Positions 1 to 64,000 of a stretch of 64,000 nucleotides of DNA are shown here, piece after piece; the stretch's first letter is position 1, and the number at the start of each line of letters is the position of its first letter. The stretch comes from Micavibrio sp. (lineage in GTDB: Bacteria > Pseudomonadota > Alphaproteobacteria > Micavibrionales > Micavibrionaceae), in the NCBI GenBank assembly GCA_026989265.1, contig JALSJP010000001.1, positions 124,001 through 188,000 on the forward strand, in the 5' to 3' direction. The notes below the pieces were generated by a model. The model had not been told where the DNA came from, searched no databases, and saw nothing but the letters and a program-made list of their open reading frames with translations. The position numbers and the translations under genes are program-made.

Positions 1-554
1 GCGAGGACATAAAAGACCTTAATATTATAGATATTGGTTGTGGTGGCGGCTTGGTCTGTGAAGAGCTAGCTCATATGGGCGTAAATATTACAGGAATTGA
101 CGCTGACTCAAATGCTATAAACACGGCAATTGACCATGCTAATATTTCAGATTTAGACATAGCATATATTTGCGGTGATGCTCAAAATTTAGATCAGCAA
201 TATGACGTGGTAATCGCCCTTGAAATTATAGAGCATGTAGCTGATATCGCTGCGTTTATGCAGTTATGCAAGGACAGACTGAAACCTGATGGATTGCTTA
301 TAATGTCTACCATCAACCGAACGGCTAAATCTTTTGCCCTTGGGATTATCGCGGCGGAATATATATTAAGATGGGTGCCGCGTGGCACTCATAAATGGGA
401 TAAATTCGTTAAGCCTTCGGAAATTGCAAACCACGCCCGCAAACATGGATTATCACCTCATAATGCAACTGGGCTAATATTCAACCCAATAAGCAATGAG
501 TTCGAGCTATCCGAAACTGATTTAGCAGTAAACTATCTTATAGCTTTGCGCTAA
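1..554 (+). CDS. ubiG: UbiG, ubiquinone biosynthesis O-methyltransferase (5' end missing)
   Basis: SAM-dependent methyltransferase of ubiquinone biosynthesis that performs the O-methylations of the quinone ring. The reading frame is open from base 3, so the gene is cut by the window edge; about 183 residues are visible against about 240 in the family. The glycine-rich SAM motif I (DIGCGGGLVCEELA) is encoded at bases 30-71, and the post-motif segment VIALEIIEHV follows about 40 residues later. A TTG at 51 lies inside motif I and cannot be the true start. The end converges on rseP with a 17-bp overlap. Family assignment is firm; the exact O-methylation is inferred from the family. Confidence 0.88.
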   Translation, partial: EDIKDLNIIDIGCGGGLVCEELAHMGVNITGIDADSNAINTAIDHANISDLDIAYICGDAQNLDQQYDVVIALEIIEHVADIAAFMQLCKDRLKPDGLLIMSTINRTAKSFALGIIAAEYILRWVPRGTHKWDKFVKPSEIANHARKHGLSPHNATGLIFNPISNEFELSETDLAVNYLIALR

Positions 555-1929
555 CTATTTGATAAATATCATTAAGATTTGCAAAAGCCATAATCCCTAT
601 CAAGAATATAAAGCCAGCCTTAAAAGCGTAGTCCTGCGCTACTTCGGGGATAGGTCTGCCTAATATTGCCTCAAAGAAATAAAACAGCAAATGCCCGCCA
701 TCAAGCAATGGAATAGGCAACAAGTTAATAAACCCTAGATTAATGGAAAGCAGCGCCATAAGCAGAATAAGCGGCACAACGCCTTGCTGCGCCATGTCGC
801 CTGCAATCGCGCCGATGCGTATTAATCCACCAAGCTCTGTTGCGCTTCTTGTTCCAACTATCATCTGCCATAAAGCTTCTAGCGAGCTGCGCGTCATAAC
901 ATATGCTTCGTTAGTTGCGGCTTGCACAGCAGTAATAGCATTATGAGCGGCATATGATTTAGCAGGAATATTGGCTAAATATAACGCCTCTTCACTAATG
1001 TTATCAGCACTACCAAGCTCAGGATTTTTATCCGCCATAGGGTTAATAATCAAGACCCTTGCATCATCACTCAGACCTAGTGATATTTTAAATGTAGTGC
1101 CTATGCGGTTTTTAATTTCAGCCAAAGCAAGTAAGGGGTCGCTATATTCTATGCCATCAATTTTTTTAATCTCGCTAATTAATATACCTTGCTCTGCGCT
1201 AATCAAACCAAGCAAGCCTATGGAGCTTTTAAAACCAAAGCGATCTTCAATATTTTTACGCTCGGGCTTTGCATATATATCAATAAGTTCGCCATCACGT
1301 TTAACAACAAAATGCCTTTCTTCATCAAGTGCAACCATCATTTCGCGCCTTACATCACCGAAAGAATTTATTGCCTTACCATCAATGGAAACAACATAAT
1401 CATGCACTTGAAAGCCGTATTTTTCTGCGCTACTGCCGCCGATAATCGCCGCGCCCGCAGGAGGTGATACAGGCTTGCCATGGAAAACGTAAAGCCCAGC
1501 AAGTAAAAATATAGCGAATATATAATTAATAGCAGGCCCAGCAAGAACTACGGCGGCACGTTGCCATAGTGGTTTAGTGAAAAAGGCAACTTTCTTTTCT
1601 GCCTCGGTCATCTCGCGAGATTTTCCATCATCGCACTCAACATTATCACTATGCCCCGAGCTTGCAGGATCAGTATCGCCAAAAAGCTGAACATAGCCGC
1701 CAAGCGGTATCATGGAAAGCTTCCAGTGAGTGCCACCCTTATCAGTAAACCCCCATATTTCCTTGCCAAACCCGATAGAGAAAGTCTCAACGCGAACCCC
1801 GCACATGCGCGCAACTATGTAATGCCCCCATTCATGCACAAACACAAGGATACTAAGCACAAGCACAAAAGCCCCGCCATAAATCCATATATTTTGTCCA
1901 AGCATTTGAATAAGGTCGGTTATATTCAT
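538..1929 (-). CDS. rseP: RseP, site-2 zinc metalloprotease
   Basis: Intramembrane protease of the M50/S2P family, which in other proteobacteria makes the second cut of anti-sigma factors in the envelope stress response. Seen: the zinc-binding HEWGH motif in the first membrane helix (H32, E33, H36), a central PDZ region (about residues 150-300), and the C-terminal third metal-ligand segment LLPIPLLDGGHLL. At 463 aa it is slightly longer than E. coli RseP. It is the last gene of the rpsB-tsf-pyrH-frr-uppS-cdsA-dxr-rseP run and starts 3 bases after dxr stops. In most proteobacteria bamA and lpxD follow rseP; here the next gene is the convergent ubiG, so the synteny ends. Confidence 0.95.
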   Translation of the reverse strand: MNITDLIQMLGQNIWIYGGAFVLVLSILVFVHEWGHYIVARMCGVRVETFSIGFGKEIWGFTDKGGTHWKLSMIPLGGYVQLFGDTDPASSGHSDNVECDDGKSREMTEAEKKVAFFTKPLWQRAAVVLAGPAINYIFAIFLLAGLYVFHGKPVSPPAGAAIIGGSSAEKYGFQVHDYVVSIDGKAINSFGDVRREMMVALDEERHFVVKRDGELIDIYAKPERKNIEDRFGFKSSIGLLGLISAEQGILISEIKKIDGIEYSDPLLALAEIKNRIGTTFKISLGLSDDARVLIINPMADKNPELGSADNISEEALYLANIPAKSYAAHNAITAVQAATNEAYVMTRSSLEALWQMIVGTRSATELGGLIRIGAIAGDMAQQGVVPLILLMALLSINLGFINLLPIPLLDGGHLLFYFFEAILGRPIPEVAQDYAFKAGFIFLIGIMAFANLNDIYQIVSAKL

Positions 1930-1932
1930 AGT

Positions 1933-3111
1933 TTATATTACTTTCTGATAATTTCTAATAATAGCCAAGCGCACAGTGTTATCTAATTCTTCAGTTTCTT
2001 CAATAGTTTTTAGCGTAGTAACAGGAATTTTAGGCAATAATTCATCAATAGCATAATATACAAGATCAATAATTCCCATAAATCCAATTTTTCCATCCAA
2101 AAATAACTGAACAGCCACTTCATTTGCAGCGTTCATAGCAATGCACGCCCCCTGCCCGAGCTCCAAGCATTTATAAGCAATGGCAAGAGCGGGGAAATCT
2201 TCAATATCAGGATGGGTAAATGTTAGCTCACAAAGTGATTTAATATCAAGCTTCCCCCCGCCGCTATCTATCCTATCAGGATATCCAAGCGCATAAGCAA
2301 TCGGCGTGCGCATGTCACTTGCCCCCATTTGCGACAAGATAGAGCCGTCAATATAAGACACCATCGAATGAACAACAGATTGCGGATGAATAAGCACCTT
2401 GATTTTATCTGCTGGCATATTAAATAAATGGTGAGCCTCTATGATTTCCAAAGCTTTATTCATCATAGAGGCGCTATCAACTGAAATTTTCCTACCCATT
2501 GTCCAGTTAGGATGAGCTGTTGCTTGGCTTGGCGTTGCATTTTTTATCTCTTGCTTGCTCCAATTAAGGAAAGGCCCCCCCGAAGCAGTTAAAATAATTT
2601 TATCAATTGCTGCCCTGTTTTGCTCCTCAAATACTTGGAATATCGCGTTATGCTCGCTATCTACTGGTAGGATTTTAGCATTATTTTTCCGCGCTAGCTC
2701 CATAATATAACTGCCCGCTGCAACCAATGGCTCTTTATTTGCAATCGCTACATTAACGCCGCTTTCTAATGCTTTTGTTATTGGGCGAAGTCCAGCAAAT
2801 CCCATGATTGCCGCCATAACAAGGTCGATTTTCTCGCCTGCTAACTCTTCAATAGACTTAATGCCTGATAAGGCTTTTATATCATAGTTTATAAGTAGCT
2901 TTTTAAGCTCATTTTCCAAAGATTCATTTGCTATAACGGCGACTTTGGCATTAAGTTTAATCGCAGTGATAGCCAATAGCTCAACATTATTATTTGCGCT
3001 AACCCCATGAACTTCAAACATATCAGGGGAGGCAAGGATAACCTCCATAGTGTTTTGACCAACAGAGCCAGTCGCGCCAAGTATGGTGATTTTTTTCTTT
3101 TTAAAAGACAT
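1933..3111 (-). CDS. dxr: Dxr, 1-deoxy-D-xylulose 5-phosphate reductoisomerase
   Basis: Second enzyme of the MEP isoprenoid pathway: it rearranges and reduces DXP to MEP with NADPH and a divalent metal. Seen: NADPH-binding GATGSVG (residues 12-18), the metal ligands in PVDSEHNAIFQ (D151, E153), the ASGGPF loop, and HPNWTMGRKISVDSASMMNK followed by the third ligand E222. Length 392 aa is normal. The start overlaps the end of cdsA by 11 bases, suggesting coupled translation. Together with uppS and cdsA upstream and ispG at the other end of the window, it shows the non-mevalonate route to undecaprenyl and quinone precursors. Confidence 0.97.
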   Translation of the reverse strand: MSFKKKKITILGATGSVGQNTMEVILASPDMFEVHGVSANNNVELLAITAIKLNAKVAVIANESLENELKKLLINYDIKALSGIKSIEELAGEKIDLVMAAIMGFAGLRPITKALESGVNVAIANKEPLVAAGSYIMELARKNNAKILPVDSEHNAIFQVFEEQNRAAIDKIILTASGGPFLNWSKQEIKNATPSQATAHPNWTMGRKISVDSASMMNKALEIIEAHHLFNMPADKIKVLIHPQSVVHSMVSYIDGSILSQMGASDMRTPIAYALGYPDRIDSGGGKLDIKSLCELTFTHPDIEDFPALAIAYKCLELGQGACIAMNAANEVAVQLFLDGKIGFMGIIDLVYYAIDELLPKIPVTTLKTIEETEELDNTVRLAIIRNYQKVI

Positions 3112-3781
3112 AGGATAGCAACGTAATTAAAATTAAATATACTGGCGCGCCAAGCAACATCGAGTCAATACGGTCAAGCAACCCCCCGTGACCTGGAATA
3201 AGTGCGCCCGTATCCTTAACTCCTGCTTGCCTTTTAATAAATGAGACCAGTAAATCTCCCGCTTGCCCAACCGCACCAATAACTACGCCAAGCACAGCCG
3301 CAATAGGCAATAATATATACCAGTTATTATGGTCAAACTCATAATGAAAGCCCAACATGTAAACCCAAATAACAGCAAATAAAGCGGGGAAGAATAACGC
3401 TCCGCCAAAACCCGACCATGTTTTATTAGGGCTTATTTGAGGAATAAGCTTAGCACCGCCGAAAAATTTTCCTACAAAATACGCGCCTATATCGCTAAAC
3501 CATATCATGCCTATAAAAATCAGCAGTACATTAAGGGAATACTCCTCACGCAGTGCAAGAAAACTACCGTAAGCAAGCCCCATATAAATTACACCCAATA
3601 ACATTACAGGAATGAAATTATCGGTTTTCTTTGACAGGAAAAACCACTCATATAATGATATTAGGAATGCGACTAGCAATAATATTTGCAAGGCAACCCC
3701 TCCCAAAACCAGTACATATATAAATAATGGAGCAAGGATAGCAGCGGAGATAATTCTTTTTAATAATGATGATGACATCAT
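3101..3781 (-). CDS. cdsA: CdsA, phosphatidate cytidylyltransferase
   Basis: Integral membrane enzyme that makes CDP-diacylglycerol from phosphatidic acid and CTP, the branch point of phospholipid synthesis. The family signature is visible near the C terminus (residues 180-207): SFIKRQAGVKDTGALIPG followed by HGGLLDRIDS. About seven hydrophobic segments precede it. At 226 aa it is shorter than the E. coli enzyme (about 285 aa), as is common in small alphaproteobacterial versions. The first Met is followed at once by a second one (3778), and either could be used. It lies 3 bases after uppS and overlaps dxr. Confidence 0.95.
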   Translation of the reverse strand: MMSSSLLKRIISAAILAPLFIYVLVLGGVALQILLLVAFLISLYEWFFLSKKTDNFIPVMLLGVIYMGLAYGSFLALREEYSLNVLLIFIGMIWFSDIGAYFVGKFFGGAKLIPQISPNKTWSGFGGALFFPALFAVIWVYMLGFHYEFDHNNWYILLPIAAVLGVVIGAVGQAGDLLVSFIKRQAGVKDTGALIPGHGGLLDRIDSMLLGAPVYLILITLLSYVF

Positions 3782-3784
3782 ACA

Positions 3785-4531
3785 TTATCCTTCTGATTGG
3801 TCATTAATTTCCCCGATAGCGCCATAACGACGATCACGCAAAGCATATTCAGCCAAAGCTTTTTGAAAGTCTTTTTCATTAAAATCAGGCCAAAGGGTAT
3901 CAGTAAAAACCATTTCTGTATATGCACATTGCCAAAGAAGGAAATTACTAATACGCCTCTCGCCGCTTGTTCTAATAAGGAGGTCAGGATCAGGAATGCC
4001 AGAGGTAAGTAAATTATCTGATATTATTTTATCTGTTATTACTGTAGCAACCCCAGTTTTTGCTGCCTGCTCAACAAGCTTTTGCGCTGATTGCATAATA
4101 TCATTACGCCCGCCATAATTAAGCGCGATAATAACATGTATAGCGTCATTATCTTTGGTGATATTCTCAGCATTTTCGATTAAATCAATAATATCATCGT
4201 CAAAGGCAGTGCGATCACCAATGACCGATAATCTAGCATTATTTTTGTGGAACTCCGCCGTTTCAGAGCGCAAATAATTGCGTAAAAGCTTCATAAGCTC
4301 AGCTATTTCATCTTTAGGTCTATTCCAGTTTTCCGAGGAAAAACCAAATAATGTAAGATATTTAACGCCAGAATTAGCCGCGCTTTTTACTATTATCCGC
4401 GCAGCTTCACTGCCTTTTTTATGACCGAGTTTTCGTGGCAAGCCGCGCTTTTTTGCCCACCTGCCATTCCCATCCATAATAACGGCAACATGCAAAGGTA
4501 TATTATTTTCTTCTGATTGCGAGTACGTCAT
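3785..4531 (-). CDS. uppS: UppS, undecaprenyl diphosphate synthase
   Basis: Cis-prenyltransferase that condenses isopentenyl diphosphate onto farnesyl diphosphate to make the C55 carrier lipid for peptidoglycan and polysaccharide. Seen: the catalytic segment VAVIMDGNGRWAKKRGLP with Asp20, and the C-terminal signature DPDLLIRTSGERRISNF near residues 190-207. Length 248 aa matches the family. It sits between frr (15 bases upstream) and cdsA (3 bases downstream), the usual bacterial order. Confidence 0.97.
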   Translation of the reverse strand: MTYSQSEENNIPLHVAVIMDGNGRWAKKRGLPRKLGHKKGSEAARIIVKSAANSGVKYLTLFGFSSENWNRPKDEIAELMKLLRNYLRSETAEFHKNNARLSVIGDRTAFDDDIIDLIENAENITKDNDAIHVIIALNYGGRNDIMQSAQKLVEQAAKTGVATVITDKIISDNLLTSGIPDPDLLIRTSGERRISNFLLWQCAYTEMVFTDTLWPDFNEKDFQKALAEYALRDRRYGAIGEINDQSEG

Positions 4532-4546
4532 AAAACCAAATACCCA

Positions 4547-5101
4547 CTAAACCGTCATTATCTCTTTTTCTTTAGACACAAGAGCATCATCAATAGCTTT
4601 AATAATTCCATCTGTTTGCTTTTGGATTTCATCAGAATAACGCTTCAGATCATCTTCAGAAATATCGCCGTCTTTTTCCATTTTTTTAACGCTATCCATA
4701 CCATCGCGGCGAACATTACGAACGGCAATTCGTGTGCTTTCTGCAATTTTACCAGCAACTTTAGTAAGCTCTTTGCGGCGTTCCTCGTTAAGATCAGGAA
4801 TAGGAATGCGGATATTATTACCATCAGGCATGGGATTTAAACCAAGACCCGCATCACGTATAGCTTTTTCAACGCTTTTCACCGCGCCAGCGTCCCATAC
4901 TTGAACGCTAAGCAGCCTAGATTCTGGAACAAGGATATTTGCCACCTGATTAAGCGGCATTTTACTGCCATACATATCGACCATTACACTATCGAGCAAA
5001 TTAACCGAAGCTCGCCCAGTTCTAAGCCCTGAAAACTCCTTTTGTAGAGAATCAATTGCCCCATCCATGCGACGTTTTAAATCTTGTTTATCATATGACA
5101 T
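4547..5101 (-). CDS. frr: Frr, ribosome recycling factor
   Basis: Splits post-termination ribosomes together with EF-G. The protein is 184 aa, like the 185-aa E. coli factor, and contains the conserved [20 protein letters not shown] and [11 protein letters not shown] segments. I chose the ATG at 5101 over the GTG at 5110 because a strong Shine-Dalgarno run (AAAAGGTGG, bases 5107-5115) precedes it at normal spacing; the GTG lies inside that ribosome-binding site. The gene lies between pyrH and uppS in the classical cluster. Confidence 0.97.
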
Positions 5102-5117
5102 ATTAACCACCTTTTAT

Positions 5118-5882
5118 TTATAAGTTATTAGTTACAACCGTATATTTACCTTTTGACTGCGCTACTTGCGCGAAATTACCCTTTTCCAAAACAGAAAAAA
5201 CAACAATCGGTATATTATTTTCACGCGCCAGCGAAACCGCCGTAGCATCCATTACCCTTAAATCTTTTGTAAGTACTTCCATATAGGAAATGCGCTCATA
5301 ACGCTCTGCATTTGGGTCTTTTTTAGGGTCAGCCGTATAAACGCCATCAACCTTAGTGCCTTTCATAATAACATCGCAATTCATCTCAGAAGCACGAAGT
5401 GCCGCCGCGGTATCTGTTGTAAAGTAAGGATTACCAGTGCCAGCGGCAAATATAACAACTCGCCCTTTTTTCATATGGCGCATAGCTTTGCGGCGAATAT
5501 ATGGCTCACATATAGAATCCATACGAATAGCAGACTGCACACGCGTTTTAACATCCATGTTTTCCAGTGCATTTTGAAGAGCAAGCGCGTTCATAACAAT
5601 GCCTAGCATTCCCATATAATCCGCCGTTGTGCGATCCATGCCGTCAGCCGCACCCGAAACGCCGCGGAATATATTGCCCGCGCCAACAACAACGCACACC
5701 TCAATGCCAAGCTCTATGGCTTCTTTTATATCCAAGGCAACGCGATCTACCGTTTCAGAATCAAGTCCAAACTCCTTATCACCCATAAGAACTTCACCCG
5801 ACATTTTAAGCATAACGCGCTTATAGGGTTTTGATTTTGCATTATTCTTGCCAGTGTCAATGTCAATGTCCGTGTCAGCCAT
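5118..5882 (-). CDS. pyrH: PyrH, UMP kinase
   Basis: Hexameric bacterial UMP kinase of the amino-acid-kinase fold, which phosphorylates UMP to UDP and is usually regulated by GTP and UTP. Seen: [14 protein letters not shown] near the N terminus, the GAGNIFRG loop, and [17 protein letters not shown]. The start at 5882 (MADTD...) is preferred because GGAG lies 8 bases upstream; an upstream in-frame start at 5921 would add 13 unconserved residues. Even so, about 20 residues precede the first conserved strand, with an odd DTDIDIDTG stretch. The gene lies between tsf and frr. Confidence 0.96.
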
Positions 5883-5937
5883 GGTGATTGCTCCATCTTT
5901 CTTATAAAGGGGGCGTTGCATTATCTATATATAAATA

Positions 5938-5964
5938 CAGCCACGCTATTTTGCAACGTGGCTG
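5938..5964 (-). terminator. Hairpin after tsf, possible intrinsic terminator or attenuator
   Basis: An 8-bp perfect inverted repeat (CAGCCACG, 5938-5945, and CGTGGCTG, 5957-5964) lies in the gap between tsf and pyrH. On the minus strand the stem is followed by a T/A-rich run without a clean U tract, so it may only weaken read-through into pyrH or act as a processing site. Confidence 0.45.
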
Positions 5965-5988
5965 TGAAAATAAAATTTAGAAGACTAT

Positions 5989-6906
5989 TTAGGCATTAGC
6001 AACAGCAGCAACCTCAGCAGCAAAATCTTCTTCTTCTTTTTCGATGCCCTCACCAAGCTGAACACGCGCAAATGCAACAAGTTTAATCGCCGAGCCAGCA
6101 TCTTTTGCAGCCGCTTCAACAGCCTGCGCAACAGTTTTGTCAGTATCCATAATGAAGACTTGCTCAGTTAGGCAAATTTCTTCATAGAATTTACGAATAC
6201 GACCATCAACCATTTTTTCTGCAATTTCAGGAGGTTTCCCAGAAGCAATTGCTTGATCTTTAAGAACTGCACGCTCACGTTCAAGAACGCTAGCATCAAC
6301 ATCATCTTTGCCCAAAAATTGTGGGTTAGCAGCCGCAACATGCATTGCAATTTGCTTACCTAAGGCTTGAAGAGCGTCAGCATTTGCCGAAGATTCAAGA
6401 GCAACAAGCACGCCAATTTTACCAAGACCATCAGCTAACGCGCTATGCACATAGCCAACCACTTGACCTTCAGGCACGCTTAAACGTGTCATGCGGCGTA
6501 ATGTCATATGCTCACCAATAGTGGAGATCATGCCAGTTAAAGTGTCAGAGACGCTCTTGCCATCAAGATCAGCGGCTGCTAGTGCTTCAATACTATCAAC
6601 AGATTTAGCTACTTGTCCTACGCTACGTACGAAATTTTGGAATTCTTCATTGCGAGACACAAAATCAGTCTCAGAATTAAGCTCAACAACTGCGCCGATA
6701 TTACCTTCTGTTGAAACAGAAACCAAGCCTTCTGCCGCTGTGCGCCCTGATTTTTTAGCCGCCTTTGATAGACCTTGCGTGCGAAGCCAATCAACAGCTT
6801 CATCCATGTTACCATTATTCTCAACTAAAGCCTTTTTAGCATCCATCATGCCAACGCCTGTGTTTTCGCGTAGTTTTTTAACCATTGCTGCTGTAATATC
6901 AGCCAT
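5989..6906 (-). CDS. tsf: Tsf, elongation factor Ts
   Basis: Guanine nucleotide exchange factor for EF-Tu. Seen: the N-terminal UBA-like domain with TGVGMMDAKKAL, the core GAVVELNSETDFVSRN that contacts EF-Tu, and a full dimerisation domain. The protein is 305 aa from the ATG at 6906, chosen because GAGGA precedes it by 8 bases; the in-frame ATG at 6921 overlaps that ribosome-binding site. It follows rpsB after a 54-base gap, the near-universal bacterial pair. Confidence 0.97.
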   Translation of the reverse strand: MADITAAMVKKLRENTGVGMMDAKKALVENNGNMDEAVDWLRTQGLSKAAKKSGRTAAEGLVSVSTEGNIGAVVELNSETDFVSRNEEFQNFVRSVGQVAKSVDSIEALAAADLDGKSVSDTLTGMISTIGEHMTLRRMTRLSVPEGQVVGYVHSALADGLGKIGVLVALESSANADALQALGKQIAMHVAAANPQFLGKDDVDASVLERERAVLKDQAIASGKPPEIAEKMVDGRIRKFYEEICLTEQVFIMDTDKTVAQAVEAAAKDAGSAIKLVAFARVQLGEGIEKEEEDFAAEVAAVANA

Positions 6907-6960
6907 ATTTTCAATCCTCATTTATATTAATGTTAATTCAAAGATGCAAAACACCAGCAA

Positions 6961-7878
6961 TTAAGCTGATGCTGCTTTCTTATCTTCTTTTGGAGCTTCT
7001 GTTTTTGGAGCTTCTGTTTTTGGAGCTTCTGTTTTAGCTTTAGCAGGTTTCTTCTTAGGTGAAGATTTAGCCTCAGCTTTTTCGTCATTAGCTTTATGAG
7101 TCTTAGGAGCTTTTTTAGCTGCTTTTTCCTCTGGAAGCTTAACTTTAACATCAACAGCCGCGCCCGTATCTTTTTTAGAAGACGTAATCTCTGCTTGAAG
7201 CCCATCAAGAACTGCGCCTGTAACAAGTTCGCAATAAAGATCAATAGCACGCAAAGAATCATCATTACCTGGAATTGGGTAATCAATACCATCAACATTA
7301 GAGTTACTATCAACGATGGCAAATACAGGTATTCCAAGCTTATTAGCTTCTTTGATTGCGATTTCTTCTTTATTCGTATCAATAATGAACAAAGCATCAG
7401 GCTTACCGCCCATATCTTTAATACCGCCAATAGTAGCAACAAGCTTATCATATTCGCGCGTCATCATAAGAAGCTCTTTTTTCTTAAAGCCAGACTTATC
7501 ATCAACAGAAAAAATCTTCTCAAGGTCACGCAGGCGATTAATAGATGATGTAATTGTCTTCCAGTTAGTCATCATCCCACCAAGCCAGCGGTGATTAACG
7601 TAATATTGACCACAACGATTAGCACTCTCCGCGATAGGTGACTGTGCTTGACGCTTTGTTCCAACAAAAAGAACGCGACCGCCTTTAGATACAATGTTAC
7701 GGATTTCCGTTAGCGCATCTCTAAGCATTGGCTGCGTTTGTTGAAGGTCAAGAATATGAACGCCGTTACGTACACCAAATATATATTGGCGCATTTTAGG
7801 ATTCCATCTGCGTGTGTGATGTCCAAAGTGAACGCCAGCTTCTAATAGTTGACGCATTGTGAATTCAGGTACTGCCAT
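6961..7878 (-). CDS. rpsB: RpsB, 30S ribosomal protein S2, with a long basic tail
   Basis: Small-subunit ribosomal protein S2. The core (residues 1 to about 240) is well conserved: [20 protein letters not shown] at the start, then [14 protein letters not shown] and [10 protein letters not shown]. The protein is 305 aa, about 60 longer than E. coli S2. The excess is a Lys/Ala/Glu/Pro-rich C-terminal tail ending in three TEAPK repeats encoded by a 15-bp tandem repeat (6991-7035). Extended S2 tails are known in some alphaproteobacteria; what this tail does is unknown to me. The 137 bases upstream (7879-8015) separate it from dnaE on the same strand; I see no convincing promoter or dnaE terminator there. 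Confidence 0.96.
6991..7035 (-). repeat. 15-bp tandem repeat in the rpsB tail
   Basis: Three perfect head-to-tail copies of TGGAGCTTCTGTTTT (plus-strand reading) encode three consecutive TEAPK units at the C terminus of S2. The unit is in frame, so copy number can change without a frameshift. Confidence 0.9.
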
Positions 7879-8015
7879 TTTATTTCCTTTTCCAGTTATA
7901 CCTCAGCAAGTCATGGTTTGTAACAAATAACAAACACTGGTTAATAAACCTGCCTGTGAATTTAAAGTTGGATGGTTTTTACAGGTAAATGACTGGCATT
8001 GCAAGGGAAAAGTGA

Positions 8016-11000
8016 CTATACCTCATTTACCTCAATAACGCCTTTTTCTGACCTTATTATATTGCGAGCTTTAGAGTTTAGCGACCAATGCCCAGCCACA
8101 TCTATTTGAGCTGTTCTATATGCGTCTAAATAGGTGAATATGGTGATTTTAGAGCGCCCCTTGCCCTCGCTATCCATTAATTCTTTAATTTTTGGAGCAG
8201 CATCTGCGCTGGAAAGATGAATATGTATCTCGTTAACTTTGCCCTCTAAAGCAGCCTCTAATGGCTGGATTTTATGAGAGGTATAACGGATTTGATCGTC
8301 TTTTTTCTCAACTTCAACCGTTACCAACAAAGATGTTCCTGCTACTAAAAAATCTCTAAAATTATTCAAGGCTTCGGAGAATATAGTTACTTCATATATA
8401 CCGCTAGGGTCAGAAAGCTGCAAAAATGCGTATTTACTACCTTTTTGTGACATTTTTTCCTGCTTTTTGAGCAAAACACCAGCCATTTGATAACGCGCGG
8501 CGGCTTTATTCTTAATATCTTCCTCAACATGGGATAAAGACACGATTTTCATGCGCCTAAACTGCTCTTGCCTTGTATCAAGCGGATGAGCGGATAGATA
8601 AAACCCAACCGCGCTAAATTCCCGTGACAACTTCTCCAAAGGGTCAAAATCATTTGTTTTTGGAAGATGTGGTATGCCAAGCCCGCTGCCACTGCTAGAA
8701 TCCCCAAATAAGCTAACCTGCCCAGAGCTGCGCTCTTCTTGCAAGGTTTGAACATATTTCAAAATAATATCTGCGCCCACGCTCATCTGCGCTCTATTAT
8801 CATTAAGGCAGTCAAATGCGCCCGCGCAAATAAGCTGCTCGAACTGCCTGCGATTCATGGATTTGGGATCAAGGCGATCAGCAAAATCCTGCAATGATTT
8901 ATATGCACCGCCTCGTTCGCGCTCAGATATTATCTTCTCCATAGCGTCCTCACCAACTCCTTTAAGAGCAGCAAGAGCATAGCGCACAGCCTTGCCCTCA
9001 ACCTTAAAATCAGCGTGAGATTTATTTATATCAGGGGTTAGAAGGTCAAGCCCCATCTTATCCATATCCTGTTTAAACACACTAAGCTTATCAGTATTGC
9101 CAAGGTCAAGCGTCATGGAGGCCGCCATAAACTCAACAGGGTGATTAGCTTTCAGCCAAGCCGTCCAGTAAGCAATAAGTGCGTAGGCCGCGGCGTGGGA
9201 TTTATTGAAACCATAACCTGCAAAGCCTGCTATTTGATCGAAAATCATTGAGGCTTGCTCTTCAGGGACATTGTTATGCTCCTTTGCTCCATCAACAAAA
9301 ATCTGACGTTGTTCATCCATTTCTGACTGGATTTTCTTACCCATAGCACGCCTTAGCAAGTCCGCCGCGCCAAGTGAATAACCAGCCAAGAGCTGTGCTG
9401 CTTGCATAACTTGCTCTTGGTAGACCATGATGCCGTAAGTCTCCTCCAAAAGAGGTTTAAGGATTGGGTGCATATAATCAGGTTCTTCCTTACCCGCCTT
9501 CACTGCAATATATTTAGGTATATTGTCCATCGGGCCGGGGCGATATAGCGCAACAAGAGCAATAATATCCTCAAACCTGTTCGGCTTAACTTTTTTGAGA
9601 ACATCGCGCATACCCGCACTTTCAAGCTGGAATACTCCAACTGTATTGCCCTGCGCCATAAGCTCATAAGATTTGGCATCATCAAGCGATATATCAAGCG
9701 CGTCAATGCGCTCTCCCGTTTCTTCAAATACGATATCAAGGGTTTTTTGCACAACAGTCATGGTTTTTAAGCCCAAAAAGTCGAACTTAACCAGCCCCGC
9801 TTGCTCCACATATTTCATGTTAAACTGCGTAACAGGCATTTCAGAGCGCGGATCACGGTATAGCGGGACAAGCTCATCAAGCGGTCTATCGCCAATCACA
9901 ACCCCCGCCGCATGAGTAGAAGCATGGCGATAAAGCCCCTCAAGCTGCAATGCAATTGTTATAAGCTTGCCTTGCGTTTCGTCCTTATTACGCTCTGCGC
10001 GTAATTCAGGATCTGCGTTAAGAGCCTCTTGCAGTGTCATTGGAGCGGCTGGATTATTAGGGATAAGCTTGGCTATACGGTCAACTTGACCATATGACAT
10101 TTGCAGCACCCGCCCAACGTCACGCACAACCGCCCGCGCTTGCAGCTTTCCAAAGGTGATAATCTGCGCCACATGGTCAAAGCCATAACGAGCTTGCACA
10201 TAGCTAATAACTTCATCGCGGCGATCTTGGCAAAAATCCACGTCAAAATCAGGCATAGACACGCGCTCAGGATTAAGAAAACGCTCAAACAGCAAGCCAA
10301 ATTCCAACGGGTCAAGGTCGGTAATTTTAAGTGACCAAGCAACGATAGAACCAGCGCCAGAGCCGCGCCCTGGTCCTACTGGAATACCTTGTTCTTTCGA
10401 CCATTTGATAAAATCCGAACAAATAAGGAAATAACCCGGAAAGCCCATTTTATTAATTACGTTAAGCTCAAAATCAAGGCGTTCCCAATATGGTTTTGCT
10501 ATTTGTTCTTTTTGTTTATCGCTTATATTATCACCTTTAAGAACAAACTTATCTAAACGCCATTTAAGCCCTTCTCTTGATTGAAATTCCAGCTCCTCCG
10601 CCTCGGGGCGTTTACTTTCCGTCTCAAATGGCGGCAGAATAGGCGCAATAGGCTCAAGCAAATACGAGCATCTTTGCGCAATAACAAGCGTATTTTGAAT
10701 GGCTTCGGGGATATCAGCAAACAGCTTTATCATTTCTTGAGCGGATTTGAAATAATGCTCTTTGGTTACCTTGCGCCTGTCTTCCTCGCTTATATAGCGC
10801 CCCTCTGATATACAAAGCAGCGCGTCATGCGCTTCATGAGCATCTAAATCCTTGAAATAGCAATCATTAGTGGCAACAAGTGGCACGTCATGCTTATAAG
10901 CTAAATCTATAATAGCATCTTCTATTTTGCGCTCATCAGCTAAGCCATGGCGTTGCAGCTCTATATAAAAATTATCCGCAAATATATCTTTCATACGGAT

Positions 11001-11444
11001 AAGCTCTTGCTCTGCCTTATCTTTTTGCCCATGAATAAGGTGGCTAGCAATAGCCCCCTTCGTGCCACCACTTAACGCAATAATACCTTCATTATATTTC
11101 TTTAAAATCTCATGGCTCGCGCTAACCTCGCCTTGAGAATCTCCGCCCATATAAGATGAACTTATAATCTTGCAAAGATTTTTGTAACCTGCCTCATTTT
11201 GAGCAAGCAAAATAAGCTCGGAATCACCCTCAATAGTAATTTGACAACCAAATATAGGCTGTAATCCTGATTTAGAAGCCTCCAGCGCAAATTCCATCGC
11301 GCCAAACATATTATTCGTATCAGTAACGGCAACCGCAGGCATTCTATTAGATACGCAGCGCTTAACAAGGTCTTTAACCTTAATCGCCCCCTCCGCCAAA
11401 GAATATGCCGAATGCACATGCAAATGTATAAAATTTTGCTTCAT
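8016..11444 (-). CDS. dnaE: DnaE, DNA polymerase III alpha subunit
   Basis: Catalytic subunit of the replicative polymerase, acting with the beta clamp and tau complex. Domains in order: N-terminal PHP domain (FIHLHVHSAYSLAEGAIK, from residue 5), the palm with catalytic aspartates in SMPDFDVDFC (D401 and D403, the same numbers as in E. coli), fingers, helix-hairpin-helix region, and an OB-fold near residues 990-1070. Length 1142 aa is normal for DnaE1. It follows the recR-lolA-lolD-lolC block on the same strand and precedes rpsB. Confidence 0.98.
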   Translation of the reverse strand: MKQNFIHLHVHSAYSLAEGAIKVKDLVKRCVSNRMPAVAVTDTNNMFGAMEFALEASKSGLQPIFGCQITIEGDSELILLAQNEAGYKNLCKIISSSYMGGDSQGEVSASHEILKKYNEGIIALSGGTKGAIASHLIHGQKDKAEQELIRMKDIFADNFYIELQRHGLADERKIEDAIIDLAYKHDVPLVATNDCYFKDLDAHEAHDALLCISEGRYISEEDRRKVTKEHYFKSAQEMIKLFADIPEAIQNTLVIAQRCSYLLEPIAPILPPFETESKRPEAEELEFQSREGLKWRLDKFVLKGDNISDKQKEQIAKPYWERLDFELNVINKMGFPGYFLICSDFIKWSKEQGIPVGPGRGSGAGSIVAWSLKITDLDPLEFGLLFERFLNPERVSMPDFDVDFCQDRRDEVISYVQARYGFDHVAQIITFGKLQARAVVRDVGRVLQMSYGQVDRIAKLIPNNPAAPMTLQEALNADPELRAERNKDETQGKLITIALQLEGLYRHASTHAAGVVIGDRPLDELVPLYRDPRSEMPVTQFNMKYVEQAGLVKFDFLGLKTMTVVQKTLDIVFEETGERIDALDISLDDAKSYELMAQGNTVGVFQLESAGMRDVLKKVKPNRFEDIIALVALYRPGPMDNIPKYIAVKAGKEEPDYMHPILKPLLEETYGIMVYQEQVMQAAQLLAGYSLGAADLLRRAMGKKIQSEMDEQRQIFVDGAKEHNNVPEEQASMIFDQIAGFAGYGFNKSHAAAYALIAYWTAWLKANHPVEFMAASMTLDLGNTDKLSVFKQDMDKMGLDLLTPDINKSHADFKVEGKAVRYALAALKGVGEDAMEKIISERERGGAYKSLQDFADRLDPKSMNRRQFEQLICAGAFDCLNDNRAQMSVGADIILKYVQTLQEERSSGQVSLFGDSSSGSGLGIPHLPKTNDFDPLEKLSREFSAVGFYLSAHPLDTRQEQFRRMKIVSLSHVEEDIKNKAAARYQMAGVLLKKQEKMSQKGSKYAFLQLSDPSGIYEVTIFSEALNNFRDFLVAGTSLLVTVEVEKKDDQIRYTSHKIQPLEAALEGKVNEIHIHLSSADAAPKIKELMDSEGKGRSKITIFTYLDAYRTAQIDVAGHWSLNSKARNIIRSEKGVIEVNEV

Positions 11445-11504
11445 GTGGGCAATTTAGACAGCTTGGCTACATATTTCCATGTTTAAATTTTATTTTTAAT
11501 AAAC

Positions 11505-11533
11505 TTGACATTTCAGGATTATAATCCTAAGTT
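11505..11533 (+). promoter_or_regulatory. Predicted promoter for the phage-like gene unit
   Basis: A consensus -35 box TTGACA (11505-11510) is followed after 17 bases by TAAGTT (11528-11533). Shifted by one base, this reads as the alphaproteobacterial CTTGAC-N17-CTAAGT form. It points rightward, away from dnaE, and the only downstream gene is the small phage-like one at 11612. The TATAAT-like block at 11520-11525 is too close to the -35 box (9 bases) to be its partner. Confidence 0.45.
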
Positions 11534-11564
11534 ATTGTAACAAACACCAGAAAACCGACTTTAT

Positions 11565-11590
11565 GCCCTGCTTTTATGCGGGGTTTTTTA
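11565..11590 (+). terminator. Intrinsic terminator in front of the phage-like gene
   Basis: A GC-rich stem CCCTGC/GCGGGG (11566-11571 and 11578-11583, one G-T wobble) with loop TTTTAT is followed by six T residues at 11584-11589. Oriented rightward, it lies between the predicted promoter at 11505 and the start codon at 11612, so it would end a short leader RNA of about 50 nt or attenuate the gene behind it. Confidence 0.6.
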
Positions 11591-11611
11591 TTACAAAAGA
11601 AAGAGAATGAC

Positions 11612-11947
11612 ATGACAACTTTACTTCCACAAGATTTGAATGATAATCCGATACCTGCCTTAAGACTTAAAACTGGCGGGGCGCATAATATTACTATTGG
11701 CGCAAGCTCTGCTAGAAACGCCAGTGCGTTTGACGCAAGCACGCGGGTTATAAGTATTTACAGCGATGTTCCAGTTTATATTGCATTTGGCGACTCGTCC
11801 ATAAATGCAACGGCTAGCGATCATTATTTCCCTGCTAATCTTTATTACGATATAGCAATTGGCGGTGATAGCAGCGCACATTACACACATATGGCGGTAT
11901 TACAAGTTAGCCAAGCTGGAACAATTTATATTTCTGAAAAAGAATAG
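11612..11947 (+). CDS. Small phage-type structural-like protein, orphan
   Basis: Protein of 111 aa starting MTTLLPQDLNDNPIPALRL; I chose the ATG at 11612, preceded by AAGAGA, over the upstream ATG at 11576, which lies inside the terminator hairpin. The layout (N-terminal LQPQD-like segment, IGASSA, TRVISIY, VYIAFG, ATASDHYFPAN, then AVLQVSQAGTIYISE) resembles small proteins I recall from tailed-phage and prophage structural gene clusters. That resemblance is from memory and not verified; no function is known to me. It is on the opposite strand to all neighbours, converges on recR with a 1-base gap, and has its own predicted promoter and upstream terminator. No other phage gene is nearby, so it is either a remnant or a captured gene. 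Confidence 0.7.
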   Translation: MTTLLPQDLNDNPIPALRLKTGGAHNITIGASSARNASAFDASTRVISIYSDVPVYIAFGDSSINATASDHYFPANLYYDIAIGGDSSAHYTHMAVLQVSQAGTIYISEKE

Positions 11948-11948
11948 C

Positions 11949-12545
11949 CTAACTTCGAGAGCGTAGAGCTGTGATAATTGTACCATCATCAAGGTAATCC
12001 AGCTCTCCGCCGACTGGCACGCCATGTGCCAAATGTGAAACCTTAACAGAAAGCGCGGACAAGTGATCCGATATATAATGAGCCGTTGATTGCCCATCTA
12101 CAGTAGCACTAAGCGCAAGTATGATTTCTTCCACTTTGCCATCGCTAGAAGATACGCGCTCAATCAGTTTATTGATGCGTAAATCTTCGGGTGATATTCC
12201 ATCAAGAGCGGAAAGCAATCCGCCAAGCACATGATATTTACCGCGATATGCGCCTGTACGCTCAATCGCCCAAACATCACTAACCCCCGCTACCACACAT
12301 ATTTGCGCTTCATCACGTTTATGGGAAGTGCAAATAGAGCAAGGGTCAACCATATCCAAATTCCCACAAATGCAGCAGCTTTTTACATTTTGAGCAGCGT
12401 CCGACAAAGCATTAGCCAGTGGCATCATTAATGCTCCGCGTTTAGATAATAGATGCAAAGCAATCCTGCGGGCTGAACGGTTTCCAAGCCCTGGCAAGCC
12501 CGATAACAGCCTTATCAAATGCTCTAATGGGCTTGCATCAGTCAT
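11949..12545 (-). CDS. recR: RecR, recombination mediator protein
   Basis: Works with RecF/RecO to load RecA onto SSB-coated single-stranded DNA. Seen: the N-terminal helix-hairpin-helix ([20 protein letters not shown]), a C4 zinc finger (CCICG... near residues 57-60 and CSIC at 69-72), and a Toprim domain ([21 protein letters not shown]). Length 198 aa is typical. In most bacteria recR follows dnaX-ybaB; here it overlaps the end of lolA by 8 bases, so it has been relocated. Confidence 0.96.
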
Positions 12546-13176
12546 TATATGAGGGCTTTTTATCTAATTTCTTAGGGTCAATATAAGCAAATAATTTAGA
12601 TGGATGTTTCATTCCCGTTTCAAGATGGAATAGCTCAATTTCAGTAATCATTCCCTGTTTGTCTACTATTCGCCATTTTTTAAGCTCAAACGGATCATTG
12701 CCAAATGCAAAAGTGATAGAACCAGAATCAGGGTCTTTAGCCTGAACCACCCTTATTTGCAGCAACCCCGCCGCAAATTTTGCATCTTGAACCATTAAAT
12801 CATCAGCAAAAGAGAATTTCTTACGCAAAAAGAAATTGGCAAGCGTGCTTTTGATTGGTGCGTTTGTTTGTTCTTCTAATTCCGCATCATAGAAATATAT
12901 AAATATACCATCGGCAACGATAAAATTTTCTATCGGCGGGTCATATTCAAAGCGCAGCTTTCCAGGGCGATTGAGGTAGAATGTCCCGACAAGCTGATTT
13001 CCTCCATGAGTCGTTTGAACAAACCGAGCCTTAGCAGTTTTCATATCTTGCAGATATTCTTCGGCGCGCTCTATATCTTCTGCAGAGGCTTCTCGCACAC
13101 TACTATTATTAGCATAAGAGCTTTGTGAGCCTGCAATAGCAATAAATAAAACGCTAAGCCATATAATATATTTCAT
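12538..13176 (-). CDS. lolA: LolA-like outer-membrane lipoprotein carrier protein
   Basis: Periplasmic chaperone that takes lipoproteins from the LolCDE transporter to the outer membrane. Seen: a Sec signal peptide ([20 protein letters not shown], cleavage near residue 22), then the LolA pattern with [28 protein letters not shown], and a C-terminal domain with [11 protein letters not shown]. Length 212 aa fits. Its position directly upstream of recR and downstream of lolD-lolC on the same strand groups the whole lipoprotein export route. The match is by pattern, so the exact subfamily is less certain. Confidence 0.88.
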
Positions 13177-13201
13177 AAAATCACGCCTTCCATGGTGGTT
13201 T

Positions 13202-13987
13202 TTAATATGCGAGAACTCGACCAGATTTAACCTCTAAAATGCGATCCATCTTACCAGCTAGCTCCATATTATGAGTAGCAATTAACGCGCCAATTCCGCG
13301 GTCTCTAACTTGCTTTAACAATATTTCAAACACCTCTTCCGAAGTTTCTGGGTCAAGATTTCCTGTTGGCTCATCCGCAAATAGTAAATATGGATCATTT
13401 ATAAGCGCGCGCGCAATTGCCACCCTTTGCTGCTCCCCGCCTGAAAGCGTTGCGGGGCGGTGTTTAAGGCGGTGAGACAGCCCTAATTGATCCAGCATAT
13501 CCTCCGCTTTTTCCTCCGCATATTTAGTTTTCTCACCTGCAATAATAAGTGGCAAAGAAACATTTTCTAGTGCGCTGAACTCTGGCAAAAGATGGTGAAA
13601 CTGATAGACAAAGCCAATGCAACTATTACGCAAGCTGGTACGCGAACGCTCTGGCAGTTTTGAGACATCCATATCGCTTATAATAATTTGCCCCGATGTT
13701 GGCGTATCTAAAAGCCCTAAAATATGGAGCAAAGTTGATTTACCTGACCCGCTAGGACCTATTAAAGCGGTGATTTCACCCGAATATATACGCAAATTAA
13801 CATTATTTAATATCTGCAATTTGTTCATTACTTGCCGATATTCTTTGCATAGATCTCGAGTTGCAAGCAAAAGCTCACCTTCATTAAGGCAAGCTCCTGC
13901 CTCATAATCATCTTCAATGAAATAATCATCTTCAATGATATCAAAATCATCATCAATTAAATCTGTGGGCGCGGAATATTTACTCAT
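13202..13987 (-). CDS. lolD: LolD, lipoprotein-releasing ABC transporter ATPase, with an acidic N-terminal extension
   Basis: ATPase that powers release of lipoproteins from the inner membrane to LolA. Seen: Walker [10 protein letters not shown] (residues 77-85), Q loop, signature [15 protein letters not shown], Walker [13 protein letters not shown] and the switch histidine in ATHNMELA. At 261 aa it is about 35 residues longer than typical LolD. The excess is an acidic N-terminal segment with a near-duplicated [14 protein letters not shown] stretch. The start overlaps lolC by 8 bases. If the first 30 residues are not translated, a later start would be needed, but I see no Met before residue 54, which lies inside the ATPase core. 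Confidence 0.95.
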
Positions 13988-15221
13988 ATCTCAAAGCCTC
14001 TACAGGGTCTAGCTGCGCTGCGCGCCATGCGGGGTAAATCGTTGCAATAATGGACAGCGAAAATGCCATAGCAATAACGCTAGCCACCTCACCCCAATCA
14101 ATTTCCGCGGGAATTTCAGATAGAAAACGTATTTCAGCATCCCAAAGAACCGCCCCTGTCATGCTCTCAATAACTGCCTTAACAGTTTCGATATTAAGCG
14201 CAAAAGAAATGCCAAGAGCCGCGCCAAGCAACGTTCCTATAAACCCAATACTTGCGCCCGTAAGCATAAATATCCGCATCATACTCCCCCTACTTGCACC
14301 CATAGTTCGCATAATAGCAATGTCATGCCCCTTGTCTTTTACCAGCATAATCATAGAGGATATAATATTAAATGCAGCAACAATAATAATCATGCTCAAT
14401 ATTAAAAACATAACATTGCGCTCAACTTCCAAGGCATTAAAGAAGCTTTTATTCATATCTCGCCAATCGTAAATCCCCGCCCTTCCGTTAAGTTCAAGCT
14501 TTATTTCTTGCCTTATATCATCAATATTTTCAGGTTCATTAAGAAATATTTCCAGCGAGCTAACGCCATTTTTAAACTGGAAAAATTTTTGAGCAGCAGG
14601 CAGTGGCATAAATACAAATCCGCTATTATATTCATACATTTCAACATCGAAAACCATGGCAATTTCAAATGATCGCTGCGTTGGCACAGTTCCAAATGGA
14701 GTGCTTCTAAGTTTTGGTGAAGTAAGCGTTATTTTATCACCAATACCGAGACCAAGTTTTTTTGCCAATACCGAACCTATTGCAATTTTAAAGCCTCTGA
14801 AATTTTCTATCTCGCCCTTAATTATGCCATTATACAACACATCCCTTGAGGCAAAATCACTTTGAGAAATGCCGCGAACCATAACGCCGCTTGCTGCACT
14901 TCCGTATGATAGTAACGTCTGCCCTTCAATAACGGGAGTAACATTTTCAACTCCCTTAACAGATTTAATGGTATTGCTTAGGCTTTTATAATCATAAAGC
15001 GCACCGACTTGCGAATAAGCGTTCATATGCCCGCCAAGCCCCAAAATACGGTCAAATAATTCTGCGCGAAAGCCGTTCATAACGCTCATCACAATAATTA
15101 AAGTGGCAACGCCGATCATGATTCCCGCAAATGAAAACCCAGCAATGACCGAGACAAATCCCTCTGCCTTTTTAGAGCGCAAATAACGCCATGCTACTGT
15201 TCTTTCAAATTTTGATATCAT
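13980..15221 (-). CDS. lolC: LolC/LolE-type lipoprotein-releasing permease
   Basis: Inner-membrane permease of the Lol transporter. Topology: one N-terminal helix (about residues 25-50, with the family segment FAGIMIGVATLIIVMSVMNG), a large periplasmic domain, and three C-terminal helices in the FtsX-like domain; the cytoplasmic coupling segment IAIMRTMGASRG and the C-terminal [15 protein letters not shown] are diagnostic. Only one permease gene is present here, as is usual in alphaproteobacteria, where a LolF-type hybrid can replace LolC plus LolE. It lies between proS (6-base gap) and lolD (overlap). Confidence 0.94.
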   Translation of the reverse strand: MISKFERTVAWRYLRSKKAEGFVSVIAGFSFAGIMIGVATLIIVMSVMNGFRAELFDRILGLGGHMNAYSQVGALYDYKSLSNTIKSVKGVENVTPVIEGQTLLSYGSAASGVMVRGISQSDFASRDVLYNGIIKGEIENFRGFKIAIGSVLAKKLGLGIGDKITLTSPKLRSTPFGTVPTQRSFEIAMVFDVEMYEYNSGFVFMPLPAAQKFFQFKNGVSSLEIFLNEPENIDDIRQEIKLELNGRAGIYDWRDMNKSFFNALEVERNVMFLILSMIIIVAAFNIISSMIMLVKDKGHDIAIMRTMGASRGSMMRIFMLTGASIGFIGTLLGAALGISFALNIETVKAVIESMTGAVLWDAEIRFLSEIPAEIDWGEVASVIAMAFSLSIIATIYPAWRAAQLDPVEALRYE

Positions 15222-15227
15222 GTATCG

Positions 15228-16682
15228 CTAATAAGCCTTTCCGATTAAAACTTTTTTGCCATTATCTTCAAATGGCATGCAGCGCGTTGAAAGAGAATGC
15301 TCCTTGAGCCTCGCCTCGAAATCGGCATCATCCATAATACTAATATCAATGCGAGCAAATCCTATATTAGCATCATTCTTGAAATAAGAAATGAGATCAT
15401 CAATATTATCAACATCCTTAATATTGCTACCAAGAAATGTTTTAGCTCTAGCCAGCATATCATCATGCATATTATCAAGTACATCTTGAACGCTGCCTAC
15501 GAATTCATCAATAGAACATGTGGTTTTAGAATCCTTGCCAATATCGCGCCTAACATATGTAAGCACACCCTGCTCCATCTCGCGCGCGCCAATTTCAACG
15601 CGAAGCGGCACACCTTTTTTAATTGCTCCCCACATTTTATTGGGTGTACGTTCCGCGCTATTATCCGTTTTAAAGCGGATATTTGCAGATTTAAGTTTTT
15701 GCTCTAAGCCGTTAATATATTTATTGATATCTCCTGCATCCTTCTCATCGCGGATAATAGGAATGATTATAACTTGGCTTGGCGCAACGCGCGGCGGCAT
15801 AATCATTCCGTCATCATCACCGTGAATCATAATCATTCCGCCGATAAGCCGCGTGGAAATGCCCCAGCTTGTAGTATGGGCTAGTTGTTCGCTCTCATCG
15901 CGCGCCTGAAATTTAATGCCCAAAGACTTGGCAAAATTCTGTCCCATATCATGGGAAGTCCCAGCCTGCAAAGCTTTGCCATCTTGCATCATAGCTTCGA
16001 TAGTATAGGTGGCTTTCGCGCCAGGGAAACGCTCATTATCGGTTTTCTCACCTGTAATAACTGGCAAAGCCAAGTAATTTTCAGCAAAATCCTTATAAGC
16101 ACCCAGCATTTTCAAAGAATCCTCATGCGCTTCTTCGGCGGTTTCAAAAGCATTATGCCCCTCTTGCCAAAGAAACTCAGATGTACGCAAAAACATGCGC
16201 GGGCGCATCTCCCAACGCATCACATTTGCCCATTGATTAAGCTTCATCGGCAAATCGCGATAAGATTGAATCCACCGCGCCATCGAATCGCCGATAATAG
16301 TCTCGGAAGTGGGACGAATAACATATGGCTCTTCCAGCTCACCTGCGGGAATAAGCTTGCCATTTTCGCCCTGCTCTAGCCTATGGTGAGTAACAACCGC
16401 GCATTCCTTAGCAAACCCGTCAATATGCTCTGCCTCTTTTTCTAAAAAGCTAAGCGGGATAAGCAGTGGGAAATAAGCATTCTCCACGCCAAAATCTTTA
16501 ATCATACCGTCAAATATGCGCTGCATATTCTCCCATAATGCAAAGCCATAGGGCTTTATAATCATGCAACCGCGTACAGGAGCATTCTCCGCCATATCGG
16601 CAGATTTGATAACTTGTTGATACCACTGCGCAAAATCTTCATCGCGCGTAGGGGTAATAGCTGTGCGGGGCTTTTTTGCCAT
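15228..16682 (-). CDS. proS: Prolyl-tRNA synthetase, archaeal/eukaryotic type
   Basis: Class II synthetase that charges tRNA-Pro. The features fit the archaeal/eukaryotic-type family: an N-terminal DEDFAQWYQQVIKSADM, RPTSETIIGDSM (residues 123-134), motif 2 RPRMFLRTSEFLWQEGHNAF (160-179), QAGTSHDMGQNFAKSLGIKF, and a C-terminal domain after the anticodon-binding domain that ends in the invariant terminal Tyr (GKAY, residue 484). No insertion editing domain separates motifs 2 and 3. Most alphaproteobacteria have the short bacterial-type enzyme (about 440 aa) at this locus, so the gene appears to have been replaced in place. Function is firm; the type call rests on recognised motifs. Confidence 0.95.
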   Translation of the reverse strand: MAKKPRTAITPTRDEDFAQWYQQVIKSADMAENAPVRGCMIIKPYGFALWENMQRIFDGMIKDFGVENAYFPLLIPLSFLEKEAEHIDGFAKECAVVTHHRLEQGENGKLIPAGELEEPYVIRPTSETIIGDSMARWIQSYRDLPMKLNQWANVMRWEMRPRMFLRTSEFLWQEGHNAFETAEEAHEDSLKMLGAYKDFAENYLALPVITGEKTDNERFPGAKATYTIEAMMQDGKALQAGTSHDMGQNFAKSLGIKFQARDESEQLAHTTSWGISTRLIGGMIMIHGDDDGMIMPPRVAPSQVIIIPIIRDEKDAGDINKYINGLEQKLKSANIRFKTDNSAERTPNKMWGAIKKGVPLRVEIGAREMEQGVLTYVRRDIGKDSKTTCSIDEFVGSVQDVLDNMHDDMLARAKTFLGSNIKDVDNIDDLISYFKNDANIGFARIDISIMDDADFEARLKEHSLSTRCMPFEDNGKKVLIGKAY

Positions 16683-16694
16683 GGTTTTGTTATC

Positions 16695-18374
16695 CTATAT
16701 ATCCACTAAAGTTACATGCATAGTAGTTTTAGGGCGCAAGCCAAGAATATTCAAGACATACTTTCTTAAAGAAATTCTGATTTTCTCGGCAATTTCATCT
16801 TCACCCAAACCGATATCGAGACTATCAAGCACATCCAATATATGCTCCCTTATATCTTCGATAATGCAATCATCGCTGCGCTTACAGCTCAAGCCAACCG
16901 TATCTATTTTAATATTGCCGAGCAGCTCTAAATTATTATCCAACACAAGTGAGGCATGAACCGCGCCCGAATATTGCAGCTTGCGCCGCGCAGTAATAGA
17001 TTGATGAGTAGCGGGAATAATTCGCCGCTGATCCACCGCCAATAATCCAGTTTCTATAGTCCCCACTATTTTTGGAACATCAGGCGCAAGTCGGATCACT
17101 GACCCGTTATTGGGTACAATCACATGATCCACATTTAGGTCATTAGCAATTTGTCCTTGTGCGTCCAATTGCTGGCGCTCTCCATGAACGGGAATAACGC
17201 AAGTCGGGCGCAGCCATTCCAGCATAGATATAACCTCATCCTTGCATGGATGACCAGAAACATGGATAAGATTTTTAGTGTCACGCGGAGTTACCATATT
17301 AACCCCTGCTGCGCTTAAATTATTCTTTATCGCACTAATTGTGCGCTCATTACCTGGAATAGCGCGCGATGAAAATATAACCGTATCACCGCGATTAAGT
17401 GAAACGCGCCTGTGATCGCTACGTGATATTCTTGCAAGCGCAGCCCTATGCTCACCTTGAGAACCTGTGACTATAATCACGAGATTATCATCTGATATAT
17501 GCTCTATATCTTCTTCTTCCAAAAAATCGGGTAAGCCATCCATATAGCCGCATTCCATAGCCACGCCCACCATTCTATGAAGCGACCTGCCAACAAGGGC
17601 AACACTACGTTCGTTCTTTTGGGCGGCGCGTGCAATGCTTATTATCCTCCCGATATTGGAGGCGAACATAGTCACAAATATCTTGCCCTTTTTATGCCTA
17701 GAAATTTCAGCCTCAAGACCTTTGGCAACGTCATTTTCAGACCCCGCATAGCCGCTAACTTGGGAGTTAGTGGAATCTCCGATATATGCCAAAACGCCGC
17801 CATCGCCGATAGATTCAAATGCTTGAGCTTCGGTTTTAATGCCTATGATAGGATCTTGATCTAAATTCCAATCACCGCTATGGATTATATTCCCGTATTT
17901 GGTTTTAATAAGCATAGAGCTAGCATCTGGAATAGAGTGCGATACAGGGATAAACTTCACAGAAAAGCCATCACCAATTTCGAAACTATTATTTTGCTCT
18001 ATAACATTAATATGAGCATCAAAAATGCCCTCTTGCTCAAGCTTTTTACGCAAAACACAAGCAGTAAAAGGCGTTGCGTAAATTGGACATTGCAATCTTT
18101 CCCACAAATAAGCAACCGCGCCAACATGATCTTCATGAGCGTGAGTTATAACTATTCCCGCAAGCTTATCCTTATTTTGTTCAATAAATGATGGGTCAGG
18201 AAGCAGTAAATCAATACCGGGATAACGATCATCAGCAAAACCAATACCGCAATCAATTATCAAATACTCACCATCACAAACATAAAGATTGAAGTTTACG
18301 CCGAACTCTTCACTGCCGCCCATTGGGGAGAAGTAAAACCCACCACCATCTAAAATATTATTTATTTTGTTCAT
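16695..18374 (-). CDS. rnj: Ribonuclease J
   Basis: Metallo-beta-lactamase/beta-CASP ribonuclease with endonuclease and 5'-3' exonuclease activity in RNA maturation and decay. Seen: the metal site HAHEDHVGA (H78, H80, D82, H83), HSIPDASSMLI, SGDWNLDQDP, the beta-CASP domain, and a C-terminal domain from about residue 450. The ATG at 18374 is preferred; an in-frame TTG at 18389 has a poor context. With this start the gene overlaps coaX by 17 bases. RNase J after coaX is the standard alphaproteobacterial order (nuoN-birA-coaX-rnj). The mce (methylmalonyl-CoA epimerase) gene often found before proS is absent. Confidence 0.95.
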   Translation of the reverse strand: MNKINNILDGGGFYFSPMGGSEEFGVNFNLYVCDGEYLIIDCGIGFADDRYPGIDLLLPDPSFIEQNKDKLAGIVITHAHEDHVGAVAYLWERLQCPIYATPFTACVLRKKLEQEGIFDAHINVIEQNNSFEIGDGFSVKFIPVSHSIPDASSMLIKTKYGNIIHSGDWNLDQDPIIGIKTEAQAFESIGDGGVLAYIGDSTNSQVSGYAGSENDVAKGLEAEISRHKKGKIFVTMFASNIGRIISIARAAQKNERSVALVGRSLHRMVGVAMECGYMDGLPDFLEEEDIEHISDDNLVIIVTGSQGEHRAALARISRSDHRRVSLNRGDTVIFSSRAIPGNERTISAIKNNLSAAGVNMVTPRDTKNLIHVSGHPCKDEVISMLEWLRPTCVIPVHGERQQLDAQGQIANDLNVDHVIVPNNGSVIRLAPDVPKIVGTIETGLLAVDQRRIIPATHQSITARRKLQYSGAVHASLVLDNNLELLGNIKIDTVGLSCKRSDDCIIEDIREHILDVLDSLDIGLGEDEIAEKIRISLRKYVLNILGLRPKTTMHVTLVDI

Positions 18375-19125
18375 TTTTATATATTTCAACCAATCCTTTA
18401 AAAATTAAATTATCATCTACAATATCTATAATGCTTAATTCCTCAGCATAAAGAGGTGCAAGTCCGCCAGTAGCAACAACAAAAGGCTTGCAGCCCATTT
18501 CATCGCTGATTTTGGAGATAATAGTTTCAATCAATCCGATATAGCCCCAATACATGCCTGATTTCATCGCCGCCATAGTGGATTTACCAATAACCTTATC
18601 TGGCTTTTCTATATTTATTTGCGGGAGTTTTGCCGCGCGTTTTGTCAAAGCCTCCGCCGACAGCCTAATCCCTGCTGCTATCACACCGCCGCGATAAACT
18701 CCGCCTTTATCAATCACATCAAAAGTAGTCGCCGTTCCGAAATCAATAACCACTGCGGGCAGACTATAATTTGCCGCAACAGCTACGGCGTTGACTATTC
18801 TATCTGCGCCAATTTCATCAGGATTATCAAGGTCAATTTCTATATCACAAGAGTTTGCATCAACAAAAAACGGCTCATTTCCAACATATTTTTGGCAAAA
18901 TCCAGTCAAATGAAAGTTAGCATCAGGAACGACCGAGCTTACGATTACATCATGAATATCGCTCCATTTAATTTGGATAAGGTCAAATAATTGCTTTAAA
19001 AACACGGCATATTCATCCGATGAGCGCGAGGTTTCTGTCTTGCAGCGCCAAGAATGCTTAAGCTCTTCATTCTCAAACACAGCAAACACCGTATTTGTAT
19101 TTCCAACATCAATTACTAGCAGCAT
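18358..19125 (-). CDS. coaX: CoaX, type III pantothenate kinase
   Basis: First step of coenzyme A synthesis from pantothenate. It belongs to the ASKHA-fold type III family that is not feedback-inhibited by CoA. Seen: the phosphate-binding loop DVGNTNTVFAVFE at the N terminus, NPDEIGADRIVNAVAV, VIDFGTATTFDVID, and ATGGLAPL near the C terminus. Length 255 aa is normal. It starts 12 bases after birA ends and overlaps the RNase J gene. Confidence 0.96.
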   Translation of the reverse strand: MLLVIDVGNTNTVFAVFENEELKHSWRCKTETSRSSDEYAVFLKQLFDLIQIKWSDIHDVIVSSVVPDANFHLTGFCQKYVGNEPFFVDANSCDIEIDLDNPDEIGADRIVNAVAVAANYSLPAVVIDFGTATTFDVIDKGGVYRGGVIAAGIRLSAEALTKRAAKLPQINIEKPDKVIGKSTMAAMKSGMYWGYIGLIETIISKISDEMGCKPFVVATGGLAPLYAEELSIIDIVDDNLIFKGLVEIYKNEQNK

Positions 19126-19137
19126 TATAAGCTCTTT

Positions 19138-19857
19138 TTACAATAATAATATTTCACCAGAGGTCACTTTCTTCTCTTCACCGCTTTTATCGCATATTAA
19201 AATGAGATTTCCAAGCATGTCGATAGTTTGGAATGCGCCTGTTATCTTGTTGTCGCCTATTTTAACACTAATTTTGCGACCCTTTTCATATGTATTGTTA
19301 AGCCATTCATCACGAAGATTTGTGAAACCTTCATTTTGCCAGCTCTTATAATAATCAGAAAAAAGCGACAATAGCCTATCCATAAAATCTTGAGCTGTTA
19401 TTTCAGTGTTTGAATATTTCTGCAAAAATGTAGATATATCAAGCGGCGCGGATTTTATATTAACGCCCACGCCAATAATTAAGCAATCATTTTCATGGTT
19501 TAACAAAATCCCGCAACATTTTTTGCCGCCAATTAAAATATCATTTGGCCATTTTAAGATAACATCTTCATCAATTATCGAGGTGATCGCTCTATATATA
19601 GCTAGCGAGCTAAGCAGTGATATTTGCCCGATTTTACCTATATCGCATTTCGGGCGAATAAGGAAAGATAGGTATAAATTACCATTTGCGCCTTGCCAGC
19701 TACGACCGTGACGACCGCGACCATCACTTTGGCTTGTGGCATTTATAACTAATCCTTCTGATAAATCAGGGTTATCATTAAGTAGATTTTGCAAATAATC
19801 TTGTGTGCTTTCAAGGTTATCAAATCGCTTAATAGACCAATTAGGGGCAAAACTCAT
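19138..19857 (-). CDS. birA: BirA, biotin--[acetyl-CoA carboxylase] ligase (no DNA-binding domain)
   Basis: Attaches biotin to the carrier domain of biotin enzymes. Seen: the biotinyl-AMP loop SDGRGRHGRSWQGANGNLYL and LKWPNDILIGGKKCCGILLN, then the small C-terminal domain. At 239 aa it lacks the N-terminal helix-turn-helix of class II BirA and so cannot be the biotin-operon repressor. The first six codons lie in the left arm of a 23-bp inverted repeat whose other arm lies just behind nuoN, and no clear Shine-Dalgarno sequence precedes the ATG at 19857; see the foldback element entry. Confidence 0.95.
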   Translation of the reverse strand: MSFAPNWSIKRFDNLESTQDYLQNLLNDNPDLSEGLVINATSQSDGRGRHGRSWQGANGNLYLSFLIRPKCDIGKIGQISLLSSLAIYRAITSIIDEDVILKWPNDILIGGKKCCGILLNHENDCLIIGVGVNIKSAPLDISTFLQKYSNTEITAQDFMDRLLSLFSDYYKSWQNEGFTNLRDEWLNNTYEKGRKISVKIGDNKITGAFQTIDMLGNLILICDKSGEEKKVTSGEILLL

Positions 19858-20118
19858 TAATTATACCCATTCTGCGCTAGTCAAGTTTTTAATGAATATT
19901 TGTAAAAGTCGCGCACGGGCATAGCCATAGCTACGCTCAAGCGGCTTGAGCAAATAGGCATAAAAATTTGCAGCGCCATTACAGGTTACGAATAAACACC
20001 ACATCTGCATCATCAAGCAAGAACTTCCTATGCTACGGCATGGCAAAACCTTGCTTTCTTTGCATCTATGGTATTTATTCGTAACAGAATTGTGCATAAT
20101 TAATGAGTTTTGCCCCTA
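19842..20118. repeat. Foldback element between nuoN and birA with 23-bp perfect inverted ends
   Basis: Bases 19842-19864 and 20096-20118 are perfect inverted copies of a 23-bp sequence beginning TAGGGGCAAAACTCATTAAT (left arm). The similarity continues imperfectly for about 10 more bases inwards. The left arm covers the birA start codon and its first five codons; the right arm begins 7 bases after the nuoN stop codon. Inside are a 7-bp stem hairpin (19935-19951, GCTCAAG/CTTGAGC) and a much longer hairpin (19985-20085). A 7-bp direct repeat TAGACCA occurs at 19833 and 20117, which could be a target-site duplication, although it overlaps the right arm by 2 bases. A 78-codon open frame on the minus strand inside the element (19861-20097) has no recognisable protein features. 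Confidence 0.8.
19985..20085. repeat. Long imperfect hairpin, 17-bp outer stem
   Basis: GTTACGAATAAACACCA (19985-20001) pairs with TGGTATTTATTCGTAAC (20069-20085) at 16 of 17 positions. Inner segments (TGCAT...GCAAG and CTTGC...TGCA) pair further, giving a roughly 100-nt cruciform or RNA stem. Part of it (19996-20044) resembles a second copy at 48334-48380, including a shared 16-bp identical run. Confidence 0.75.
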
Positions 20119-20124
20119 GACCAT

Positions 20125-21561
20125 TTAAAACAACGAGGTCGCGGCCAACATAGCGCTGTCTAACAGGAAGTTTGGAACAAAGATAAATACGACTAAAAAT
20201 AACGTCACTATAAGTAAAACCGCGCGTTTAGCTAAAGCTATGTCATTATCGAATGCATCCACGGCTTCATCAAAAAACATGATTTTGATAATGCGTAAAT
20301 AATAATAAGCAGAAACAACGGAGGCTAATATTCCTAAAGTCGCAAGTAAATATAATTCGCTCTCTATTGCTGCTTCGAATATGAATAATTTACCAAAGAA
20401 ACCAGCTAATGGTGGAATACCGCTAAGTGAGAATAATATAGCAGCCATAGCATATGCCATAACTGGATTATTCTTTGAAAAGCCAGCCAAATCCGTGACA
20501 TTTTCAACCGCCAAGCCGTTTCTGCGCATTGATAAAATAATGACAAATGCCCCCGCCGTCATCGCAATATATATCAATAAAAACACAATAACCGAGCCAA
20601 CTCCAGCAGCAGTGCCAGCAACAATTCCTATCAAAGCATAGCCAATATTACCTATGGAGGAGTAGGCAAATATCCGCTTTATATTGTCTTGAGAAATAGC
20701 AGCAAACGCCCCTATAACAAGCGATCCAATGGAAATGAAATATAATATCTGCATCCATTGATCTGTTGCTGCTTCGAATGGAACAAATAAAAGCCGCATC
20801 AATAATCCTAGGGCTGCCACCTTAGGAACGATGGCAAAAAATGCTGTAACGCATGTGGGCGCGCCTTGATAAACATCAGGAGTCCACATGTGGAATGGTA
20901 CAGCCGAGATTTTAAATGCAAGAGCCGCCAGCACAAAAACCATACCAACGGTAAATCCGGGGGGGATAGAGTCAAGCGAGGATAATGTCTCTCTTATTGT
21001 ATTGAAATCAACCGAGCCAACAAAGCCATATATAAGTGATATGCCAAATAAAAGCATCCCCGAGGAAAGCGCTCCAAGAATGAAATATTTAGCCGCCGCC
21101 TCGCCTGATCTTAAAGAATTACGGTGAAATGCAGCCAATACATATAGGCTAAGTGATTGTAATTCCAGCGCCATATAAAGGCTAAGCATGTTATTAGATG
21201 ACACCATAAACATCATGCCAACGCCTGCAAAAATAACCAGCACTGGGTATTCAAACCTAGCGATTCGCTCTTGATGTAGATATTGCACAGATAGAGCCAA
21301 TGACACGGTTAAGCCCAGTAATATCAATAGCTTCATTATGCCAGCAAAGCTATCAATGACAAGCATATCACTTAATATATATGTTACGCTCCAATCTGAT
21401 TTCATCAATAAAACCGCAGCGATAACAAAGCCAATACAGCTAGCCCAGCATAAAGTATTCGTAGAGCTATTACCCTTAAATACGCCAATCATAAGAAATG
21501 CCATTCCTATAGCTATAAGGAATAATTCAGGCAAAATAGGCATGAGATTTAAATCATCCAT
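20125..21561 (-). CDS. nuoN: NuoN, NADH-quinone oxidoreductase subunit N
   Basis: Proton-pumping antiporter-like membrane subunit of respiratory complex I (ND2 homologue). About 14 hydrophobic segments are visible, with the key lysine/glutamate segments MALELQSLSLYVLAAFHRNS, FKISAVPFHMWTPDVYQGAP and FAYSSIGNIGYALIGI. The ATG at 21561 (MDDLNLMPILPE) is preferred to the upstream in-frame ATG at 21579, since AGGGG precedes it and the longer form would overlap nuoM by 17 bases. It is the last nuo gene; birA follows after the 267-base foldback region. Confidence 0.97.
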   Translation of the reverse strand: MDDLNLMPILPELFLIAIGMAFLMIGVFKGNSSTNTLCWASCIGFVIAAVLLMKSDWSVTYILSDMLVIDSFAGIMKLLILLGLTVSLALSVQYLHQERIARFEYPVLVIFAGVGMMFMVSSNNMLSLYMALELQSLSLYVLAAFHRNSLRSGEAAAKYFILGALSSGMLLFGISLIYGFVGSVDFNTIRETLSSLDSIPPGFTVGMVFVLAALAFKISAVPFHMWTPDVYQGAPTCVTAFFAIVPKVAALGLLMRLLFVPFEAATDQWMQILYFISIGSLVIGAFAAISQDNIKRIFAYSSIGNIGYALIGIVAGTAAGVGSVIVFLLIYIAMTAGAFVIILSMRRNGLAVENVTDLAGFSKNNPVMAYAMAAILFSLSGIPPLAGFFGKLFIFEAAIESELYLLATLGILASVVSAYYYLRIIKIMFFDEAVDAFDNDIALAKRAVLLIVTLFLVVFIFVPNFLLDSAMLAATSLF

Positions 21562-21562
21562 T

Positions 21563-23050
21563 TTACTTAATCCCCTCATATATTGATGTGATTTCAGCGA
21601 CCGCTGGTGAGAATGTATCCATCACAACATTTGGAAATATCCCTAGATAAATAACTAAAAAAGCCAAAGGAATAAACAGCCCCTTTTCAAGCATATTTAA
21701 GTCCCTCATCTCTGCCGCATCTTTATTATCAGAAGGGCCAAAGAAAATGCGCCTATATAGCACCAACATATAAGCCGCGCCCAATATAACGCCCGTAGTG
21801 GCAAGCGCCGCAATTACGGTATTAACCTGAAACGCGCCAAGCAATGTCAAAAACTCGCCAACAAACCCGCTAGTACCCGGTAAACCAACCGAGCCAAGCA
21901 TGAATATCATAAACATAGTGGCAAATATGGGCATATTTCTTACTATGCCGCCATAACGGCTTATCTCCCTAGTATGCAGGCGATCATAAACCACGCCAAC
22001 ACATAAGAACATCGCGGCAGAAATTATGCCGTGGCTAAGCATTTGGAAAATTGCGCCTTCAATTCCTTGCGTGGTGAATGAGAAAATGCCAAGTGTAACA
22101 AAACCCATATGAGCAACAGATGAGTAAGCAATCAGTTTTTTCATGTCCTCTTGCACAAGTGCAATTAGTGACGCATAGATAATAGCACCAACGCTAAGCC
22201 ACATAACAAGCGGCGCAAAATACATGCTTGCATCAGGCAGCATAGGCAGGGAAAATCTAAGGAATCCATAGCCCCCCATTTTCAGCAAGACCCCAGCCAA
22301 TATAACTGATCCAGCCGTTGGAGCTTCCACATGAGCGGTGCGCAGCCAAGTATGAACTGGCCACATAGGCATTTTAATCGCAAAGCTAGCAAAAAATGCA
22401 AGCCACACCCATTTTTGCATATCCGCCGCAATAGGGTTAGCCATCAGCACCGTAATATCCGTTGTTCCTACCTCAACATATAGAAATAGCAAGGCAAGCA
22501 GCATCAAAACCGAGCCAGTAAGAGTATATAAAAAGAACTTATAAGATGCATAAACGCGGCGCGAACCGCCCCAAATACCAATAATAAGGAACATAGGTAT
22601 AAGTACGCCCTCAAAAAACACATAAAACATTATAGAATCAAGGGCTACGAATGTTCCAATCATGAAGCTTTCAAGCACAAGAAACATAATCATATATTCT
22701 TTAATGCGGGTCTTAATGCTATTCCAGCTAGCTAAAATGCAAATTGGCGTTAAAAATACCGAAAGCAGTACAAAGAAAATAGATATGCCATCAACTCCGA
22801 GGTGATAGCTTATGGGTAATACACCAAACCATTGATATTTTTCAACGAATTGAAAGCCAGATATGCTTGGATCAAAATTTTGGTATAAAAATACACCAAA
22901 AGCAAATACAAATAATGAGCAAAATAGAGCGAGATTCTTAACATTTTTCTCAATAACAGCCTCATCGCCTTTTTCACCGCGCACAAGAGCAATCATCACC
23001 GCGCAAATAAGCGGCAAGAAAATCATGATAGAGAGTAATGGTATATTCAT
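21563..23050 (-). CDS. nuoM: NuoM, NADH-quinone oxidoreductase subunit M
   Basis: Antiporter-like membrane subunit of complex I (ND4 homologue), 495 aa with about 14 membrane helices. Seen: SYHLGVDGISIFFVLLSVFL near the start, VLESFMIGTFVALDSIMFYV with the conserved pumping-channel acidic residue, WLRTAHVEAPTAGSVILAGV, and AYSSVAHMGFVTLGIFSF. It overlaps nuoL by 4 bases and leaves 1 base before the nuoN start. Confidence 0.97.
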   Translation of the reverse strand: MNIPLLSIMIFLPLICAVMIALVRGEKGDEAVIEKNVKNLALFCSLFVFAFGVFLYQNFDPSISGFQFVEKYQWFGVLPISYHLGVDGISIFFVLLSVFLTPICILASWNSIKTRIKEYMIMFLVLESFMIGTFVALDSIMFYVFFEGVLIPMFLIIGIWGGSRRVYASYKFFLYTLTGSVLMLLALLFLYVEVGTTDITVLMANPIAADMQKWVWLAFFASFAIKMPMWPVHTWLRTAHVEAPTAGSVILAGVLLKMGGYGFLRFSLPMLPDASMYFAPLVMWLSVGAIIYASLIALVQEDMKKLIAYSSVAHMGFVTLGIFSFTTQGIEGAIFQMLSHGIISAAMFLCVGVVYDRLHTREISRYGGIVRNMPIFATMFMIFMLGSVGLPGTSGFVGEFLTLLGAFQVNTVIAALATTGVILGAAYMLVLYRRIFFGPSDNKDAAEMRDLNMLEKGLFIPLAFLVIYLGIFPNVVMDTFSPAVAEITSIYEGIK

Positions 23051-25131
23051 GGCAACGCCTCCCTTGCAACAAAAGTATGCTGCACACTGTAGAATGAAGG
23101 GTCAGCCTTAAATACGAACCATGATATAATAGCAATTAGTGAAATCATCATGACAAGCGCATATTGGTACAAATATCCGCTTTGAAACCTAGATAGAGCC
23201 TTAGATGCGCGCACAGAAAACGCCGCAACACCATCCGCGCCAATGCCGTCAACAATGCTCTTATCGCTTTTGGAGAACGCATGCCCCCAAGCTATAGCAG
23301 GGCGGACAAATATCACATTATAAAGCGGATCGAAGAACCATTTATTGAAGAATAACACATATAAAGGCTTAAATATTCTTGCTATATTAGTAGAGATTCC
23401 TGCCCTAAACATATAGACAAAATATGCCAATAATATTCCTAATATACCAACAACCAAAGGCATCTTTTTTACCCAAAATGGTACGTAATGAGCAGCCTCG
23501 ACCGTGTCATTTGCAGGCAAAACCTTAATTGAATCATGCCAAAAATATTCCTTAGACCATGCGTTAGCACCATGTGTCTCAGAAGAAGCCCCCCCACCAG
23601 CAGCAGGCATAATATTGCTATATGAGCTTGCCGAGGCATGTTTATCATAGGCTGACCCAACGAAACCGCCGTAAAATACTGATCCCGCAAATATAGAGCC
23701 AATAGCCAAAACCACCAAAGGCAATATCATGATAGACGGCGATTCATGGACATGGCTTAATATTTTTTCACTAGCGCGGGACTTGCCATGGAATGTCATT
23801 ATAATTAAACGCCAACTATAAAATGCGGTCATAAATGCCGCGGCAATCCCCATCCAATAAGCATAATGCCCAAACCATGTATTATCCGCCCAAGCGGCTT
23901 CTAACACTATATCTTTCGAGAAATAACCAGCAAATGGCCATATACCAACAAGTGCAAGCGAGCCTATCAGCATAAGCACATAGGTAATTGGTATCTTCTT
24001 CCAAAGCCCGCCCATATTGCGCATATCTTGCTCATTCGACATAGCATGAATAACCGAACCCGCGCCAAGAAATAGCAGAGCCTTGAAAAATGCATGAGTC
24101 ATAAGATGGAAAATTGCTGCGCCATAAGCAGAAACGCCAAGCGCAAAGAACATATAACCAAGCTGGCTCATCGTTGAATAAGCAATCACCCGCTTAATAT
24201 CGAATTGAGTAAGCGCGATGGTAGCCGCAACAAAGGCAGTCGTCGCGCCAAGCACAGCAACCACCATAAGTGCAAGCGGCGCATATTCAAATATTGGCGA
24301 AAACCTTGCCACAAGGAACACGCCCGCAGTTACCATAGTAGCCGCATGTATAAGGGCAGAGACAGGCGTTGGCCCTTCCATCGCATCAGGAAGCCAAGTA
24401 TGCAAGCCAAGCTGCGCCGATTTACCAACCGCGCCCATAAATAGCAGCAGGCAAATAACCGTAAGGGCGTGAAGTTCAAACCCAAGGAAAGCCATAGTAA
24501 TATCGGCATATTGCGCCGGATTATCAAATATTTCAGAAAACTCGATACTGCCAAATACAACGAATATCGCCATAATCCCAAGGGCTAGCCCAAAGTCACC
24601 AACTCGGTTAACAATGAACGCCTTTTGCGCCGCAGCATTTGCGCTATGTTTATGATTCCAAAAGCCGATAAGAAGGTAGGAGGCAACGCCAACGCCCTCC
24701 CAACCAAAGAAAAGCTGCAATAAATTATCAGAAGTAACAAGCATAAGCATAGCAAAGGTAAACAGGCTTAGATAAGCCATAAACCGCCCTTTGCTTTTGT
24801 CATGGCTCATATAACCAACCGAATAAATATGCACACAAGCAGATACAATATTAACCACGCACATCATAACAACTGATAGCTGGTCAATGCGCAAAGCCCA
24901 TGAAACATTGAAATCACCAGAGCTTAGCCATGATCCAAGGACAGTAACATAAGATCCATCAACCATATTCTCGGTCATTATAACGTCAAAGAATAACGTT
25001 ATGGATGCAAGCGCGGCAATTACCACACTTGTGCAAGTGACAATCTGACAGCCAAGCGCTCCAATATGCTTACCAAAAAGCCCCGCAATAATAAATGCAA
25101 ATAAGGGGGCGAATACCGCTAATAATTCCAT
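23047..25131 (-). CDS. nuoL: NuoL, NADH-quinone oxidoreductase subunit L
   Basis: Largest antiporter-like membrane subunit of complex I (ND5 homologue), 694 aa. Besides the 14-helix core (WEGVGVASYLLIGFWNHKHS, THTWLPDAMEGPTPVSALIH in variant form, YSTMSQLGYMFFALGVSAYG) it has the C-terminal lateral-helix extension that braces the membrane arm, from about residue 560. A Ser/Gly/Ala/His-rich loop (SSYSNIMPAAGGGASSETHG, near residues 500-520) looks lineage-specific. It starts 7 bases after nuoK. Confidence 0.97.
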   Translation of the reverse strand: MELLAVFAPLFAFIIAGLFGKHIGALGCQIVTCTSVVIAALASITLFFDVIMTENMVDGSYVTVLGSWLSSGDFNVSWALRIDQLSVVMMCVVNIVSACVHIYSVGYMSHDKSKGRFMAYLSLFTFAMLMLVTSDNLLQLFFGWEGVGVASYLLIGFWNHKHSANAAAQKAFIVNRVGDFGLALGIMAIFVVFGSIEFSEIFDNPAQYADITMAFLGFELHALTVICLLLFMGAVGKSAQLGLHTWLPDAMEGPTPVSALIHAATMVTAGVFLVARFSPIFEYAPLALMVVAVLGATTAFVAATIALTQFDIKRVIAYSTMSQLGYMFFALGVSAYGAAIFHLMTHAFFKALLFLGAGSVIHAMSNEQDMRNMGGLWKKIPITYVLMLIGSLALVGIWPFAGYFSKDIVLEAAWADNTWFGHYAYWMGIAAAFMTAFYSWRLIIMTFHGKSRASEKILSHVHESPSIMILPLVVLAIGSIFAGSVFYGGFVGSAYDKHASASSYSNIMPAAGGGASSETHGANAWSKEYFWHDSIKVLPANDTVEAAHYVPFWVKKMPLVVGILGILLAYFVYMFRAGISTNIARIFKPLYVLFFNKWFFDPLYNVIFVRPAIAWGHAFSKSDKSIVDGIGADGVAAFSVRASKALSRFQSGYLYQYALVMMISLIAIISWFVFKADPSFYSVQHTFVAREALP

Positions 25132-25138
25132 ATGCGAC

Positions 25139-25459
25139 CTACCCTTTCATGCTCGAAATATCTTCCACGGCGATACTGCCTTTATTTCGGAAGAACACAA
25201 CTAATATAGCCAAACCAATAGCAGCCTCAGCCGCGGCAACGGTTAATGTAAACATGACAAAGACCTGCCCTGCTAAATCATCTAAATAAGCAGAAAATGT
25301 TATAAAATTAATATTAACCGCCAAGAGCATAAGCTCAATTGACATTAAAATAACAATTACGTTTTTGCGGTTTAGGAATATTCCAAATACGCCAATAGTA
25401 AATAATATCCCCGCAAGAATCAGGTAATGCTCCATCCCTATATTTAAAACCGATTCCAT
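25139..25459 (-). CDS. nuoK: NuoK, NADH-quinone oxidoreductase subunit K
   Basis: Small three-helix membrane subunit of complex I (ND4L homologue). Seen: [20 protein letters not shown], the helix with the conserved Glu in [15 protein letters not shown], and [20 protein letters not shown] with the second conserved Glu. The ATG at 25459 has a strong G-run ribosome-binding site (GGGGGGG, inside the end of nuoJ). A second in-frame ATG at 25435 would give the more usual length of about 98 aa but has a poorer context. Confidence 0.96.
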
Positions 25460-25462
25460 ATG

Positions 25463-26077
25463 CTACCCCCCCGTCCCAGATGTTACTTTTTTAACTTCTA
25501 AAACATCGGAAGCTTTTCTTGCATGCTGTGATGATACTATTTGCTTTCTAATATTTGGACGCTTGCGAAGCGTTAGAACTATTGAGCCAACCATAGCAAC
25601 AAATAAAATTAAGCCAGACATTTGGAATGCAAAGATGTAATCCGTATATAAAACCATTCCCAAAGCCTCGGCATTTTGCAAATCCCCAAAGCTTGATAGC
25701 GGCATATCCAGATTTTGCGATACATCAGGGGCAAACGCCCAATATGAGTAAATAGCAACCAGTTCAAACAGCAATATAGAGCCAATTATAATGCCAAGCG
25801 GGACATATTGCATTCCGCCCTTTCGCAAATTGGCAAAATCAATATCAAGCATCATAACTACGAATAAAAATAGCACCGCAACCGCGCCAACATAAACAAT
25901 AACCAAAATCATAGCGATAAATTCTGCGCCAAGCAGCACAAACAGCCCCGCCGCGTTAAAGAATGCCAATATCAGAAACAACACGGAATGCACAGGATTA
26001 CGCGCCGTAATAACCATTAGGGCGCTTGTTAGTAATATTCCTGCAAATAAATAAAAGGCGAATGCCTGAACTATCAT
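25463..26077 (-). CDS. nuoJ: NuoJ, NADH-quinone oxidoreductase subunit J
   Basis: Five-helix membrane subunit of complex I (ND6 homologue), 204 aa. The conserved central helix FIAMILVIVYVGAVAVLFLFVVMM is present in two contiguous parts, with HSVLFLILAFFNAAGLFVLL before it and GSIVLTLRKRPNIRKQ at the end of the last helix. The C-terminal cytoplasmic tail is short. It lies 66 bases after nuoI and 3 bases before nuoK. Confidence 0.96.
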   Translation of the reverse strand: MIVQAFAFYLFAGILLTSALMVITARNPVHSVLFLILAFFNAAGLFVLLGAEFIAMILVIVYVGAVAVLFLFVVMMLDIDFANLRKGGMQYVPLGIIIGSILLFELVAIYSYWAFAPDVSQNLDMPLSSFGDLQNAEALGMVLYTDYIFAFQMSGLILFVAMVGSIVLTLRKRPNIRKQIVSSQHARKASDVLEVKKVTSGTGG

Positions 26078-26143
26078 TGATATATCTCTATTCTTACTTC
26101 CATTATTTTTAGTGTTTTATAGTGCTTACCGCAAGGTCATAAA

Positions 26144-26626
26144 TTAACTATACCCAGAATCTTTTGCTATATTTGCCGCGAGTTGAGCCTCCCAACGATC
26201 ACCATTATCAAGCAATTTTTCCTTGTTATAGTAAAGCTCTTCCCTCGTCTCAGTTGCATATTCAAAATTAGGACCTTCGACGATAGCATCAACGGGGCAA
26301 GCCTCCTGACATAGTCCGCAATAAATACATTTGGTCATATCAATGTCATAGCGGGTTGTGCGCCGTGATCCATCTTCTTGCTCTTCTGCTTCAATGGTAA
26401 TGGCCAGCGCGGGACATGCGGCCTCGCACAACTTACAGGCGATGCAACGCTCCGTGCCATCAGGATAACGGCGAAGTGCATGTTCACCGCGAAAACGCGG
26501 GGATAATGGCCCTTTTTCATGAGGATAGTTAATCGTAACTCTTGGCACGAAAAACATATATTTAAGGGTAAGCAAAAACCCTTTAACAATCTCGGTCAGG
26601 AAAAATGCACGTAAAATCTTATTCAT
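26144..26626 (-). CDS. nuoI: NuoI, NADH-quinone oxidoreductase subunit I (two 4Fe-4S clusters)
   Basis: Carries clusters N6a and N6b that pass electrons towards NuoB. Both ferredoxin motifs are intact: [12 protein letters not shown] (about residues 61-72) and [12 protein letters not shown] (about 100-111). The N-terminal amphipathic segment and [18 protein letters not shown] fit the alphaproteobacterial/mitochondrial 23-kDa form. Length 160 aa is typical. It overlaps the end of nuoH by 8 bases. Confidence 0.97.
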
Positions 26627-27809
26627 TACCTTGCACCCCCCCTTCTATTTCCTCGCTGTTATTTTCTGTGTTGTTATTTTCAATTTTCTCTATCTTTTCA
26701 ATAACTTCTTCGACATTTTCTTCAATTATTTTAATTGTTTCTTCCACAACTTGGGCAACCTCTTTTACAGGGTTAACATGGACTGCTTGATTTGGCAGAG
26801 CATTAAAGCTCATAAGGATTCCAGCCATAAGCACCACCCAAAAAAGCGTTAGCGGCAAGAATACTTTCCAGCCAAGGCGCATAAGCTGGTCATAGCGAAA
26901 GCGCGGCAATGTCGCCCTCGCCCATATAAAGAAGAACAATATCAAAGCAGTTTTAAGTGCGAACCACACAATACCAGGGACAAAATCAAGTGACGACATC
27001 CCAAATGGAGGAAGCCAGCCACCAAGGAATAAAATAGTGGTCATCGCCGACATCAAAATCATATTCGCGTATTCACCAAGAAAGAACAGTGCATAGGTCA
27101 TGGCGGAATACTCCACCATAAACCCGCCCGTTATCTCTGATTCGCCCTCAGGCAGATCAAACGGAGTTCGGTTAGTTTCCGCCAATATCGAGACTAAAAA
27201 CACTATAAACATAGGAAATAGTAATATTTGCACCCAAAGCGGGCGATCAGCCAGCACTATTTCTTGCAGATTAAGCGAGCCAGTAACAAGCAAAACACAT
27301 ACTATAATCAAGCCCATAGACACTTCGTATGATATCATTTGCGCGGCAGAGCGCATCCCCCCAAGGAAGGCATAGCGCGAGTTAGAAGCCCATCCAGCCA
27401 TAACAACGCCGTAAACGCCCATAGAAGAAATCGCGAATAAATATAAAATCCCAACATTTATATTTGCTAAAACCCAACCCTTGTCAAATGGGATAACTAC
27501 CCACGCAACAAGTGAAAGCGCGAATAACAGCATCGGCGCAAGCAAAAACACAACTCTATGCGCTCCGCTTGGAATAATTGTCTCCTTAGAAAACAGCTTT
27601 ATACCGTCCGCAATAGGTTGCAGCAGACCAAATGGACCTACCAACATAGGTCCTTGCCTACGTTGCATAGCACCTAAAACCTTGCGCTCGGCATAGGTCA
27701 TATAAGCAACGGACAGCAATATTCCGCCAACGACAAGCAGCGTAAAAGCAACTGTTCGCACTAGCCAGAAACTCCAGCCCCATAGAATGAATTCAGTAAT
27801 AAATTCCAT
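26619..27809 (-). CDS. nuoH: NuoH, NADH-quinone oxidoreductase subunit H, with an acidic C-terminal tail
   Basis: Membrane subunit that forms the quinone channel with NuoB/NuoD (ND1 homologue). Seen: [39 protein letters not shown], and the E-rich loop [18 protein letters not shown]. The protein is 396 aa; the family is about 330-345 aa. The extra roughly 54 residues, after [12 protein letters not shown], form a Glu/Ile/Asn-rich tail ([20 protein letters not shown] within it) likely to be a cytoplasmic helix or coiled coil. The ATG abuts the stop of the MazG-like gene (TAG directly followed by ATG), implying coupled translation. Confidence 0.96.
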
Positions 27810-28226
27810 CTATGCCGCGTCCTCTTTGTTAGAGGAGTTAGATATAAATTGCGCCATGTTAGGCTTAAAATAATTAGGACCTTTAAGGACTTTACCATCG
27901 GATTCGCGTCTTATAGGCTTTCCATCCGCGCCAAGCTTACTCATATTAGAGCGGTGAACCTCATCAAAAGCCGCGCTTTTCACATGGTGCAGACCAAATG
28001 ACAAAAATGCGCCATCAAGCACATATTGCAAATCTATTAGCGCGTCTAACGTCTCCACCATATCGCACTGCTCTAACGCTTCTTTAAGCTCACCTAATTC
28101 TTCGGCAAGCAAATTAATGCGCAATTCATTAGTCTTTTCATCAGAAATACTAGCTTCACTCAGCACAGATAAACCATATGTTTCATGAAATTCTTGAACT
28201 TGATCTAATGTTGTTTTCTTGTTCAT
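27810..28226 (-). CDS. MazG-like nucleotide pyrophosphohydrolase inside the nuo operon
   Basis: All-alpha NTP pyrophosphatase superfamily, 138 aa. Seen: the metal-binding pattern LLAEELGELKEALEQ (EExxE) followed by ETLDALIDLQYVLDG (ExxD then DxxxVLDG), then a C-terminal segment HRSNMSKLGADGKPIRRESD and GPNYFKPN typical of the phage/Deinococcus-like MazG subgroup. Members hydrolyse (d)NTPs or damaged nucleotides to monophosphates; the substrate here is unknown. The gene lies exactly between nuoG (shared TAATG, 1-base overlap) and nuoH (TAG/ATG adjacent), so it must be translated with complex I. I know of no such gene as a regular part of nuo operons. Confidence 0.85.
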   Translation of the reverse strand: MNKKTTLDQVQEFHETYGLSVLSEASISDEKTNELRINLLAEELGELKEALEQCDMVETLDALIDLQYVLDGAFLSFGLHHVKSAAFDEVHRSNMSKLGADGKPIRRESDGKVLKGPNYFKPNMAQFISNSSNKEDAA

Positions 28227-30289
28227 TACGCTGCTTCCTCTAATTCTTTTTGCTTTGTAAATGCCTTAGCGCACTGCGCCATTGTTTTTGATGCGCGGCA
28301 AATTGGGTTATTCATATAATAATTTTGCACTGGCAATGTGAAATCATCCTTAGACAGCTTGCCTTTACAAAAAAATCCCGACCATTTAGCAGGCGTAACC
28401 TCATCCATTTTTTTGAATATAGCCCATTCTTTGTAAATGCGTGTTCGCAATTCCAATTGTGAATTATAAGGCAGCGGCTTTGCACCAACATATTCTGACA
28501 TTTCGCGGATAATAGCCCAATCAGCCTTGGCAGCGCCGACAGGACCAACCGCTTTATGAGACATTTGCGGGCGACCTTCTGTATTAACATAGATGCCGTC
28601 TTTTTCGGTATAAGCCGCCGCTGGGAGTATAATATCCGCCCGCTGCGCTGCATGATCGCCATGATGTCCTTGATATATAACAAAGCTTTTCCAGCCAATA
28701 TTAACATGAGCATTAAACTCATCCGCGCCGAGTAGAAACAAAGCTTCTATAGAGCCATCTTTAGTGCCTGCAACAATATCAGAAAATCCCTTACCGCCCT
28801 CTTTTGGCAAGAATCCAACATCAAGTCCGCCAACGCGAGAAGCAGCACTATGTAATATATTAAAGCCATTCCAGCCTTTTTTAATTATGCCAAGCTCTTC
28901 CGCCGCCTTATGAAGCAATGAATGAATCTCTAGACCATCTTCGCGGGCAAATACTCCGCTTCCTACAATCATCATAGGTTTTTTAGCCGTGACTTTACCT
29001 GCATATTGTTTGATTAGCTTCTCTAAATCCTTTGGGCTAGTGCCTAAATGCTCATAAGGGTATGTCAGGTCGACCTCCCTACCTATGAGAGAAATAGGAA
29101 TTTTCTTTTCCAGCCAATTTTTGCGAATACGTGCATTTACCATTGTTGCTTCATGGCGAGGGTCAACGCCGATCAGTAAAATAGCGTCCGCATCATCTAT
29201 TCCAGCAATAGTAGAGTTAAACAAATATGAGCTGCGGTTTTCAGTGCTAAATACTGCTCCATCAGTGCGGCAATCTATATTGTTACTGCCTAGTGAAGTC
29301 ATTAAATCCTTCATAGCAACCATGGATTCCACGTCAACAAGGTCACCTGCAAGCGCGGCTATATTATCGCCTTTAACGCCTTTAAGCTTATCACTTATGA
29401 CGGTAAAAGCCTCCTCCCAGCTAGTTTCAAGCAGCCTACCACTCTCTTTATCGCGGATATATGGTCTATCAATACGACCATAAGCAAGACCATCATAGGA
29501 AAAGCGCGAGCGGTCATCTATCCATTCTTCATTTATATCCTCGTTAAGGCGCGGCAGGATTCGCATTACCTCACGCCCGCGCGAATCAACGCGGATATTA
29601 CAGCCAAGCGCATCATGCACATCTATAGTCTCGGTTTTGGTAAGCTCCCAGCTCCGCGCTTTATAAGCGTATGGCTTAGATGTCAAAGCCCCAACAGGGC
29701 AAACATCAATAAGATTCCCCGAAAGCTCTGTATCCAAAAGCTCGCCTATAAATGTGCCGACTTTTGCATTCTCGCCGCGGTTAAACTGCCCAAGGACTGG
29801 CGTTCCCGCTATTTCTTCTGCAAAACGAACACAGCGCGTACAATTAATACAGCGCGTCATAACCGTTCCAATCAAAGGACCATAATCATTGTCGCTAACT
29901 ACAAGCTTCTCCTCATTATAACGCGAGCGATCAAAACCGTATGCCACAGCTTGGTCTTGTAAGTCACACTCCCCGCCTTGATCACATACAGGGCAATCAA
30001 GCGGATGATTGATAAGCAAGAACTCCATAACACCTTTTCGCGCTTTTTTAACCTTATCCGAATCAGTATGGACAACCATTCCATCACCGCAAGCCATGGC
30101 GCATGACGCAACAGGCTTTGGCGGCCCGCCCTCAACTTCGACCAAACACATACGGCAATTAGCAGCAACTGAAAGCTTATCATGGTAACAAAAGCGAGGG
30201 ATTTCAACGCCTAACTGCTCAGCAGCCTGCAAGATGCTAGTACCCTGCTCAACCTCTATTTCCATGTCATTAATAGTAATTTTTGGCAT
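28226..30289 (-). CDS. nuoG: NuoG, NADH-quinone oxidoreductase subunit G
   Basis: Large iron-sulfur subunit of the complex I peripheral arm (75-kDa homologue). Seen: an N-terminal 2Fe-2S ferredoxin domain (RFCYHDKLSVAANCRMCLVE), the 4Fe-4S motifs with CPVCDQGGECDLQDQAV and MTRCINCTRCVRFAEE, then a molybdopterin-oxidoreductase-like domain. At 687 aa it matches the mitochondrial/alphaproteobacterial length rather than the longer E. coli protein. As the first gene after the purSL insertion it needs its own promoter: a TAAAAT -10-like box is visible in the 104-base divergent gap (30290-30393), but its -35 is weak. Confidence 0.97.
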   Translation of the reverse strand: MPKITINDMEIEVEQGTSILQAAEQLGVEIPRFCYHDKLSVAANCRMCLVEVEGGPPKPVASCAMACGDGMVVHTDSDKVKKARKGVMEFLLINHPLDCPVCDQGGECDLQDQAVAYGFDRSRYNEEKLVVSDNDYGPLIGTVMTRCINCTRCVRFAEEIAGTPVLGQFNRGENAKVGTFIGELLDTELSGNLIDVCPVGALTSKPYAYKARSWELTKTETIDVHDALGCNIRVDSRGREVMRILPRLNEDINEEWIDDRSRFSYDGLAYGRIDRPYIRDKESGRLLETSWEEAFTVISDKLKGVKGDNIAALAGDLVDVESMVAMKDLMTSLGSNNIDCRTDGAVFSTENRSSYLFNSTIAGIDDADAILLIGVDPRHEATMVNARIRKNWLEKKIPISLIGREVDLTYPYEHLGTSPKDLEKLIKQYAGKVTAKKPMMIVGSGVFAREDGLEIHSLLHKAAEELGIIKKGWNGFNILHSAASRVGGLDVGFLPKEGGKGFSDIVAGTKDGSIEALFLLGADEFNAHVNIGWKSFVIYQGHHGDHAAQRADIILPAAAYTEKDGIYVNTEGRPQMSHKAVGPVGAAKADWAIIREMSEYVGAKPLPYNSQLELRTRIYKEWAIFKKMDEVTPAKWSGFFCKGKLSKDDFTLPVQNYYMNNPICRASKTMAQCAKAFTKQKELEEAA

Positions 30290-30325
30290 TTATTTTTATT
30301 TCCGCGATTTTAGGCAATTAGAGTA

Positions 30326-30354
30326 TTGAAAAACTCTTCCTACTACTATTTAAT
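30326..30354 (+). promoter_or_regulatory. Predicted promoter for purSL-purQ
   Basis: TTGAAA (30326-30331) and TTTAAT (30349-30354) are separated by exactly 17 bases, 39 bases before the purSL start codon. A small inverted repeat, AGAGT/ACTCT (30320-30337), overlaps the -35 box and could bind a regulator or belong to the divergent nuoG leader. Confidence 0.4.
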
Positions 30355-30393
30355 CCGCGTAAGAATTAAGATCAATAGCTAGTTGAAAATTAT

Positions 30394-33294
30394 ATGCATT
30401 ATAGAACAGAAATATTAGCTCATAAAGATGATGGCAGGGCGCATCATATAGAAAAAATCCTGCATGATATGGATATAAGAGCATCTGCTTGGGTTGTGGA
30501 TGTTTATTCATCCGAGAGTGCGGCTGCGGCAAAAGATATATTTACCAAAAGCTTGGCAAATCCCATTACGCAAAAGATCAATGAAACCCCTGCGGATTTT
30601 GATTGGGCATTAGAAATAGGGTTTTTGGCGGGCGTTACTGATAATGTGGGTCACACAACTTCGGAGTTACTAGAGCTTGCCACAGGAAGTGCGGTGGAGT
30701 GCTATTCTTCAAGGCTTTATTTAATAAAAGGCGATGCAAAGCTTAGCGATATTGAACAATTATCCGCAATCATTTCTAATAAATTAATCCAGAGAATATC
30801 CATTAAAAGCCATGAACAATATGAACGTGACGGCGGTATGGATAAAATCATCCCAAAGGTAGGGCTAGAAAATAAGAACATAACTACAGATAATGTTGAT
30901 TTAGATATATCCGATGATGAGCTAAAAGACTTAAGCAAATATGGTATAGCAAATAAAGATGGAAGCAAGCGAGGTCCTCTTGGACTGCCGCTTCCATATC
31001 TAAAAGCCATACAATCGTATTTTAAGTCTGAAGGGCGCGAGGCAACAGATATTGAGATAGAAACTCTGGCGCAAACTTGGTCAGAACATTGTAAGCATAC
31101 TATATTTGCCTCACCAATAGATGATATAGCAAAGGGGCTTTACAAGGGGTATATTCAACGCGCAACCAAGGAAATACGCAAATCTCGCGGAGAAAACGAC
31201 ATATGCGTATCGGTATTTTCCGATAATGCTGGCGGAATTATATTTGATGAAGATCACTTGATAACTGATAAAGTAGAAACCCATAATTCCCCTTCCGCGC
31301 TTGATCCGTTTGGCGGGGCTATTACTGGAATTGTTGGGGTTAATCGCGATTGTATTGGCTTTGGCATGGGGGCAAAACCCGTTGTAAACCGCTATGGTTT
31401 TTGCCTTGCTGACCCTAGGTCTAAGCCAAATTATTTCCGTGATAAATCCTGCACAGATGCCCTGCTCCCGCCTTCTAATATAATGAATGGCGTTATTGCA
31501 GGCGTTGAAGCTGGAGGGAATTGCTCTGGCATACCCACGCCTTCGGGGTTTGTGTATTTTGATGATCGCTTCGCTGGCAAGCCCTTGGTATTTGTTGGAA
31601 CTATCGGGCTTATCCCGCGCGTTATTAATGGCAAAGCTGGTCATGAGAAATGCGCTCAAGCTGGTGATAAAATCATAGTAGCAGGCGGGCGCGTTGGCGC
31701 GGACGGTATTCACGGCGCTACATTTTCATCCGTTGCGCTTGATGAAGGCTCGCCCGCTACGGCTGTGCAAATTGGTGATCCTATAACGCAAAAGAAAATG
31801 TCTGATGCTATTATCAAGGAAATTCGCGATTTTGGTTGGTATAGTGCAATCACCGATAACGGCGCGGGCGGGCTGTCATCTTCTGTTGGTGAAATGGCGG
31901 AAGGCTCTGGCGGCTTTCATTTAGAGCTTGAAAAAGTTCCGCTAAAATATGCAGGGTTATCGCCTTGGGAGATTTGGATTTCCGAAAGCCAAGAGCGCAT
32001 GACATTTGCTGTTCCGCCCGAAAATACCGATAAAATGATAGGGCTTTTTGCAAAGCGCGGCGTAGAAGCTACTGTTATAGGAACATACACCGATTCTGGT
32101 CGGGCTAAAATCTCATGGAATGATGAAATTATCATGGATTTAGATATGGATTTCTTGCATGATGGAAACCCTGAAACTCCGCTATCCACAACATTTACAC
32201 GCGGCGGAGAGGTTGAGCCTGATATAGCAGAACCAGATAGCTATGAGAATATTTTAACGGCTATGCTTGGGCGTTTGAATATTTGCTCCAAGGAATTTAT
32301 TGCAACGCAATATGATCATAACGTACAAGGAAGCGCCGTTCTTGCACCGCTTCAAGGTAAGGGGCGCGTATATGGTGAGGTTAGCGTAACTCGACCTTTA
32401 TTAACTTCGCCAAAAGGCGTTGTATTATCGCAAGGTTTGTTCCCTAGATACAGCGATATTGACACAAAAGCCATGGCGGCGGCAGGGCTTGATATGGCAG
32501 TTAGAAATGCCGTTGCTGCGGGCGTTGATTTTAATCAGCTAGCATTGCTGGATAATTTTTGCTGGTGTTCATCTGATGAGCCTGAAAGATTAGGGCAGCT
32601 TAAACGCGCTGTGGAAGTCATATATGAGCTAGCCGTAAAATATCAAACTCCGTTTATTTCGGGCAAAGATTCGATGTTTAACGACTTTAAAGGCTATAAT
32701 GAAAATGGTGAGGCAATAAAAATTTCCGCACCGCCAACTTTGCTAGTCTCTAGCATCGGGATAATGACAAATGTTGAAAACTCTATATCTATCGCGCCAA
32801 AAGCCGCGGGTGACAGCGTTTATTTGCTTGGCGCAACTAAAGATGAGCTGGGAGCTTCCGAATATTATGATGAGCTAGGGCATCTAGGTAATAATGTGCC
32901 TGAAACTGACGCTCACCAAAATTTGCGCCTATATAAATTATATGCGCGCGCTAGCCGTGATCGCTTAATATCATCTGCTATGGCGGTTGGTTATGGCGGG
33001 CTTGGAGTAACTTTAGCCAAAAAAACAATAGCGGGAGGTTTTGGGCTTGATATTGATTTATCAGGCTTTGATCTACGCAGCGATAAAATGCTGTTTTCCG
33101 AAAGCACAGGGCGAATAGTTGCAACAGTGTCACCACAAAACAAAAAAGCATTTGAGAAAAACTTCAAAGGCTTTGAAGAATGTCACTATATCGGCAGCGT
33201 TGCTTACAGCAAAAATCTGTTTATTCGCAGTGTGTTAAAGGTTGGAGTTAAAGTGTTAGATGAAGCCTATAAGGCTACATTGAGGGATTATTAA
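30394..33294 (+). CDS. purL: PurSL, phosphoribosylformylglycinamidine synthase large subunit (PurS-PurL fusion type)
   Basis: Fourth step of de novo purine synthesis: ATP-dependent amidation of FGAR to FGAM, using ammonia channelled from PurQ. The 966-aa protein is longer than the usual alphaproteobacterial PurL (about 730 aa) and has an N-terminal portion of about 200 residues before the catalytic start LAQTWSEHCKHTIFASP. Further motifs: THNSPSALDPFGGAITGIVG, DNGAGGLSSSVGEMAEGSGG, and a second AIR-synthase-like half with ISGKDSMFNDF. There is no C-terminal glutaminase, so it pairs with the separate purQ that starts directly after the stop. It resembles the fused PurSL class that I associate mostly with other phyla. 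It sits on the opposite strand to the surrounding nuo genes. Confidence 0.93.
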   Translation: MHYRTEILAHKDDGRAHHIEKILHDMDIRASAWVVDVYSSESAAAAKDIFTKSLANPITQKINETPADFDWALEIGFLAGVTDNVGHTTSELLELATGSAVECYSSRLYLIKGDAKLSDIEQLSAIISNKLIQRISIKSHEQYERDGGMDKIIPKVGLENKNITTDNVDLDISDDELKDLSKYGIANKDGSKRGPLGLPLPYLKAIQSYFKSEGREATDIEIETLAQTWSEHCKHTIFASPIDDIAKGLYKGYIQRATKEIRKSRGENDICVSVFSDNAGGIIFDEDHLITDKVETHNSPSALDPFGGAITGIVGVNRDCIGFGMGAKPVVNRYGFCLADPRSKPNYFRDKSCTDALLPPSNIMNGVIAGVEAGGNCSGIPTPSGFVYFDDRFAGKPLVFVGTIGLIPRVINGKAGHEKCAQAGDKIIVAGGRVGADGIHGATFSSVALDEGSPATAVQIGDPITQKKMSDAIIKEIRDFGWYSAITDNGAGGLSSSVGEMAEGSGGFHLELEKVPLKYAGLSPWEIWISESQERMTFAVPPENTDKMIGLFAKRGVEATVIGTYTDSGRAKISWNDEIIMDLDMDFLHDGNPETPLSTTFTRGGEVEPDIAEPDSYENILTAMLGRLNICSKEFIATQYDHNVQGSAVLAPLQGKGRVYGEVSVTRPLLTSPKGVVLSQGLFPRYSDIDTKAMAAAGLDMAVRNAVAAGVDFNQLALLDNFCWCSSDEPERLGQLKRAVEVIYELAVKYQTPFISGKDSMFNDFKGYNENGEAIKISAPPTLLVSSIGIMTNVENSISIAPKAAGDSVYLLGATKDELGASEYYDELGHLGNNVPETDAHQNLRLYKLYARASRDRLISSAMAVGYGGLGVTLAKKTIAGGFGLDIDLSGFDLRSDKMLFSESTGRIVATVSPQNKKAFEKNFKGFEECHYIGSVAYSKNLFIRSVLKVGVKVLDEAYKATLRDY

Positions 33295-34092
33295 ATGGCT
33301 GCAAAAGTTATAGTATTAAGTGGATATGGTCTAAATTGTGAGGAGGAAACTCTGCACGCATTTAACCATGTGGGAATTGATGGAAATATAATTCATATAA
33401 ATGAGTTAATAGAAAATCCTAAAGCATTAGATGAATATCAAATACTCGCCATACCCGGCGGGTTTTCCTATGGGGATGATACAGGATCAGGCAATGCATT
33501 TGCTCAGAAAATGAAGCTAGCCCTTTGGGATGATCTAAAGAAATTTGTGGAGCGCGATACATTAACTATTGGGATATGTAATGGATGCCAAATATTAGTA
33601 AATTTAGGTTTAGCCCCTGCCCTTAATAACTATGGTGAGCGCGACGTTGCCGTTACTTATAACGCAACTGCCCGTTATCAATGCCGATGGGTTGATTTAA
33701 AAATTGAAAGTAAATCCCCTTGGCTTAAAGATATAGAAACGCTTCATATACCAGTAGCCCATGGTGAAGGTAGATTTATGATGGAAGAAAACGCCCTTTC
33801 CAAGCTTAAAAATAACGGGCAGATTGCCGCGCAATATATAAATACAAATGGCACGCTTGCAAATGGCGAGTTTCCAGCAAACCCTAACGGCTCAATAAAT
33901 GACATAGCCGCTATGACGGATAAAAGCGGCAGAGTGCTTGCAATTATGCCCCATCCAGAGCGCGGAATGTTCACTTGGCAACGTGATGATTATCATGAAC
34001 TTAAAGACGCAGCGCAACGTGCGGGCGTAGAATTACCCGAAGAGTCAGAAGGCATTCAAATATTTAAAAATGCTGTTAAGTATTTTGCTTAA
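33295..34092 (+). CDS. purQ: PurQ, glutamine amidotransferase subunit of FGAM synthase
   Basis: Class I glutaminase that supplies ammonia to PurSL. Seen: the nucleophile Cys in GICNGCQILVNLG (residue about 97), the His/Glu pair in IMPHPERGMF, and IPGGFSYGDDTGSG near the N terminus. At 265 aa it is longer than the Bacillus-type PurQ (about 225 aa), matching the partner of fused PurSL. The ATG follows the purSL stop codon directly. It overlaps the convergent membrane protein gene by 4 bases. No separate purS is needed. Confidence 0.94.
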   Translation: MAAKVIVLSGYGLNCEEETLHAFNHVGIDGNIIHINELIENPKALDEYQILAIPGGFSYGDDTGSGNAFAQKMKLALWDDLKKFVERDTLTIGICNGCQILVNLGLAPALNNYGERDVAVTYNATARYQCRWVDLKIESKSPWLKDIETLHIPVAHGEGRFMMEENALSKLKNNGQIAAQYINTNGTLANGEFPANPNGSINDIAAMTDKSGRVLAIMPHPERGMFTWQRDDYHELKDAAQRAGVELPEESEGIQIFKNAVKYFA

Positions 34093-34571
34093 CTATTTTC
34101 AATATGGGATAATGACCGACCAACCGTTTTTTCCGTTTTTTCCGCTTGTTCGCGCTTATATCTTTCCTTAATATGGTCAGGATATGTTTTATGCGTACCT
34201 GCTCCATTATGCAAAGCATGGGTATAACGAATATATTCTAATTCTTCAGCATCAGCTTTTACAGGCTCAGCGCAAGGGCTTTCCTCTTCTTGTTTGGCGC
34301 TGCAAGCCCTACTAAAACGCCTCTGAGCCAAACCAGCAAACAAAAGAGCAAAAGGCCCTGAAAGCAAAGCGCCGCCTACCTTAGCATAGGGAGCCATTTC
34401 CCTAATATTATCAAGCCCTGCATTTAGCTCTATTGATTCATCAATATTTTGGTTATTATGTTCATCATCAACAACCCACGACACAAGGCCGGTAGCCGCA
34501 ACTAGCATGAAAATTCCTGACAGAGCGGACTGCGCTGTACCTACAAACTTATGCTTACTCGATCTTTTCAT
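34089..34571 (-). CDS. Small membrane protein of unknown function
   Basis: 160 aa, not recognised. Two hydrophobic segments (about residues 12-31 and 62-82) suggest two membrane passes. The C-terminal half is charged and hydrophilic, with two Cys residues (SRACSAKQEEESPC) near the second helix and an Arg/Lys/Glu-rich end. A good ribosome-binding site (GGATGGA) precedes the ATG at 34571. It lies between nuoF and the purSL-purQ insertion on the nuo strand, and its last codon overlaps purQ, suggesting that it arrived with the same rearrangement. No function is suggested. Confidence 0.6.
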   Translation of the reverse strand: MKRSSKHKFVGTAQSALSGIFMLVAATGLVSWVVDDEHNNQNIDESIELNAGLDNIREMAPYAKVGGALLSGPFALLFAGLAQRRFSRACSAKQEEESPCAEPVKADAEELEYIRYTHALHNGAGTHKTYPDHIKERYKREQAEKTEKTVGRSLSHIENS

Positions 34572-34615
34572 TTGTTTCCATCCTGTAACACTTATTCCAG
34601 ATACTATACAAACAT

Positions 34616-34644
34616 AAACTACATTAATTGATGCGATATGTCAA
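34616..34644 (-). promoter_or_regulatory. Predicted promoter for the small membrane protein
   Basis: On the minus strand a consensus TTGACA box (34639-34644) is followed after 17 bases by TAGTTT (34616-34621), about 45 bases before the start codon at 34571. The -35 box begins only a few bases after the nuoF stop, which suggests that this gene is transcribed separately from nuoA-F. Confidence 0.4.
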
Positions 34645-34647
34645 GTT

Positions 34648-35928
34648 TTAAGCGGCTTCTTTGCGGTATTCCATGATGCGATGCTCCATTTCATGGCGGA
34701 AATGTTTAATCAGCCCTTGAACTGGCCAAGCGGCGGCATCACCAAGAGCGCAAATAGTCTGCCCCTCTATGCCTTTTGTGATATCAAAGAGTTGGTCAAT
34801 TTCCTCTACGCTAGCATTACCAACTACCATGCGCTTCATAATACGGTAAATCCAGCCCGTTCCCTCGCGGCAAGGCGTACATTGCCCGCAGCTTTCATGC
34901 ATATAAAAATGCGAAAGCCGTGATATAGCCTCAATAATATCGGTTGATTTATCCATAACAATAATGCCCGCAGTGCCAAGCCCAGTGCCAACTTCACGAA
35001 GTGAATCAAAATCCATTCGTATTGTGTCGCATGTGGATTTTGGAAGCATCGGAGTTGATGATCCGCCGGGAATTATAGCTAACAAATTATTCCAGCCGCC
35101 GCGAACGCCGCCCGCATGCTTTTCAATCAAATCCCTTAATGGAATCCCCATTTCCTCTTCTACATTACATGGGTTTTCAACATGCCCCGATATACAAAAC
35201 AGCTTTGTTCCAGCGTTTTTATCATCACGTCCAAGCCCCGAGAACCAAGCCCCGCCACGCCTCAAAATCGTTGGAACAACGGCGATTGTCTCAACATTAT
35301 TAACCGTAGTAGGGCAAGAATAAAGCCCCGCCATAGCAGGAAATGGCGGCTTATTACGTGGCTGTCCTTTTTTACCTTCTATAGATTCGATTAAAGCGGT
35401 TTCCTCACCGCAAATATAAGCGCCAGCGCCGCGATGAACAATAATATCAAAATCCCAGCCAGAACCAGCCGCATTTTTTCCAAGTAATCCAGCCGCATAT
35501 GCTTCGTTAATAGCCTTTGATAGCGATGAACTTTCATTGTAAAATTCTCCGCGTACATAGATATATGCGGAATGCGCCCCCATGGCAAAGCCCGCGATTA
35601 ACGCTCCTTCTATAAGCTTATGCGGATCATTACGCAATATATCACGATCTTTACAAGTCCCTGGTTCTGACTCATCGGCATTAATCACTAAATAATGTGG
35701 TTTTCCATCTGATTTTTTAGGCATGAATGACCATTTAAGCCCCGTAGGAAAGCCAGCACCACCGCGCCCGCGCAAGCCTGAGGTTTTCATTTCATCAATA
35801 ATCCAATCACGCCCCTTTTTAAGGATAGCTTTTGTATTATCCCAATCGCCGCGCTTTTGAGCAGATTTTAGGGAAAAACTCTCCCAGCCATAAAGATTAG
35901 TGAATATTCTGTCTTTATCGCTTAACAT
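34648..35928 (-). CDS. nuoF: NuoF, NADH-quinone oxidoreductase subunit F (NADH- and FMN-binding)
   Basis: NADH dehydrogenase subunit of complex I that binds NADH, FMN and 4Fe-4S cluster N3. Seen: the FMN/NADH loops [20 protein letters not shown] and [20 protein letters not shown], and the cluster motif [14 protein letters not shown] with the distant ligand in [13 protein letters not shown]. 426 aa, typical. It starts directly after nuoE. It is the last gene of the nuoA-F block; the next nuo gene (nuoG) lies about 4.4 kb further on, after the insertion. Confidence 0.98.
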
Positions 35929-36588
35929 CTAAACCACCTTAGCTTTTTTTGCTTGATCCGATAAACAAGTAGGGCCACAAGCAGGCATAGAAGCTTTGCG
36001 CCCTGTTTGCGAGCCTATGGTTGGCTTTAAATCTTCTGACAAACTATTCAAAACTTCGCGCATATTATCGGGGGTTAAATCCTCATAGTAATCATCGTTT
36101 ATCTGCACCATCGGCGCATTAACGCACGCGCCCAGACATTCAACTTCCATAAGTGTGAACCTGCCATCGGGAGTAGTTTCACCAACACCAACGCCCAAAT
36201 GGTCTTTTGTCGCTGTAATAATATCGTTAGAGCCGTTAAGCCAGCAAGGGGTTGTAGAGCAAAATTGTACCAAATATTTACCAACAGGGGCGGTGTTATA
36301 CATGGAATAAAAGCTAACCACCTCATAGACTTTAACGGGCGGCATATCAAGCAATCCAGCTATATGATCCATAGCAGCTTTAGGAATCCAGCCACCATAT
36401 ATAGGGTTAGAAGCCGCGCCCTCCTCCGCAATTTGCCGCTGCGCTAGGTCTAGCAATGGCATAACTGCCGATTGCTGCCTTCCTGAGGGGTAGCGCTCAA
36501 TTGCTTCTTTTACAGATTTTTTGAATTTTTTATTAAATTCAAAGCTTTCTGGTTGATAATCAGCATGTAAATCAAATGGTTTTTTCAT
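35929..36588 (-). CDS. nuoE: NuoE, NADH-quinone oxidoreductase subunit E
   Basis: 24-kDa subunit with 2Fe-2S cluster N1a. The four ligands are visible in QFCSTTPCWLNGS and VECLGACVNAP. At 219 aa it is longer than E. coli NuoE (166 aa). The C-terminal QTGRKASMPACGPTCL corresponds to the tail with the GR...L pattern seen in the mitochondrial 24-kDa subunit, which supports an alphaproteobacterial origin. It abuts nuoF and is separated from nuoD by 65 bases. Confidence 0.97.
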   Translation of the reverse strand: MKKPFDLHADYQPESFEFNKKFKKSVKEAIERYPSGRQQSAVMPLLDLAQRQIAEEGAASNPIYGGWIPKAAMDHIAGLLDMPPVKVYEVVSFYSMYNTAPVGKYLVQFCSTTPCWLNGSNDIITATKDHLGVGVGETTPDGRFTLMEVECLGACVNAPMVQINDDYYEDLTPDNMREVLNSLSEDLKPTIGSQTGRKASMPACGPTCLSDQAKKAKVV

Positions 36589-36617
36589 ATTTTTATCTTA
36601 TTAATAGTTATTATATC

Positions 36618-36631
36618 CCTGCATATGCAGG
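36618..36631. repeat. Perfect 14-bp palindrome between nuoD and nuoE
   Basis: CCTGCATATGCAGG is a perfect palindrome in the 65-base nuoD-nuoE gap; on the nuo strand it is followed by GATATAAT. It could be a protein-binding site or a small processing hairpin inside the operon; it lacks a U tract and so is not a terminator. Confidence 0.6.
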
Positions 36632-36653
36632 TAAAATAGTCAATCTAATAGTT

Positions 36654-37883
36654 CTACCGATCAATCTCCCCGAAAACAATGTCGAGCGAACCAATAATCG
36701 CCACACAATCGGCGAGTTGATGACCTTTGCTCATAAAATCAAGTGCTTGCAGATGTGGAAAACCTGGAGCGCGGATACGGCAGCGATACGGCTTATTAGT
36801 CCCATCACTAACAAGATATACGCCAAACTCGCCTTTTGGGGCTTCTACGGCAGTATAAGTCTCACCAGCAGGAACATGAAACCCTTCGGTATAATGTTTA
36901 AAGTGGTGAATTAAGGCTTCCATTGAGTTTTTAATATCGGCTTTTGGCGGCGGTGATACTTTGTAATCATCACAGCGAATAAGCCCTTCTGGCATATTAT
37001 TCAAGCATTGCTTCATAATATGAAGGGACTGATACATTTCTTCCATGCGCACCAAGTAACGAGCATAGCAATCACCAGTTTTACCAATTGGGATATCAAA
37101 TTCCAGCTCTTCATAAACCTCATAAGGTTGAGATTTACGCAAATCCCAAGCAATGCCAGAGCCACGCAGCATAGCGCCAGTAAAGCCCAAATCTTGAGCT
37201 TTCTCCGCGCTTACAACCCCGATATCAACGGTACGTTGCTTAAATATACGGTTTTCAGTTAGTAGATTTTCAATATCTTGGAGAAATTTAGGGAAAGACT
37301 CGCACCACTCCATCATGTCTTCAGCTAGCCCATCAGGCATATCTTTAGCAACGCCGCCAGCGCGGAAATAATTAGCATGAATGCGCGCGCCGCATACTCG
37401 CTCGTAAAATTCCATAGCCTTCTCGCGCTCTTCGAATCCCCAAAGAGCGGGAGTGATAGCGCCGACATCAAGCGCAAAGGTGGTGATATTCAAAATATGA
37501 CTTAGAACCCGACCAAGCTCACAAAATAGCACGCGGATATATTGAGCGCGGCGCGGCACATCAATCCCAAGCATCTTTTCAATAGCAAGCGTAAATGCGT
37601 GTTCTTGATTCATTGGCGATACATAATCAAGGCGATCAAAATACGGCAAAGCCTGATTATATGTTTTGTATTCCATAAGCTTTTCAGTGCCGCGATGGAG
37701 CAGTCCAATATGAGGGTCAGCACGCTGCACAATCTCGCCCTCCATCTCAAGAACAAGGCGTAATACGCCGTGAGCAGCGGGATGCTGCGGACCAAAATTC
37801 ATGGTAAATGGCTTTATCTGAGTTTCCTCAGACATAATCACATCAGGCGTATCTATTGCGTTCATTACATCATTAAGAGGCAT
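36654..37883 (-). CDS. nuoD: NuoD, NADH-quinone oxidoreductase subunit D
   Basis: 49-kDa subunit that forms the quinone pocket with NuoB. Seen: [43 protein letters not shown], and the C-terminal [11 protein letters not shown] prefer the ATG at 37883 to the upstream GTG at 37892, because the sequence around the GTG (GAGGGTGG) is the ribosome-binding site for the ATG. It overlaps the end of nuoC by 11 bases. nuoC and nuoD are separate, not fused as in enterobacteria. Confidence 0.97.
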
Positions 37884-38487
37884 TTTCACCACCCTCTTTC
37901 ATCTTTTTTTGAATATCACTCATGCCCTCCCACGGGCTTAGATAATCAAAATTACGGAAATCTTGAGCGAGCTTTACTGGCTCATAGACAACGCGCTTTT
38001 GCTCATAATCATAACGAAGTTCAACATAACCAGTAAGTGGGAAGTCTTTACGTTGCGGATGACCGTCAAAGCCATAATCAGTAAGGATGCGGCGCAAATC
38101 ATTATTTCCAGAGAATAATATGCCATACATATCCCAAACTTCGCGCTCATACCAACCTGCTGAGCTAAATAGCTCTGTAACGCTAGGGATTATTTCATCT
38201 TCCTCAATTGAAATTCTAATGCGAGCGCGGTTATTTTGGCGAATAGAAAGCAATATATAAACCACCTCAAAACGCATGGGGCGATCAGGGTAATCAACCC
38301 CGCAAAGATCAATAAGTGTTGTAAATGAACACTCAATATCATCACGTAAAAATTTAAGAACCTCATATACATCATCGGGTTTTGCGTTAATAACAAGCTC
38401 GCCGCCGATAAACTCGCAAGAGATAACATGCTCCTCCAAGCGTTCAGATATATATTCTGATAAATCTAATAGAGAATCATCGGGCAA
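37873..38487 (-). CDS. nuoC: NuoC, NADH-quinone oxidoreductase subunit C
   Basis: 30-kDa subunit of the complex I peripheral arm. Seen: the family signature ERAVYDMYGI in variant form ([20 protein letters not shown]) followed by [20 protein letters not shown]. 204 aa, typical of the unfused form. Overlaps nuoB by 11 bases upstream and nuoD downstream. Confidence 0.97.
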
Positions 38488-39031
38488 TGCGGGTGTCCTC
38501 TCTTTGGATCTTCTTTTGAAGCTGCATCAGCCCATAAATCATAGCCTCCGCCGTTGGCGGGCAACCTGGTATATAAATATCAACAGGGACAATGCGATCA
38601 CAACCCCGCACAACCGAATAAGAATAGTGATAATACCCACCGCCATTTGCGCATGACCCCATCGACACAACCCAACGAGGCTCTGGCATTTGGTCATAAA
38701 CTCGGCGCAGCGCAGGCGCCATCTTATTTGTAAGCGTCCCTGCCACAATCATAACATCAGATTGACGGGGGCTGGGGCGCGGGATAATTCCAAATCTATC
38801 AAGGTCATATCGGCTCATATATGCGTGGATCATCTCAACCGCGCAACATGCCAAACCAAATGTCATAGGCCACATAGAGCCAGTGCGCGCCCAGTCAAAT
38901 AATTTATCAGTACTTGTTAAAACAAAACCCTTTTCATTCAAGGTTTGGGATATAGCAGCAGGCACAATATCTTGCTCAATAGCTGGTGGGAAAGGAACAC
39001 CAGCGGTCATTTCATAATCTTTTACTCCCAT
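38477..39031 (-). CDS. nuoB: NuoB, NADH-quinone oxidoreductase subunit B
   Basis: PSST-type subunit with the terminal cluster N2 that reduces quinone. Ligands: the adjacent cysteines in [12 protein letters not shown], then [20 protein letters not shown], and the [19 protein letters not shown] segment. 184 aa. It overlaps nuoA by 10 bases. Confidence 0.98.
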
Positions 39032-39393
39032 TCAAGACCACCCTTCTTCCACTCATAGACAAAACCAACGGTTAAAACAGAAAGAAACACAACCATAGAC
39101 CAGAAACCATAAGCACCAATTTGCCCCAAAGTAATCGCCCATGGAAATAAAAATGCAATTTCTAAATCAAATATAATAAACAACAAGGTAACAAGATAAA
39201 ATCTTACATCAAATTTGCCGCGCGCATCCGAGAACGCATCAAAGCCACATTCATAAGCGGATAATTTTTCCGCATCAGGTTTTCTCACGCCCGCCAATAT
39301 AGAGCCAGCAATCATAGCCACGGAAATTCCTAAGGCGATGGCTATAAAAACAAGGATAGGTAGATATTCGATTAAAAATTCTTGCGATGCCAT
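39022..39393 (-). CDS. nuoA: NuoA, NADH-quinone oxidoreductase subunit A
   Basis: Small three-helix membrane subunit of complex I (ND3 homologue), first gene of the operon. Seen: [20 protein letters not shown] on the characteristic first loop and [20 protein letters not shown] in variant form. The ATG at 39393 (MASQEF) is preferred, with AAGAAG 9 bases upstream; a GTG at 39402 would add three residues. The 132-base gap upstream contains a hairpin CTATAAG/CTTATAG (39424-39446) in the presumed leader, and a TTGACT box near 39510 with a TTAAAA partner 17 bases on, a possible promoter. Confidence 0.97.
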
Positions 39394-39525
39394 GGAATGC
39401 ACTTCTTTTAATGATGATTCTTACTATAAGTTTTAACAGCTTATAGCGGCATTGAAAACAGTAATTTTATACTTATTGCAAAGCTTTTAATAATTAATAA
39501 CCAGCTAAGTCAAGTATATATAAGA

Positions 39526-40527
39526 CTAAGTAGTAAGTTTGCTTAAAAAATAACCACAATACCAATCAATAAATTTAGGCACGCCAATATCTATTGTAGT
39601 GGTTGGCTTATAGCCAGTTAGCGCGGTAGTCTCGGATATATCGGCGTAAGTTTCCTTAACATCACCATCTTGCATGGGCAGGAATTCTATATCCGCCGCT
39701 TTGCCAAGTGATTTTTCTATCACAGCAATGAAATCCATAAGCTTTTCGCTTTTGTTATTGCCGATATTTAAAATTCTATGAGGAGCATCATCATTACCAC
39801 TCTTTACTGGTGGTTTAGCAAGCACCGCTAAAATGCCTGAAACTATATCATCAATATAGGTGAAGTCCCGTTTCATATCCCCATGGTTAAATACAGGAAC
39901 TTTTTTGCCCAAACTTATGGCTTTTGCAAAAATGATTGGCGACATATCGGGGCGACCCCAAGCTCCATATACAGTAAAAAATCGCAAGCCCGTTTGCGGG
40001 ATATTATAAAGGTGAGAGTAGCTATAGCTCATTAGCTCATCACTTTTTTTAGTAGCAGCATAAAGTGATATGGGGTTATCCACGCGATCTTGCACGCTGT
40101 AAGGAAGTTTTTTATTTTTGCCATAAACAGATGATGAACTTGCATATACCAAATGCTCAAAACCTTGAGTATTGCGGCACATCTCCATAATAACCATGTG
40201 ACCGACTATATTGCTGGTTATATATGCATATGGATTTTCTATGGAATAACGAACGCCAGCTTGTGCTGCTAAATGTATTACTTTTTTAAAGCCGCCCTCG
40301 CTTGCCCAAATTTGCTCGATAGCGTCTTTATTGGATATATCTTCTTTGTAAAACTTAAAACTATCAAATTTTTCTAATATTTCAAGCCTGTCTAGCTTTA
40401 GTGATACATCATAATAATCATTAAGATTATCAATGCCAACAACCGATTTTCCACCCTCAAGTAACTTAAGTGCGGTATGAAAGCCGATAAAACCCGCCGC
40501 TCCTGTTACTAAAATAGCTTCTGACAT
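39526..40527 (-). CDS. NAD-dependent sugar-nucleotide epimerase, UDP-glucuronate 4-epimerase-like
   Basis: Extended short-chain dehydrogenase/reductase, 333 aa. Seen: the Rossmann glycine motif TGAAGFIG (residues 8-15), VVGIDNLNDYYDVSLK, the catalytic Ser/Tyr/Lys set in YASSSSVYGKN and SLYAATKKSDE, and TGLRFFTVYGAWGRPDMSPI. The motifs match the group that makes UDP-galacturonate from UDP-glucuronate for capsule or LPS, but related epimerases cannot be excluded. It stands alone: no other polysaccharide gene is near. It follows the rplA terminator with only 23 bases to spare, so its promoter is unclear. Confidence 0.85.
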   Translation of the reverse strand: MSEAILVTGAAGFIGFHTALKLLEGGKSVVGIDNLNDYYDVSLKLDRLEILEKFDSFKFYKEDISNKDAIEQIWASEGGFKKVIHLAAQAGVRYSIENPYAYITSNIVGHMVIMEMCRNTQGFEHLVYASSSSVYGKNKKLPYSVQDRVDNPISLYAATKKSDELMSYSYSHLYNIPQTGLRFFTVYGAWGRPDMSPIIFAKAISLGKKVPVFNHGDMKRDFTYIDDIVSGILAVLAKPPVKSGNDDAPHRILNIGNNKSEKLMDFIAVIEKSLGKAADIEFLPMQDGDVKETYADISETTALTGYKPTTTIDIGVPKFIDWYCGYFLSKLTT

Positions 40528-40540
40528 AGTAGCTAACCCC

Positions 40541-40580
40541 TTATAAAAAATGCAGCCCTATAACCAGAGTCAGGGCTGCA
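40541..40580 (-). terminator. Intrinsic terminator of rplK-rplA
   Basis: A perfect 9-bp stem TGCAGCCCT/AGGGCTGCA (40551-40559 and 40572-40580) with a 12-base loop is followed on the minus strand by TTTTTTATAA. It lies 24 bases after the rplA stop codon and ends the two-gene ribosomal operon. Confidence 0.85.
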
Positions 40581-40604
40581 TAAATATTTCATAAATTGCT
40601 AAAA

Positions 40605-41306
40605 TTAAGCAGCAATAATCGAATCAAAATCAATTTTCAAACCCGGACCCATAGTAGATGATAGAGAAACTTTATTAATATAAGTCCCCTTAGATCCAGT
40701 AGGCTTAGCTTTTTTGATAGCCTCAACAAATGCCACAACATTTTCAGCTAGCTTTTTCTCATCGAATGATGTTTTGCCAATGCCAGCATGAACAACGCCA
40801 GCTTTTTCAGCGCGAAACTCTAAAGAGCCACCCTTAGCATCTTCCACAGCTTTTTTAACATTCGGAGTAACGCTTCCAAGCTTAGGATTAGGCATCATGC
40901 CTTTTGGCCCTAAAACTCTTGCAACGCGCCCAACTAATGCCATCATATCAGGCGTAGCAATGCAGCGATCAAAGTCAATGTCACCTTTGTTTATTTTGTC
41001 AACAAGGTCTTCCGCGCCAACGATATCCGCGCCTGCGGCGATCGCTTCTTCGGCTTTAGCATCTTTTGCAAATACGGCAACGCGCACTGTTTTACCTGTG
41101 CCGTTTGGAAGAGACACAACGCCGCGAACCTGCTGGTCTGCATGCTTTGTATCAACGCCTAGATTCATCGCTATATCAAATGTTTCATCAAATTTAGTGT
41201 CTTTGCTTATTTCTTTAAGCAATGAAATAGCTTCTTTTAAATCATAAAATTTTTCACGATCTATTTTACCAGCCAATGATTTGGCTCTTTTTGTGATTTT
41301 TGTCAT
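40605..41306 (-). CDS. rplA: RplA, 50S ribosomal protein L1
   Basis: Protein of the mobile L1 stalk and, in many bacteria, the translational repressor of its own operon. Seen: [20 protein letters not shown], the L1 signature [15 protein letters not shown] and [19 protein letters not shown]. The ATG at 41306 has a strong GGAGGG ribosome-binding site; the longer in-frame start at 41357 would run 47 bases into rplK. 233 aa, as in E. coli. It is followed by a terminator, not by rplJ, so the usual rplKAJL-rpoBC array is broken here. Confidence 0.98.
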
Positions 41307-41310
41307 ATCA

Positions 41311-41739
41311 TTAACCCTCCAAGACTTCGATGCCCATAGAACGAGCCGAGCCTTCAATAATTTTCATTGCTGCATCAATATCATTAGCATTCAAATCAGG
41401 CATCTTTTTCTCTGCGATTTCCTTAACCTGAGACTTAGTAACCTTACCAACAAATTCACGGCTAGGATTATTCGCGCCGCTTTTAACCTTCGCTGCTTGC
41501 TTCAAGAAGTAGCTAGCTGGTGGGGTTTTTGTAATGAATGTAAATGAGCGATCACTATAAACAGTAATTTTAACAGGGATAGGAATCCCCTTACTGTCTT
41601 CTGTTTTAGCATTAAATGCCTTACAAAATTCCATGATATTAACGCCGTGTTGACCCAAAGCAGGCCCTACTGGCGGGGACGGGTTAGCAGCGCCACCCGT
41701 AATTGTCAGACTGATATAGCCCGATATTTCTTTTGCCAT
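41311..41739 (-). CDS. rplK: RplK, 50S ribosomal protein L11
   Basis: L11 of the GTPase-associated centre. Seen: [37 protein letters not shown], and the C-terminal RNA-binding helix region [15 protein letters not shown]. 142 aa, typical, with AAGGAGAAATAG before the ATG. In nearly all bacteria nusG precedes rplK; here valS is upstream on the same strand, with 135 bases between that hold a promoter and a folded leader. Confidence 0.98.
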
Positions 41740-41773
41740 TCTATTTCTCCTTATTAATAGCTTTTATTGGAGT

Positions 41774-41823
41774 TTGTGGTGCAGCTCTCATATGGTCTTT
41801 TACAATGAGAAAACCTCCCACAA
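41774..41823 (-). promoter_or_regulatory. Structured leader of rplK-rplA, possible L1 or L11 autoregulatory site
   Basis: Two nested stems are visible in the leader RNA: an outer TTGTGG/CCACAA pair (41774-41779 with 41818-41823) and an inner TCTCAT/ATGAGA pair (41786-41791 with 41805-41810), with a purine-rich GGGAGG segment between. The sequence resembles what I recall of conserved rplK leaders, in which L1 represses the L11-L1 mRNA, but I could not compare it here. Confidence 0.45.
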
Positions 41824-41836
41824 CTAATTATCGCGC

Positions 41837-41865
41837 AATATAAACAAAACATATGTATATATCAA
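41837..41865 (-). promoter_or_regulatory. Predicted promoter for rplK-rplA
   Basis: On the minus strand TTGATA (41860-41865) and TATATT (41837-41842) are spaced by 17 bases. They lie about 100 bases upstream of the rplK ATG and immediately upstream of the folded leader. Confidence 0.5.
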
Positions 41866-41874
41866 GGTAATAAT

Positions 41875-44511
41875 TCAAGCTTCTTCTAATTGTTTCAGTG
41901 CTTGCTCTAGCTTATCACGCTTAGATAACGCCTCTCCTTTGCGGGATTTTTGCTCTTCTATAACCTCGATAGGGGCGTTTTGAACGAACTTATCATTGCC
42001 TAATTTTGCGTCAATTTTCTTTATATCTATATCCAATTTAGCCATAGCCTTTGATAGGCGCGACTTTTCAGCCGTTAAATCAATAATATCGGCAATTGGC
42101 AGAATAATAGTAGCCTCCCCAACAACCGTTTGTATAGAGCCTTTGGGCGCAGCGTCAACATGCCCTATACTCTCTAAGCGAGCCATACGGCACAGCACAT
42201 CATCATAGGATTTAATGCGCTCAACTGTTTGCGCATTTGCACCCTTTATTAATAGCTGTATTTTAGCAGCCGCAGGAACATGCATATCCGCGCGAACTGA
42301 TCGTATTTCGGATATAACAGCCTTAAGCCATTCCATTTCCTTGGCTGCCCCCTCATTAAGTAACTCATCGCCATACTTAAGCCATGAAGAATTTATCAAA
42401 CGATCGCCCTCGCCTCTTTTAGCGATAGATGCGTAAATCTCCTCGGTAATAAATGGCATAAAAGGGTTTAGAAGCACTAATATTTGCTCCAAAGCCCAGC
42501 TAGTAGTTTGACGCACTTCTTTTGCTTGTGCCCCTCCATCTTGCAATACAGGTTTAGAAAACTCCAAATACCAGTCGCAAAAAGTACCCCATACAAAACC
42601 ATAAGCCGCGTTTGCAGCTTCATTAAATCGGTAACTATCAATGGCTTTTTCAATGTCTTTTTTAGCTGTAACTAACTCATGGATAACCCAAAGATTCGGC
42701 GCATAAGTGACCGCAGCAGGGTCAAACCCATCATGGCAAAGCGCGTCATTCATCTCACAATATCGCGCAGCATTCCAAAGCTTGGTTGCAAAATTACGAT
42801 AACCCTCAAGCCTTTGCTCTGACATTTTAATATCGCGCCCTTGGGCTGCCATTGCTATCATGGTAAAGCGCAGCGCGTCCGCTCCATATTTATCGGTTAA
42901 ATCCAGCGGGTCTAAAACATTGCCCTTTGATTTAGACATTTTCTGACCCTTAGAATCACGGACAAGAGCGTGCATGTAGACGGTTTTAAACGGCACTTCG
43001 TCCATGAAATGAATGCCCATCATCATCATGCGAGCAACCCAGAAAAATATAATGTCAAAGCCCGTAAGCAATACATCTGTTTGATAATATTTCTCTAGCT
43101 CAGGCGTTTTATCAGGCCACCCAAGCGTTGAGAAAGGCCAAAGCGCAGAAGAAAACCAAGTATCAAGCACATCGGGATCACGCTTTATAGATACGCCCTG
43201 CCCTGCTTGTTCTTGGGCTTGCTCTTCGCTTTCAGCAACATAGATATTACCGTCCTTATCGTACCAAGCAGGGATTTGATGCCCCCACCATAATTGGCGC
43301 GAGATACACCATGGCTGGATATCGCGCATCCAAGCATAATATGTATTCTCCCACTGCTTTGGCACAAATACGGTCTTGCCCGTTTCTACCGCTTCTATTG
43401 CGGGCTTTGCCAAAGTTTTAGCATCAACATACCATTGCTCGGTTAGATATGGCTCAATGATTGTGCCTGACCTATCGCCATAAGGTACAGTGTGCTGGAT
43501 ATCTTCAATTTTAACAAGTAAATCAAGAGCTTCAAGCTCTGCTAATATGGCTTTACGAGCCTTAAATCTTTCCATACCGCGATATTCTTCGGGTACGTTA
43601 TCGTTTAAATTCCCGTGGATATCCATGATATTCATCATTGGCAGGTCATGACGTTTACCCACTTCATAGTCATTAAAATCATGCGCAGGAGTAATCTTAA
43701 CCGCGCCGCTTCCAGCTTCGGGGTCTGCATGCTCATCGGCAATAATCGGGATTAAGCGATCAGTTAGCGGCAAAGCTACGGATTTTCCGATTAAATCCTT
43801 ATAACGCTCATCATCAGGGTTAACGGCAACCGCGCTATCACCTAGCATAGTTTCAGGGCGAGTTGTCGCAACGGTAATAAAACGCTCGGTTTTCCCCTCA
43901 ATAGGATATCGTATATGCCACATTTTACCTTTTTGATCACGCGCATCAACTTCCAAATCAGAAATACTGGTCAAAAGCTTGGTATCCCAATTCACAAGGC
44001 GCGTATCCTTATAAATCAAGCCATCTTTATATAGGCTTACAAATGCTTTTAGAACCGCTTTTGACATGCCTGCATCCATTGTAAAGCGCTCACGCTCCCA
44101 GTCTGGCGTTGCTCCAAGCGCGCGCATTTGGCGCACAATAGTGCCGCCTGATTCTTCCTTCCATTCCCAAACTTTTTCAAGGAACTTCTCGCGCCCTAAT
44201 TCATGGCGGGATATTCCTTCCTTATCAAGCATGCGCTCCACCACCATTTGAGTGGCTATTCCAGCGTGATCCGTCCCAGCTTGCCAAAGCGCGTCATAGC
44301 CCTTCATACGGTGATAACGGGTAAGTAAATCTTGCAATGTAGTATTAAGAGCATGCCCCATATGAAGCGATCCTGTAACATTTGGCGGAGGCATCATGAT
44401 TGTATATGGCTCTTTAGAGCTTTCAGGAGAGCAAGCAAAATCACCAGCTTTTTCCCAAGCTTGATAATGTTTTTCTTCAATATTTTTTGGGTTAAATGTC
44501 TTATCCAGCAT
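41875..44511 (-). CDS. valS: ValS, valyl-tRNA synthetase
   Basis: Class I synthetase for tRNA-Val with a CP1 editing domain. Seen: the HIGH motif as HMGH in PPPNVTGSLHMGHALNTT (about residues 42-59), editing-domain ATTRPETMLGDSAVAVNP, the KMSKS loop in GQKMSKSKGNVLDP, and the C-terminal coiled coil (AEKSRLSKAMAKLDIDIKKI). 878 aa, typical. It is flanked by the popZ-like gene (conserved alphaproteobacterial pairing) and by rplK. Confidence 0.98.
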   Translation of the reverse strand: MLDKTFNPKNIEEKHYQAWEKAGDFACSPESSKEPYTIMMPPPNVTGSLHMGHALNTTLQDLLTRYHRMKGYDALWQAGTDHAGIATQMVVERMLDKEGISRHELGREKFLEKVWEWKEESGGTIVRQMRALGATPDWERERFTMDAGMSKAVLKAFVSLYKDGLIYKDTRLVNWDTKLLTSISDLEVDARDQKGKMWHIRYPIEGKTERFITVATTRPETMLGDSAVAVNPDDERYKDLIGKSVALPLTDRLIPIIADEHADPEAGSGAVKITPAHDFNDYEVGKRHDLPMMNIMDIHGNLNDNVPEEYRGMERFKARKAILAELEALDLLVKIEDIQHTVPYGDRSGTIIEPYLTEQWYVDAKTLAKPAIEAVETGKTVFVPKQWENTYYAWMRDIQPWCISRQLWWGHQIPAWYDKDGNIYVAESEEQAQEQAGQGVSIKRDPDVLDTWFSSALWPFSTLGWPDKTPELEKYYQTDVLLTGFDIIFFWVARMMMMGIHFMDEVPFKTVYMHALVRDSKGQKMSKSKGNVLDPLDLTDKYGADALRFTMIAMAAQGRDIKMSEQRLEGYRNFATKLWNAARYCEMNDALCHDGFDPAAVTYAPNLWVIHELVTAKKDIEKAIDSYRFNEAANAAYGFVWGTFCDWYLEFSKPVLQDGGAQAKEVRQTTSWALEQILVLLNPFMPFITEEIYASIAKRGEGDRLINSSWLKYGDELLNEGAAKEMEWLKAVISEIRSVRADMHVPAAAKIQLLIKGANAQTVERIKSYDDVLCRMARLESIGHVDAAPKGSIQTVVGEATIILPIADIIDLTAEKSRLSKAMAKLDIDIKKIDAKLGNDKFVQNAPIEVIEEQKSRKGEALSKRDKLEQALKQLEEA

Positions 44512-44613
44512 AATATACAGCTCCTATTAATAACGAGGGGATAATAGCTGCTTTAACATGGAAGGCAAGAAAATCATTTGAAAAAGTATTCACCTTGTAA
44601 AAACCTTATAAAA

Positions 44614-44749
44614 TGGATTCCAGCCTGCGCTTTGAAGAAGTGTTTAAACAAACGGAATCTGGAAAAGAGTGACAAGCTTTGCTTGCTGCCGTTAGATCAC
44701 CGCCGTTTATATCCTCGTTAATACTCGGATCGCGGGGATGACGGCAATG
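44614..44749. repeat. Degenerate palindromic repeat between valS and popZ
   Basis: The 241-base gap 44512-44752 contains a segment beginning TGGATTCCAGCCTGCGC and ending GATCGCGGGGATGACGGCAA. This is the layout of the widespread short palindromic repeat that normally reads GGATTCCCGC...GCGGGAATGACG. The two ends no longer pair well, and about 100 bases separate them. A small perfect hairpin CAAG/CTTG (near 44670-44682) lies inside. Apart from this I see no gene in the gap. Confidence 0.55.
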
Positions 44750-44752
44750 TAT

Positions 44753-45460
44753 TTAATCCTCAAGTACACGTTTTGAAACGCGTTCAAGCTCTTCTTGCAC
44801 AAGGCGCTCAATAATGATGGGAAGGTTTTTATCAAGCCAAGCACTTAACATCGGTTTTATTTCACTGCGAACTATATCTTCTAATGTTATTCCATTATGC
44901 TCAACCGCTGTTTTGCGGGCAAGTTCACTTATGGCAGCAAATGCAGCATCCTCCGCATTTTTGGTAAGCAAGCCATCATCAGTATTTGCTTCTGGCGGAG
45001 TTTCAAGAGTTGCATCAATAATCGGCTCTGGCTCTGGATCTAGCTCTGGAAGAACAGGCTCTGGCTCTGGCTCAGATACAGGATCTTCTTCAGGTTGGGG
45101 ATCTGGTTCAACTAAGTCCACATCAGCATCAAGTTTTTCTGTAAGCTCAATAACTTCCTCCTCCTCTTTTGGTTCTGGAGCATTAAAATCCATATCATCA
45201 ATGGCGGACTGATCTAGAGGTTCACTAACCTCCTCAGCTTCTGGCTCAGATACTGGCTCTGGCTCTGGCGTTGGAGCATTAAAATCCATGTCATCAATGG
45301 CGGACTGATCTAGAGGTTCATCAGGAACGGATTCCTCTGTAACTGTAACTGTAACCGCATCAACATCCTCTTCTTCATCGTCATCAGCTATAATTTGACG
45401 GATAGAATCAAGAATCTCTTCGATTGACGGTTCTTCTTCTGTTTTTATGTCATCTGCCAT
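44753..45460 (-). CDS. popZ: PopZ-like polar organising protein (DUF2497)
   Basis: Alphaproteobacterial scaffold that forms a polar microdomain and binds ParB and cell-cycle proteins. The N-terminal helix EPSIEEILDSIRQIIADD (residues 9-26) and the C-terminal oligomerisation segment LEDIVRSEIKPMLSAWLDKN followed by LPIIIERLVQEELERVSKR match the family. Between them lies a long acidic, Pro/Glu-rich disordered linker, here with a duplicated LDQSAIDDMDFNAP unit. 235 aa, within the range of the family. Position beside valS is conserved in the class. Confidence 0.9.
   Translation of the reverse strand: MADDIKTEEEPSIEEILDSIRQIIADDDEEEDVDAVTVTVTEESVPDEPLDQSAIDDMDFNAPTPEPEPVSEPEAEEVSEPLDQSAIDDMDFNAPEPKEEEEVIELTEKLDADVDLVEPDPQPEEDPVSEPEPEPVLPELDPEPEPIIDATLETPPEANTDDGLLTKNAEDAAFAAISELARKTAVEHNGITLEDIVRSEIKPMLSAWLDKNLPIIIERLVQEELERVSKRVLED
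45176..45320 (-). repeat. Two copies of a 49-bp direct repeat in the popZ linker
   Basis: Bases 45176-45224 and 45272-45320 match at 48 of 49 positions (A/G difference in CCATATCA versus CCATGTCA). They encode two EPLDQSAIDDMDFNAP units, so the PopZ linker has grown by a recent in-frame duplication. Confidence 0.9.
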
Positions 45461-45586
45461 GTTTTGAATATACTGTTAGAAAGTTTAAGGAATCAAATTA
45501 GGTTAAGTCTCTTATATTAAAGCCATATTGTCAAAGCATCTTATGCATTCACTAACATAGCTATCCACATTTATATTGTAATGATG

Positions 45587-46246
45587 CTAGAATTCAAATT
45601 CCAAAGATGGCTCAAATCCTTTTATAAAGGGAATGTTTGCATCGAATAGCTTTTTACACGAAACATCACCATTATGGCTTTTTATAAATAAGGTCGCACA
45701 GCCTACATATGAAGAATCCTCTCTCACAACAGCGACAAGGCGACCGCCTACATCTATTTGGTCAATGATTTTTTTAGGGACTTCGCTAACGGCGCCATTT
45801 ATAATAATCAAGCTATATGGAGCTTGTTCAGGAACACCATTTGCTAACTCACCCTCTGATAGCACAATATTATTAACCCCAAGCTGCTCCCAAAGTTTGG
45901 CGGCCTTATCCATCTGACGTTTATTATGTTCTAACGCGATAACTGTTGTAACTAATGGCGATAAAATAGCGGACGAGTAACCATAAGCAGACCCAATATC
46001 CAAAACAACATCAAAACCGCAAGGATTAGCCGCCTGCACCATTTTAGAATAAACAATAGGAGATAATAAGAATCTCCCCTGCCCTATATCAAGGCTTTCA
46101 TCAATATAAGCAACATCTCGTAATTTTTGAGGAACAAACATTTCTCTAGGAACATAGCTAAATGATTCTAAAATTTGCTCATTAACGACACCAGAAGTGC
46201 TTAACTGACCATCAATCATATTTACTCGCGCCTTAGGAAAATCCAT
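45587..46246 (-). CDS. pcm: Pcm-like methyltransferase (protein-L-isoaspartate O-methyltransferase family)
   Basis: SAM-dependent methyltransferase of the family that repairs isoaspartyl residues. Seen: DGQLSTSGVVNEQILESFSY, SPIVYSKMVQAANP, and motif I as VLDIGSAYGYSSAIL (about residues 82-96). The second of two adjacent start codons (46246) is used here; the first (46249) is equally possible. The family active-site loop with Ser and His (usually SxPHM-like) is not recognisable, and this alphaproteobacterial subgroup may have another substrate. In relatives tolC follows; here popZ and valS follow on the same strand after a 126-base gap. Confidence 0.8.
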   Translation of the reverse strand: MDFPKARVNMIDGQLSTSGVVNEQILESFSYVPREMFVPQKLRDVAYIDESLDIGQGRFLLSPIVYSKMVQAANPCGFDVVLDIGSAYGYSSAILSPLVTTVIALEHNKRQMDKAAKLWEQLGVNNIVLSEGELANGVPEQAPYSLIIINGAVSEVPKKIIDQIDVGGRLVAVVREDSSYVGCATLFIKSHNGDVSCKKLFDANIPFIKGFEPSLEFEF

Positions 46247-46419
46247 CATGTTTTTGCTCTATTGTTTTGAAATTTACCACCTGCCTGTTTGAAAATAGCC
46301 CTATTTAATGTAATTGACCAGATGTTTTTCATGAAAATGCAGTTTCTTTTTCAGTTGGTTGTTGACTTCATGTTACAATATAATCTAATCATTTACTACT
46401 TGCTTAAAAGTAAAGTGAT

Positions 46420-46493
46420 GGCGCGGTGGCAGAGAGGCTATGCAGCGGATTGCAACTCCGTGTACACCGGTTCAACTCCGGTCCGTGCCTCCA
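46420..46493 (+). tRNA. tRNA-Cys (GCA)
   Basis: A 74-base cloverleaf: acceptor GGCGCGG pairs with CCGTGCC (one G-U), anticodon loop ATTGCAAC with anticodon GCA, T arm CCGG-TTCAACT-CCGG, discriminator T, and an encoded CCA end. The 170-base gap before it (46250-46419) has a TTGACT box and TATAAT-like bases but no clean 17-base spacing. Confidence 0.97.
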
Positions 46494-46561
46494 TTATTTT
46501 CTTTGCAATTCTTGCTTGACAAGAAAGGCGCGTCAGGGCATATAAAAGCCCACATAGATGT

Positions 46562-46636
46562 TCCCCAGTAACTCAGTGGTAGAGTAGGTGACTGTTAATC
46601 ACTTTGTCGGAGGTTCGAATCCTTCCTGGGGAGCCA
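46562..46636 (+). tRNA. tRNA-Asn (GTT)
   Basis: A 75-base cloverleaf: acceptor TCCCCAG pairs with CTGGGGA, anticodon GTT within CTGTTAATC, T loop GTTCGAATC, discriminator G and an encoded CCA. It follows tRNA-Cys by 68 bases, likely in the same transcript. Confidence 0.97.
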
Positions 46637-46693
46637 TTTTTCAATTTATTTCTATTCACACACACTCACAGATATACTATAAAGATTAGAGGC

Positions 46694-46733
46694 TTAGCAT
46701 TGAGGTTATTTAGTTAGCATTGAGGTTATTTAG
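46694..46733. repeat. Perfect 20-bp tandem duplication downstream of amn
   Basis: TTAGCATTGAGGTTATTTAG occurs twice head to tail (46694-46713 and 46714-46733) in the 107-base gap between tRNA-Asn and the amn stop codon. Confidence 0.9.
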
Positions 46734-46743
46734 TAAGTCACCA

Positions 46744-48255
46744 TCATTGAAATGCAGGTTCATCAAAAGAGCGGAGCTTACGGCTATGGAGTTTTTCAGG
46801 TGATAAATCACGCAGCAATGTCATAGTAAGCAAGCCAATTTTCAAATGCTGCTCTACTCGCTCACGATAAAAACTATCCGCCATACCAGGTAATTTAAGC
46901 TGCCCATGCAAGGGCTTATCCGATACGCAAAGCAGCGTCCCGTAAGGAACGCGGAAGCGAAAACCATTTGCGGCTATCGTGCCTGATTCCATATCAAGAG
47001 CAATTGCCCTGCTCTGGCTTAGGCGTTTATTTTGCGTTAGATATGATTTTAGCTCCCAATTACGGTCATCGGTCGTTGCTACCGTTCCCGTGCGCATAAC
47101 CTTTTTAAGGTCATAGCCTTCATTGCCCGTAACCTCTGCCACTGCCTTTTCCAAGGCTTGCTGAACCTCTGCTAATGCGGGGATAGGAATGCTTGGCGGC
47201 AGAGCGTCATCTAAAATCTGATCCTCGCGCAAATAACCATGAGCAAGCACATAATCACCAAGTCTTTGAGATTGGCGCAACCCCGCGCAATGCCCAAGCA
47301 TAAGCCAAGCATGTGGGCGAAGTACCGCTATATGATCTGTAATCGTTTTAGCATTAGAAGGTCCAACGCCAATATTCACCATAGTAATGCCCGATCCATC
47401 GGCGCGTTTGAGGTGGTAAGCTGGCATTTGCGGCAATCTTTTAAGATGATCTCCATCATCTGCTATATCGCTATGCTCGCTAATATTTTGATTAAGAATG
47501 ACCTTACCGCCCGCTTGCACAAATGCGCTATACTCCATGCGCTGCGCCTTTAATTCGGGGTCATCGGTATGTTCCATCATATCTTGAGCAAGCTCTATGA
47601 ACTCATCAATATAAAACTGGTAATTAGTGAACAGCACATAATTTTGAAAATGCTCTGACCTTGTTCCGCAATAATGCTTTAAACGCTGTAAGCTTAGATC
47701 CACGCGCGGCGCAATGAATAATGCTAGCGGGTCTGGCTCGTTACGCCTTTTAGGGGTGTAAGCCGCATTTGCTATCTCATCATCAAGAATATCTAGATTA
47801 GGCACATCGAAAAATTCGGGCAAATCGGCTACTTGTTGCTCGTTTAAATCGCTTTCAAGGTGAAACCCCTCTTCCAGCGCGAAATGCAGCGGGATAGGAG
47901 TATCACTCACCCCGACCTCAATCGGTATGTCATGATTTTTTATTAAAAGGCGGAATTGCTCACGGTAATATTCATCGAATATATCAGGGCGCGTTATCGT
48001 GGTCATATATGTGCCAGGGCGCGGCGCGAACCCGTATGAAAAGCGCGTATCCGCTCGCTTAGCAAGCTTTGTTGTGATTTTCACATATGGATAATATGCA
48101 GATATTTTCTCGCTAGCTATATTGCCATTGCAATAGTCACTAAATGCAGCGCGTAATATTTGCGTATTTGCATCATATATTTGCTTAACAGCTTTTATAA
48201 CGCTATCCGCATCATGAAAGCTTTGTGCCTTAAAATTCTCTAATTTTTTAACCAT
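46744..48255 (-). CDS. amn: Amn, AMP nucleosidase
   Basis: Hydrolyses AMP to adenine and ribose 5-phosphate, so controlling the adenylate pool. The 503-aa protein has the N-terminal regulatory domain and a C-terminal nucleoside-phosphorylase-like catalytic domain with GHCAGLRQSQRLGDYVLAHG, GTVATTDDRNWELK and ALDMESGTIAANGFRFRVPY (the catalytic acidic residue lies in DMESGT). It stands alone on the minus strand, next to two tRNA genes. Confidence 0.95.
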   Translation of the reverse strand: MVKKLENFKAQSFHDADSVIKAVKQIYDANTQILRAAFSDYCNGNIASEKISAYYPYVKITTKLAKRADTRFSYGFAPRPGTYMTTITRPDIFDEYYREQFRLLIKNHDIPIEVGVSDTPIPLHFALEEGFHLESDLNEQQVADLPEFFDVPNLDILDDEIANAAYTPKRRNEPDPLALFIAPRVDLSLQRLKHYCGTRSEHFQNYVLFTNYQFYIDEFIELAQDMMEHTDDPELKAQRMEYSAFVQAGGKVILNQNISEHSDIADDGDHLKRLPQMPAYHLKRADGSGITMVNIGVGPSNAKTITDHIAVLRPHAWLMLGHCAGLRQSQRLGDYVLAHGYLREDQILDDALPPSIPIPALAEVQQALEKAVAEVTGNEGYDLKKVMRTGTVATTDDRNWELKSYLTQNKRLSQSRAIALDMESGTIAANGFRFRVPYGTLLCVSDKPLHGQLKLPGMADSFYRERVEQHLKIGLLTMTLLRDLSPEKLHSRKLRSFDEPAFQ

Positions 48256-48333
48256 ATAGCTAAGATGCCCTATTTATATTAAGATTAAGTGAAGTTATGT
48301 AGAAAGCCATGCTCAACTCTATACGCAATTAGA

Positions 48334-48380
48334 TACCACATATGCGCCATCAAGCAAGAACTTACTGTCTATAGCATGGG
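48334..48380. repeat. Second copy of the nuoN-birA hairpin core
   Basis: This segment in the 259-base gap before etfB resembles 19996-20044: both contain CCACAT, then the identical 16-mer CATCAAGCAAGAACTT (20011-20026 and 48348-48363), then a TAT...GCATGG block. Flanking bases can form an imperfect hairpin (GCGCCA/TGGCGC). The gap holds no other gene I can support. Confidence 0.55.
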
Positions 48381-48514
48381 ATTTGGTCTTATTATTATGC
48401 TCTCTGGCGCGTTACTATTTGCAAAATAATAGCAGCCTATTTATTTCTTGCGCTATTGTGTTTTTTGCATCAAGATTAATGGCTATTTATTACCTCTATT
48501 TGGAGCAGTTATAT

Positions 48515-49279
48515 ATGAAAATACTTGTCCCTATAAAACGCGTTGTTGATTACAATGTTAAAGTGCGCGTTAAGTCTGATGGCTCTGCTATTGAGCTTGC
48601 GAATGTTAAAATGTCGATAAATCCATTTGATGAGATAGCAGTAGAAGAAGCTGTGCGCCTGAAAGAATCTGGCAAGGTTTCGGAAATAGTGGTCGTTACT
48701 ATCGCCTCAGAAAAGGGGCAAGAGCAAATTCGTACGGCTATGGCTATTGGTGCGGATCGCGGGATTTTAGTTAAAACTGACGCGGCTATTGATCTTGGCG
48801 GGGTTGAGCCTCTCAGCGTTGCTAAAACTTTAAAGGCTTTGATTGATAAAGAAAATCCTGATCTGGTTATTATGGGAAAGCAAGCAATTGATGATGATTC
48901 TAACCAAACGGGGCAAATGCTTGCCGCGCTGCTTGGCTGGGCGCAAGGCACTTTTGCATCCAAACTTGACATAGACGGCGATAAAATCACGGTCACGCGT
49001 GAGGTTGATGGCGGGCTTGAAACGTTGGAGCTTTGCTCCCCCGCTATTATAACTACTGATCTACGCCTTAATGAGCCGCGCTATGCTAAGCTTCCCGATA
49101 TTATGAAAGCCAAGAAAAAGCCGCTTGAAATTATCGAGCCGTCAGATCTTGGGCTTGATTACTCTGTGCGCATGAAAATTGTAAATATAGCTGAGCCACA
49201 GCCACGCAAAGGCGGCATAAAAGTTGATAATGTTGATGATTTAATTGATAAGCTTAAAAACGAAGCAAGGGTGATATAG
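48515..49279 (+). CDS. etfB: EtfB, electron transfer flavoprotein beta subunit
   Basis: Small subunit of ETF, which passes electrons from acyl-CoA and other dehydrogenases to ETF-quinone oxidoreductase. Seen: [20 protein letters not shown] at the start, [20 protein letters not shown] with the AMP-binding residues, and [20 protein letters not shown]. The ATG at 48515 has GGAG 10 bases upstream; the frame is open further upstream to 48383 but that part encodes an unrelated hydrophobic stretch. 254 aa. etfA follows after 2 bases. Confidence 0.97.
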
Positions 49280-49281
49280 AT

Positions 49282-50211
49282 ATGAGCATACTTATATTGG
49301 CAGAACATGATAATGTTTCCATAAAAACCACAACTCTAAACACAATAGGTGCAGCCGTAAAAATTGGCGGGGATATTGATATAGTTGTTATAGGCTCAAA
49401 TTGTGGCGTAGTGGCGGAGGCTGCCTCTAAAATATCCAATGTTAACAAAGTGATACTGGCAGATGCAGAGCATTTAAAGCACCAAACAGCCGAGGAAATT
49501 GCCCCTATAATTGTGGATTTAGCAAAGTCTTACTCTCACATACTCGCGCCGGCAACTACCTTTGGCAAGAACGCCCTGCCCCGCGCGGCGGCATTGCTGG
49601 ATATGCAGCAAATATCAGATATTATATCTGTGGAATCGGTCGATACATTCAAACGACCAGTATATGCGGGGAATGCGATTGCCACTGTGCAATCATCCGA
49701 CAGCATAAAGCTTATAACCGTTCGCAGCACTGGCTTTGACGCGGTGGACGCTACGGGAGGAAGTGCAGAGATAGAAAATTATTCAGTGGGCGCGGCGGTA
49801 AACTTAAGTAAATTCATTAAGCAGGAATTTACAAAATCCGAACGCCCAGAGCTTAGCTCCGCTAAAATAGTAGTATCAGGTGGGCGCGGCGTTGGCTCTA
49901 AAGAAAATTTTGATCTCATAGAAAAATTGGCGGATAAGCTTGGCGCGGCTATTGGTGCATCTAGAGCAGCCGTTGACGCTGGCTATGTCCCTAATGATTA
50001 TCAAGTTGGGCAAACGGGGAAAATTGTTGCTCCCGATTTATATATAGCCATTGGAATTTCAGGAGCGATTCAGCATTTAGCAGGCATGAAGGACTCTAAG
50101 GTGATCGTTGCCATAAATAAGGATGAAGACGCGCCGATATTCTCTATTGCGGATTATGGGTTAGTTGCTGATTTATTCGACGCTGTCCCTGAGCTTGAAG
50201 AAAAACTGTAA
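49282..50211 (+). CDS. etfA: EtfA, electron transfer flavoprotein alpha subunit
   Basis: FAD-binding partner of EtfB. The FAD domain is clear: VSGGRGVGSKENFDLIEKLA, GAAIGASRAAVDAGYVPNDY, QVGQTGKIVAPDLYIAIGIS, then GAIQHLAGMKDSKVIVAINK. 309 aa, typical. It forms a two-gene operon with etfB. ETF-quinone oxidoreductase is not in the window. Confidence 0.97.
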   Translation: MSILILAEHDNVSIKTTTLNTIGAAVKIGGDIDIVVIGSNCGVVAEAASKISNVNKVILADAEHLKHQTAEEIAPIIVDLAKSYSHILAPATTFGKNALPRAAALLDMQQISDIISVESVDTFKRPVYAGNAIATVQSSDSIKLITVRSTGFDAVDATGGSAEIENYSVGAAVNLSKFIKQEFTKSERPELSSAKIVVSGGRGVGSKENFDLIEKLADKLGAAIGASRAAVDAGYVPNDYQVGQTGKIVAPDLYIAIGISGAIQHLAGMKDSKVIVAINKDEDAPIFSIADYGLVADLFDAVPELEEKL

Positions 50212-50255
50212 AGCTTGACTTTAAGAACCTGCGCAACAAAATCCAATCACTCCAT

Positions 50256-50304
50256 TTACATTTAACAAATTACAACATAGGGGTGGAGAGCTATGTCAAT
50301 GTAA
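50256..50304. terminator. Possible bidirectional terminator between etfA and tlpA-like
   Basis: Nested stems TTACATT/AATGTAA (50256-50262, 50298-50304) and ACATAG/CTATGT (50275-50280, 50291-50296) lie between the two convergent genes. On the plus strand a T-rich GGTTTTATG follows. It is weak in GC. Confidence 0.4.
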
Positions 50305-50319
50305 GGTTTTATGTTCTAA

Positions 50320-50928
50320 TTAATAAACTTTTCTTACAAGATCAAGGAAGTCAATAACCCCTTTATCATGCCATAAAGCTGCGCCATGCATTTCATATAA
50401 AATGCGCCCAGATCTGTTTATAATCAATGTCATAGGTAGCTTGTGAACATTAATGCTCTTTTGCAATTCCATATTATAATCATTGTAATTAGCGATATTC
50501 TCGACCCCGTAACGCTTTGCAAATAGAGCAACCTTTGGCAGGTTTTTCTTAGTATCAACCGATACAGCCATAACGCGCCAACCACTTTCATATGGCAGTA
50601 TTTGAGCAAGCCTCCCTAGTGAGGGAAGCTCCTTAACGCATGGCGCGCACCATGTCGCCCAAATATTTAAAATCGTATATTTACCGCCAAATTTCCTTAT
50701 GCTTACAAAATCCCCCGCAGGGCCTAATATTTTAATTGATGACGGCAAGTAATAATCACCGCCCTTATAAGTTTTGAACTCCTTAAATTTAGCTGCAAAA
50801 TTAACCTCTTCTACTTCAAGCTTCTTTTTATTATTTATCCAAAAAGCACCCAATAAAATTAAGGTTACAAATATAAATCCCGCCAACATAAAAAATCGTT
50901 CAAAATATCTTTTGGGGACATCTGCCAT
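50320..50928 (-). CDS. TlpA-like membrane-anchored thioredoxin
   Basis: Periplasmic thiol-disulfide oxidoreductase of the TlpA/ResA/CcmG group. It has an N-terminal membrane anchor (about residues 12-30), then a thioredoxin fold with the active site WCAPC (93-97) inside ILNIWATWCAPCVKELPSL and the cis-Pro segment HKLPMTLIINRSGRI. 202 aa. In alphaproteobacteria a tlpA-like gene commonly diverges from argH-lptM-lysA; that layout is kept here apart from a missing argH. Confidence 0.9.
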   Translation of the reverse strand: MADVPKRYFERFFMLAGFIFVTLILLGAFWINNKKKLEVEEVNFAAKFKEFKTYKGGDYYLPSSIKILGPAGDFVSIRKFGGKYTILNIWATWCAPCVKELPSLGRLAQILPYESGWRVMAVSVDTKKNLPKVALFAKRYGVENIANYNDYNMELQKSINVHKLPMTLIINRSGRILYEMHGAALWHDKGVIDFLDLVRKVY

Positions 50929-51008
50929 AAAATTTTCCTTATATTGGTTTTTTGGTTTATTTTTCCATTATTTCAAGATACAAGATAATAAACATATTGG
51001 AAAAAAAC

Positions 51009-51191
51009 ATGACTATTAAAAAACATTTTATATATATTTTTTTATGTGTAAACACACTAATGCTTGGGGCATGCGGGATTAAGCCTGCATATGTTGATCC
51101 GCCAAGCGGCGCGCAGCATGACACATTCCCAAGCACTTACCCTGATATAAGTACAGACCCAATAGTGGGATTAGAGCGCAAAGATTTATAG
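51009..51191 (+). CDS. Small lipoprotein, LptM-like
   Basis: 60-aa lipoprotein: signal peptide with lipobox LGAC (mature N-terminal Cys about residue 21), then GIKPAYVDPPS, the GxK/xPxY pattern of LptM (YifL), which in E. coli helps LptD mature. I use the ATG at 51009; the frame is open further upstream but those codons look like intergenic sequence. It ends 2 bases before lysA, a conserved pairing. The gene is short, so the identification rests on the lipobox, motif and position. Confidence 0.75.
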   Translation: MTIKKHFIYIFLCVNTLMLGACGIKPAYVDPPSGAQHDTFPSTYPDISTDPIVGLERKDL

Positions 51192-51193
51192 AT

Positions 51194-52462
51194 ATGAGCG
51201 GTTTTCACGATATAAACGGCGTACTTCACGTTGATAATGTGCCATTGCCTGATATTGCAAAACAATATGGCACGCCTTGCTATGTCTATAGCGCATCAGT
51301 AATTAGGGGGCAATTTAATGCTCTTAAAGATGCTATGGCGCGGGCATTACCTGCAAATCGCCAGCCTTTACTATGCTATGCCTGCAAGGCAAATTCCAAT
51401 ATCGCAATTTTGAAATTGCTGCAAAATTTAGGCAGCGGGCTTGAAATTGTATCCGAAGGTGAGCTATTGCGCGGGCTTAAGGCTGGGTTTTCAGGCAATA
51501 AGATTATATCCACAAGCTTTGGCAAGAATGAGAGCGAGATAAAAGCATGTCTTAAGGCTGGTATCTTGCAATTTAACGTAGAATCACCTGATGAGCTGGA
51601 TAATATCAATAAATTCGCTGGTGAGATGGGCAAATGCGCGGATGCGCTGTTCCGTCTTAATCCTGATATTCGCGGCGGCGGTAATAGCAAAATTGAAACA
51701 GGGCGCAAAGAAGATAAATTCGGCAATACAGCAGATGACATACTCCGCCTTTATAAAATTGCTAATGAGATGGAAAACGTAACCCCGCTTGGCTTATCTA
51801 TACATATTGGTTCTCAAATATCGCAAGCAAACACATTTAAACCTGCCTTTGAAAAACTAGCCGAGCTTGTTCATATATTGCGGGGCAAAGGCTATAAGGT
51901 TGAGCGCACCGATATTGGCGGCGGCTTTCCTATTATTTATAATGATGAGCAGCTTTTAGACCTTGATGAATATGCGGGTTTTGTGCGTGATATAATCTTA
52001 CCACTAAACACGCAAATACAAATGGAACCGGGGCGTTATATGGTTGGAAATGCAGGCATTTTGCTTGCTAAAACTCAATATATAAAGCAAACACCCGCGC
52101 GGGAATTCATTGTACTTGACGCAGGCATGAGCGATTTAATCCGCCCCACTTTATATGAGGCATATCACAATGTGCGCACTGTTATGAATAGTAACAGAAA
52201 CGCCAAGACATATGATGTTGTCGGTCCTATTTGTGAAAGCGGAGATATATTTGCAAAAAACCGCTCTGTAAATGAGGTTAATGATGGCGATTTACTGGTT
52301 ATTGAGTCAGTCGGGGCGTATGGATTTTCCATGGCTTCTAACTATAACTCCCGCCCTCTTCCCGCAGAAATATTAGTTGATGGTGATAATATAGCCCTTA
52401 TCGGCGCGGCTCAAACAATTGATGAGCTTATAGCAAGGGAAAACATCCCCGATTGGCTATAA
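51194..52462 (+). CDS. lysA: LysA, diaminopimelate decarboxylase
   Basis: PLP enzyme that makes L-lysine from meso-diaminopimelate, the last step of lysine synthesis. Seen: the PLP lysine in LLCYACKANSNIAILKLL, GLEIVSEGELLRGLKAGF, the GGGFP-type phosphate-binding loop DIGGGFPIIYND, and the C-terminal GPICESGDIFAKNR and SVGAYGFSMASNYNSRP. 422 aa, typical. Confidence 0.97.
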   Translation: MSGFHDINGVLHVDNVPLPDIAKQYGTPCYVYSASVIRGQFNALKDAMARALPANRQPLLCYACKANSNIAILKLLQNLGSGLEIVSEGELLRGLKAGFSGNKIISTSFGKNESEIKACLKAGILQFNVESPDELDNINKFAGEMGKCADALFRLNPDIRGGGNSKIETGRKEDKFGNTADDILRLYKIANEMENVTPLGLSIHIGSQISQANTFKPAFEKLAELVHILRGKGYKVERTDIGGGFPIIYNDEQLLDLDEYAGFVRDIILPLNTQIQMEPGRYMVGNAGILLAKTQYIKQTPAREFIVLDAGMSDLIRPTLYEAYHNVRTVMNSNRNAKTYDVVGPICESGDIFAKNRSVNEVNDGDLLVIESVGAYGFSMASNYNSRPLPAEILVDGDNIALIGAAQTIDELIARENIPDWL

Positions 52463-52503
52463 AATTATATATTAGCGCATAAAAACCAGCTATCTTTACC
52501 CCT

Positions 52504-54942
52504 ATGTTTGATCCTTTAGATAAAGACAATCTGCCCTATTTTAATGCTCTTTCCAATAAGCGGAAAAGGGCATTTCTTGCGCTTAGCATCGAAAACATAG
52601 CATTGCAAACATGGCGGATATTTTTCTGGATATTAATGTTTTGTGGCTTATGGATGCTAAGCATTCCAGCATTTTTTGGGCAAATAGCTTCTATTTTAAC
52701 TACATTGATATTTATTCTGGGCTGCTTATATTTCTTTAAAAATGACGTTCTATCTTTTAGATTCCCAAATAAAAATGCACTAGATAAAGCAATGGAAAAG
52801 CAAAGCGGCGCAGCGCGTGGCTACATCAAATTGCTAGATGATGAGCTAGCTAACCCCCAAAAGCGTAATAGCCGCGAACTTTGGCATAGAGCAAAAAAGG
52901 AAGCCTTGCTCTCTATCCCCTCTCTTAAATCACCGCGTCCGCGCCATATAATATCACGCAATGACCCGCTTGCCCTTCGCCTTATCGCTATGCTTATATT
53001 CATATCAGGGCTATTAGTTTCGGGGAGCAGCGCAACTCAAAAAATATCAAGCGGCATTATGCCCATAAGCGTATCTAGCGTCATATCACAAGGGCGCGAT
53101 ACAAATATTTGGATCAAGCCACCCGAATATACTCAAATAGAGCAGACTCATATTATCGGAAATATCGCTCCTAACACGGTTTTGGATATAGCAAAAGGCA
53201 GTAAAATCAGGATAAGAATCCATAGTCTGCTAGGTGAAAAATTCGCCCCAGTATTTTACAATGGTGATATAAAGACCAAGATGACATATATGGGCGAAGG
53301 GCTTTACGGCATTGAAACCGTGATTGAAAATGCAAATAGCCTTTTTATTAAGCAAGGGGTTATTACTAGAACTCGCCTAAATTACAATTTCATAAAAGAC
53401 AATCCACCAGAAATATATCTTGCTAAAACTCCATATGAAATAATGGATAAGGGGCAAATTCGTTTTGCCTTAATTGTTAAGGATGATTACGGCGCAAAAG
53501 AGCTTCACATGAATATGAACATCAATGAAATGGTAGAAGATTTGCCGCTTGGGAATACATATTCGCAATCTCGCCTTGTGATGTCACAGCCTAATGATCG
53601 GTTTAAAATATCTCCCATTTATGACCTTACATGGCACACATGGGCGGGGCTTCCCGTTACTTTTGAATATAGCGTAACAGACCATAGCGGACAGAAAACC
53701 ACGCTAGAAAAGATAGAGCTTGCCTTGCCAGAGCGGGAGTTCAAACATCCTATGGCAAAGTCAATTATTGCTATGCGTAAACGCCTTGCTTGGGATTATA
53801 ATGATAGCTTTATAGATATATCGCGCAATATTGAAATATTGCTAAGCGCTCCTGATTATTTCCAAAATGACAAAACGATATATCTTGCATTACGTAGCGC
53901 AAGCTCGCGCCTCCTATATTCAGATATGTATGAAGGGCAAGAGCGCATAAAAACTGCAAGGGCTGTAATTGACCTGCTATGGAACATTGCCATAGTTATA
54001 GAAGATGGTGACCTATCCCAAGCCATGAGAGAGCTTAGGATAGCACAAAGAAACCTTGAAAATGCCACGCGTGATCCAAATTCCACGGACAAAGAAATAT
54101 CAGATTTAATGGACAGGCTGCGCGAAAAAATGGCTAATTATTTTGCAGAAATGCAGCGCGAAGCACAGAAAAACATGGCAGATACAAAGGACTTCCCCCC
54201 TCTTTCAGCCGATGATTTCGGGCAGTTAATATCTCCTGATGCGCTTTCGAAATTAATGGAGCAAATAGAATCCGCTCTTAAATCGGGTGACACTCAAAAA
54301 GCAGAAGAGCTTATGTCACAGCTTCAGCGCATGATGGAGATGATCGACCCTTCCATGAGCTCGCAATTACCTATGGATATGCAAGCAATGCGCGAGGGGG
54401 TTAATGAGCTGCAAGAGCTTATTGATGGGCAGGAAAAATTGCTTGTTTTTACGCTGGAAAAAGCGATTCGCGATACTAATATAGACACCAGCCAAAATAA
54501 AATTGAGCAAGAGGCTTTGCGATATATCCTTGGGCAGCTTATGCTTGAAATATCGGAAAAGCTGGATAAAATCCCTGAATCCATGGGGTTTGCCGAGCAA
54601 GAAATGCGATTATCAGAAAATGCACTAGGCAATAATGAGCCTATTCAATCTATTCCACCTCAAGAACAAGCAATAAAGCATCTTAAATCTGCCAAGCAAG
54701 AGTTAAGCAAACAATTCAAATCACGCATGAAACAAATGGTTGGGATTGGATTTAATGCCGAGCGCAAGTTAGATCCGCTAGGGCGCGATTATTCCAGCCC
54801 ATCTAATGATGTGAAGATTCCTGATGAGGCGCAGAAGAAGGCACTTGATGAGGTTTTGAAGACTCTTCGTGATCGCTCTGGTGATCGCTCTCGCCCTGAT
54901 GAGGAGCTGGATTACTTGCGTCGCTTACTTCGCCAGTTTTAA
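52504..54942 (+). CDS. TIGR02302/DUF4175 family membrane protein
   Basis: 812-aa protein found next to lysA in many alphaproteobacteria; function unknown. Seen: a short cytoplasmic N terminus, three hydrophobic helices (about residues 38-56, 58-78 and 155-175), a long periplasmic region, a helical Gln/Met/Glu-rich part (about residues 540-700), and the conserved C-terminal EELDYLRRLLRQF. It is 41 bases after lysA. The last 140 bases lie antisense to the DUF3426 gene. Confidence 0.85.
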   Translation: MFDPLDKDNLPYFNALSNKRKRAFLALSIENIALQTWRIFFWILMFCGLWMLSIPAFFGQIASILTTLIFILGCLYFFKNDVLSFRFPNKNALDKAMEKQSGAARGYIKLLDDELANPQKRNSRELWHRAKKEALLSIPSLKSPRPRHIISRNDPLALRLIAMLIFISGLLVSGSSATQKISSGIMPISVSSVISQGRDTNIWIKPPEYTQIEQTHIIGNIAPNTVLDIAKGSKIRIRIHSLLGEKFAPVFYNGDIKTKMTYMGEGLYGIETVIENANSLFIKQGVITRTRLNYNFIKDNPPEIYLAKTPYEIMDKGQIRFALIVKDDYGAKELHMNMNINEMVEDLPLGNTYSQSRLVMSQPNDRFKISPIYDLTWHTWAGLPVTFEYSVTDHSGQKTTLEKIELALPEREFKHPMAKSIIAMRKRLAWDYNDSFIDISRNIEILLSAPDYFQNDKTIYLALRSASSRLLYSDMYEGQERIKTARAVIDLLWNIAIVIEDGDLSQAMRELRIAQRNLENATRDPNSTDKEISDLMDRLREKMANYFAEMQREAQKNMADTKDFPPLSADDFGQLISPDALSKLMEQIESALKSGDTQKAEELMSQLQRMMEMIDPSMSSQLPMDMQAMREGVNELQELIDGQEKLLVFTLEKAIRDTNIDTSQNKIEQEALRYILGQLMLEISEKLDKIPESMGFAEQEMRLSENALGNNEPIQSIPPQEQAIKHLKSAKQELSKQFKSRMKQMVGIGFNAERKLDPLGRDYSSPSNDVKIPDEAQKKALDEVLKTLRDRSGDRSRPDEELDYLRRLLRQF

Positions 54943-55621
54943 GCTTTTTAGCATTAATCACAAATTTTACTTGAGCATTCAAACTCTCGTTTTCTGGCAG
55001 TTCAATATCATATAAAGAATCAAAACTAATACTACCCTCTGGCTCTAATATATCTTTTGGCGGGGCAATATACCATTTAGCAATAATAATATCAGAGTCA
55101 TCCATCAAAGACAGCTCTATAACAGGTACTTTTTTAGACACAGCCTCTAAATTAATAATTTTACCTCTTATATCTATTGTTTTACCGTTATTTTTGGCAA
55201 TAACTTGGTCAAAGGCAAGGTTTTGCCCTTCTATTTCTGGATTTACACCAAATAACGCATAAAAAATGCGCGTTGAAGGGTTTTTTTGTATAAAAGACGC
55301 ACTATTAGCTAATAAATACACAAAAATAACTAAAAAAACAGACGCAGCAATTGCAATGCTAATAATTTTACCTTTATCATCAGAAATATTATCAACGGGT
55401 TTAATAGCTATCTCAATTTCTTCTTCAGGCTCAGGCTCTTCTTGAGCTTCTTCTTGAGCTTCTTCTTGAACACTCTCTTCAAAATCAATTTCAACTATAT
55501 TTTCAGGCTCTTGGAACCATATTTCTTCACATGAACTGCATTTGACCTTGCGCCCCTGCTCTCCTAGCAGGTCATCATCCAAATTAAATTGAACATTACA
55601 ATTGGGACAAGTTAAAATCAT
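54803..55621 (-). CDS. Zinc-ribbon (MJ0042) and DUF3426 membrane protein with a His-rich tail
   Basis: 272 aa from the ATG at 55621 (MILTCPNCNVQF). Seen: an N-terminal CPNC...CSSC zinc ribbon (residues 5-33), an acidic Glu/Ala/Pro-rich linker with repeated QEEA units, one membrane helix (about residues 88-108), and a DUF3426 domain ending near VKFVINAKKLKTGEV. The last roughly 43 residues, rich in Ser, Pro and seven His, are read from the strand opposite the conserved 3' end of the DUF4175 gene, a 140-bp overlap. Such a zinc-ribbon gene diverging from ftsE is a common alphaproteobacterial arrangement. Function unknown. Confidence 0.8.
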   Translation of the reverse strand: MILTCPNCNVQFNLDDDLLGEQGRKVKCSSCEEIWFQEPENIVEIDFEESVQEEAQEEAQEEPEPEEEIEIAIKPVDNISDDKGKIISIAIAASVFLVIFVYLLANSASFIQKNPSTRIFYALFGVNPEIEGQNLAFDQVIAKNNGKTIDIRGKIINLEAVSKKVPVIELSLMDDSDIIIAKWYIAPPKDILEPEGSISFDSLYDIELPENESLNAQVKFVINAKKLKTGEVSDASNPAPHQGESDHQSDHEESSKPHQVPSSAPHQESSHH

Positions 55622-55704
55622 TGCAATCGGCTTCTTCTCTTTTTCACAATAGTTTAGTACATATATAAGAATAAGCAATTCCCCGCGGTCAGGCAATTAC
55701 AAAG

Positions 55705-56403
55705 ATGATTAAGTTCGATAATATAGCTTTTAAATATAGCGAGAATGGGCAAGACATTCTCCATGATGTGAATTTCACCTTAAAGCGCGGGTCTTACCAC
55801 TTTCTTTCGGGGCAAAGTGGCTCTGGCAAAACATCATTAATGAGCCTTATGTATCTAGGGCATATGCCCACAAGCGGGCAAATCACCATGTTTGGCAAAA
55901 AAGTAAATATGCTAGAGCGAGATGAGCTATCAAAGCTACGCCAAAATATTGGCGTTATGTTTCAGGATTTTCGTTTGCTAAATCATCTATCTACTTTTGA
56001 TAATGTTGCGCTCCCGCTACGCATATCAAACAGACCAGAAAAAGAGGTCAAAGACCACGTGAATGAGCTTATTGACTGGGTGGGGCTTGGCAAGCACAAA
56101 ACTGACTTGCCCCCGACGCTATCAGGTGGGCAGCAGCAACGCATAGCAATCGCTCGCGCCGTTATTGCTCGCCCTAAATTATTGCTTGCCGATGAGCCAA
56201 CGGGAAATCTTGATGATAAAATCGGCTTTCGCCTAATGGGATTATTTGAGCAGCTAAACCGCATGGGGACTACGATAGTAATCGCAACGCATAACCAAAA
56301 AATTATAGAGCAATTCGGGCATCCTTGCTTATCGCTTGTAGATGGCACATTAGAGGCTTCCCCTAGCAATAAAATAGCACAAAAGATTCGCAATGTTTTC
56401 TAA
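55705..56403 (+). CDS. ftsE: FtsE, cell-division ABC transporter ATPase
   Basis: With FtsX it links the Z ring to peptidoglycan hydrolase activation at the division site. Seen: Walker A SGQSGSGKTSL, signature LSGGQQQRIAIARAV and Walker [16 protein letters not shown], the H loop in IATHNQKI. 232 aa. The start of ftsX overlaps its end by 11 bases. Confidence 0.96.
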   Translation: MIKFDNIAFKYSENGQDILHDVNFTLKRGSYHFLSGQSGSGKTSLMSLMYLGHMPTSGQITMFGKKVNMLERDELSKLRQNIGVMFQDFRLLNHLSTFDNVALPLRISNRPEKEVKDHVNELIDWVGLGKHKTDLPPTLSGGQQQRIAIARAVIARPKLLLADEPTGNLDDKIGFRLMGLFEQLNRMGTTIVIATHNQKIIEQFGHPCLSLVDGTLEASPSNKIAQKIRNVF

Positions 56404-57337
56404 AATCAAAAAACTATATAGTCAGGCTTTAAAATATTTAGGTTTTCGCGATTATGACTTGCCGTTAAATCAAAGTGAAGATTCGCGGTTTCTTATATTG
56501 CTTGTCGGATTAATGAGCTTTTTAGCAGTGTTAGCATTCAGCGGGACATTCGCGCTTAATGACATGACAAGCCGTTGGTCTTCTGGCTTAGAAAACAAGG
56601 TGACAATAGAAGTGCCTGTTGAAACAAAAGAAGGTCATTTGCTCTCTAACAGAACTGTAAATAAAGAAACAAAGAAACTGGCGTCTAAGCTTGAGAATAA
56701 CCCAATAATAAAATCAGTAAAAATACTTAGCCATGAAGAAATTCAAGAGCTTATATCGCCTTGGATTGGTAAGGATTTAACACTGAACGATATCCCCCTT
56801 CCTGGTCTTATCGCTGTTGAGCTGCGCCGTAGCGATAGCAAAAGCCTTGATATGTTAAAAGCAAATGTAAAAGCCATCTCCAAATATGCACAGCTTGAAA
56901 CCCATCATGAATGGCTCGGCAGCCTCATATCATTTGCAAATACCCTTAAAACATTAGCATTATTTATCGCTCTTATTATTGGCGGAGCAACAGTTACAGC
57001 GATAATAGCAGGAGTAAGAACGCGACTTGCTATTCACTGCAAGGAAGTGGAATTGCTGCACCATATGGGGGCAAGTGACGATTATATATCTAGGCAATTC
57101 CAACGCCACTCTATGATCTTAGCATTTAAAGGGAGTGTGTTTGGCACATTATCGGGGCTATTTATAATGGGAATAATTGTAATGCTATCTAATGGCTCGG
57201 GGGGGTCGCTTATCCCCGCCATAGAAATCAGCTATATGGCAGTACTGTTTATTTTAGCCATCCCTGCAATAGCGGCGCTGATTGCGATGGTAGCTTCGAG
57301 ATTTACGGTCTTGCATAGCTTGCAAGAAATGCCCTAA
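56393..57337 (+). CDS. ftsX: FtsX, cell-division permease-like protein
   Basis: Four-helix membrane partner of FtsE. Seen: an N-terminal helix (about residues 36-55), a periplasmic loop, three C-terminal helices, the motif KEVELLHHMGASDDYISRQF, and the final hydrophobic block. 314 aa. It lies in ftsE-ftsX-ydcF-plsC order as in related bacteria. Confidence 0.94.
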   Translation: MFSKIKKLYSQALKYLGFRDYDLPLNQSEDSRFLILLVGLMSFLAVLAFSGTFALNDMTSRWSSGLENKVTIEVPVETKEGHLLSNRTVNKETKKLASKLENNPIIKSVKILSHEEIQELISPWIGKDLTLNDIPLPGLIAVELRRSDSKSLDMLKANVKAISKYAQLETHHEWLGSLISFANTLKTLALFIALIIGGATVTAIIAGVRTRLAIHCKEVELLHHMGASDDYISRQFQRHSMILAFKGSVFGTLSGLFIMGIIVMLSNGSGGSLIPAIEISYMAVLFILAIPAIAALIAMVASRFTVLHSLQEMP

Positions 57338-57349
57338 AATAAAAACATC

Positions 57350-57919
57350 ATGATAAAAAAGATATTTAGAATCACTATTGCTGTGTTGCTTGCCTTATGG
57401 ATTGGCGGGTATGCATTATTTATTGTAAATATTGTTGAAACAAAAAAACCTATTACCATGAAAAAAACAGACGCTATCATAGTCTTAACTGGTGGTAATA
57501 ATCGCGTGAAAACTGGGATTGAACTGTTTTCTACAGAAATATCACCGCAACTATTCATAACAGGCGTTCACCAATCTGTTACAAAATCAGAGATAACTTC
57601 CATGTGGGGCGGGGATAAAAAACTCCCTGATTGCTGCATTATATTAGGATATAAAGCCACAACTACAATTGAAAATGCATTAGAAGCGAAAGAATGGATT
57701 AACTCTAATAATATAAAATCCATCTATCTTGTAACTTCCGCCTACCACATGGATCGCGCGCTTTTGGAGTTTAAGAATATAATTAAAGATACAAATATAA
57801 TTCCTCACCCGATAAAAATAGAGCGCTCATTAAAAGATTTAAAATTCTGGGAAATAACATTTAGTGAATATAATAAAATATTATTTAGAACCGCATTAAT
57901 TATGATTGAAAGACACTAA
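57350..57919 (+). CDS. YdcF/DUF218 family protein
   Basis: 189-aa protein with an N-terminal membrane anchor (about residues 5-28) and a DUF218 domain: KTDAIIVLTGGNNRVKTGIEL, SPQLFITGV, NIKSIYLVTSAYHMDRALLE. The family is linked to envelope polysaccharide metabolism (E. coli ElyC and SanA), but the biochemical function is not settled. It starts 12 bases after ftsX and abuts the next gene. Confidence 0.85.
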   Translation: MIKKIFRITIAVLLALWIGGYALFIVNIVETKKPITMKKTDAIIVLTGGNNRVKTGIELFSTEISPQLFITGVHQSVTKSEITSMWGGDKKLPDCCIILGYKATTTIENALEAKEWINSNNIKSIYLVTSAYHMDRALLEFKNIIKDTNIIPHPIKIERSLKDLKFWEITFSEYNKILFRTALIMIERH

Positions 57920-59356
57920 ATGCCACAAATGCCGCCATTTTTTATCCGCTCTACCATATTTAACCTCTGTTTTTACGCTTTAACAGCGATTAGCTGCATA
58001 TTGCTGCTGCCTACATTATTCTTGCCACATAGTGTATTTCTTGCCATTGCTCGCGGGTTTTCATACTCGACTGCATTTTTAGAAAAATATATATTAGGGC
58101 TTACATATGAGATAAGAGGGCTGGAAAACCTTCCTACAAAAGGATCATACATCGTTGCGGCAAAACACCAATCAGCCTATGAAACGTTTAAGCTGCATAT
58201 ATTATTTAATAATCCCGCAATTGTACTTAAAAAAGAGCTGCTAAAAATTCCTTTATGGGGAAAATATCTGGCCAAAAGTGATGTTATAGCTATCGATAGA
58301 AGCTCGCCAAAGGCGGCTATAAAATCCATAAAAGAGGGCGCACAAAGAGTAGCGTCTCAAGGTCGCCCGATTGTGATATTCCCGCAAGGAACGCGCGTTG
58401 CTCCTGATATCACAACAAAGGACAAGCCCTATAAAATCGGGATTGTTAGAATGCAAGAAGCCACGGGATTGCCTATAGTGCCGCTAGCCCTTAATACGGG
58501 CGTGTTCTACCCTAAAGGCTCATGGATAAAAAGATCAGGGCATGTCGTGTTTGAGTTTATGCCTCCTATCATGCCATCAGATGATAGCTCTGAAATTTTA
58601 AGAATTATAGAGATGAAATTGGAGGAAAAATCCAGTAGATTGGCAGAAGAAGGCAAAAAAACCATTCCCTCTGCCAAATCAAACATAGGTTCTATAGCAC
58701 TGTTATTGCTGGTAATTATATATACAGCAAACTGGTTCATTGCCGCTGATATAGTAAAAAAATCCGTGATAAGCTCACTTAATGATTTGAAGAATAACAC
58801 AAATATTATTGAACATAAAATAGCCGAACCTAAAATACACGGCTTTCCATTTAAGTTAAAACTTTCCATGGGTGAGCAATTCATAAAAACCCGAATGGGC
58901 AAATTATCTGTAAAATCTATAAAAGCTCAAAGCTTACCTTTTATGAATATGCCCATTGATATAAAAACTGGAGACATCACAATTTTGGCTAATCACTGGA
59001 AAACTCCGCTGGATTTTGATGGCATAGATGCGCGCATTATTGCTGGTGATGATGCTTTGAATATAGAATATGCATATTTGGCAAAATCAGAAACTAGAGC
59101 GCAGGCATCTGGTATGATTGACTTTTCATCGCCGCCCTACCCCGTAATTGACCTTGCTCTTAAATTGATAAATTTTGAGCCAATGCTAGAAGAAATGGCA
59201 AGCTCTAACATCATAGACCCAAAAGCAGCAATGCTTGCCTATACTGTGCTGCAATCTATTGCTGTTGACGGAGTTTTAAATAGCACAATAACAAGCCAAG
59301 GAAACAAGGTGTATCTAGGGCCTATCAAAATTTTTGAGCTACCGCCTGTTAAGTAA
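57920..59356 (+). CDS. 1-acyl-glycerol-3-phosphate acyltransferase fused to DUF2125
   Basis: 478-aa two-domain protein. Residues 1 to about 245 are PlsC-like: an N-terminal membrane helix, an HX4E active-site motif in AAKHQSAYETF (H83, E88; the family usually has HX4D) and FPQGTR (154-159). They should acylate lysophosphatidate to phosphatidate, the substrate of CdsA. A second membrane helix (about 255-273) starts a DUF2125-like periplasmic domain of about 200 residues (DUF2125 is normally a separate protein of about 330 residues, next to plsC). The fusion is in frame with no stop between. Confidence 0.85.
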   Translation: MPQMPPFFIRSTIFNLCFYALTAISCILLLPTLFLPHSVFLAIARGFSYSTAFLEKYILGLTYEIRGLENLPTKGSYIVAAKHQSAYETFKLHILFNNPAIVLKKELLKIPLWGKYLAKSDVIAIDRSSPKAAIKSIKEGAQRVASQGRPIVIFPQGTRVAPDITTKDKPYKIGIVRMQEATGLPIVPLALNTGVFYPKGSWIKRSGHVVFEFMPPIMPSDDSSEILRIIEMKLEEKSSRLAEEGKKTIPSAKSNIGSIALLLLVIIYTANWFIAADIVKKSVISSLNDLKNNTNIIEHKIAEPKIHGFPFKLKLSMGEQFIKTRMGKLSVKSIKAQSLPFMNMPIDIKTGDITILANHWKTPLDFDGIDARIIAGDDALNIEYAYLAKSETRAQASGMIDFSSPPYPVIDLALKLINFEPMLEEMASSNIIDPKAAMLAYTVLQSIAVDGVLNSTITSQGNKVYLGPIKIFELPPVK

Positions 59357-59361
59357 GGTGA

Positions 59362-60234
59362 TTAAGCCTGACCTTGGTCTATGATCTCTTTTCTGATTGC
59401 CCGCGTTTCATCGAAACGTCGATAAAGATAATCCCCGTCTCCTTTGCGGATAGCCTTTTGTAGCTCGGTTAAATCCTCGGTGAAACGCTGAAGTATTTCT
59501 AACACTGCGGTTTTGTTGTTCAAGAACACATCACGCCACATTGTTGGATCAGACGAGGCTATGCGCGTGAAATCTCTAAATCCACTTGCGGAATATTTAA
59601 CTACTTCGGACTTAATATCATCTTCCAAATCATTGGCTGTACCAACAATTGTGTAAGCAATTAAATGCGGCAGATGCGAGGTTACTCCCAAAACTAAATC
59701 GTGATGCTCTGGATTCATAATATCAACATTAGAGCCGAAAGCCTCCCAAAGCTTTGTTACTGCCTCTACTGATTTTATGCTTGTATCTGGCAAAGGCGTT
59801 AAAATGCACCAGCGCCCATCAAACAGCTCTGCAAAACCTGACTCGGGGCCTGAAAATTCTGTCCCTGCTATTGGGTGAGCTGGCACGAAATCAACGCTAT
59901 CAGGTAAAGCTCCGTCCAAAGATTTTATGATCGAGCTTTTAACCGATCCAGTATCGGTAACAATCGCGCAGTCTTTCAAGTTAGGGGCAATGCTTGCGGC
60001 AACGCTGCCCATCGCGCCCACTGGTACGCATAATATAACAATATCCGCGCCCTCTACGCTACGTGCTAAGTCATTTGTCACGTAATCAGCAATGCCAAGC
60101 TCTGCCACTTTAGAGCAAACCTCTTCGCTTAAATCCGCAGCAACCAGCGTTTTGGCTAGCTTATGTTTTTGTATATTTCTGGCAATGGATGAGCCAATAA
60201 GCCCCATGCCTATAATTGTAATTTTCTCAATCAT
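59362..60234 (-). CDS. tyrC: Prephenate/cyclohexadienyl dehydrogenase (TyrA/TyrC family)
   Basis: NAD(P)-dependent dehydrogenase of tyrosine synthesis. Seen: the dinucleotide motif IIGMGLIGSSIARNI at the N terminus, DIVILCVPVGAMGSVAASI, and VPAHPIAGTEFSGPESGFAE with the catalytic His. 290 aa. It lies 19 bases downstream of the chorismate mutase gene on the same strand. The histidinol-phosphate/aromatic aminotransferase gene commonly found between them in alphaproteobacteria is absent. Confidence 0.93.
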   Translation of the reverse strand: MIEKITIIGMGLIGSSIARNIQKHKLAKTLVAADLSEEVCSKVAELGIADYVTNDLARSVEGADIVILCVPVGAMGSVAASIAPNLKDCAIVTDTGSVKSSIIKSLDGALPDSVDFVPAHPIAGTEFSGPESGFAELFDGRWCILTPLPDTSIKSVEAVTKLWEAFGSNVDIMNPEHHDLVLGVTSHLPHLIAYTIVGTANDLEDDIKSEVVKYSASGFRDFTRIASSDPTMWRDVFLNNKTAVLEILQRFTEDLTELQKAIRKGDGDYLYRRFDETRAIRKEIIDQGQA

Positions 60235-60253
60235 GATAATTCTCTTTATGTTA

Positions 60254-61063
60254 TTAAATTGTTATTACGGGATAGCCGCCAATAACGCCGCAATATAAGA
60301 AGTTACCATCTAAATATTTACAAAGAGCGAGCATTTTATCAGAAGAAGAATCTACAAACCCCTTAACCTCTAATAAATACATATTATCCGATTTATTGCT
60401 AAATATATTAACCATTTCAAATCCTGCATCTTTTGCATTATTAATGATAATATCACGATTAATGTTATTATTTAATGAGACTCCAATAAAGCTAATATCA
60501 TTATCAGATGACATAAAATCAATCTTAGATACCACCAAGGCTTTTTTAGAATCATTTGAAATATCACCGCCATATGGTAAAGCGCACACGATAGATAAAT
60601 CATTGTTTTCATCAACAAGGCTAGCCCACCACGGAGCATCTTCACCTGATTTAGTCCAAGGCATAACCGCGAAGTAAACACCGTTTCCCCTTACTTCATC
60701 AAGTGCATTTTCTGCGCTTGAAACATTGCTCATGGGTGTTTCACTGCCGAAATAATTCTTCGCAATATCCCAGTATGAGGATGAAGAAACAACAACGCTT
60801 AAACCCGTTTGCAGCAGTGAGACCGAGCTTATAAGCTCTCGCCAAATACGCACAATAGTTGAGCGCGGCAATACCCCTGAGTGACGATCTAACAATCTGC
60901 GTATTAGCTTTGCCTCACGCGCGGGATGGACAATTTGTAAGCCCGCGAGCTTTTTAGCAGCGGAAACCGATGACACAAGATCAGCCCTGCGCATAAATAA
61001 ATCATGCACCTGATTGTCTATAGAATCTATTTCTTCGCGAATATCGCTTAAATTTTTTGACAT
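60254..61063 (-). CDS. Chorismate mutase (AroQ type) with a C-terminal extension
   Basis: Converts chorismate to prephenate. The N-terminal 90 residues show the AroQ helical pattern: IREEIDSIDNQVHDLFMRRA, DLVSSVSAAKKLAGL, and LIRRLLDRHSG. The remaining about 180 residues are weakly conserved, lack the prephenate dehydratase motif TRF, and correspond to the domain of unknown role carried by alphaproteobacterial chorismate mutases. 269 aa. First gene of a two-gene aromatic operon with the tyrC-like gene. Confidence 0.88.
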   Translation of the reverse strand: MSKNLSDIREEIDSIDNQVHDLFMRRADLVSSVSAAKKLAGLQIVHPAREAKLIRRLLDRHSGVLPRSTIVRIWRELISSVSLLQTGLSVVVSSSSYWDIAKNYFGSETPMSNVSSAENALDEVRGNGVYFAVMPWTKSGEDAPWWASLVDENNDLSIVCALPYGGDISNDSKKALVVSKIDFMSSDNDISFIGVSLNNNINRDIIINNAKDAGFEMVNIFSNKSDNMYLLEVKGFVDSSSDKMLALCKYLDGNFLYCGVIGGYPVITI

Positions 61064-61139
61064 TGTCGTGTTTTTGTCTCAAGTTGAATAAGCTTTATTA
61101 CATGTCACACACATATAATCAAATGGAAGTTCAATAGTA

Positions 61140-62192
61140 ATGCCCTTAGTTGCATATAAAGATTTACCAACATTTGAGCGTCTTAAAAAAGAAGGACGCA
61201 CTGTGCTTCCTCCCGAACGCGCCGAGCATCAAGATATTCGTGAGCTTCATATTGGTTTGCTTAACATGATGCCTGACGCAGCCTTAGAAGCAACCGAGCG
61301 TCAATTTTTCCGCCTTGTTGGGGAAAGTAATCAAATCGCGCAATTATATATCCACCCATTCTCCCTGCCCGAATTAGATCGCAGCGAAAAAACCAGATCA
61401 TATATAGATCAATATTATGAGCCATTCGAAAAACTTCAAGAAGATGGGCTTGACGCCCTTATTATTACGGGAGCAAATATATCACAGCCTGACCTTGAAA
61501 AAGAGCCGTTTTGGAAGCCATTACAAGAGGTTATGGCATGGTCGTGGAATAATGTAGCCTCTACCATGTGTTCATGCCTTGCAACGCACGCCGTCATGCA
61601 ATCTCGCCATGGCTTGAAACGATCTGCCCTTCCTGATGGTAAGTTATGGGGCGTTTATAAGCATAATGTGGTGGAGCGCACTCACCCGCTTGTGCGTAAT
61701 ATGAACACTTCATTTGATGTGCCGCATTCGCGTTTTAACAATATCTCAAGCGCTCAGTTCAAACAAGCTGGCATGAAAACTTTAATAGAAAGCGCGGAGG
61801 CTGGAACTCATATAGCCGTTAGCCCTGACGGATTTCGCCTTATTTGCATGCAAGGTCATCCCGAATATGACACGGTTAGCCTGCTTAAAGAATATCAAAG
61901 AGAGGTTAACCTCTATAAATCAGGTGATAGAGCCGAGCCGCCGCCAGTTCCTGCTAATTATTTCACTGCTGATATAATGGAAAAACTTATGCAATATAAC
62001 TCGATGGATATGAGTAAATCTGAGCTTGAGCATTTGAATAAAGAAATACATGATATGCTGGAAAACACATGGACAGATAGCGCGCGCTCAACGCTGGCTA
62101 GTTGGATTGGGCTGGTTTATCAAATCACAAATGCAGATAGACAAAAGCAATTTATGGATGGGATTAATCCTGATAATCCTTTAGGAATTTAA
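61140..62192 (+). CDS. metA: MetA, homoserine O-acyltransferase
   Basis: First committed step of methionine synthesis, transferring an acyl group from acyl-CoA to homoserine. It is a glutamine-amidotransferase-like fold, with the nucleophile Cys in STMCSCLATHA (C146 by alignment to the family), IHIGLLNMMPDAALEATERQ in variant form, and the catalytic His in MQGHPEYDT. 350 aa. Whether succinyl- or acetyl-CoA is used cannot be told by eye. It diverges from the aromatic genes. No SAM riboswitch is apparent in the 76-base leader. Confidence 0.93.
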   Translation: MPLVAYKDLPTFERLKKEGRTVLPPERAEHQDIRELHIGLLNMMPDAALEATERQFFRLVGESNQIAQLYIHPFSLPELDRSEKTRSYIDQYYEPFEKLQEDGLDALIITGANISQPDLEKEPFWKPLQEVMAWSWNNVASTMCSCLATHAVMQSRHGLKRSALPDGKLWGVYKHNVVERTHPLVRNMNTSFDVPHSRFNNISSAQFKQAGMKTLIESAEAGTHIAVSPDGFRLICMQGHPEYDTVSLLKEYQREVNLYKSGDRAEPPPVPANYFTADIMEKLMQYNSMDMSKSELEHLNKEIHDMLENTWTDSARSTLASWIGLVYQITNADRQKQFMDGINPDNPLGI

Positions 62193-62256
62193 AGATAGTC
62201 ACAGCTTCCTTATTTTTCCTGAACTGACAGACCTTGTTTTCAACCCACGGCACTGC

Positions 62257-62280
62257 GTAATTGAAATTACTGTATTTTTA
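62257..62280 (+). terminator. Weak terminator-like hairpin after metA
   Basis: GTAATT/AATTAC (62257-62262 and 62265-62270, 2-base loop) is followed by TGTATTTTTATT. The stem is AT-rich and the loop is tight, so this is a tentative call. Confidence 0.3.
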
Positions 62281-62296
62281 TTCAAAAGACCTCAAA

Positions 62297-62373
62297 TGGC
62301 GCGAGTGACGAGACTTGAACTCGCGGCCTCCGCCGTGACAGGGCGGCGCTCTAACCAACTGAGCTACACCCGC
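62297..62373 (-). tRNA. tRNA-Asp (GTC)
   Basis: A 77-base cloverleaf on the minus strand: acceptor GCGGGTG pairs with CACTCGC (one G-U), D arm GTAGCTCAGTTGGTTAGAGC, anticodon GTC in CCTGTCACG, T loop GAGTTCAAGTCTC, discriminator G and an encoded CCA. Confidence 0.97.
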
Positions 62374-62416
62374 GCATTTGAGATGAGAAATGTTATATAA
62401 CTAGCTCCCCCGCTCG

Positions 62417-63535
62417 TCAAGAAAGAAATTCACTTGAATCCACATATTTCATATCCAAAGCTTCGCCCACTGGTTTATTGGTGATTTTTCCAGCGCAAAC
62501 ATTAAGCCCATTTAGGAAATTAGAATCATCGCTAAGCGCTTTTTTCCAGCCATTATCAGCCAAGCGCAAAGCATAAGGCAATACCGAATGATTAAGCGCA
62601 AGAGCAGAGCTAAGCGGCACAGCGCCTGGCATATTCGCCACGCAATAATGCAAAACCCCATCAACCACATAAGTAGGCTCGGCGTGCGTAGTGGCCTTGC
62701 TAGTCTCAAAGCACCCGCCTTGATCAATGGCAATATCAACCATAACCGCGCCGCGCTTCATGGTGGATAACATATCACGAGTAACCAGCTTTGGCGCAGA
62801 AGCCCCTGGTATAAGCACAGCTCCAATCACAAGATCAGCCTCGGTCAATGCGCGTTCCAACGTATCAATATTAGAGTACACAATATTTGCACGCCCGTGG
62901 AAATATTCATCCAAAAATCTCATTCGGGTATTTGATCGCTCTAATATAGTTACATTCGCGCCAAGCCCTGTTGCCATTTGCGCGGCGTGAAAGCCAGCCA
63001 CTCCGCCGCCAATAATAAGCACTTCCGCAGGCTTAACGCCCGGAACGCCGCCAATTAAACGACCAAGACCGCCCATATGTTTTTGCAGATTAAACGCGCC
63101 AACTTGAACGGATAAGCGCCCCGCTATCTCGCTCATAGGCTCTAGCAATGGCAGTCCATGACCATCCGCGCCAGTTACCGTTTCATAAGCAATAGCAACG
63201 CAACCCGAATCAATTAAACCTTGAGCTTGCGGCTTGTCTGCTGCTAAATGTAGATAAGTAAATAAGATTTGCCCCTCGCGAAGCATTTTGCATTCCCCCG
63301 CTTGAGGCTCTTTAACCTTGATAATCATGTCAGCTTGTTCAAAAATATCCTTGGCATTATTGGCTATTTTCGCGCCAGCATTTTTGTAATCATCATCGGT
63401 AAAATTAATTCCTAACCCTGCATTGGTTTCAATCAAAACCTCATGACCGCGAGAGGTTAACTCCTTTACCGAAGAAGGCACAAGCCCTACTCTATGTTCG
63501 AGAACTTTAATTTCCTTAGGTACTCCAATTAACAT
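62417..63535 (-). CDS. ald: Ald, alanine dehydrogenase
   Basis: NAD-dependent interconversion of alanine with pyruvate and ammonia. Seen: IGVPKEIKVLEHRVGLVPSS, the IKVKEPQ lysine motif, FTYLHLAADKP with the catalytic His, VLIIGGGVAGFHAAQMA as the NAD-binding motif, and MVDIAIDQGGCFETS. 372 aa, typical. Stands between tRNA-Asp and ispG on the same strand. Confidence 0.97.
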   Translation of the reverse strand: MLIGVPKEIKVLEHRVGLVPSSVKELTSRGHEVLIETNAGLGINFTDDDYKNAGAKIANNAKDIFEQADMIIKVKEPQAGECKMLREGQILFTYLHLAADKPQAQGLIDSGCVAIAYETVTGADGHGLPLLEPMSEIAGRLSVQVGAFNLQKHMGGLGRLIGGVPGVKPAEVLIIGGGVAGFHAAQMATGLGANVTILERSNTRMRFLDEYFHGRANIVYSNIDTLERALTEADLVIGAVLIPGASAPKLVTRDMLSTMKRGAVMVDIAIDQGGCFETSKATTHAEPTYVVDGVLHYCVANMPGAVPLSSALALNHSVLPYALRLADNGWKKALSDDSNFLNGLNVCAGKITNKPVGEALDMKYVDSSEFLS

Positions 63536-63556
63536 TTTATTTACTCCTGTTTAAAT

Positions 63557-64000
63557 TTAACCAAATTTTTTAATAATATAATCCTCAAGCAAGCCTTGAA
63601 ACTCGCCCGCGATATTATCACCGCGCAGCGTATGAGTTTTCTTACCGTCCATAAATACGGGCGCAATTGGGCTCTCGCCGCTTCCCGGAAGGCTTATACC
63701 AATATCGGCGTGCTTGCTTTCGCCTGGGCCGTTAACGATGCATCCCATCACAGCTATTTTAAGCTCTTCAACGCCGATATACTTACCTGACCATATAGGC
63801 ATTTGCAAGGTGATATAGTTTTGAATATCTTGGGCAAGCTCTTGAAATACAGTGCTGGTTGTGCGCCCGCAACCAGGGCAAGCTGTAACTTCAGGGGCAA
63901 ATGACCTTATATTCAAGGCTTGCAAAATCTCCTGACATACGCGCACTTCTAATGTTCTATCGCCGTTTGGCTCTGGCGTTAGAGACGCTCTAATAGTATC
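63557..64000 (-). CDS. ispG: IspG (GcpE), 4-hydroxy-3-methylbut-2-enyl diphosphate synthase (N-terminal part beyond window)
   Basis: Iron-sulfur enzyme of the MEP pathway. Only the C-terminal 147 residues are in the window: [15 protein letters not shown] at the right edge, then the cluster ligands in [10 protein letters not shown] and [19 protein letters not shown] (three cysteines), typical of the C-terminal domain. The frame is open to base 64000, so the gene continues beyond the window. 21 bases separate it from ald. Together with dxr it marks the MEP pathway. Confidence 0.95.

Follow-up and report, generated by a model that had tools for sequence, protein, structure and literature searches.

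A dispersed foldback element with IS5/IS427-like ends at the start of birA in a Micavibrio genome, and its apparent donation of the birA start codon

Introduction

The question raised by this locus is how birA, a conserved gene, came to begin inside one arm of a long inverted repeat. We analyzed a 64,000-nt stretch of DNA from Micavibrio sp. (GenBank assembly GCA_026989265.1, contig JALSJP010000001.1, positions 124,001 to 188,000; hereafter the window), in which a foldback lies between nuoN and birA. Micavibrio is placed in Bdellovibrionota by the NCBI taxonomy and is a deep alphaproteobacterial branch according to PMC3733652 (in part). An earlier interpretation of this stretch (the sequence-only reading) had proposed that a MITE-like insertion supplied a new start codon to birA, that pairing of the arms would hide that codon, and, as another possibility, that the structure is an RNA switch controlling biotin ligase. 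Below, genomes are designated by G numbers (G000 being that of the window), contigs by C numbers and loci by L numbers.

Results

A foldback between nuoN and birA

The element is 277 bp long and has 28-nt arms (Table 1). The arms found by the repeat finder agree at 93%, and over the outer 23 nt (19842-19864 and 20096-20118) each is the perfect reverse complement of the other. The fold of the minus-strand RNA from 20150 to 19800 was -135.4 kcal/mol, compared to -87.5 ± 5.3 kcal/mol for 100 shuffled sequences (z -9.1), and 0 of the 100 folded as well. The exact arms and this fold bear out the foldback described in the sequence-only reading. The repeat finder also recovered the 101-nt imperfect inner hairpin of that reading, with 25-nt arms (84%) at 19985-20009 and 20061-20085.

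There were no matches to any of 4227 Rfam families at E values up to 1 over positions 19500-20500. A site scan of 19700-20300 found no terminator-like sites (1.0 expected) and four promoter-like sites (1.8 expected), all of which lie outside the element; we therefore rejected a promoter or terminator carried by it. A TATAAT hexamer at 19860-19865 on the minus strand, in the 3' arm and just ahead of the birA ATG, is missing from the list of the promoter scan.

Table 1. Features of the nuoN-birA region (positions in the window)
Feature	Position	Strand	Remarks
birA, biotin--[acetyl-CoA-carboxylase] ligase	19138..19857	-	start inside element; TIGR00121 (E 3.1e-50), PF03099
Whole element	19842..20118	-	TA-flanked foldback of MITE type; full-length homologous copies in other genomes
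3' terminal arm	19842..19869	-	holds birA ATG and codons for MSFAP; repeat finder, sequence
78-codon ORF in element	19861..20097	-	birA frame; starts in 5' arm, stops 3 nt before birA ATG; possible reinitiation leader
Hairpin B (P3)	19874..19976	-	fold, core pattern, alignment
Conserved core of hairpin B, CATAGCCRTAGCTACGNTCAAGC	19920-19942		read on + strand
Hairpin A (P2), ~100 nt	19985..20085	-	compensated in other copies
5' terminal arm (in nuoN-birA transcript)	20091..20118	-	repeat finder
ATG GTC TA directly 3' of nuoN stop	20117..20124	-	where G010 begins birA; the TA doubles as the arm's first TA
nuoN	20125..21579	-	NF004440 (E 2.8e-182)

The birA start codon lies in the 3' arm

The ATG of birA (19857-19855) falls within the 3' arm, ATAATTAATGAGTTTTGCCCCTA, which carries it in the birA frame. 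As read now, the protein begins MSFAP-NWSIK, with MSFAP contributed by the arm. This ATG is the only in-frame ATG, GTG or TTG ahead of the conserved BirA N-terminus: 5' of it the frame has a stop and then TTA, and the next candidate start is a TTG at codon 22. BirA matches were found in 36 of 38 genomes and at one place in the genome of the window. A BirA protein scan of the contig collection gave 15 stretches that fit a pattern, none of which was confirmed.

We compared the birA locus in 29 of 35 relatives, 28 of which held nuoN there. The distance from the nuoN stop to the birA anchor was at most 45 nt in 27 of these 28; the exception, L066, has 562 nt of other sequence between them. The element was present at birA in none of the 28. 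In the nearest relative, G010, ATGGCTATAAATTGG comes immediately after the nuoN stop. The window has TAA ATGGTCTA, the element, and TAATTGG. Removing the element and one TA leaves ATGGTCTAATTGG, two bases fewer than the 15-nt stretch that is in frame in G010, so the ancestral start and frame are not restored; with both TA assigned to the target, the site would be in frame. A later two-base loss or another history could account for the shortfall.

Related elements are dispersed among Micavibrio-like genomes

A DNA search with the element gave matches in 8 of 38 genomes, that of the window included, with several each in G008, G010 and G011; the last two carry the kinship label of the same genus as the window's genome. 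Of 142 genomes from the order, 12 contain the 23-base core at up to two mismatches, with 11 matches in G111 and 15 in G118, which likewise hold the element at several sites. The core match in G015 is without arms, and the core copy in G064 has only one arm. Among named genomes the exact core occurred in 16 stretches, all in records of Micavibrio sp. or Alphaproteobacteria bacterium except one Gammaproteobacteria MAG. In that MAG a full element lies at 284-561 of JAUIIB010000014.1 (L076), through either mis-binning or transfer. Viral contigs contained no stretch with the exact core pattern, and plasmids and phages gave no blastn match at E 1e-5.

An nhmmer search seeded with 24 elements, which match by construction, found the window copy as well as full and partial copies in the fetched loci. 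The window copy was matched over its whole sequence and is therefore a member of the family. The sequence-only reading had held that absence of other copies would weaken a mobile origin. In the genome of the window that concern stands, as one intact copy was found there, whereas some relatives hold many copies. Two short pieces resembling hairpin A, at 48333-48379 of the window and at G000:C16:6088-6119 (L004), suggest older, decayed copies in the same genome. A lone arm-like match with three mismatches and no partner seen, at G000:C11:16141-16160 (L036), is possibly a decayed end.

Judged by these matches, the copies are a family of ~275-bp elements dispersed through Micavibrio-like genomes. 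We did not find it described in the open-access literature searched. MITEs with IS-like ends at TA, as well as MITE fusions to gene ends, are already known.

The copies are flanked by TA

We gathered copies by arm and core searches, with the inner A..T fixed by the anchor, and analyzed two sets: 30 aligned copies and 45 copies with flanks. Neither set contains solo arms, degraded pieces, copies truncated by contig ends, or near-full copies whose arms diverge (L025, L026, L027, L091, L162). Forms of 305-337 bp (long) and 82-216 bp (short), together with L020, L021 and L145, occur only in the set of 45. TA was present on both sides of 26 of the 45 copies, on one side of 14 and on neither side of 5, so that it is missing on at least one side in 19. 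A flanking repeat longer than TA occurred in only two copies (3 and 4 bases).

Three copies (L110, L156 and L147) were selected for comparison with empty sites since the upstream ORF ends at the element; chosen for that position, they give no measure of preference. With the element and one TA removed and small gaps allowed, all three fit insertion at a TA at a stop codon, each filled site then having a stop at the place where the empty relatives do. The L110 junction is covered only by G000, two other relatives not reaching it. For L156, the empty relatives G110 and G021 cover the junction and G112 does not; the right flank there is TG, and a TA at that place assumes one later change. For L147, the junction is covered by G119, G117 and, poorly, G020. 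These comparisons led us to drop the idea that the element makes no target duplication and, together with the 45 flanks, to reject one of 7-9 bp.

The sequence-only reading had seen in the 7-bp direct repeat TAGACCA (19833-19839 and 20117-20123) a hint of insertion; as a target-site duplication, it finds no support in the two longer-than-TA repeats among 45 copies or in the three selected empty sites. The second TAGACCA also overlaps the end of the right arm and so is not a clean flanking duplication. TAGACCA at both ends would suit a foldback formed locally by duplication with this junction and not a mobile element. Full-length homologues at other places in other genomes, and TA rather than 7 bp at other copies, leave that origin hardly credible.

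Element ends also meet other genes. In 10 of the 45 copies, an open frame of at least 120 codons has a TAG stop made by the element end. An arm reads openly into argH in G022 and into folK and a nitroreductase gene in G118; in these three cases other start codons are available in the flank. At L075 there is no start within the next 120 nt, and the reading frame beyond the arm has no family match.

A common architecture with compensatory changes

The 30 aligned copies share one plan: the arms form a terminal stem, and between them are hairpin A (~100 nt) and hairpin B, whose apex is conserved. There were compensatory changes, with both sides altered and pairing kept, at 71 of the 95 consensus pairs. 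Bases paired in 95.3% of the alignment cells, compared to 73.6% for shuffles and 34-44% with partners displaced by one to three columns. For covariation, the score was 0.576, compared to 0.177 for shuffles and 0.08-0.10 for displaced partners. These counts are biased towards the structure, as the consensus was derived from the same alignment, and because the copies are related, the shuffle control cannot be read as a probability.

The share of G-U among cells, counted for 93 of the 95 pairs, was 1.1% for the arms, 4.5% for hairpin A and 4.2% for hairpin B. Coupled change of the arms with hardly any G-U would be expected if a single transposase uses the two ends as its DNA sites. Hairpins A and B do not correspond to IS ends, and their compensation therefore suggests either that the folded form is constrained or that palindromes are corrected.

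Among the shorter forms, L150 is missing hairpin A, L147 is missing hairpin B, and the 84-bp L131 retains little of either; single arms are also seen at family loci. G111 has longer variants (L074, L081, L154, L155, L157 and L160), which measure 305-337 bp and carry additional internal sequence. Lone ends of ~34-54 positions, with no partner in the stretch read, were seen in G118 (L136, L141, L129 and L140) and G011 (L124, L125 and L126); L125 runs to a contig end. Some lone ends lie upstream of genes, one of which we take to be ribosomal-protein-L25-like.

The arms resemble the ends of IS5/IS427 elements

At a contig end in G064 (L190) we found an 852-bp IS with TA-flanked ends, beginning TAGGCTCAGGACTCATTAA and, from the other end, TAGGCTCAGGACCTATTAATT. 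It has two transposase ORFs, the first passing PF13340 and the second NF033580 and PF01609. Its DDE transposase in two ORFs, length of ~850 bp and short direct repeat are those of the IS5 family; the name IS427 group is given by likeness to the elements of PMC3281130 (in part) and not by a group model. The IS427 group of Paracoccus is described there as 832-865 bp long with ends of 13-21 bp, mostly 2-bp direct repeats and, in some, two overlapping ORFs. The G064 IS agrees in size, in its two transposase ORFs and in TA at its ends. The family studied here differs in being without a transposase, and only its ends resemble the IS. In G010, a 51-nt fragment of the element is followed by the end of a related IS, inside which the contig breaks off, as if the IS had inserted into an element copy.

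We scored the arms of the 30 copies against 11 IS ends, picked for beginning TAGG; more distant transposases (such as L207-L213) have other ends. The best score was 18-20 of 21 in 17 copies, 17 in 4 and 13-16 in 9. Each real copy took the higher score of its two arms, whereas shuffled arms were scored singly; for 5000 of the latter, the mean was 10.5, the 99.9th percentile 16 and the maximum 17. The better of the window's arms scored 17 of 21, against IS ends of G118, G003 and G032, which equals the null maximum. The likeness to IS5/IS427 ends is thus strong when the family is taken as a whole and weak when the window's arms are considered by themselves.

A protein search with the second ORF of the G064 IS gave matches in 31 of 142 genomes; G118 has 20 such matches, and the genome of the window has none. 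G118 has two IS types with different ends. Its first type of arm (six arms) scored 16-18 of 21 against the first IS end and 12-13 against the second, and its second type (three arms) 14 against the first and 18-19 against the second. IS ends and transposase C-termini at contig ends of G118 (L224-L237) suggest a multi-copy IS that breaks the assembly.

IS630-like elements are TA-specific. Movement by another enzyme, IS630-like or a REP-type tyrosine transposase, with the likeness to IS5/IS427 ends due to convergence, would agree with the window arms reaching only the null maximum, with the PF13358 (IS630-type) matches, mostly broken or partial, in G000 and G010, and with the GTAG in the core; M. 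aeruginosavorus is reported to have CGTC-type REP repeats (PMC3733652, in part). However, copy-rich G011, G111 and G118 have no PF13358 match, while G118 has its 20 IS5/IS427 transposase matches and two kinds of end fitting its two kinds of arm. We consider another enzyme improbable, and rejected IS630 as the helper on finding PF13358 in just 2 of 8 genomes. Weak, stop-broken PF13358 matches below the cut-off lie at G000:C34:32102-32287 and C16:13594-13737.

The birA AUG is predicted to be buried in the arm stem

We compared the birA start with the starts of mechanically called ORFs of at least 150 aa in the window (52 were chosen and one, with too little upstream sequence, was dropped, leaving 51 with birA included). 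In 350-nt folds, the birA start region had an accessibility of 0.054 compared to a mean of 0.46, the lowest of the 51. The unpaired probability of the AUG was 0.001 in the 350-nt fold and 0.98 with only 100 nt upstream folded. As a prediction, then, the proposal that arm pairing hides the birA AUG holds. The accompanying remark that no normal ribosome-binding site precedes it is uninformative, because the anti-SD duplex energy is as weak as that of birA or weaker at 31 of the 51 starts, birA included.

Such burial, opening of the AUG in the 100-nt fold and strongly compensated helices are what a cis-acting RNA regulator of birA might display, its arm stem opening or closing the start on a signal. 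But the same element stands beside other genes in relatives, argH and folK among them, and at birA in 0 of 28; it has no Rfam match and its arms resemble transposon ends. A regulator of this kind is very improbable, and the idea of a switch dedicated to biotin ligase was not upheld.

As no second birA was found, this one is presumably expressed, which requires the arm stem to be opened in some way. Ribosomes on the 78-codon ORF would pass through the hairpins and unfold the element, and could reinitiate at the birA AUG. The ORF had no Pfam or NCBIfam match and is not conserved; no peptide is common to the 30 aligned copies. Several copies have an ORF that runs from arm to arm, but its frame through hairpin B varies and, by eye, the copies share no full-length peptide; a conserved element-encoded peptide was therefore rejected.

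Discussion

Our results are best explained by a non-autonomous MITE-type element with IS5/IS427-like ends that inserted at a TA in the first codons of birA and whose arm donates the start codon, a reading to which we assign a probability of roughly 0.85. A dispersed family with IS-like ends and TA flanks, its absence from birA in 28 relatives, and the sole in-frame start lying in an arm are features of the sequences themselves. They support the insertion of a structured MITE at the start of birA, one end of which now appears to supply the start codon, much as the sequence-only reading had proposed. Ancestral birA would have started at or near the nuoN stop, as in relatives. The element, probably mobilized in trans by an IS5/IS427 transposase, would have inserted at a TA within the first codons, and its 3' arm would have happened to carry an in-frame ATG, giving rise to the new N-terminus. 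Reinitiation after the 78-codon ORF may then maintain translation of birA.

There are partial parallels in other bacteria. Stem-loop mobile sequences of enterobacteria include a 127-bp unit, ERIC. As described in part of PMC2759123, RU-1 and RU-2 of enterobacteria have TA duplications and are fused to gene ends, including an N-terminus. By that description, stem-loop form, TA and gene-end fusion are shared with the present family, whereas size differs, and in the present case a conserved gene takes its start codon from the arm. RUP of Streptococcus pneumoniae is small and non-autonomous, with ends that match the resident IS630-Spn1 and TA-containing targets (PMC2229807, in part). The present family resembles it in these respects and differs in its hosts, in a partner that is likely of IS5/IS427 type, and in being ~275 bp with two covarying internal hairpins. 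Rickettsia palindromic elements (RPEs) are small and palindromic, encode a conserved peptide and extend host proteins, nearly half of those reported in R. conorii lying within genes (PMC10969869, a review, in part). In the window, by contrast, the arm is the only part of the element that contributes to BirA, and the inner ORF shows no conservation.

A more far-reaching scheme casts the family as a modular element that parasitizes several IS5/IS427 lineages. Its folded core, hairpins A and B, would be selected and conserved as single-stranded RNA or DNA, and its arms exchanged or re-matched to the resident IS; at birA, a translational relay would operate in which ribosomes leaving nuoN read the element ORF, unfold it and reinitiate on the donated start. 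We regard this scheme as doubtful.

These findings document an element family in a little-studied predatory lineage, and link it through two arm types to its likely helper IS. Compensation in the hairpins makes selection of such elements as folded nucleic acid testable. At birA, a conserved gene found in a single copy, the terminal repeat of a selfish element appears to have become the start codon.
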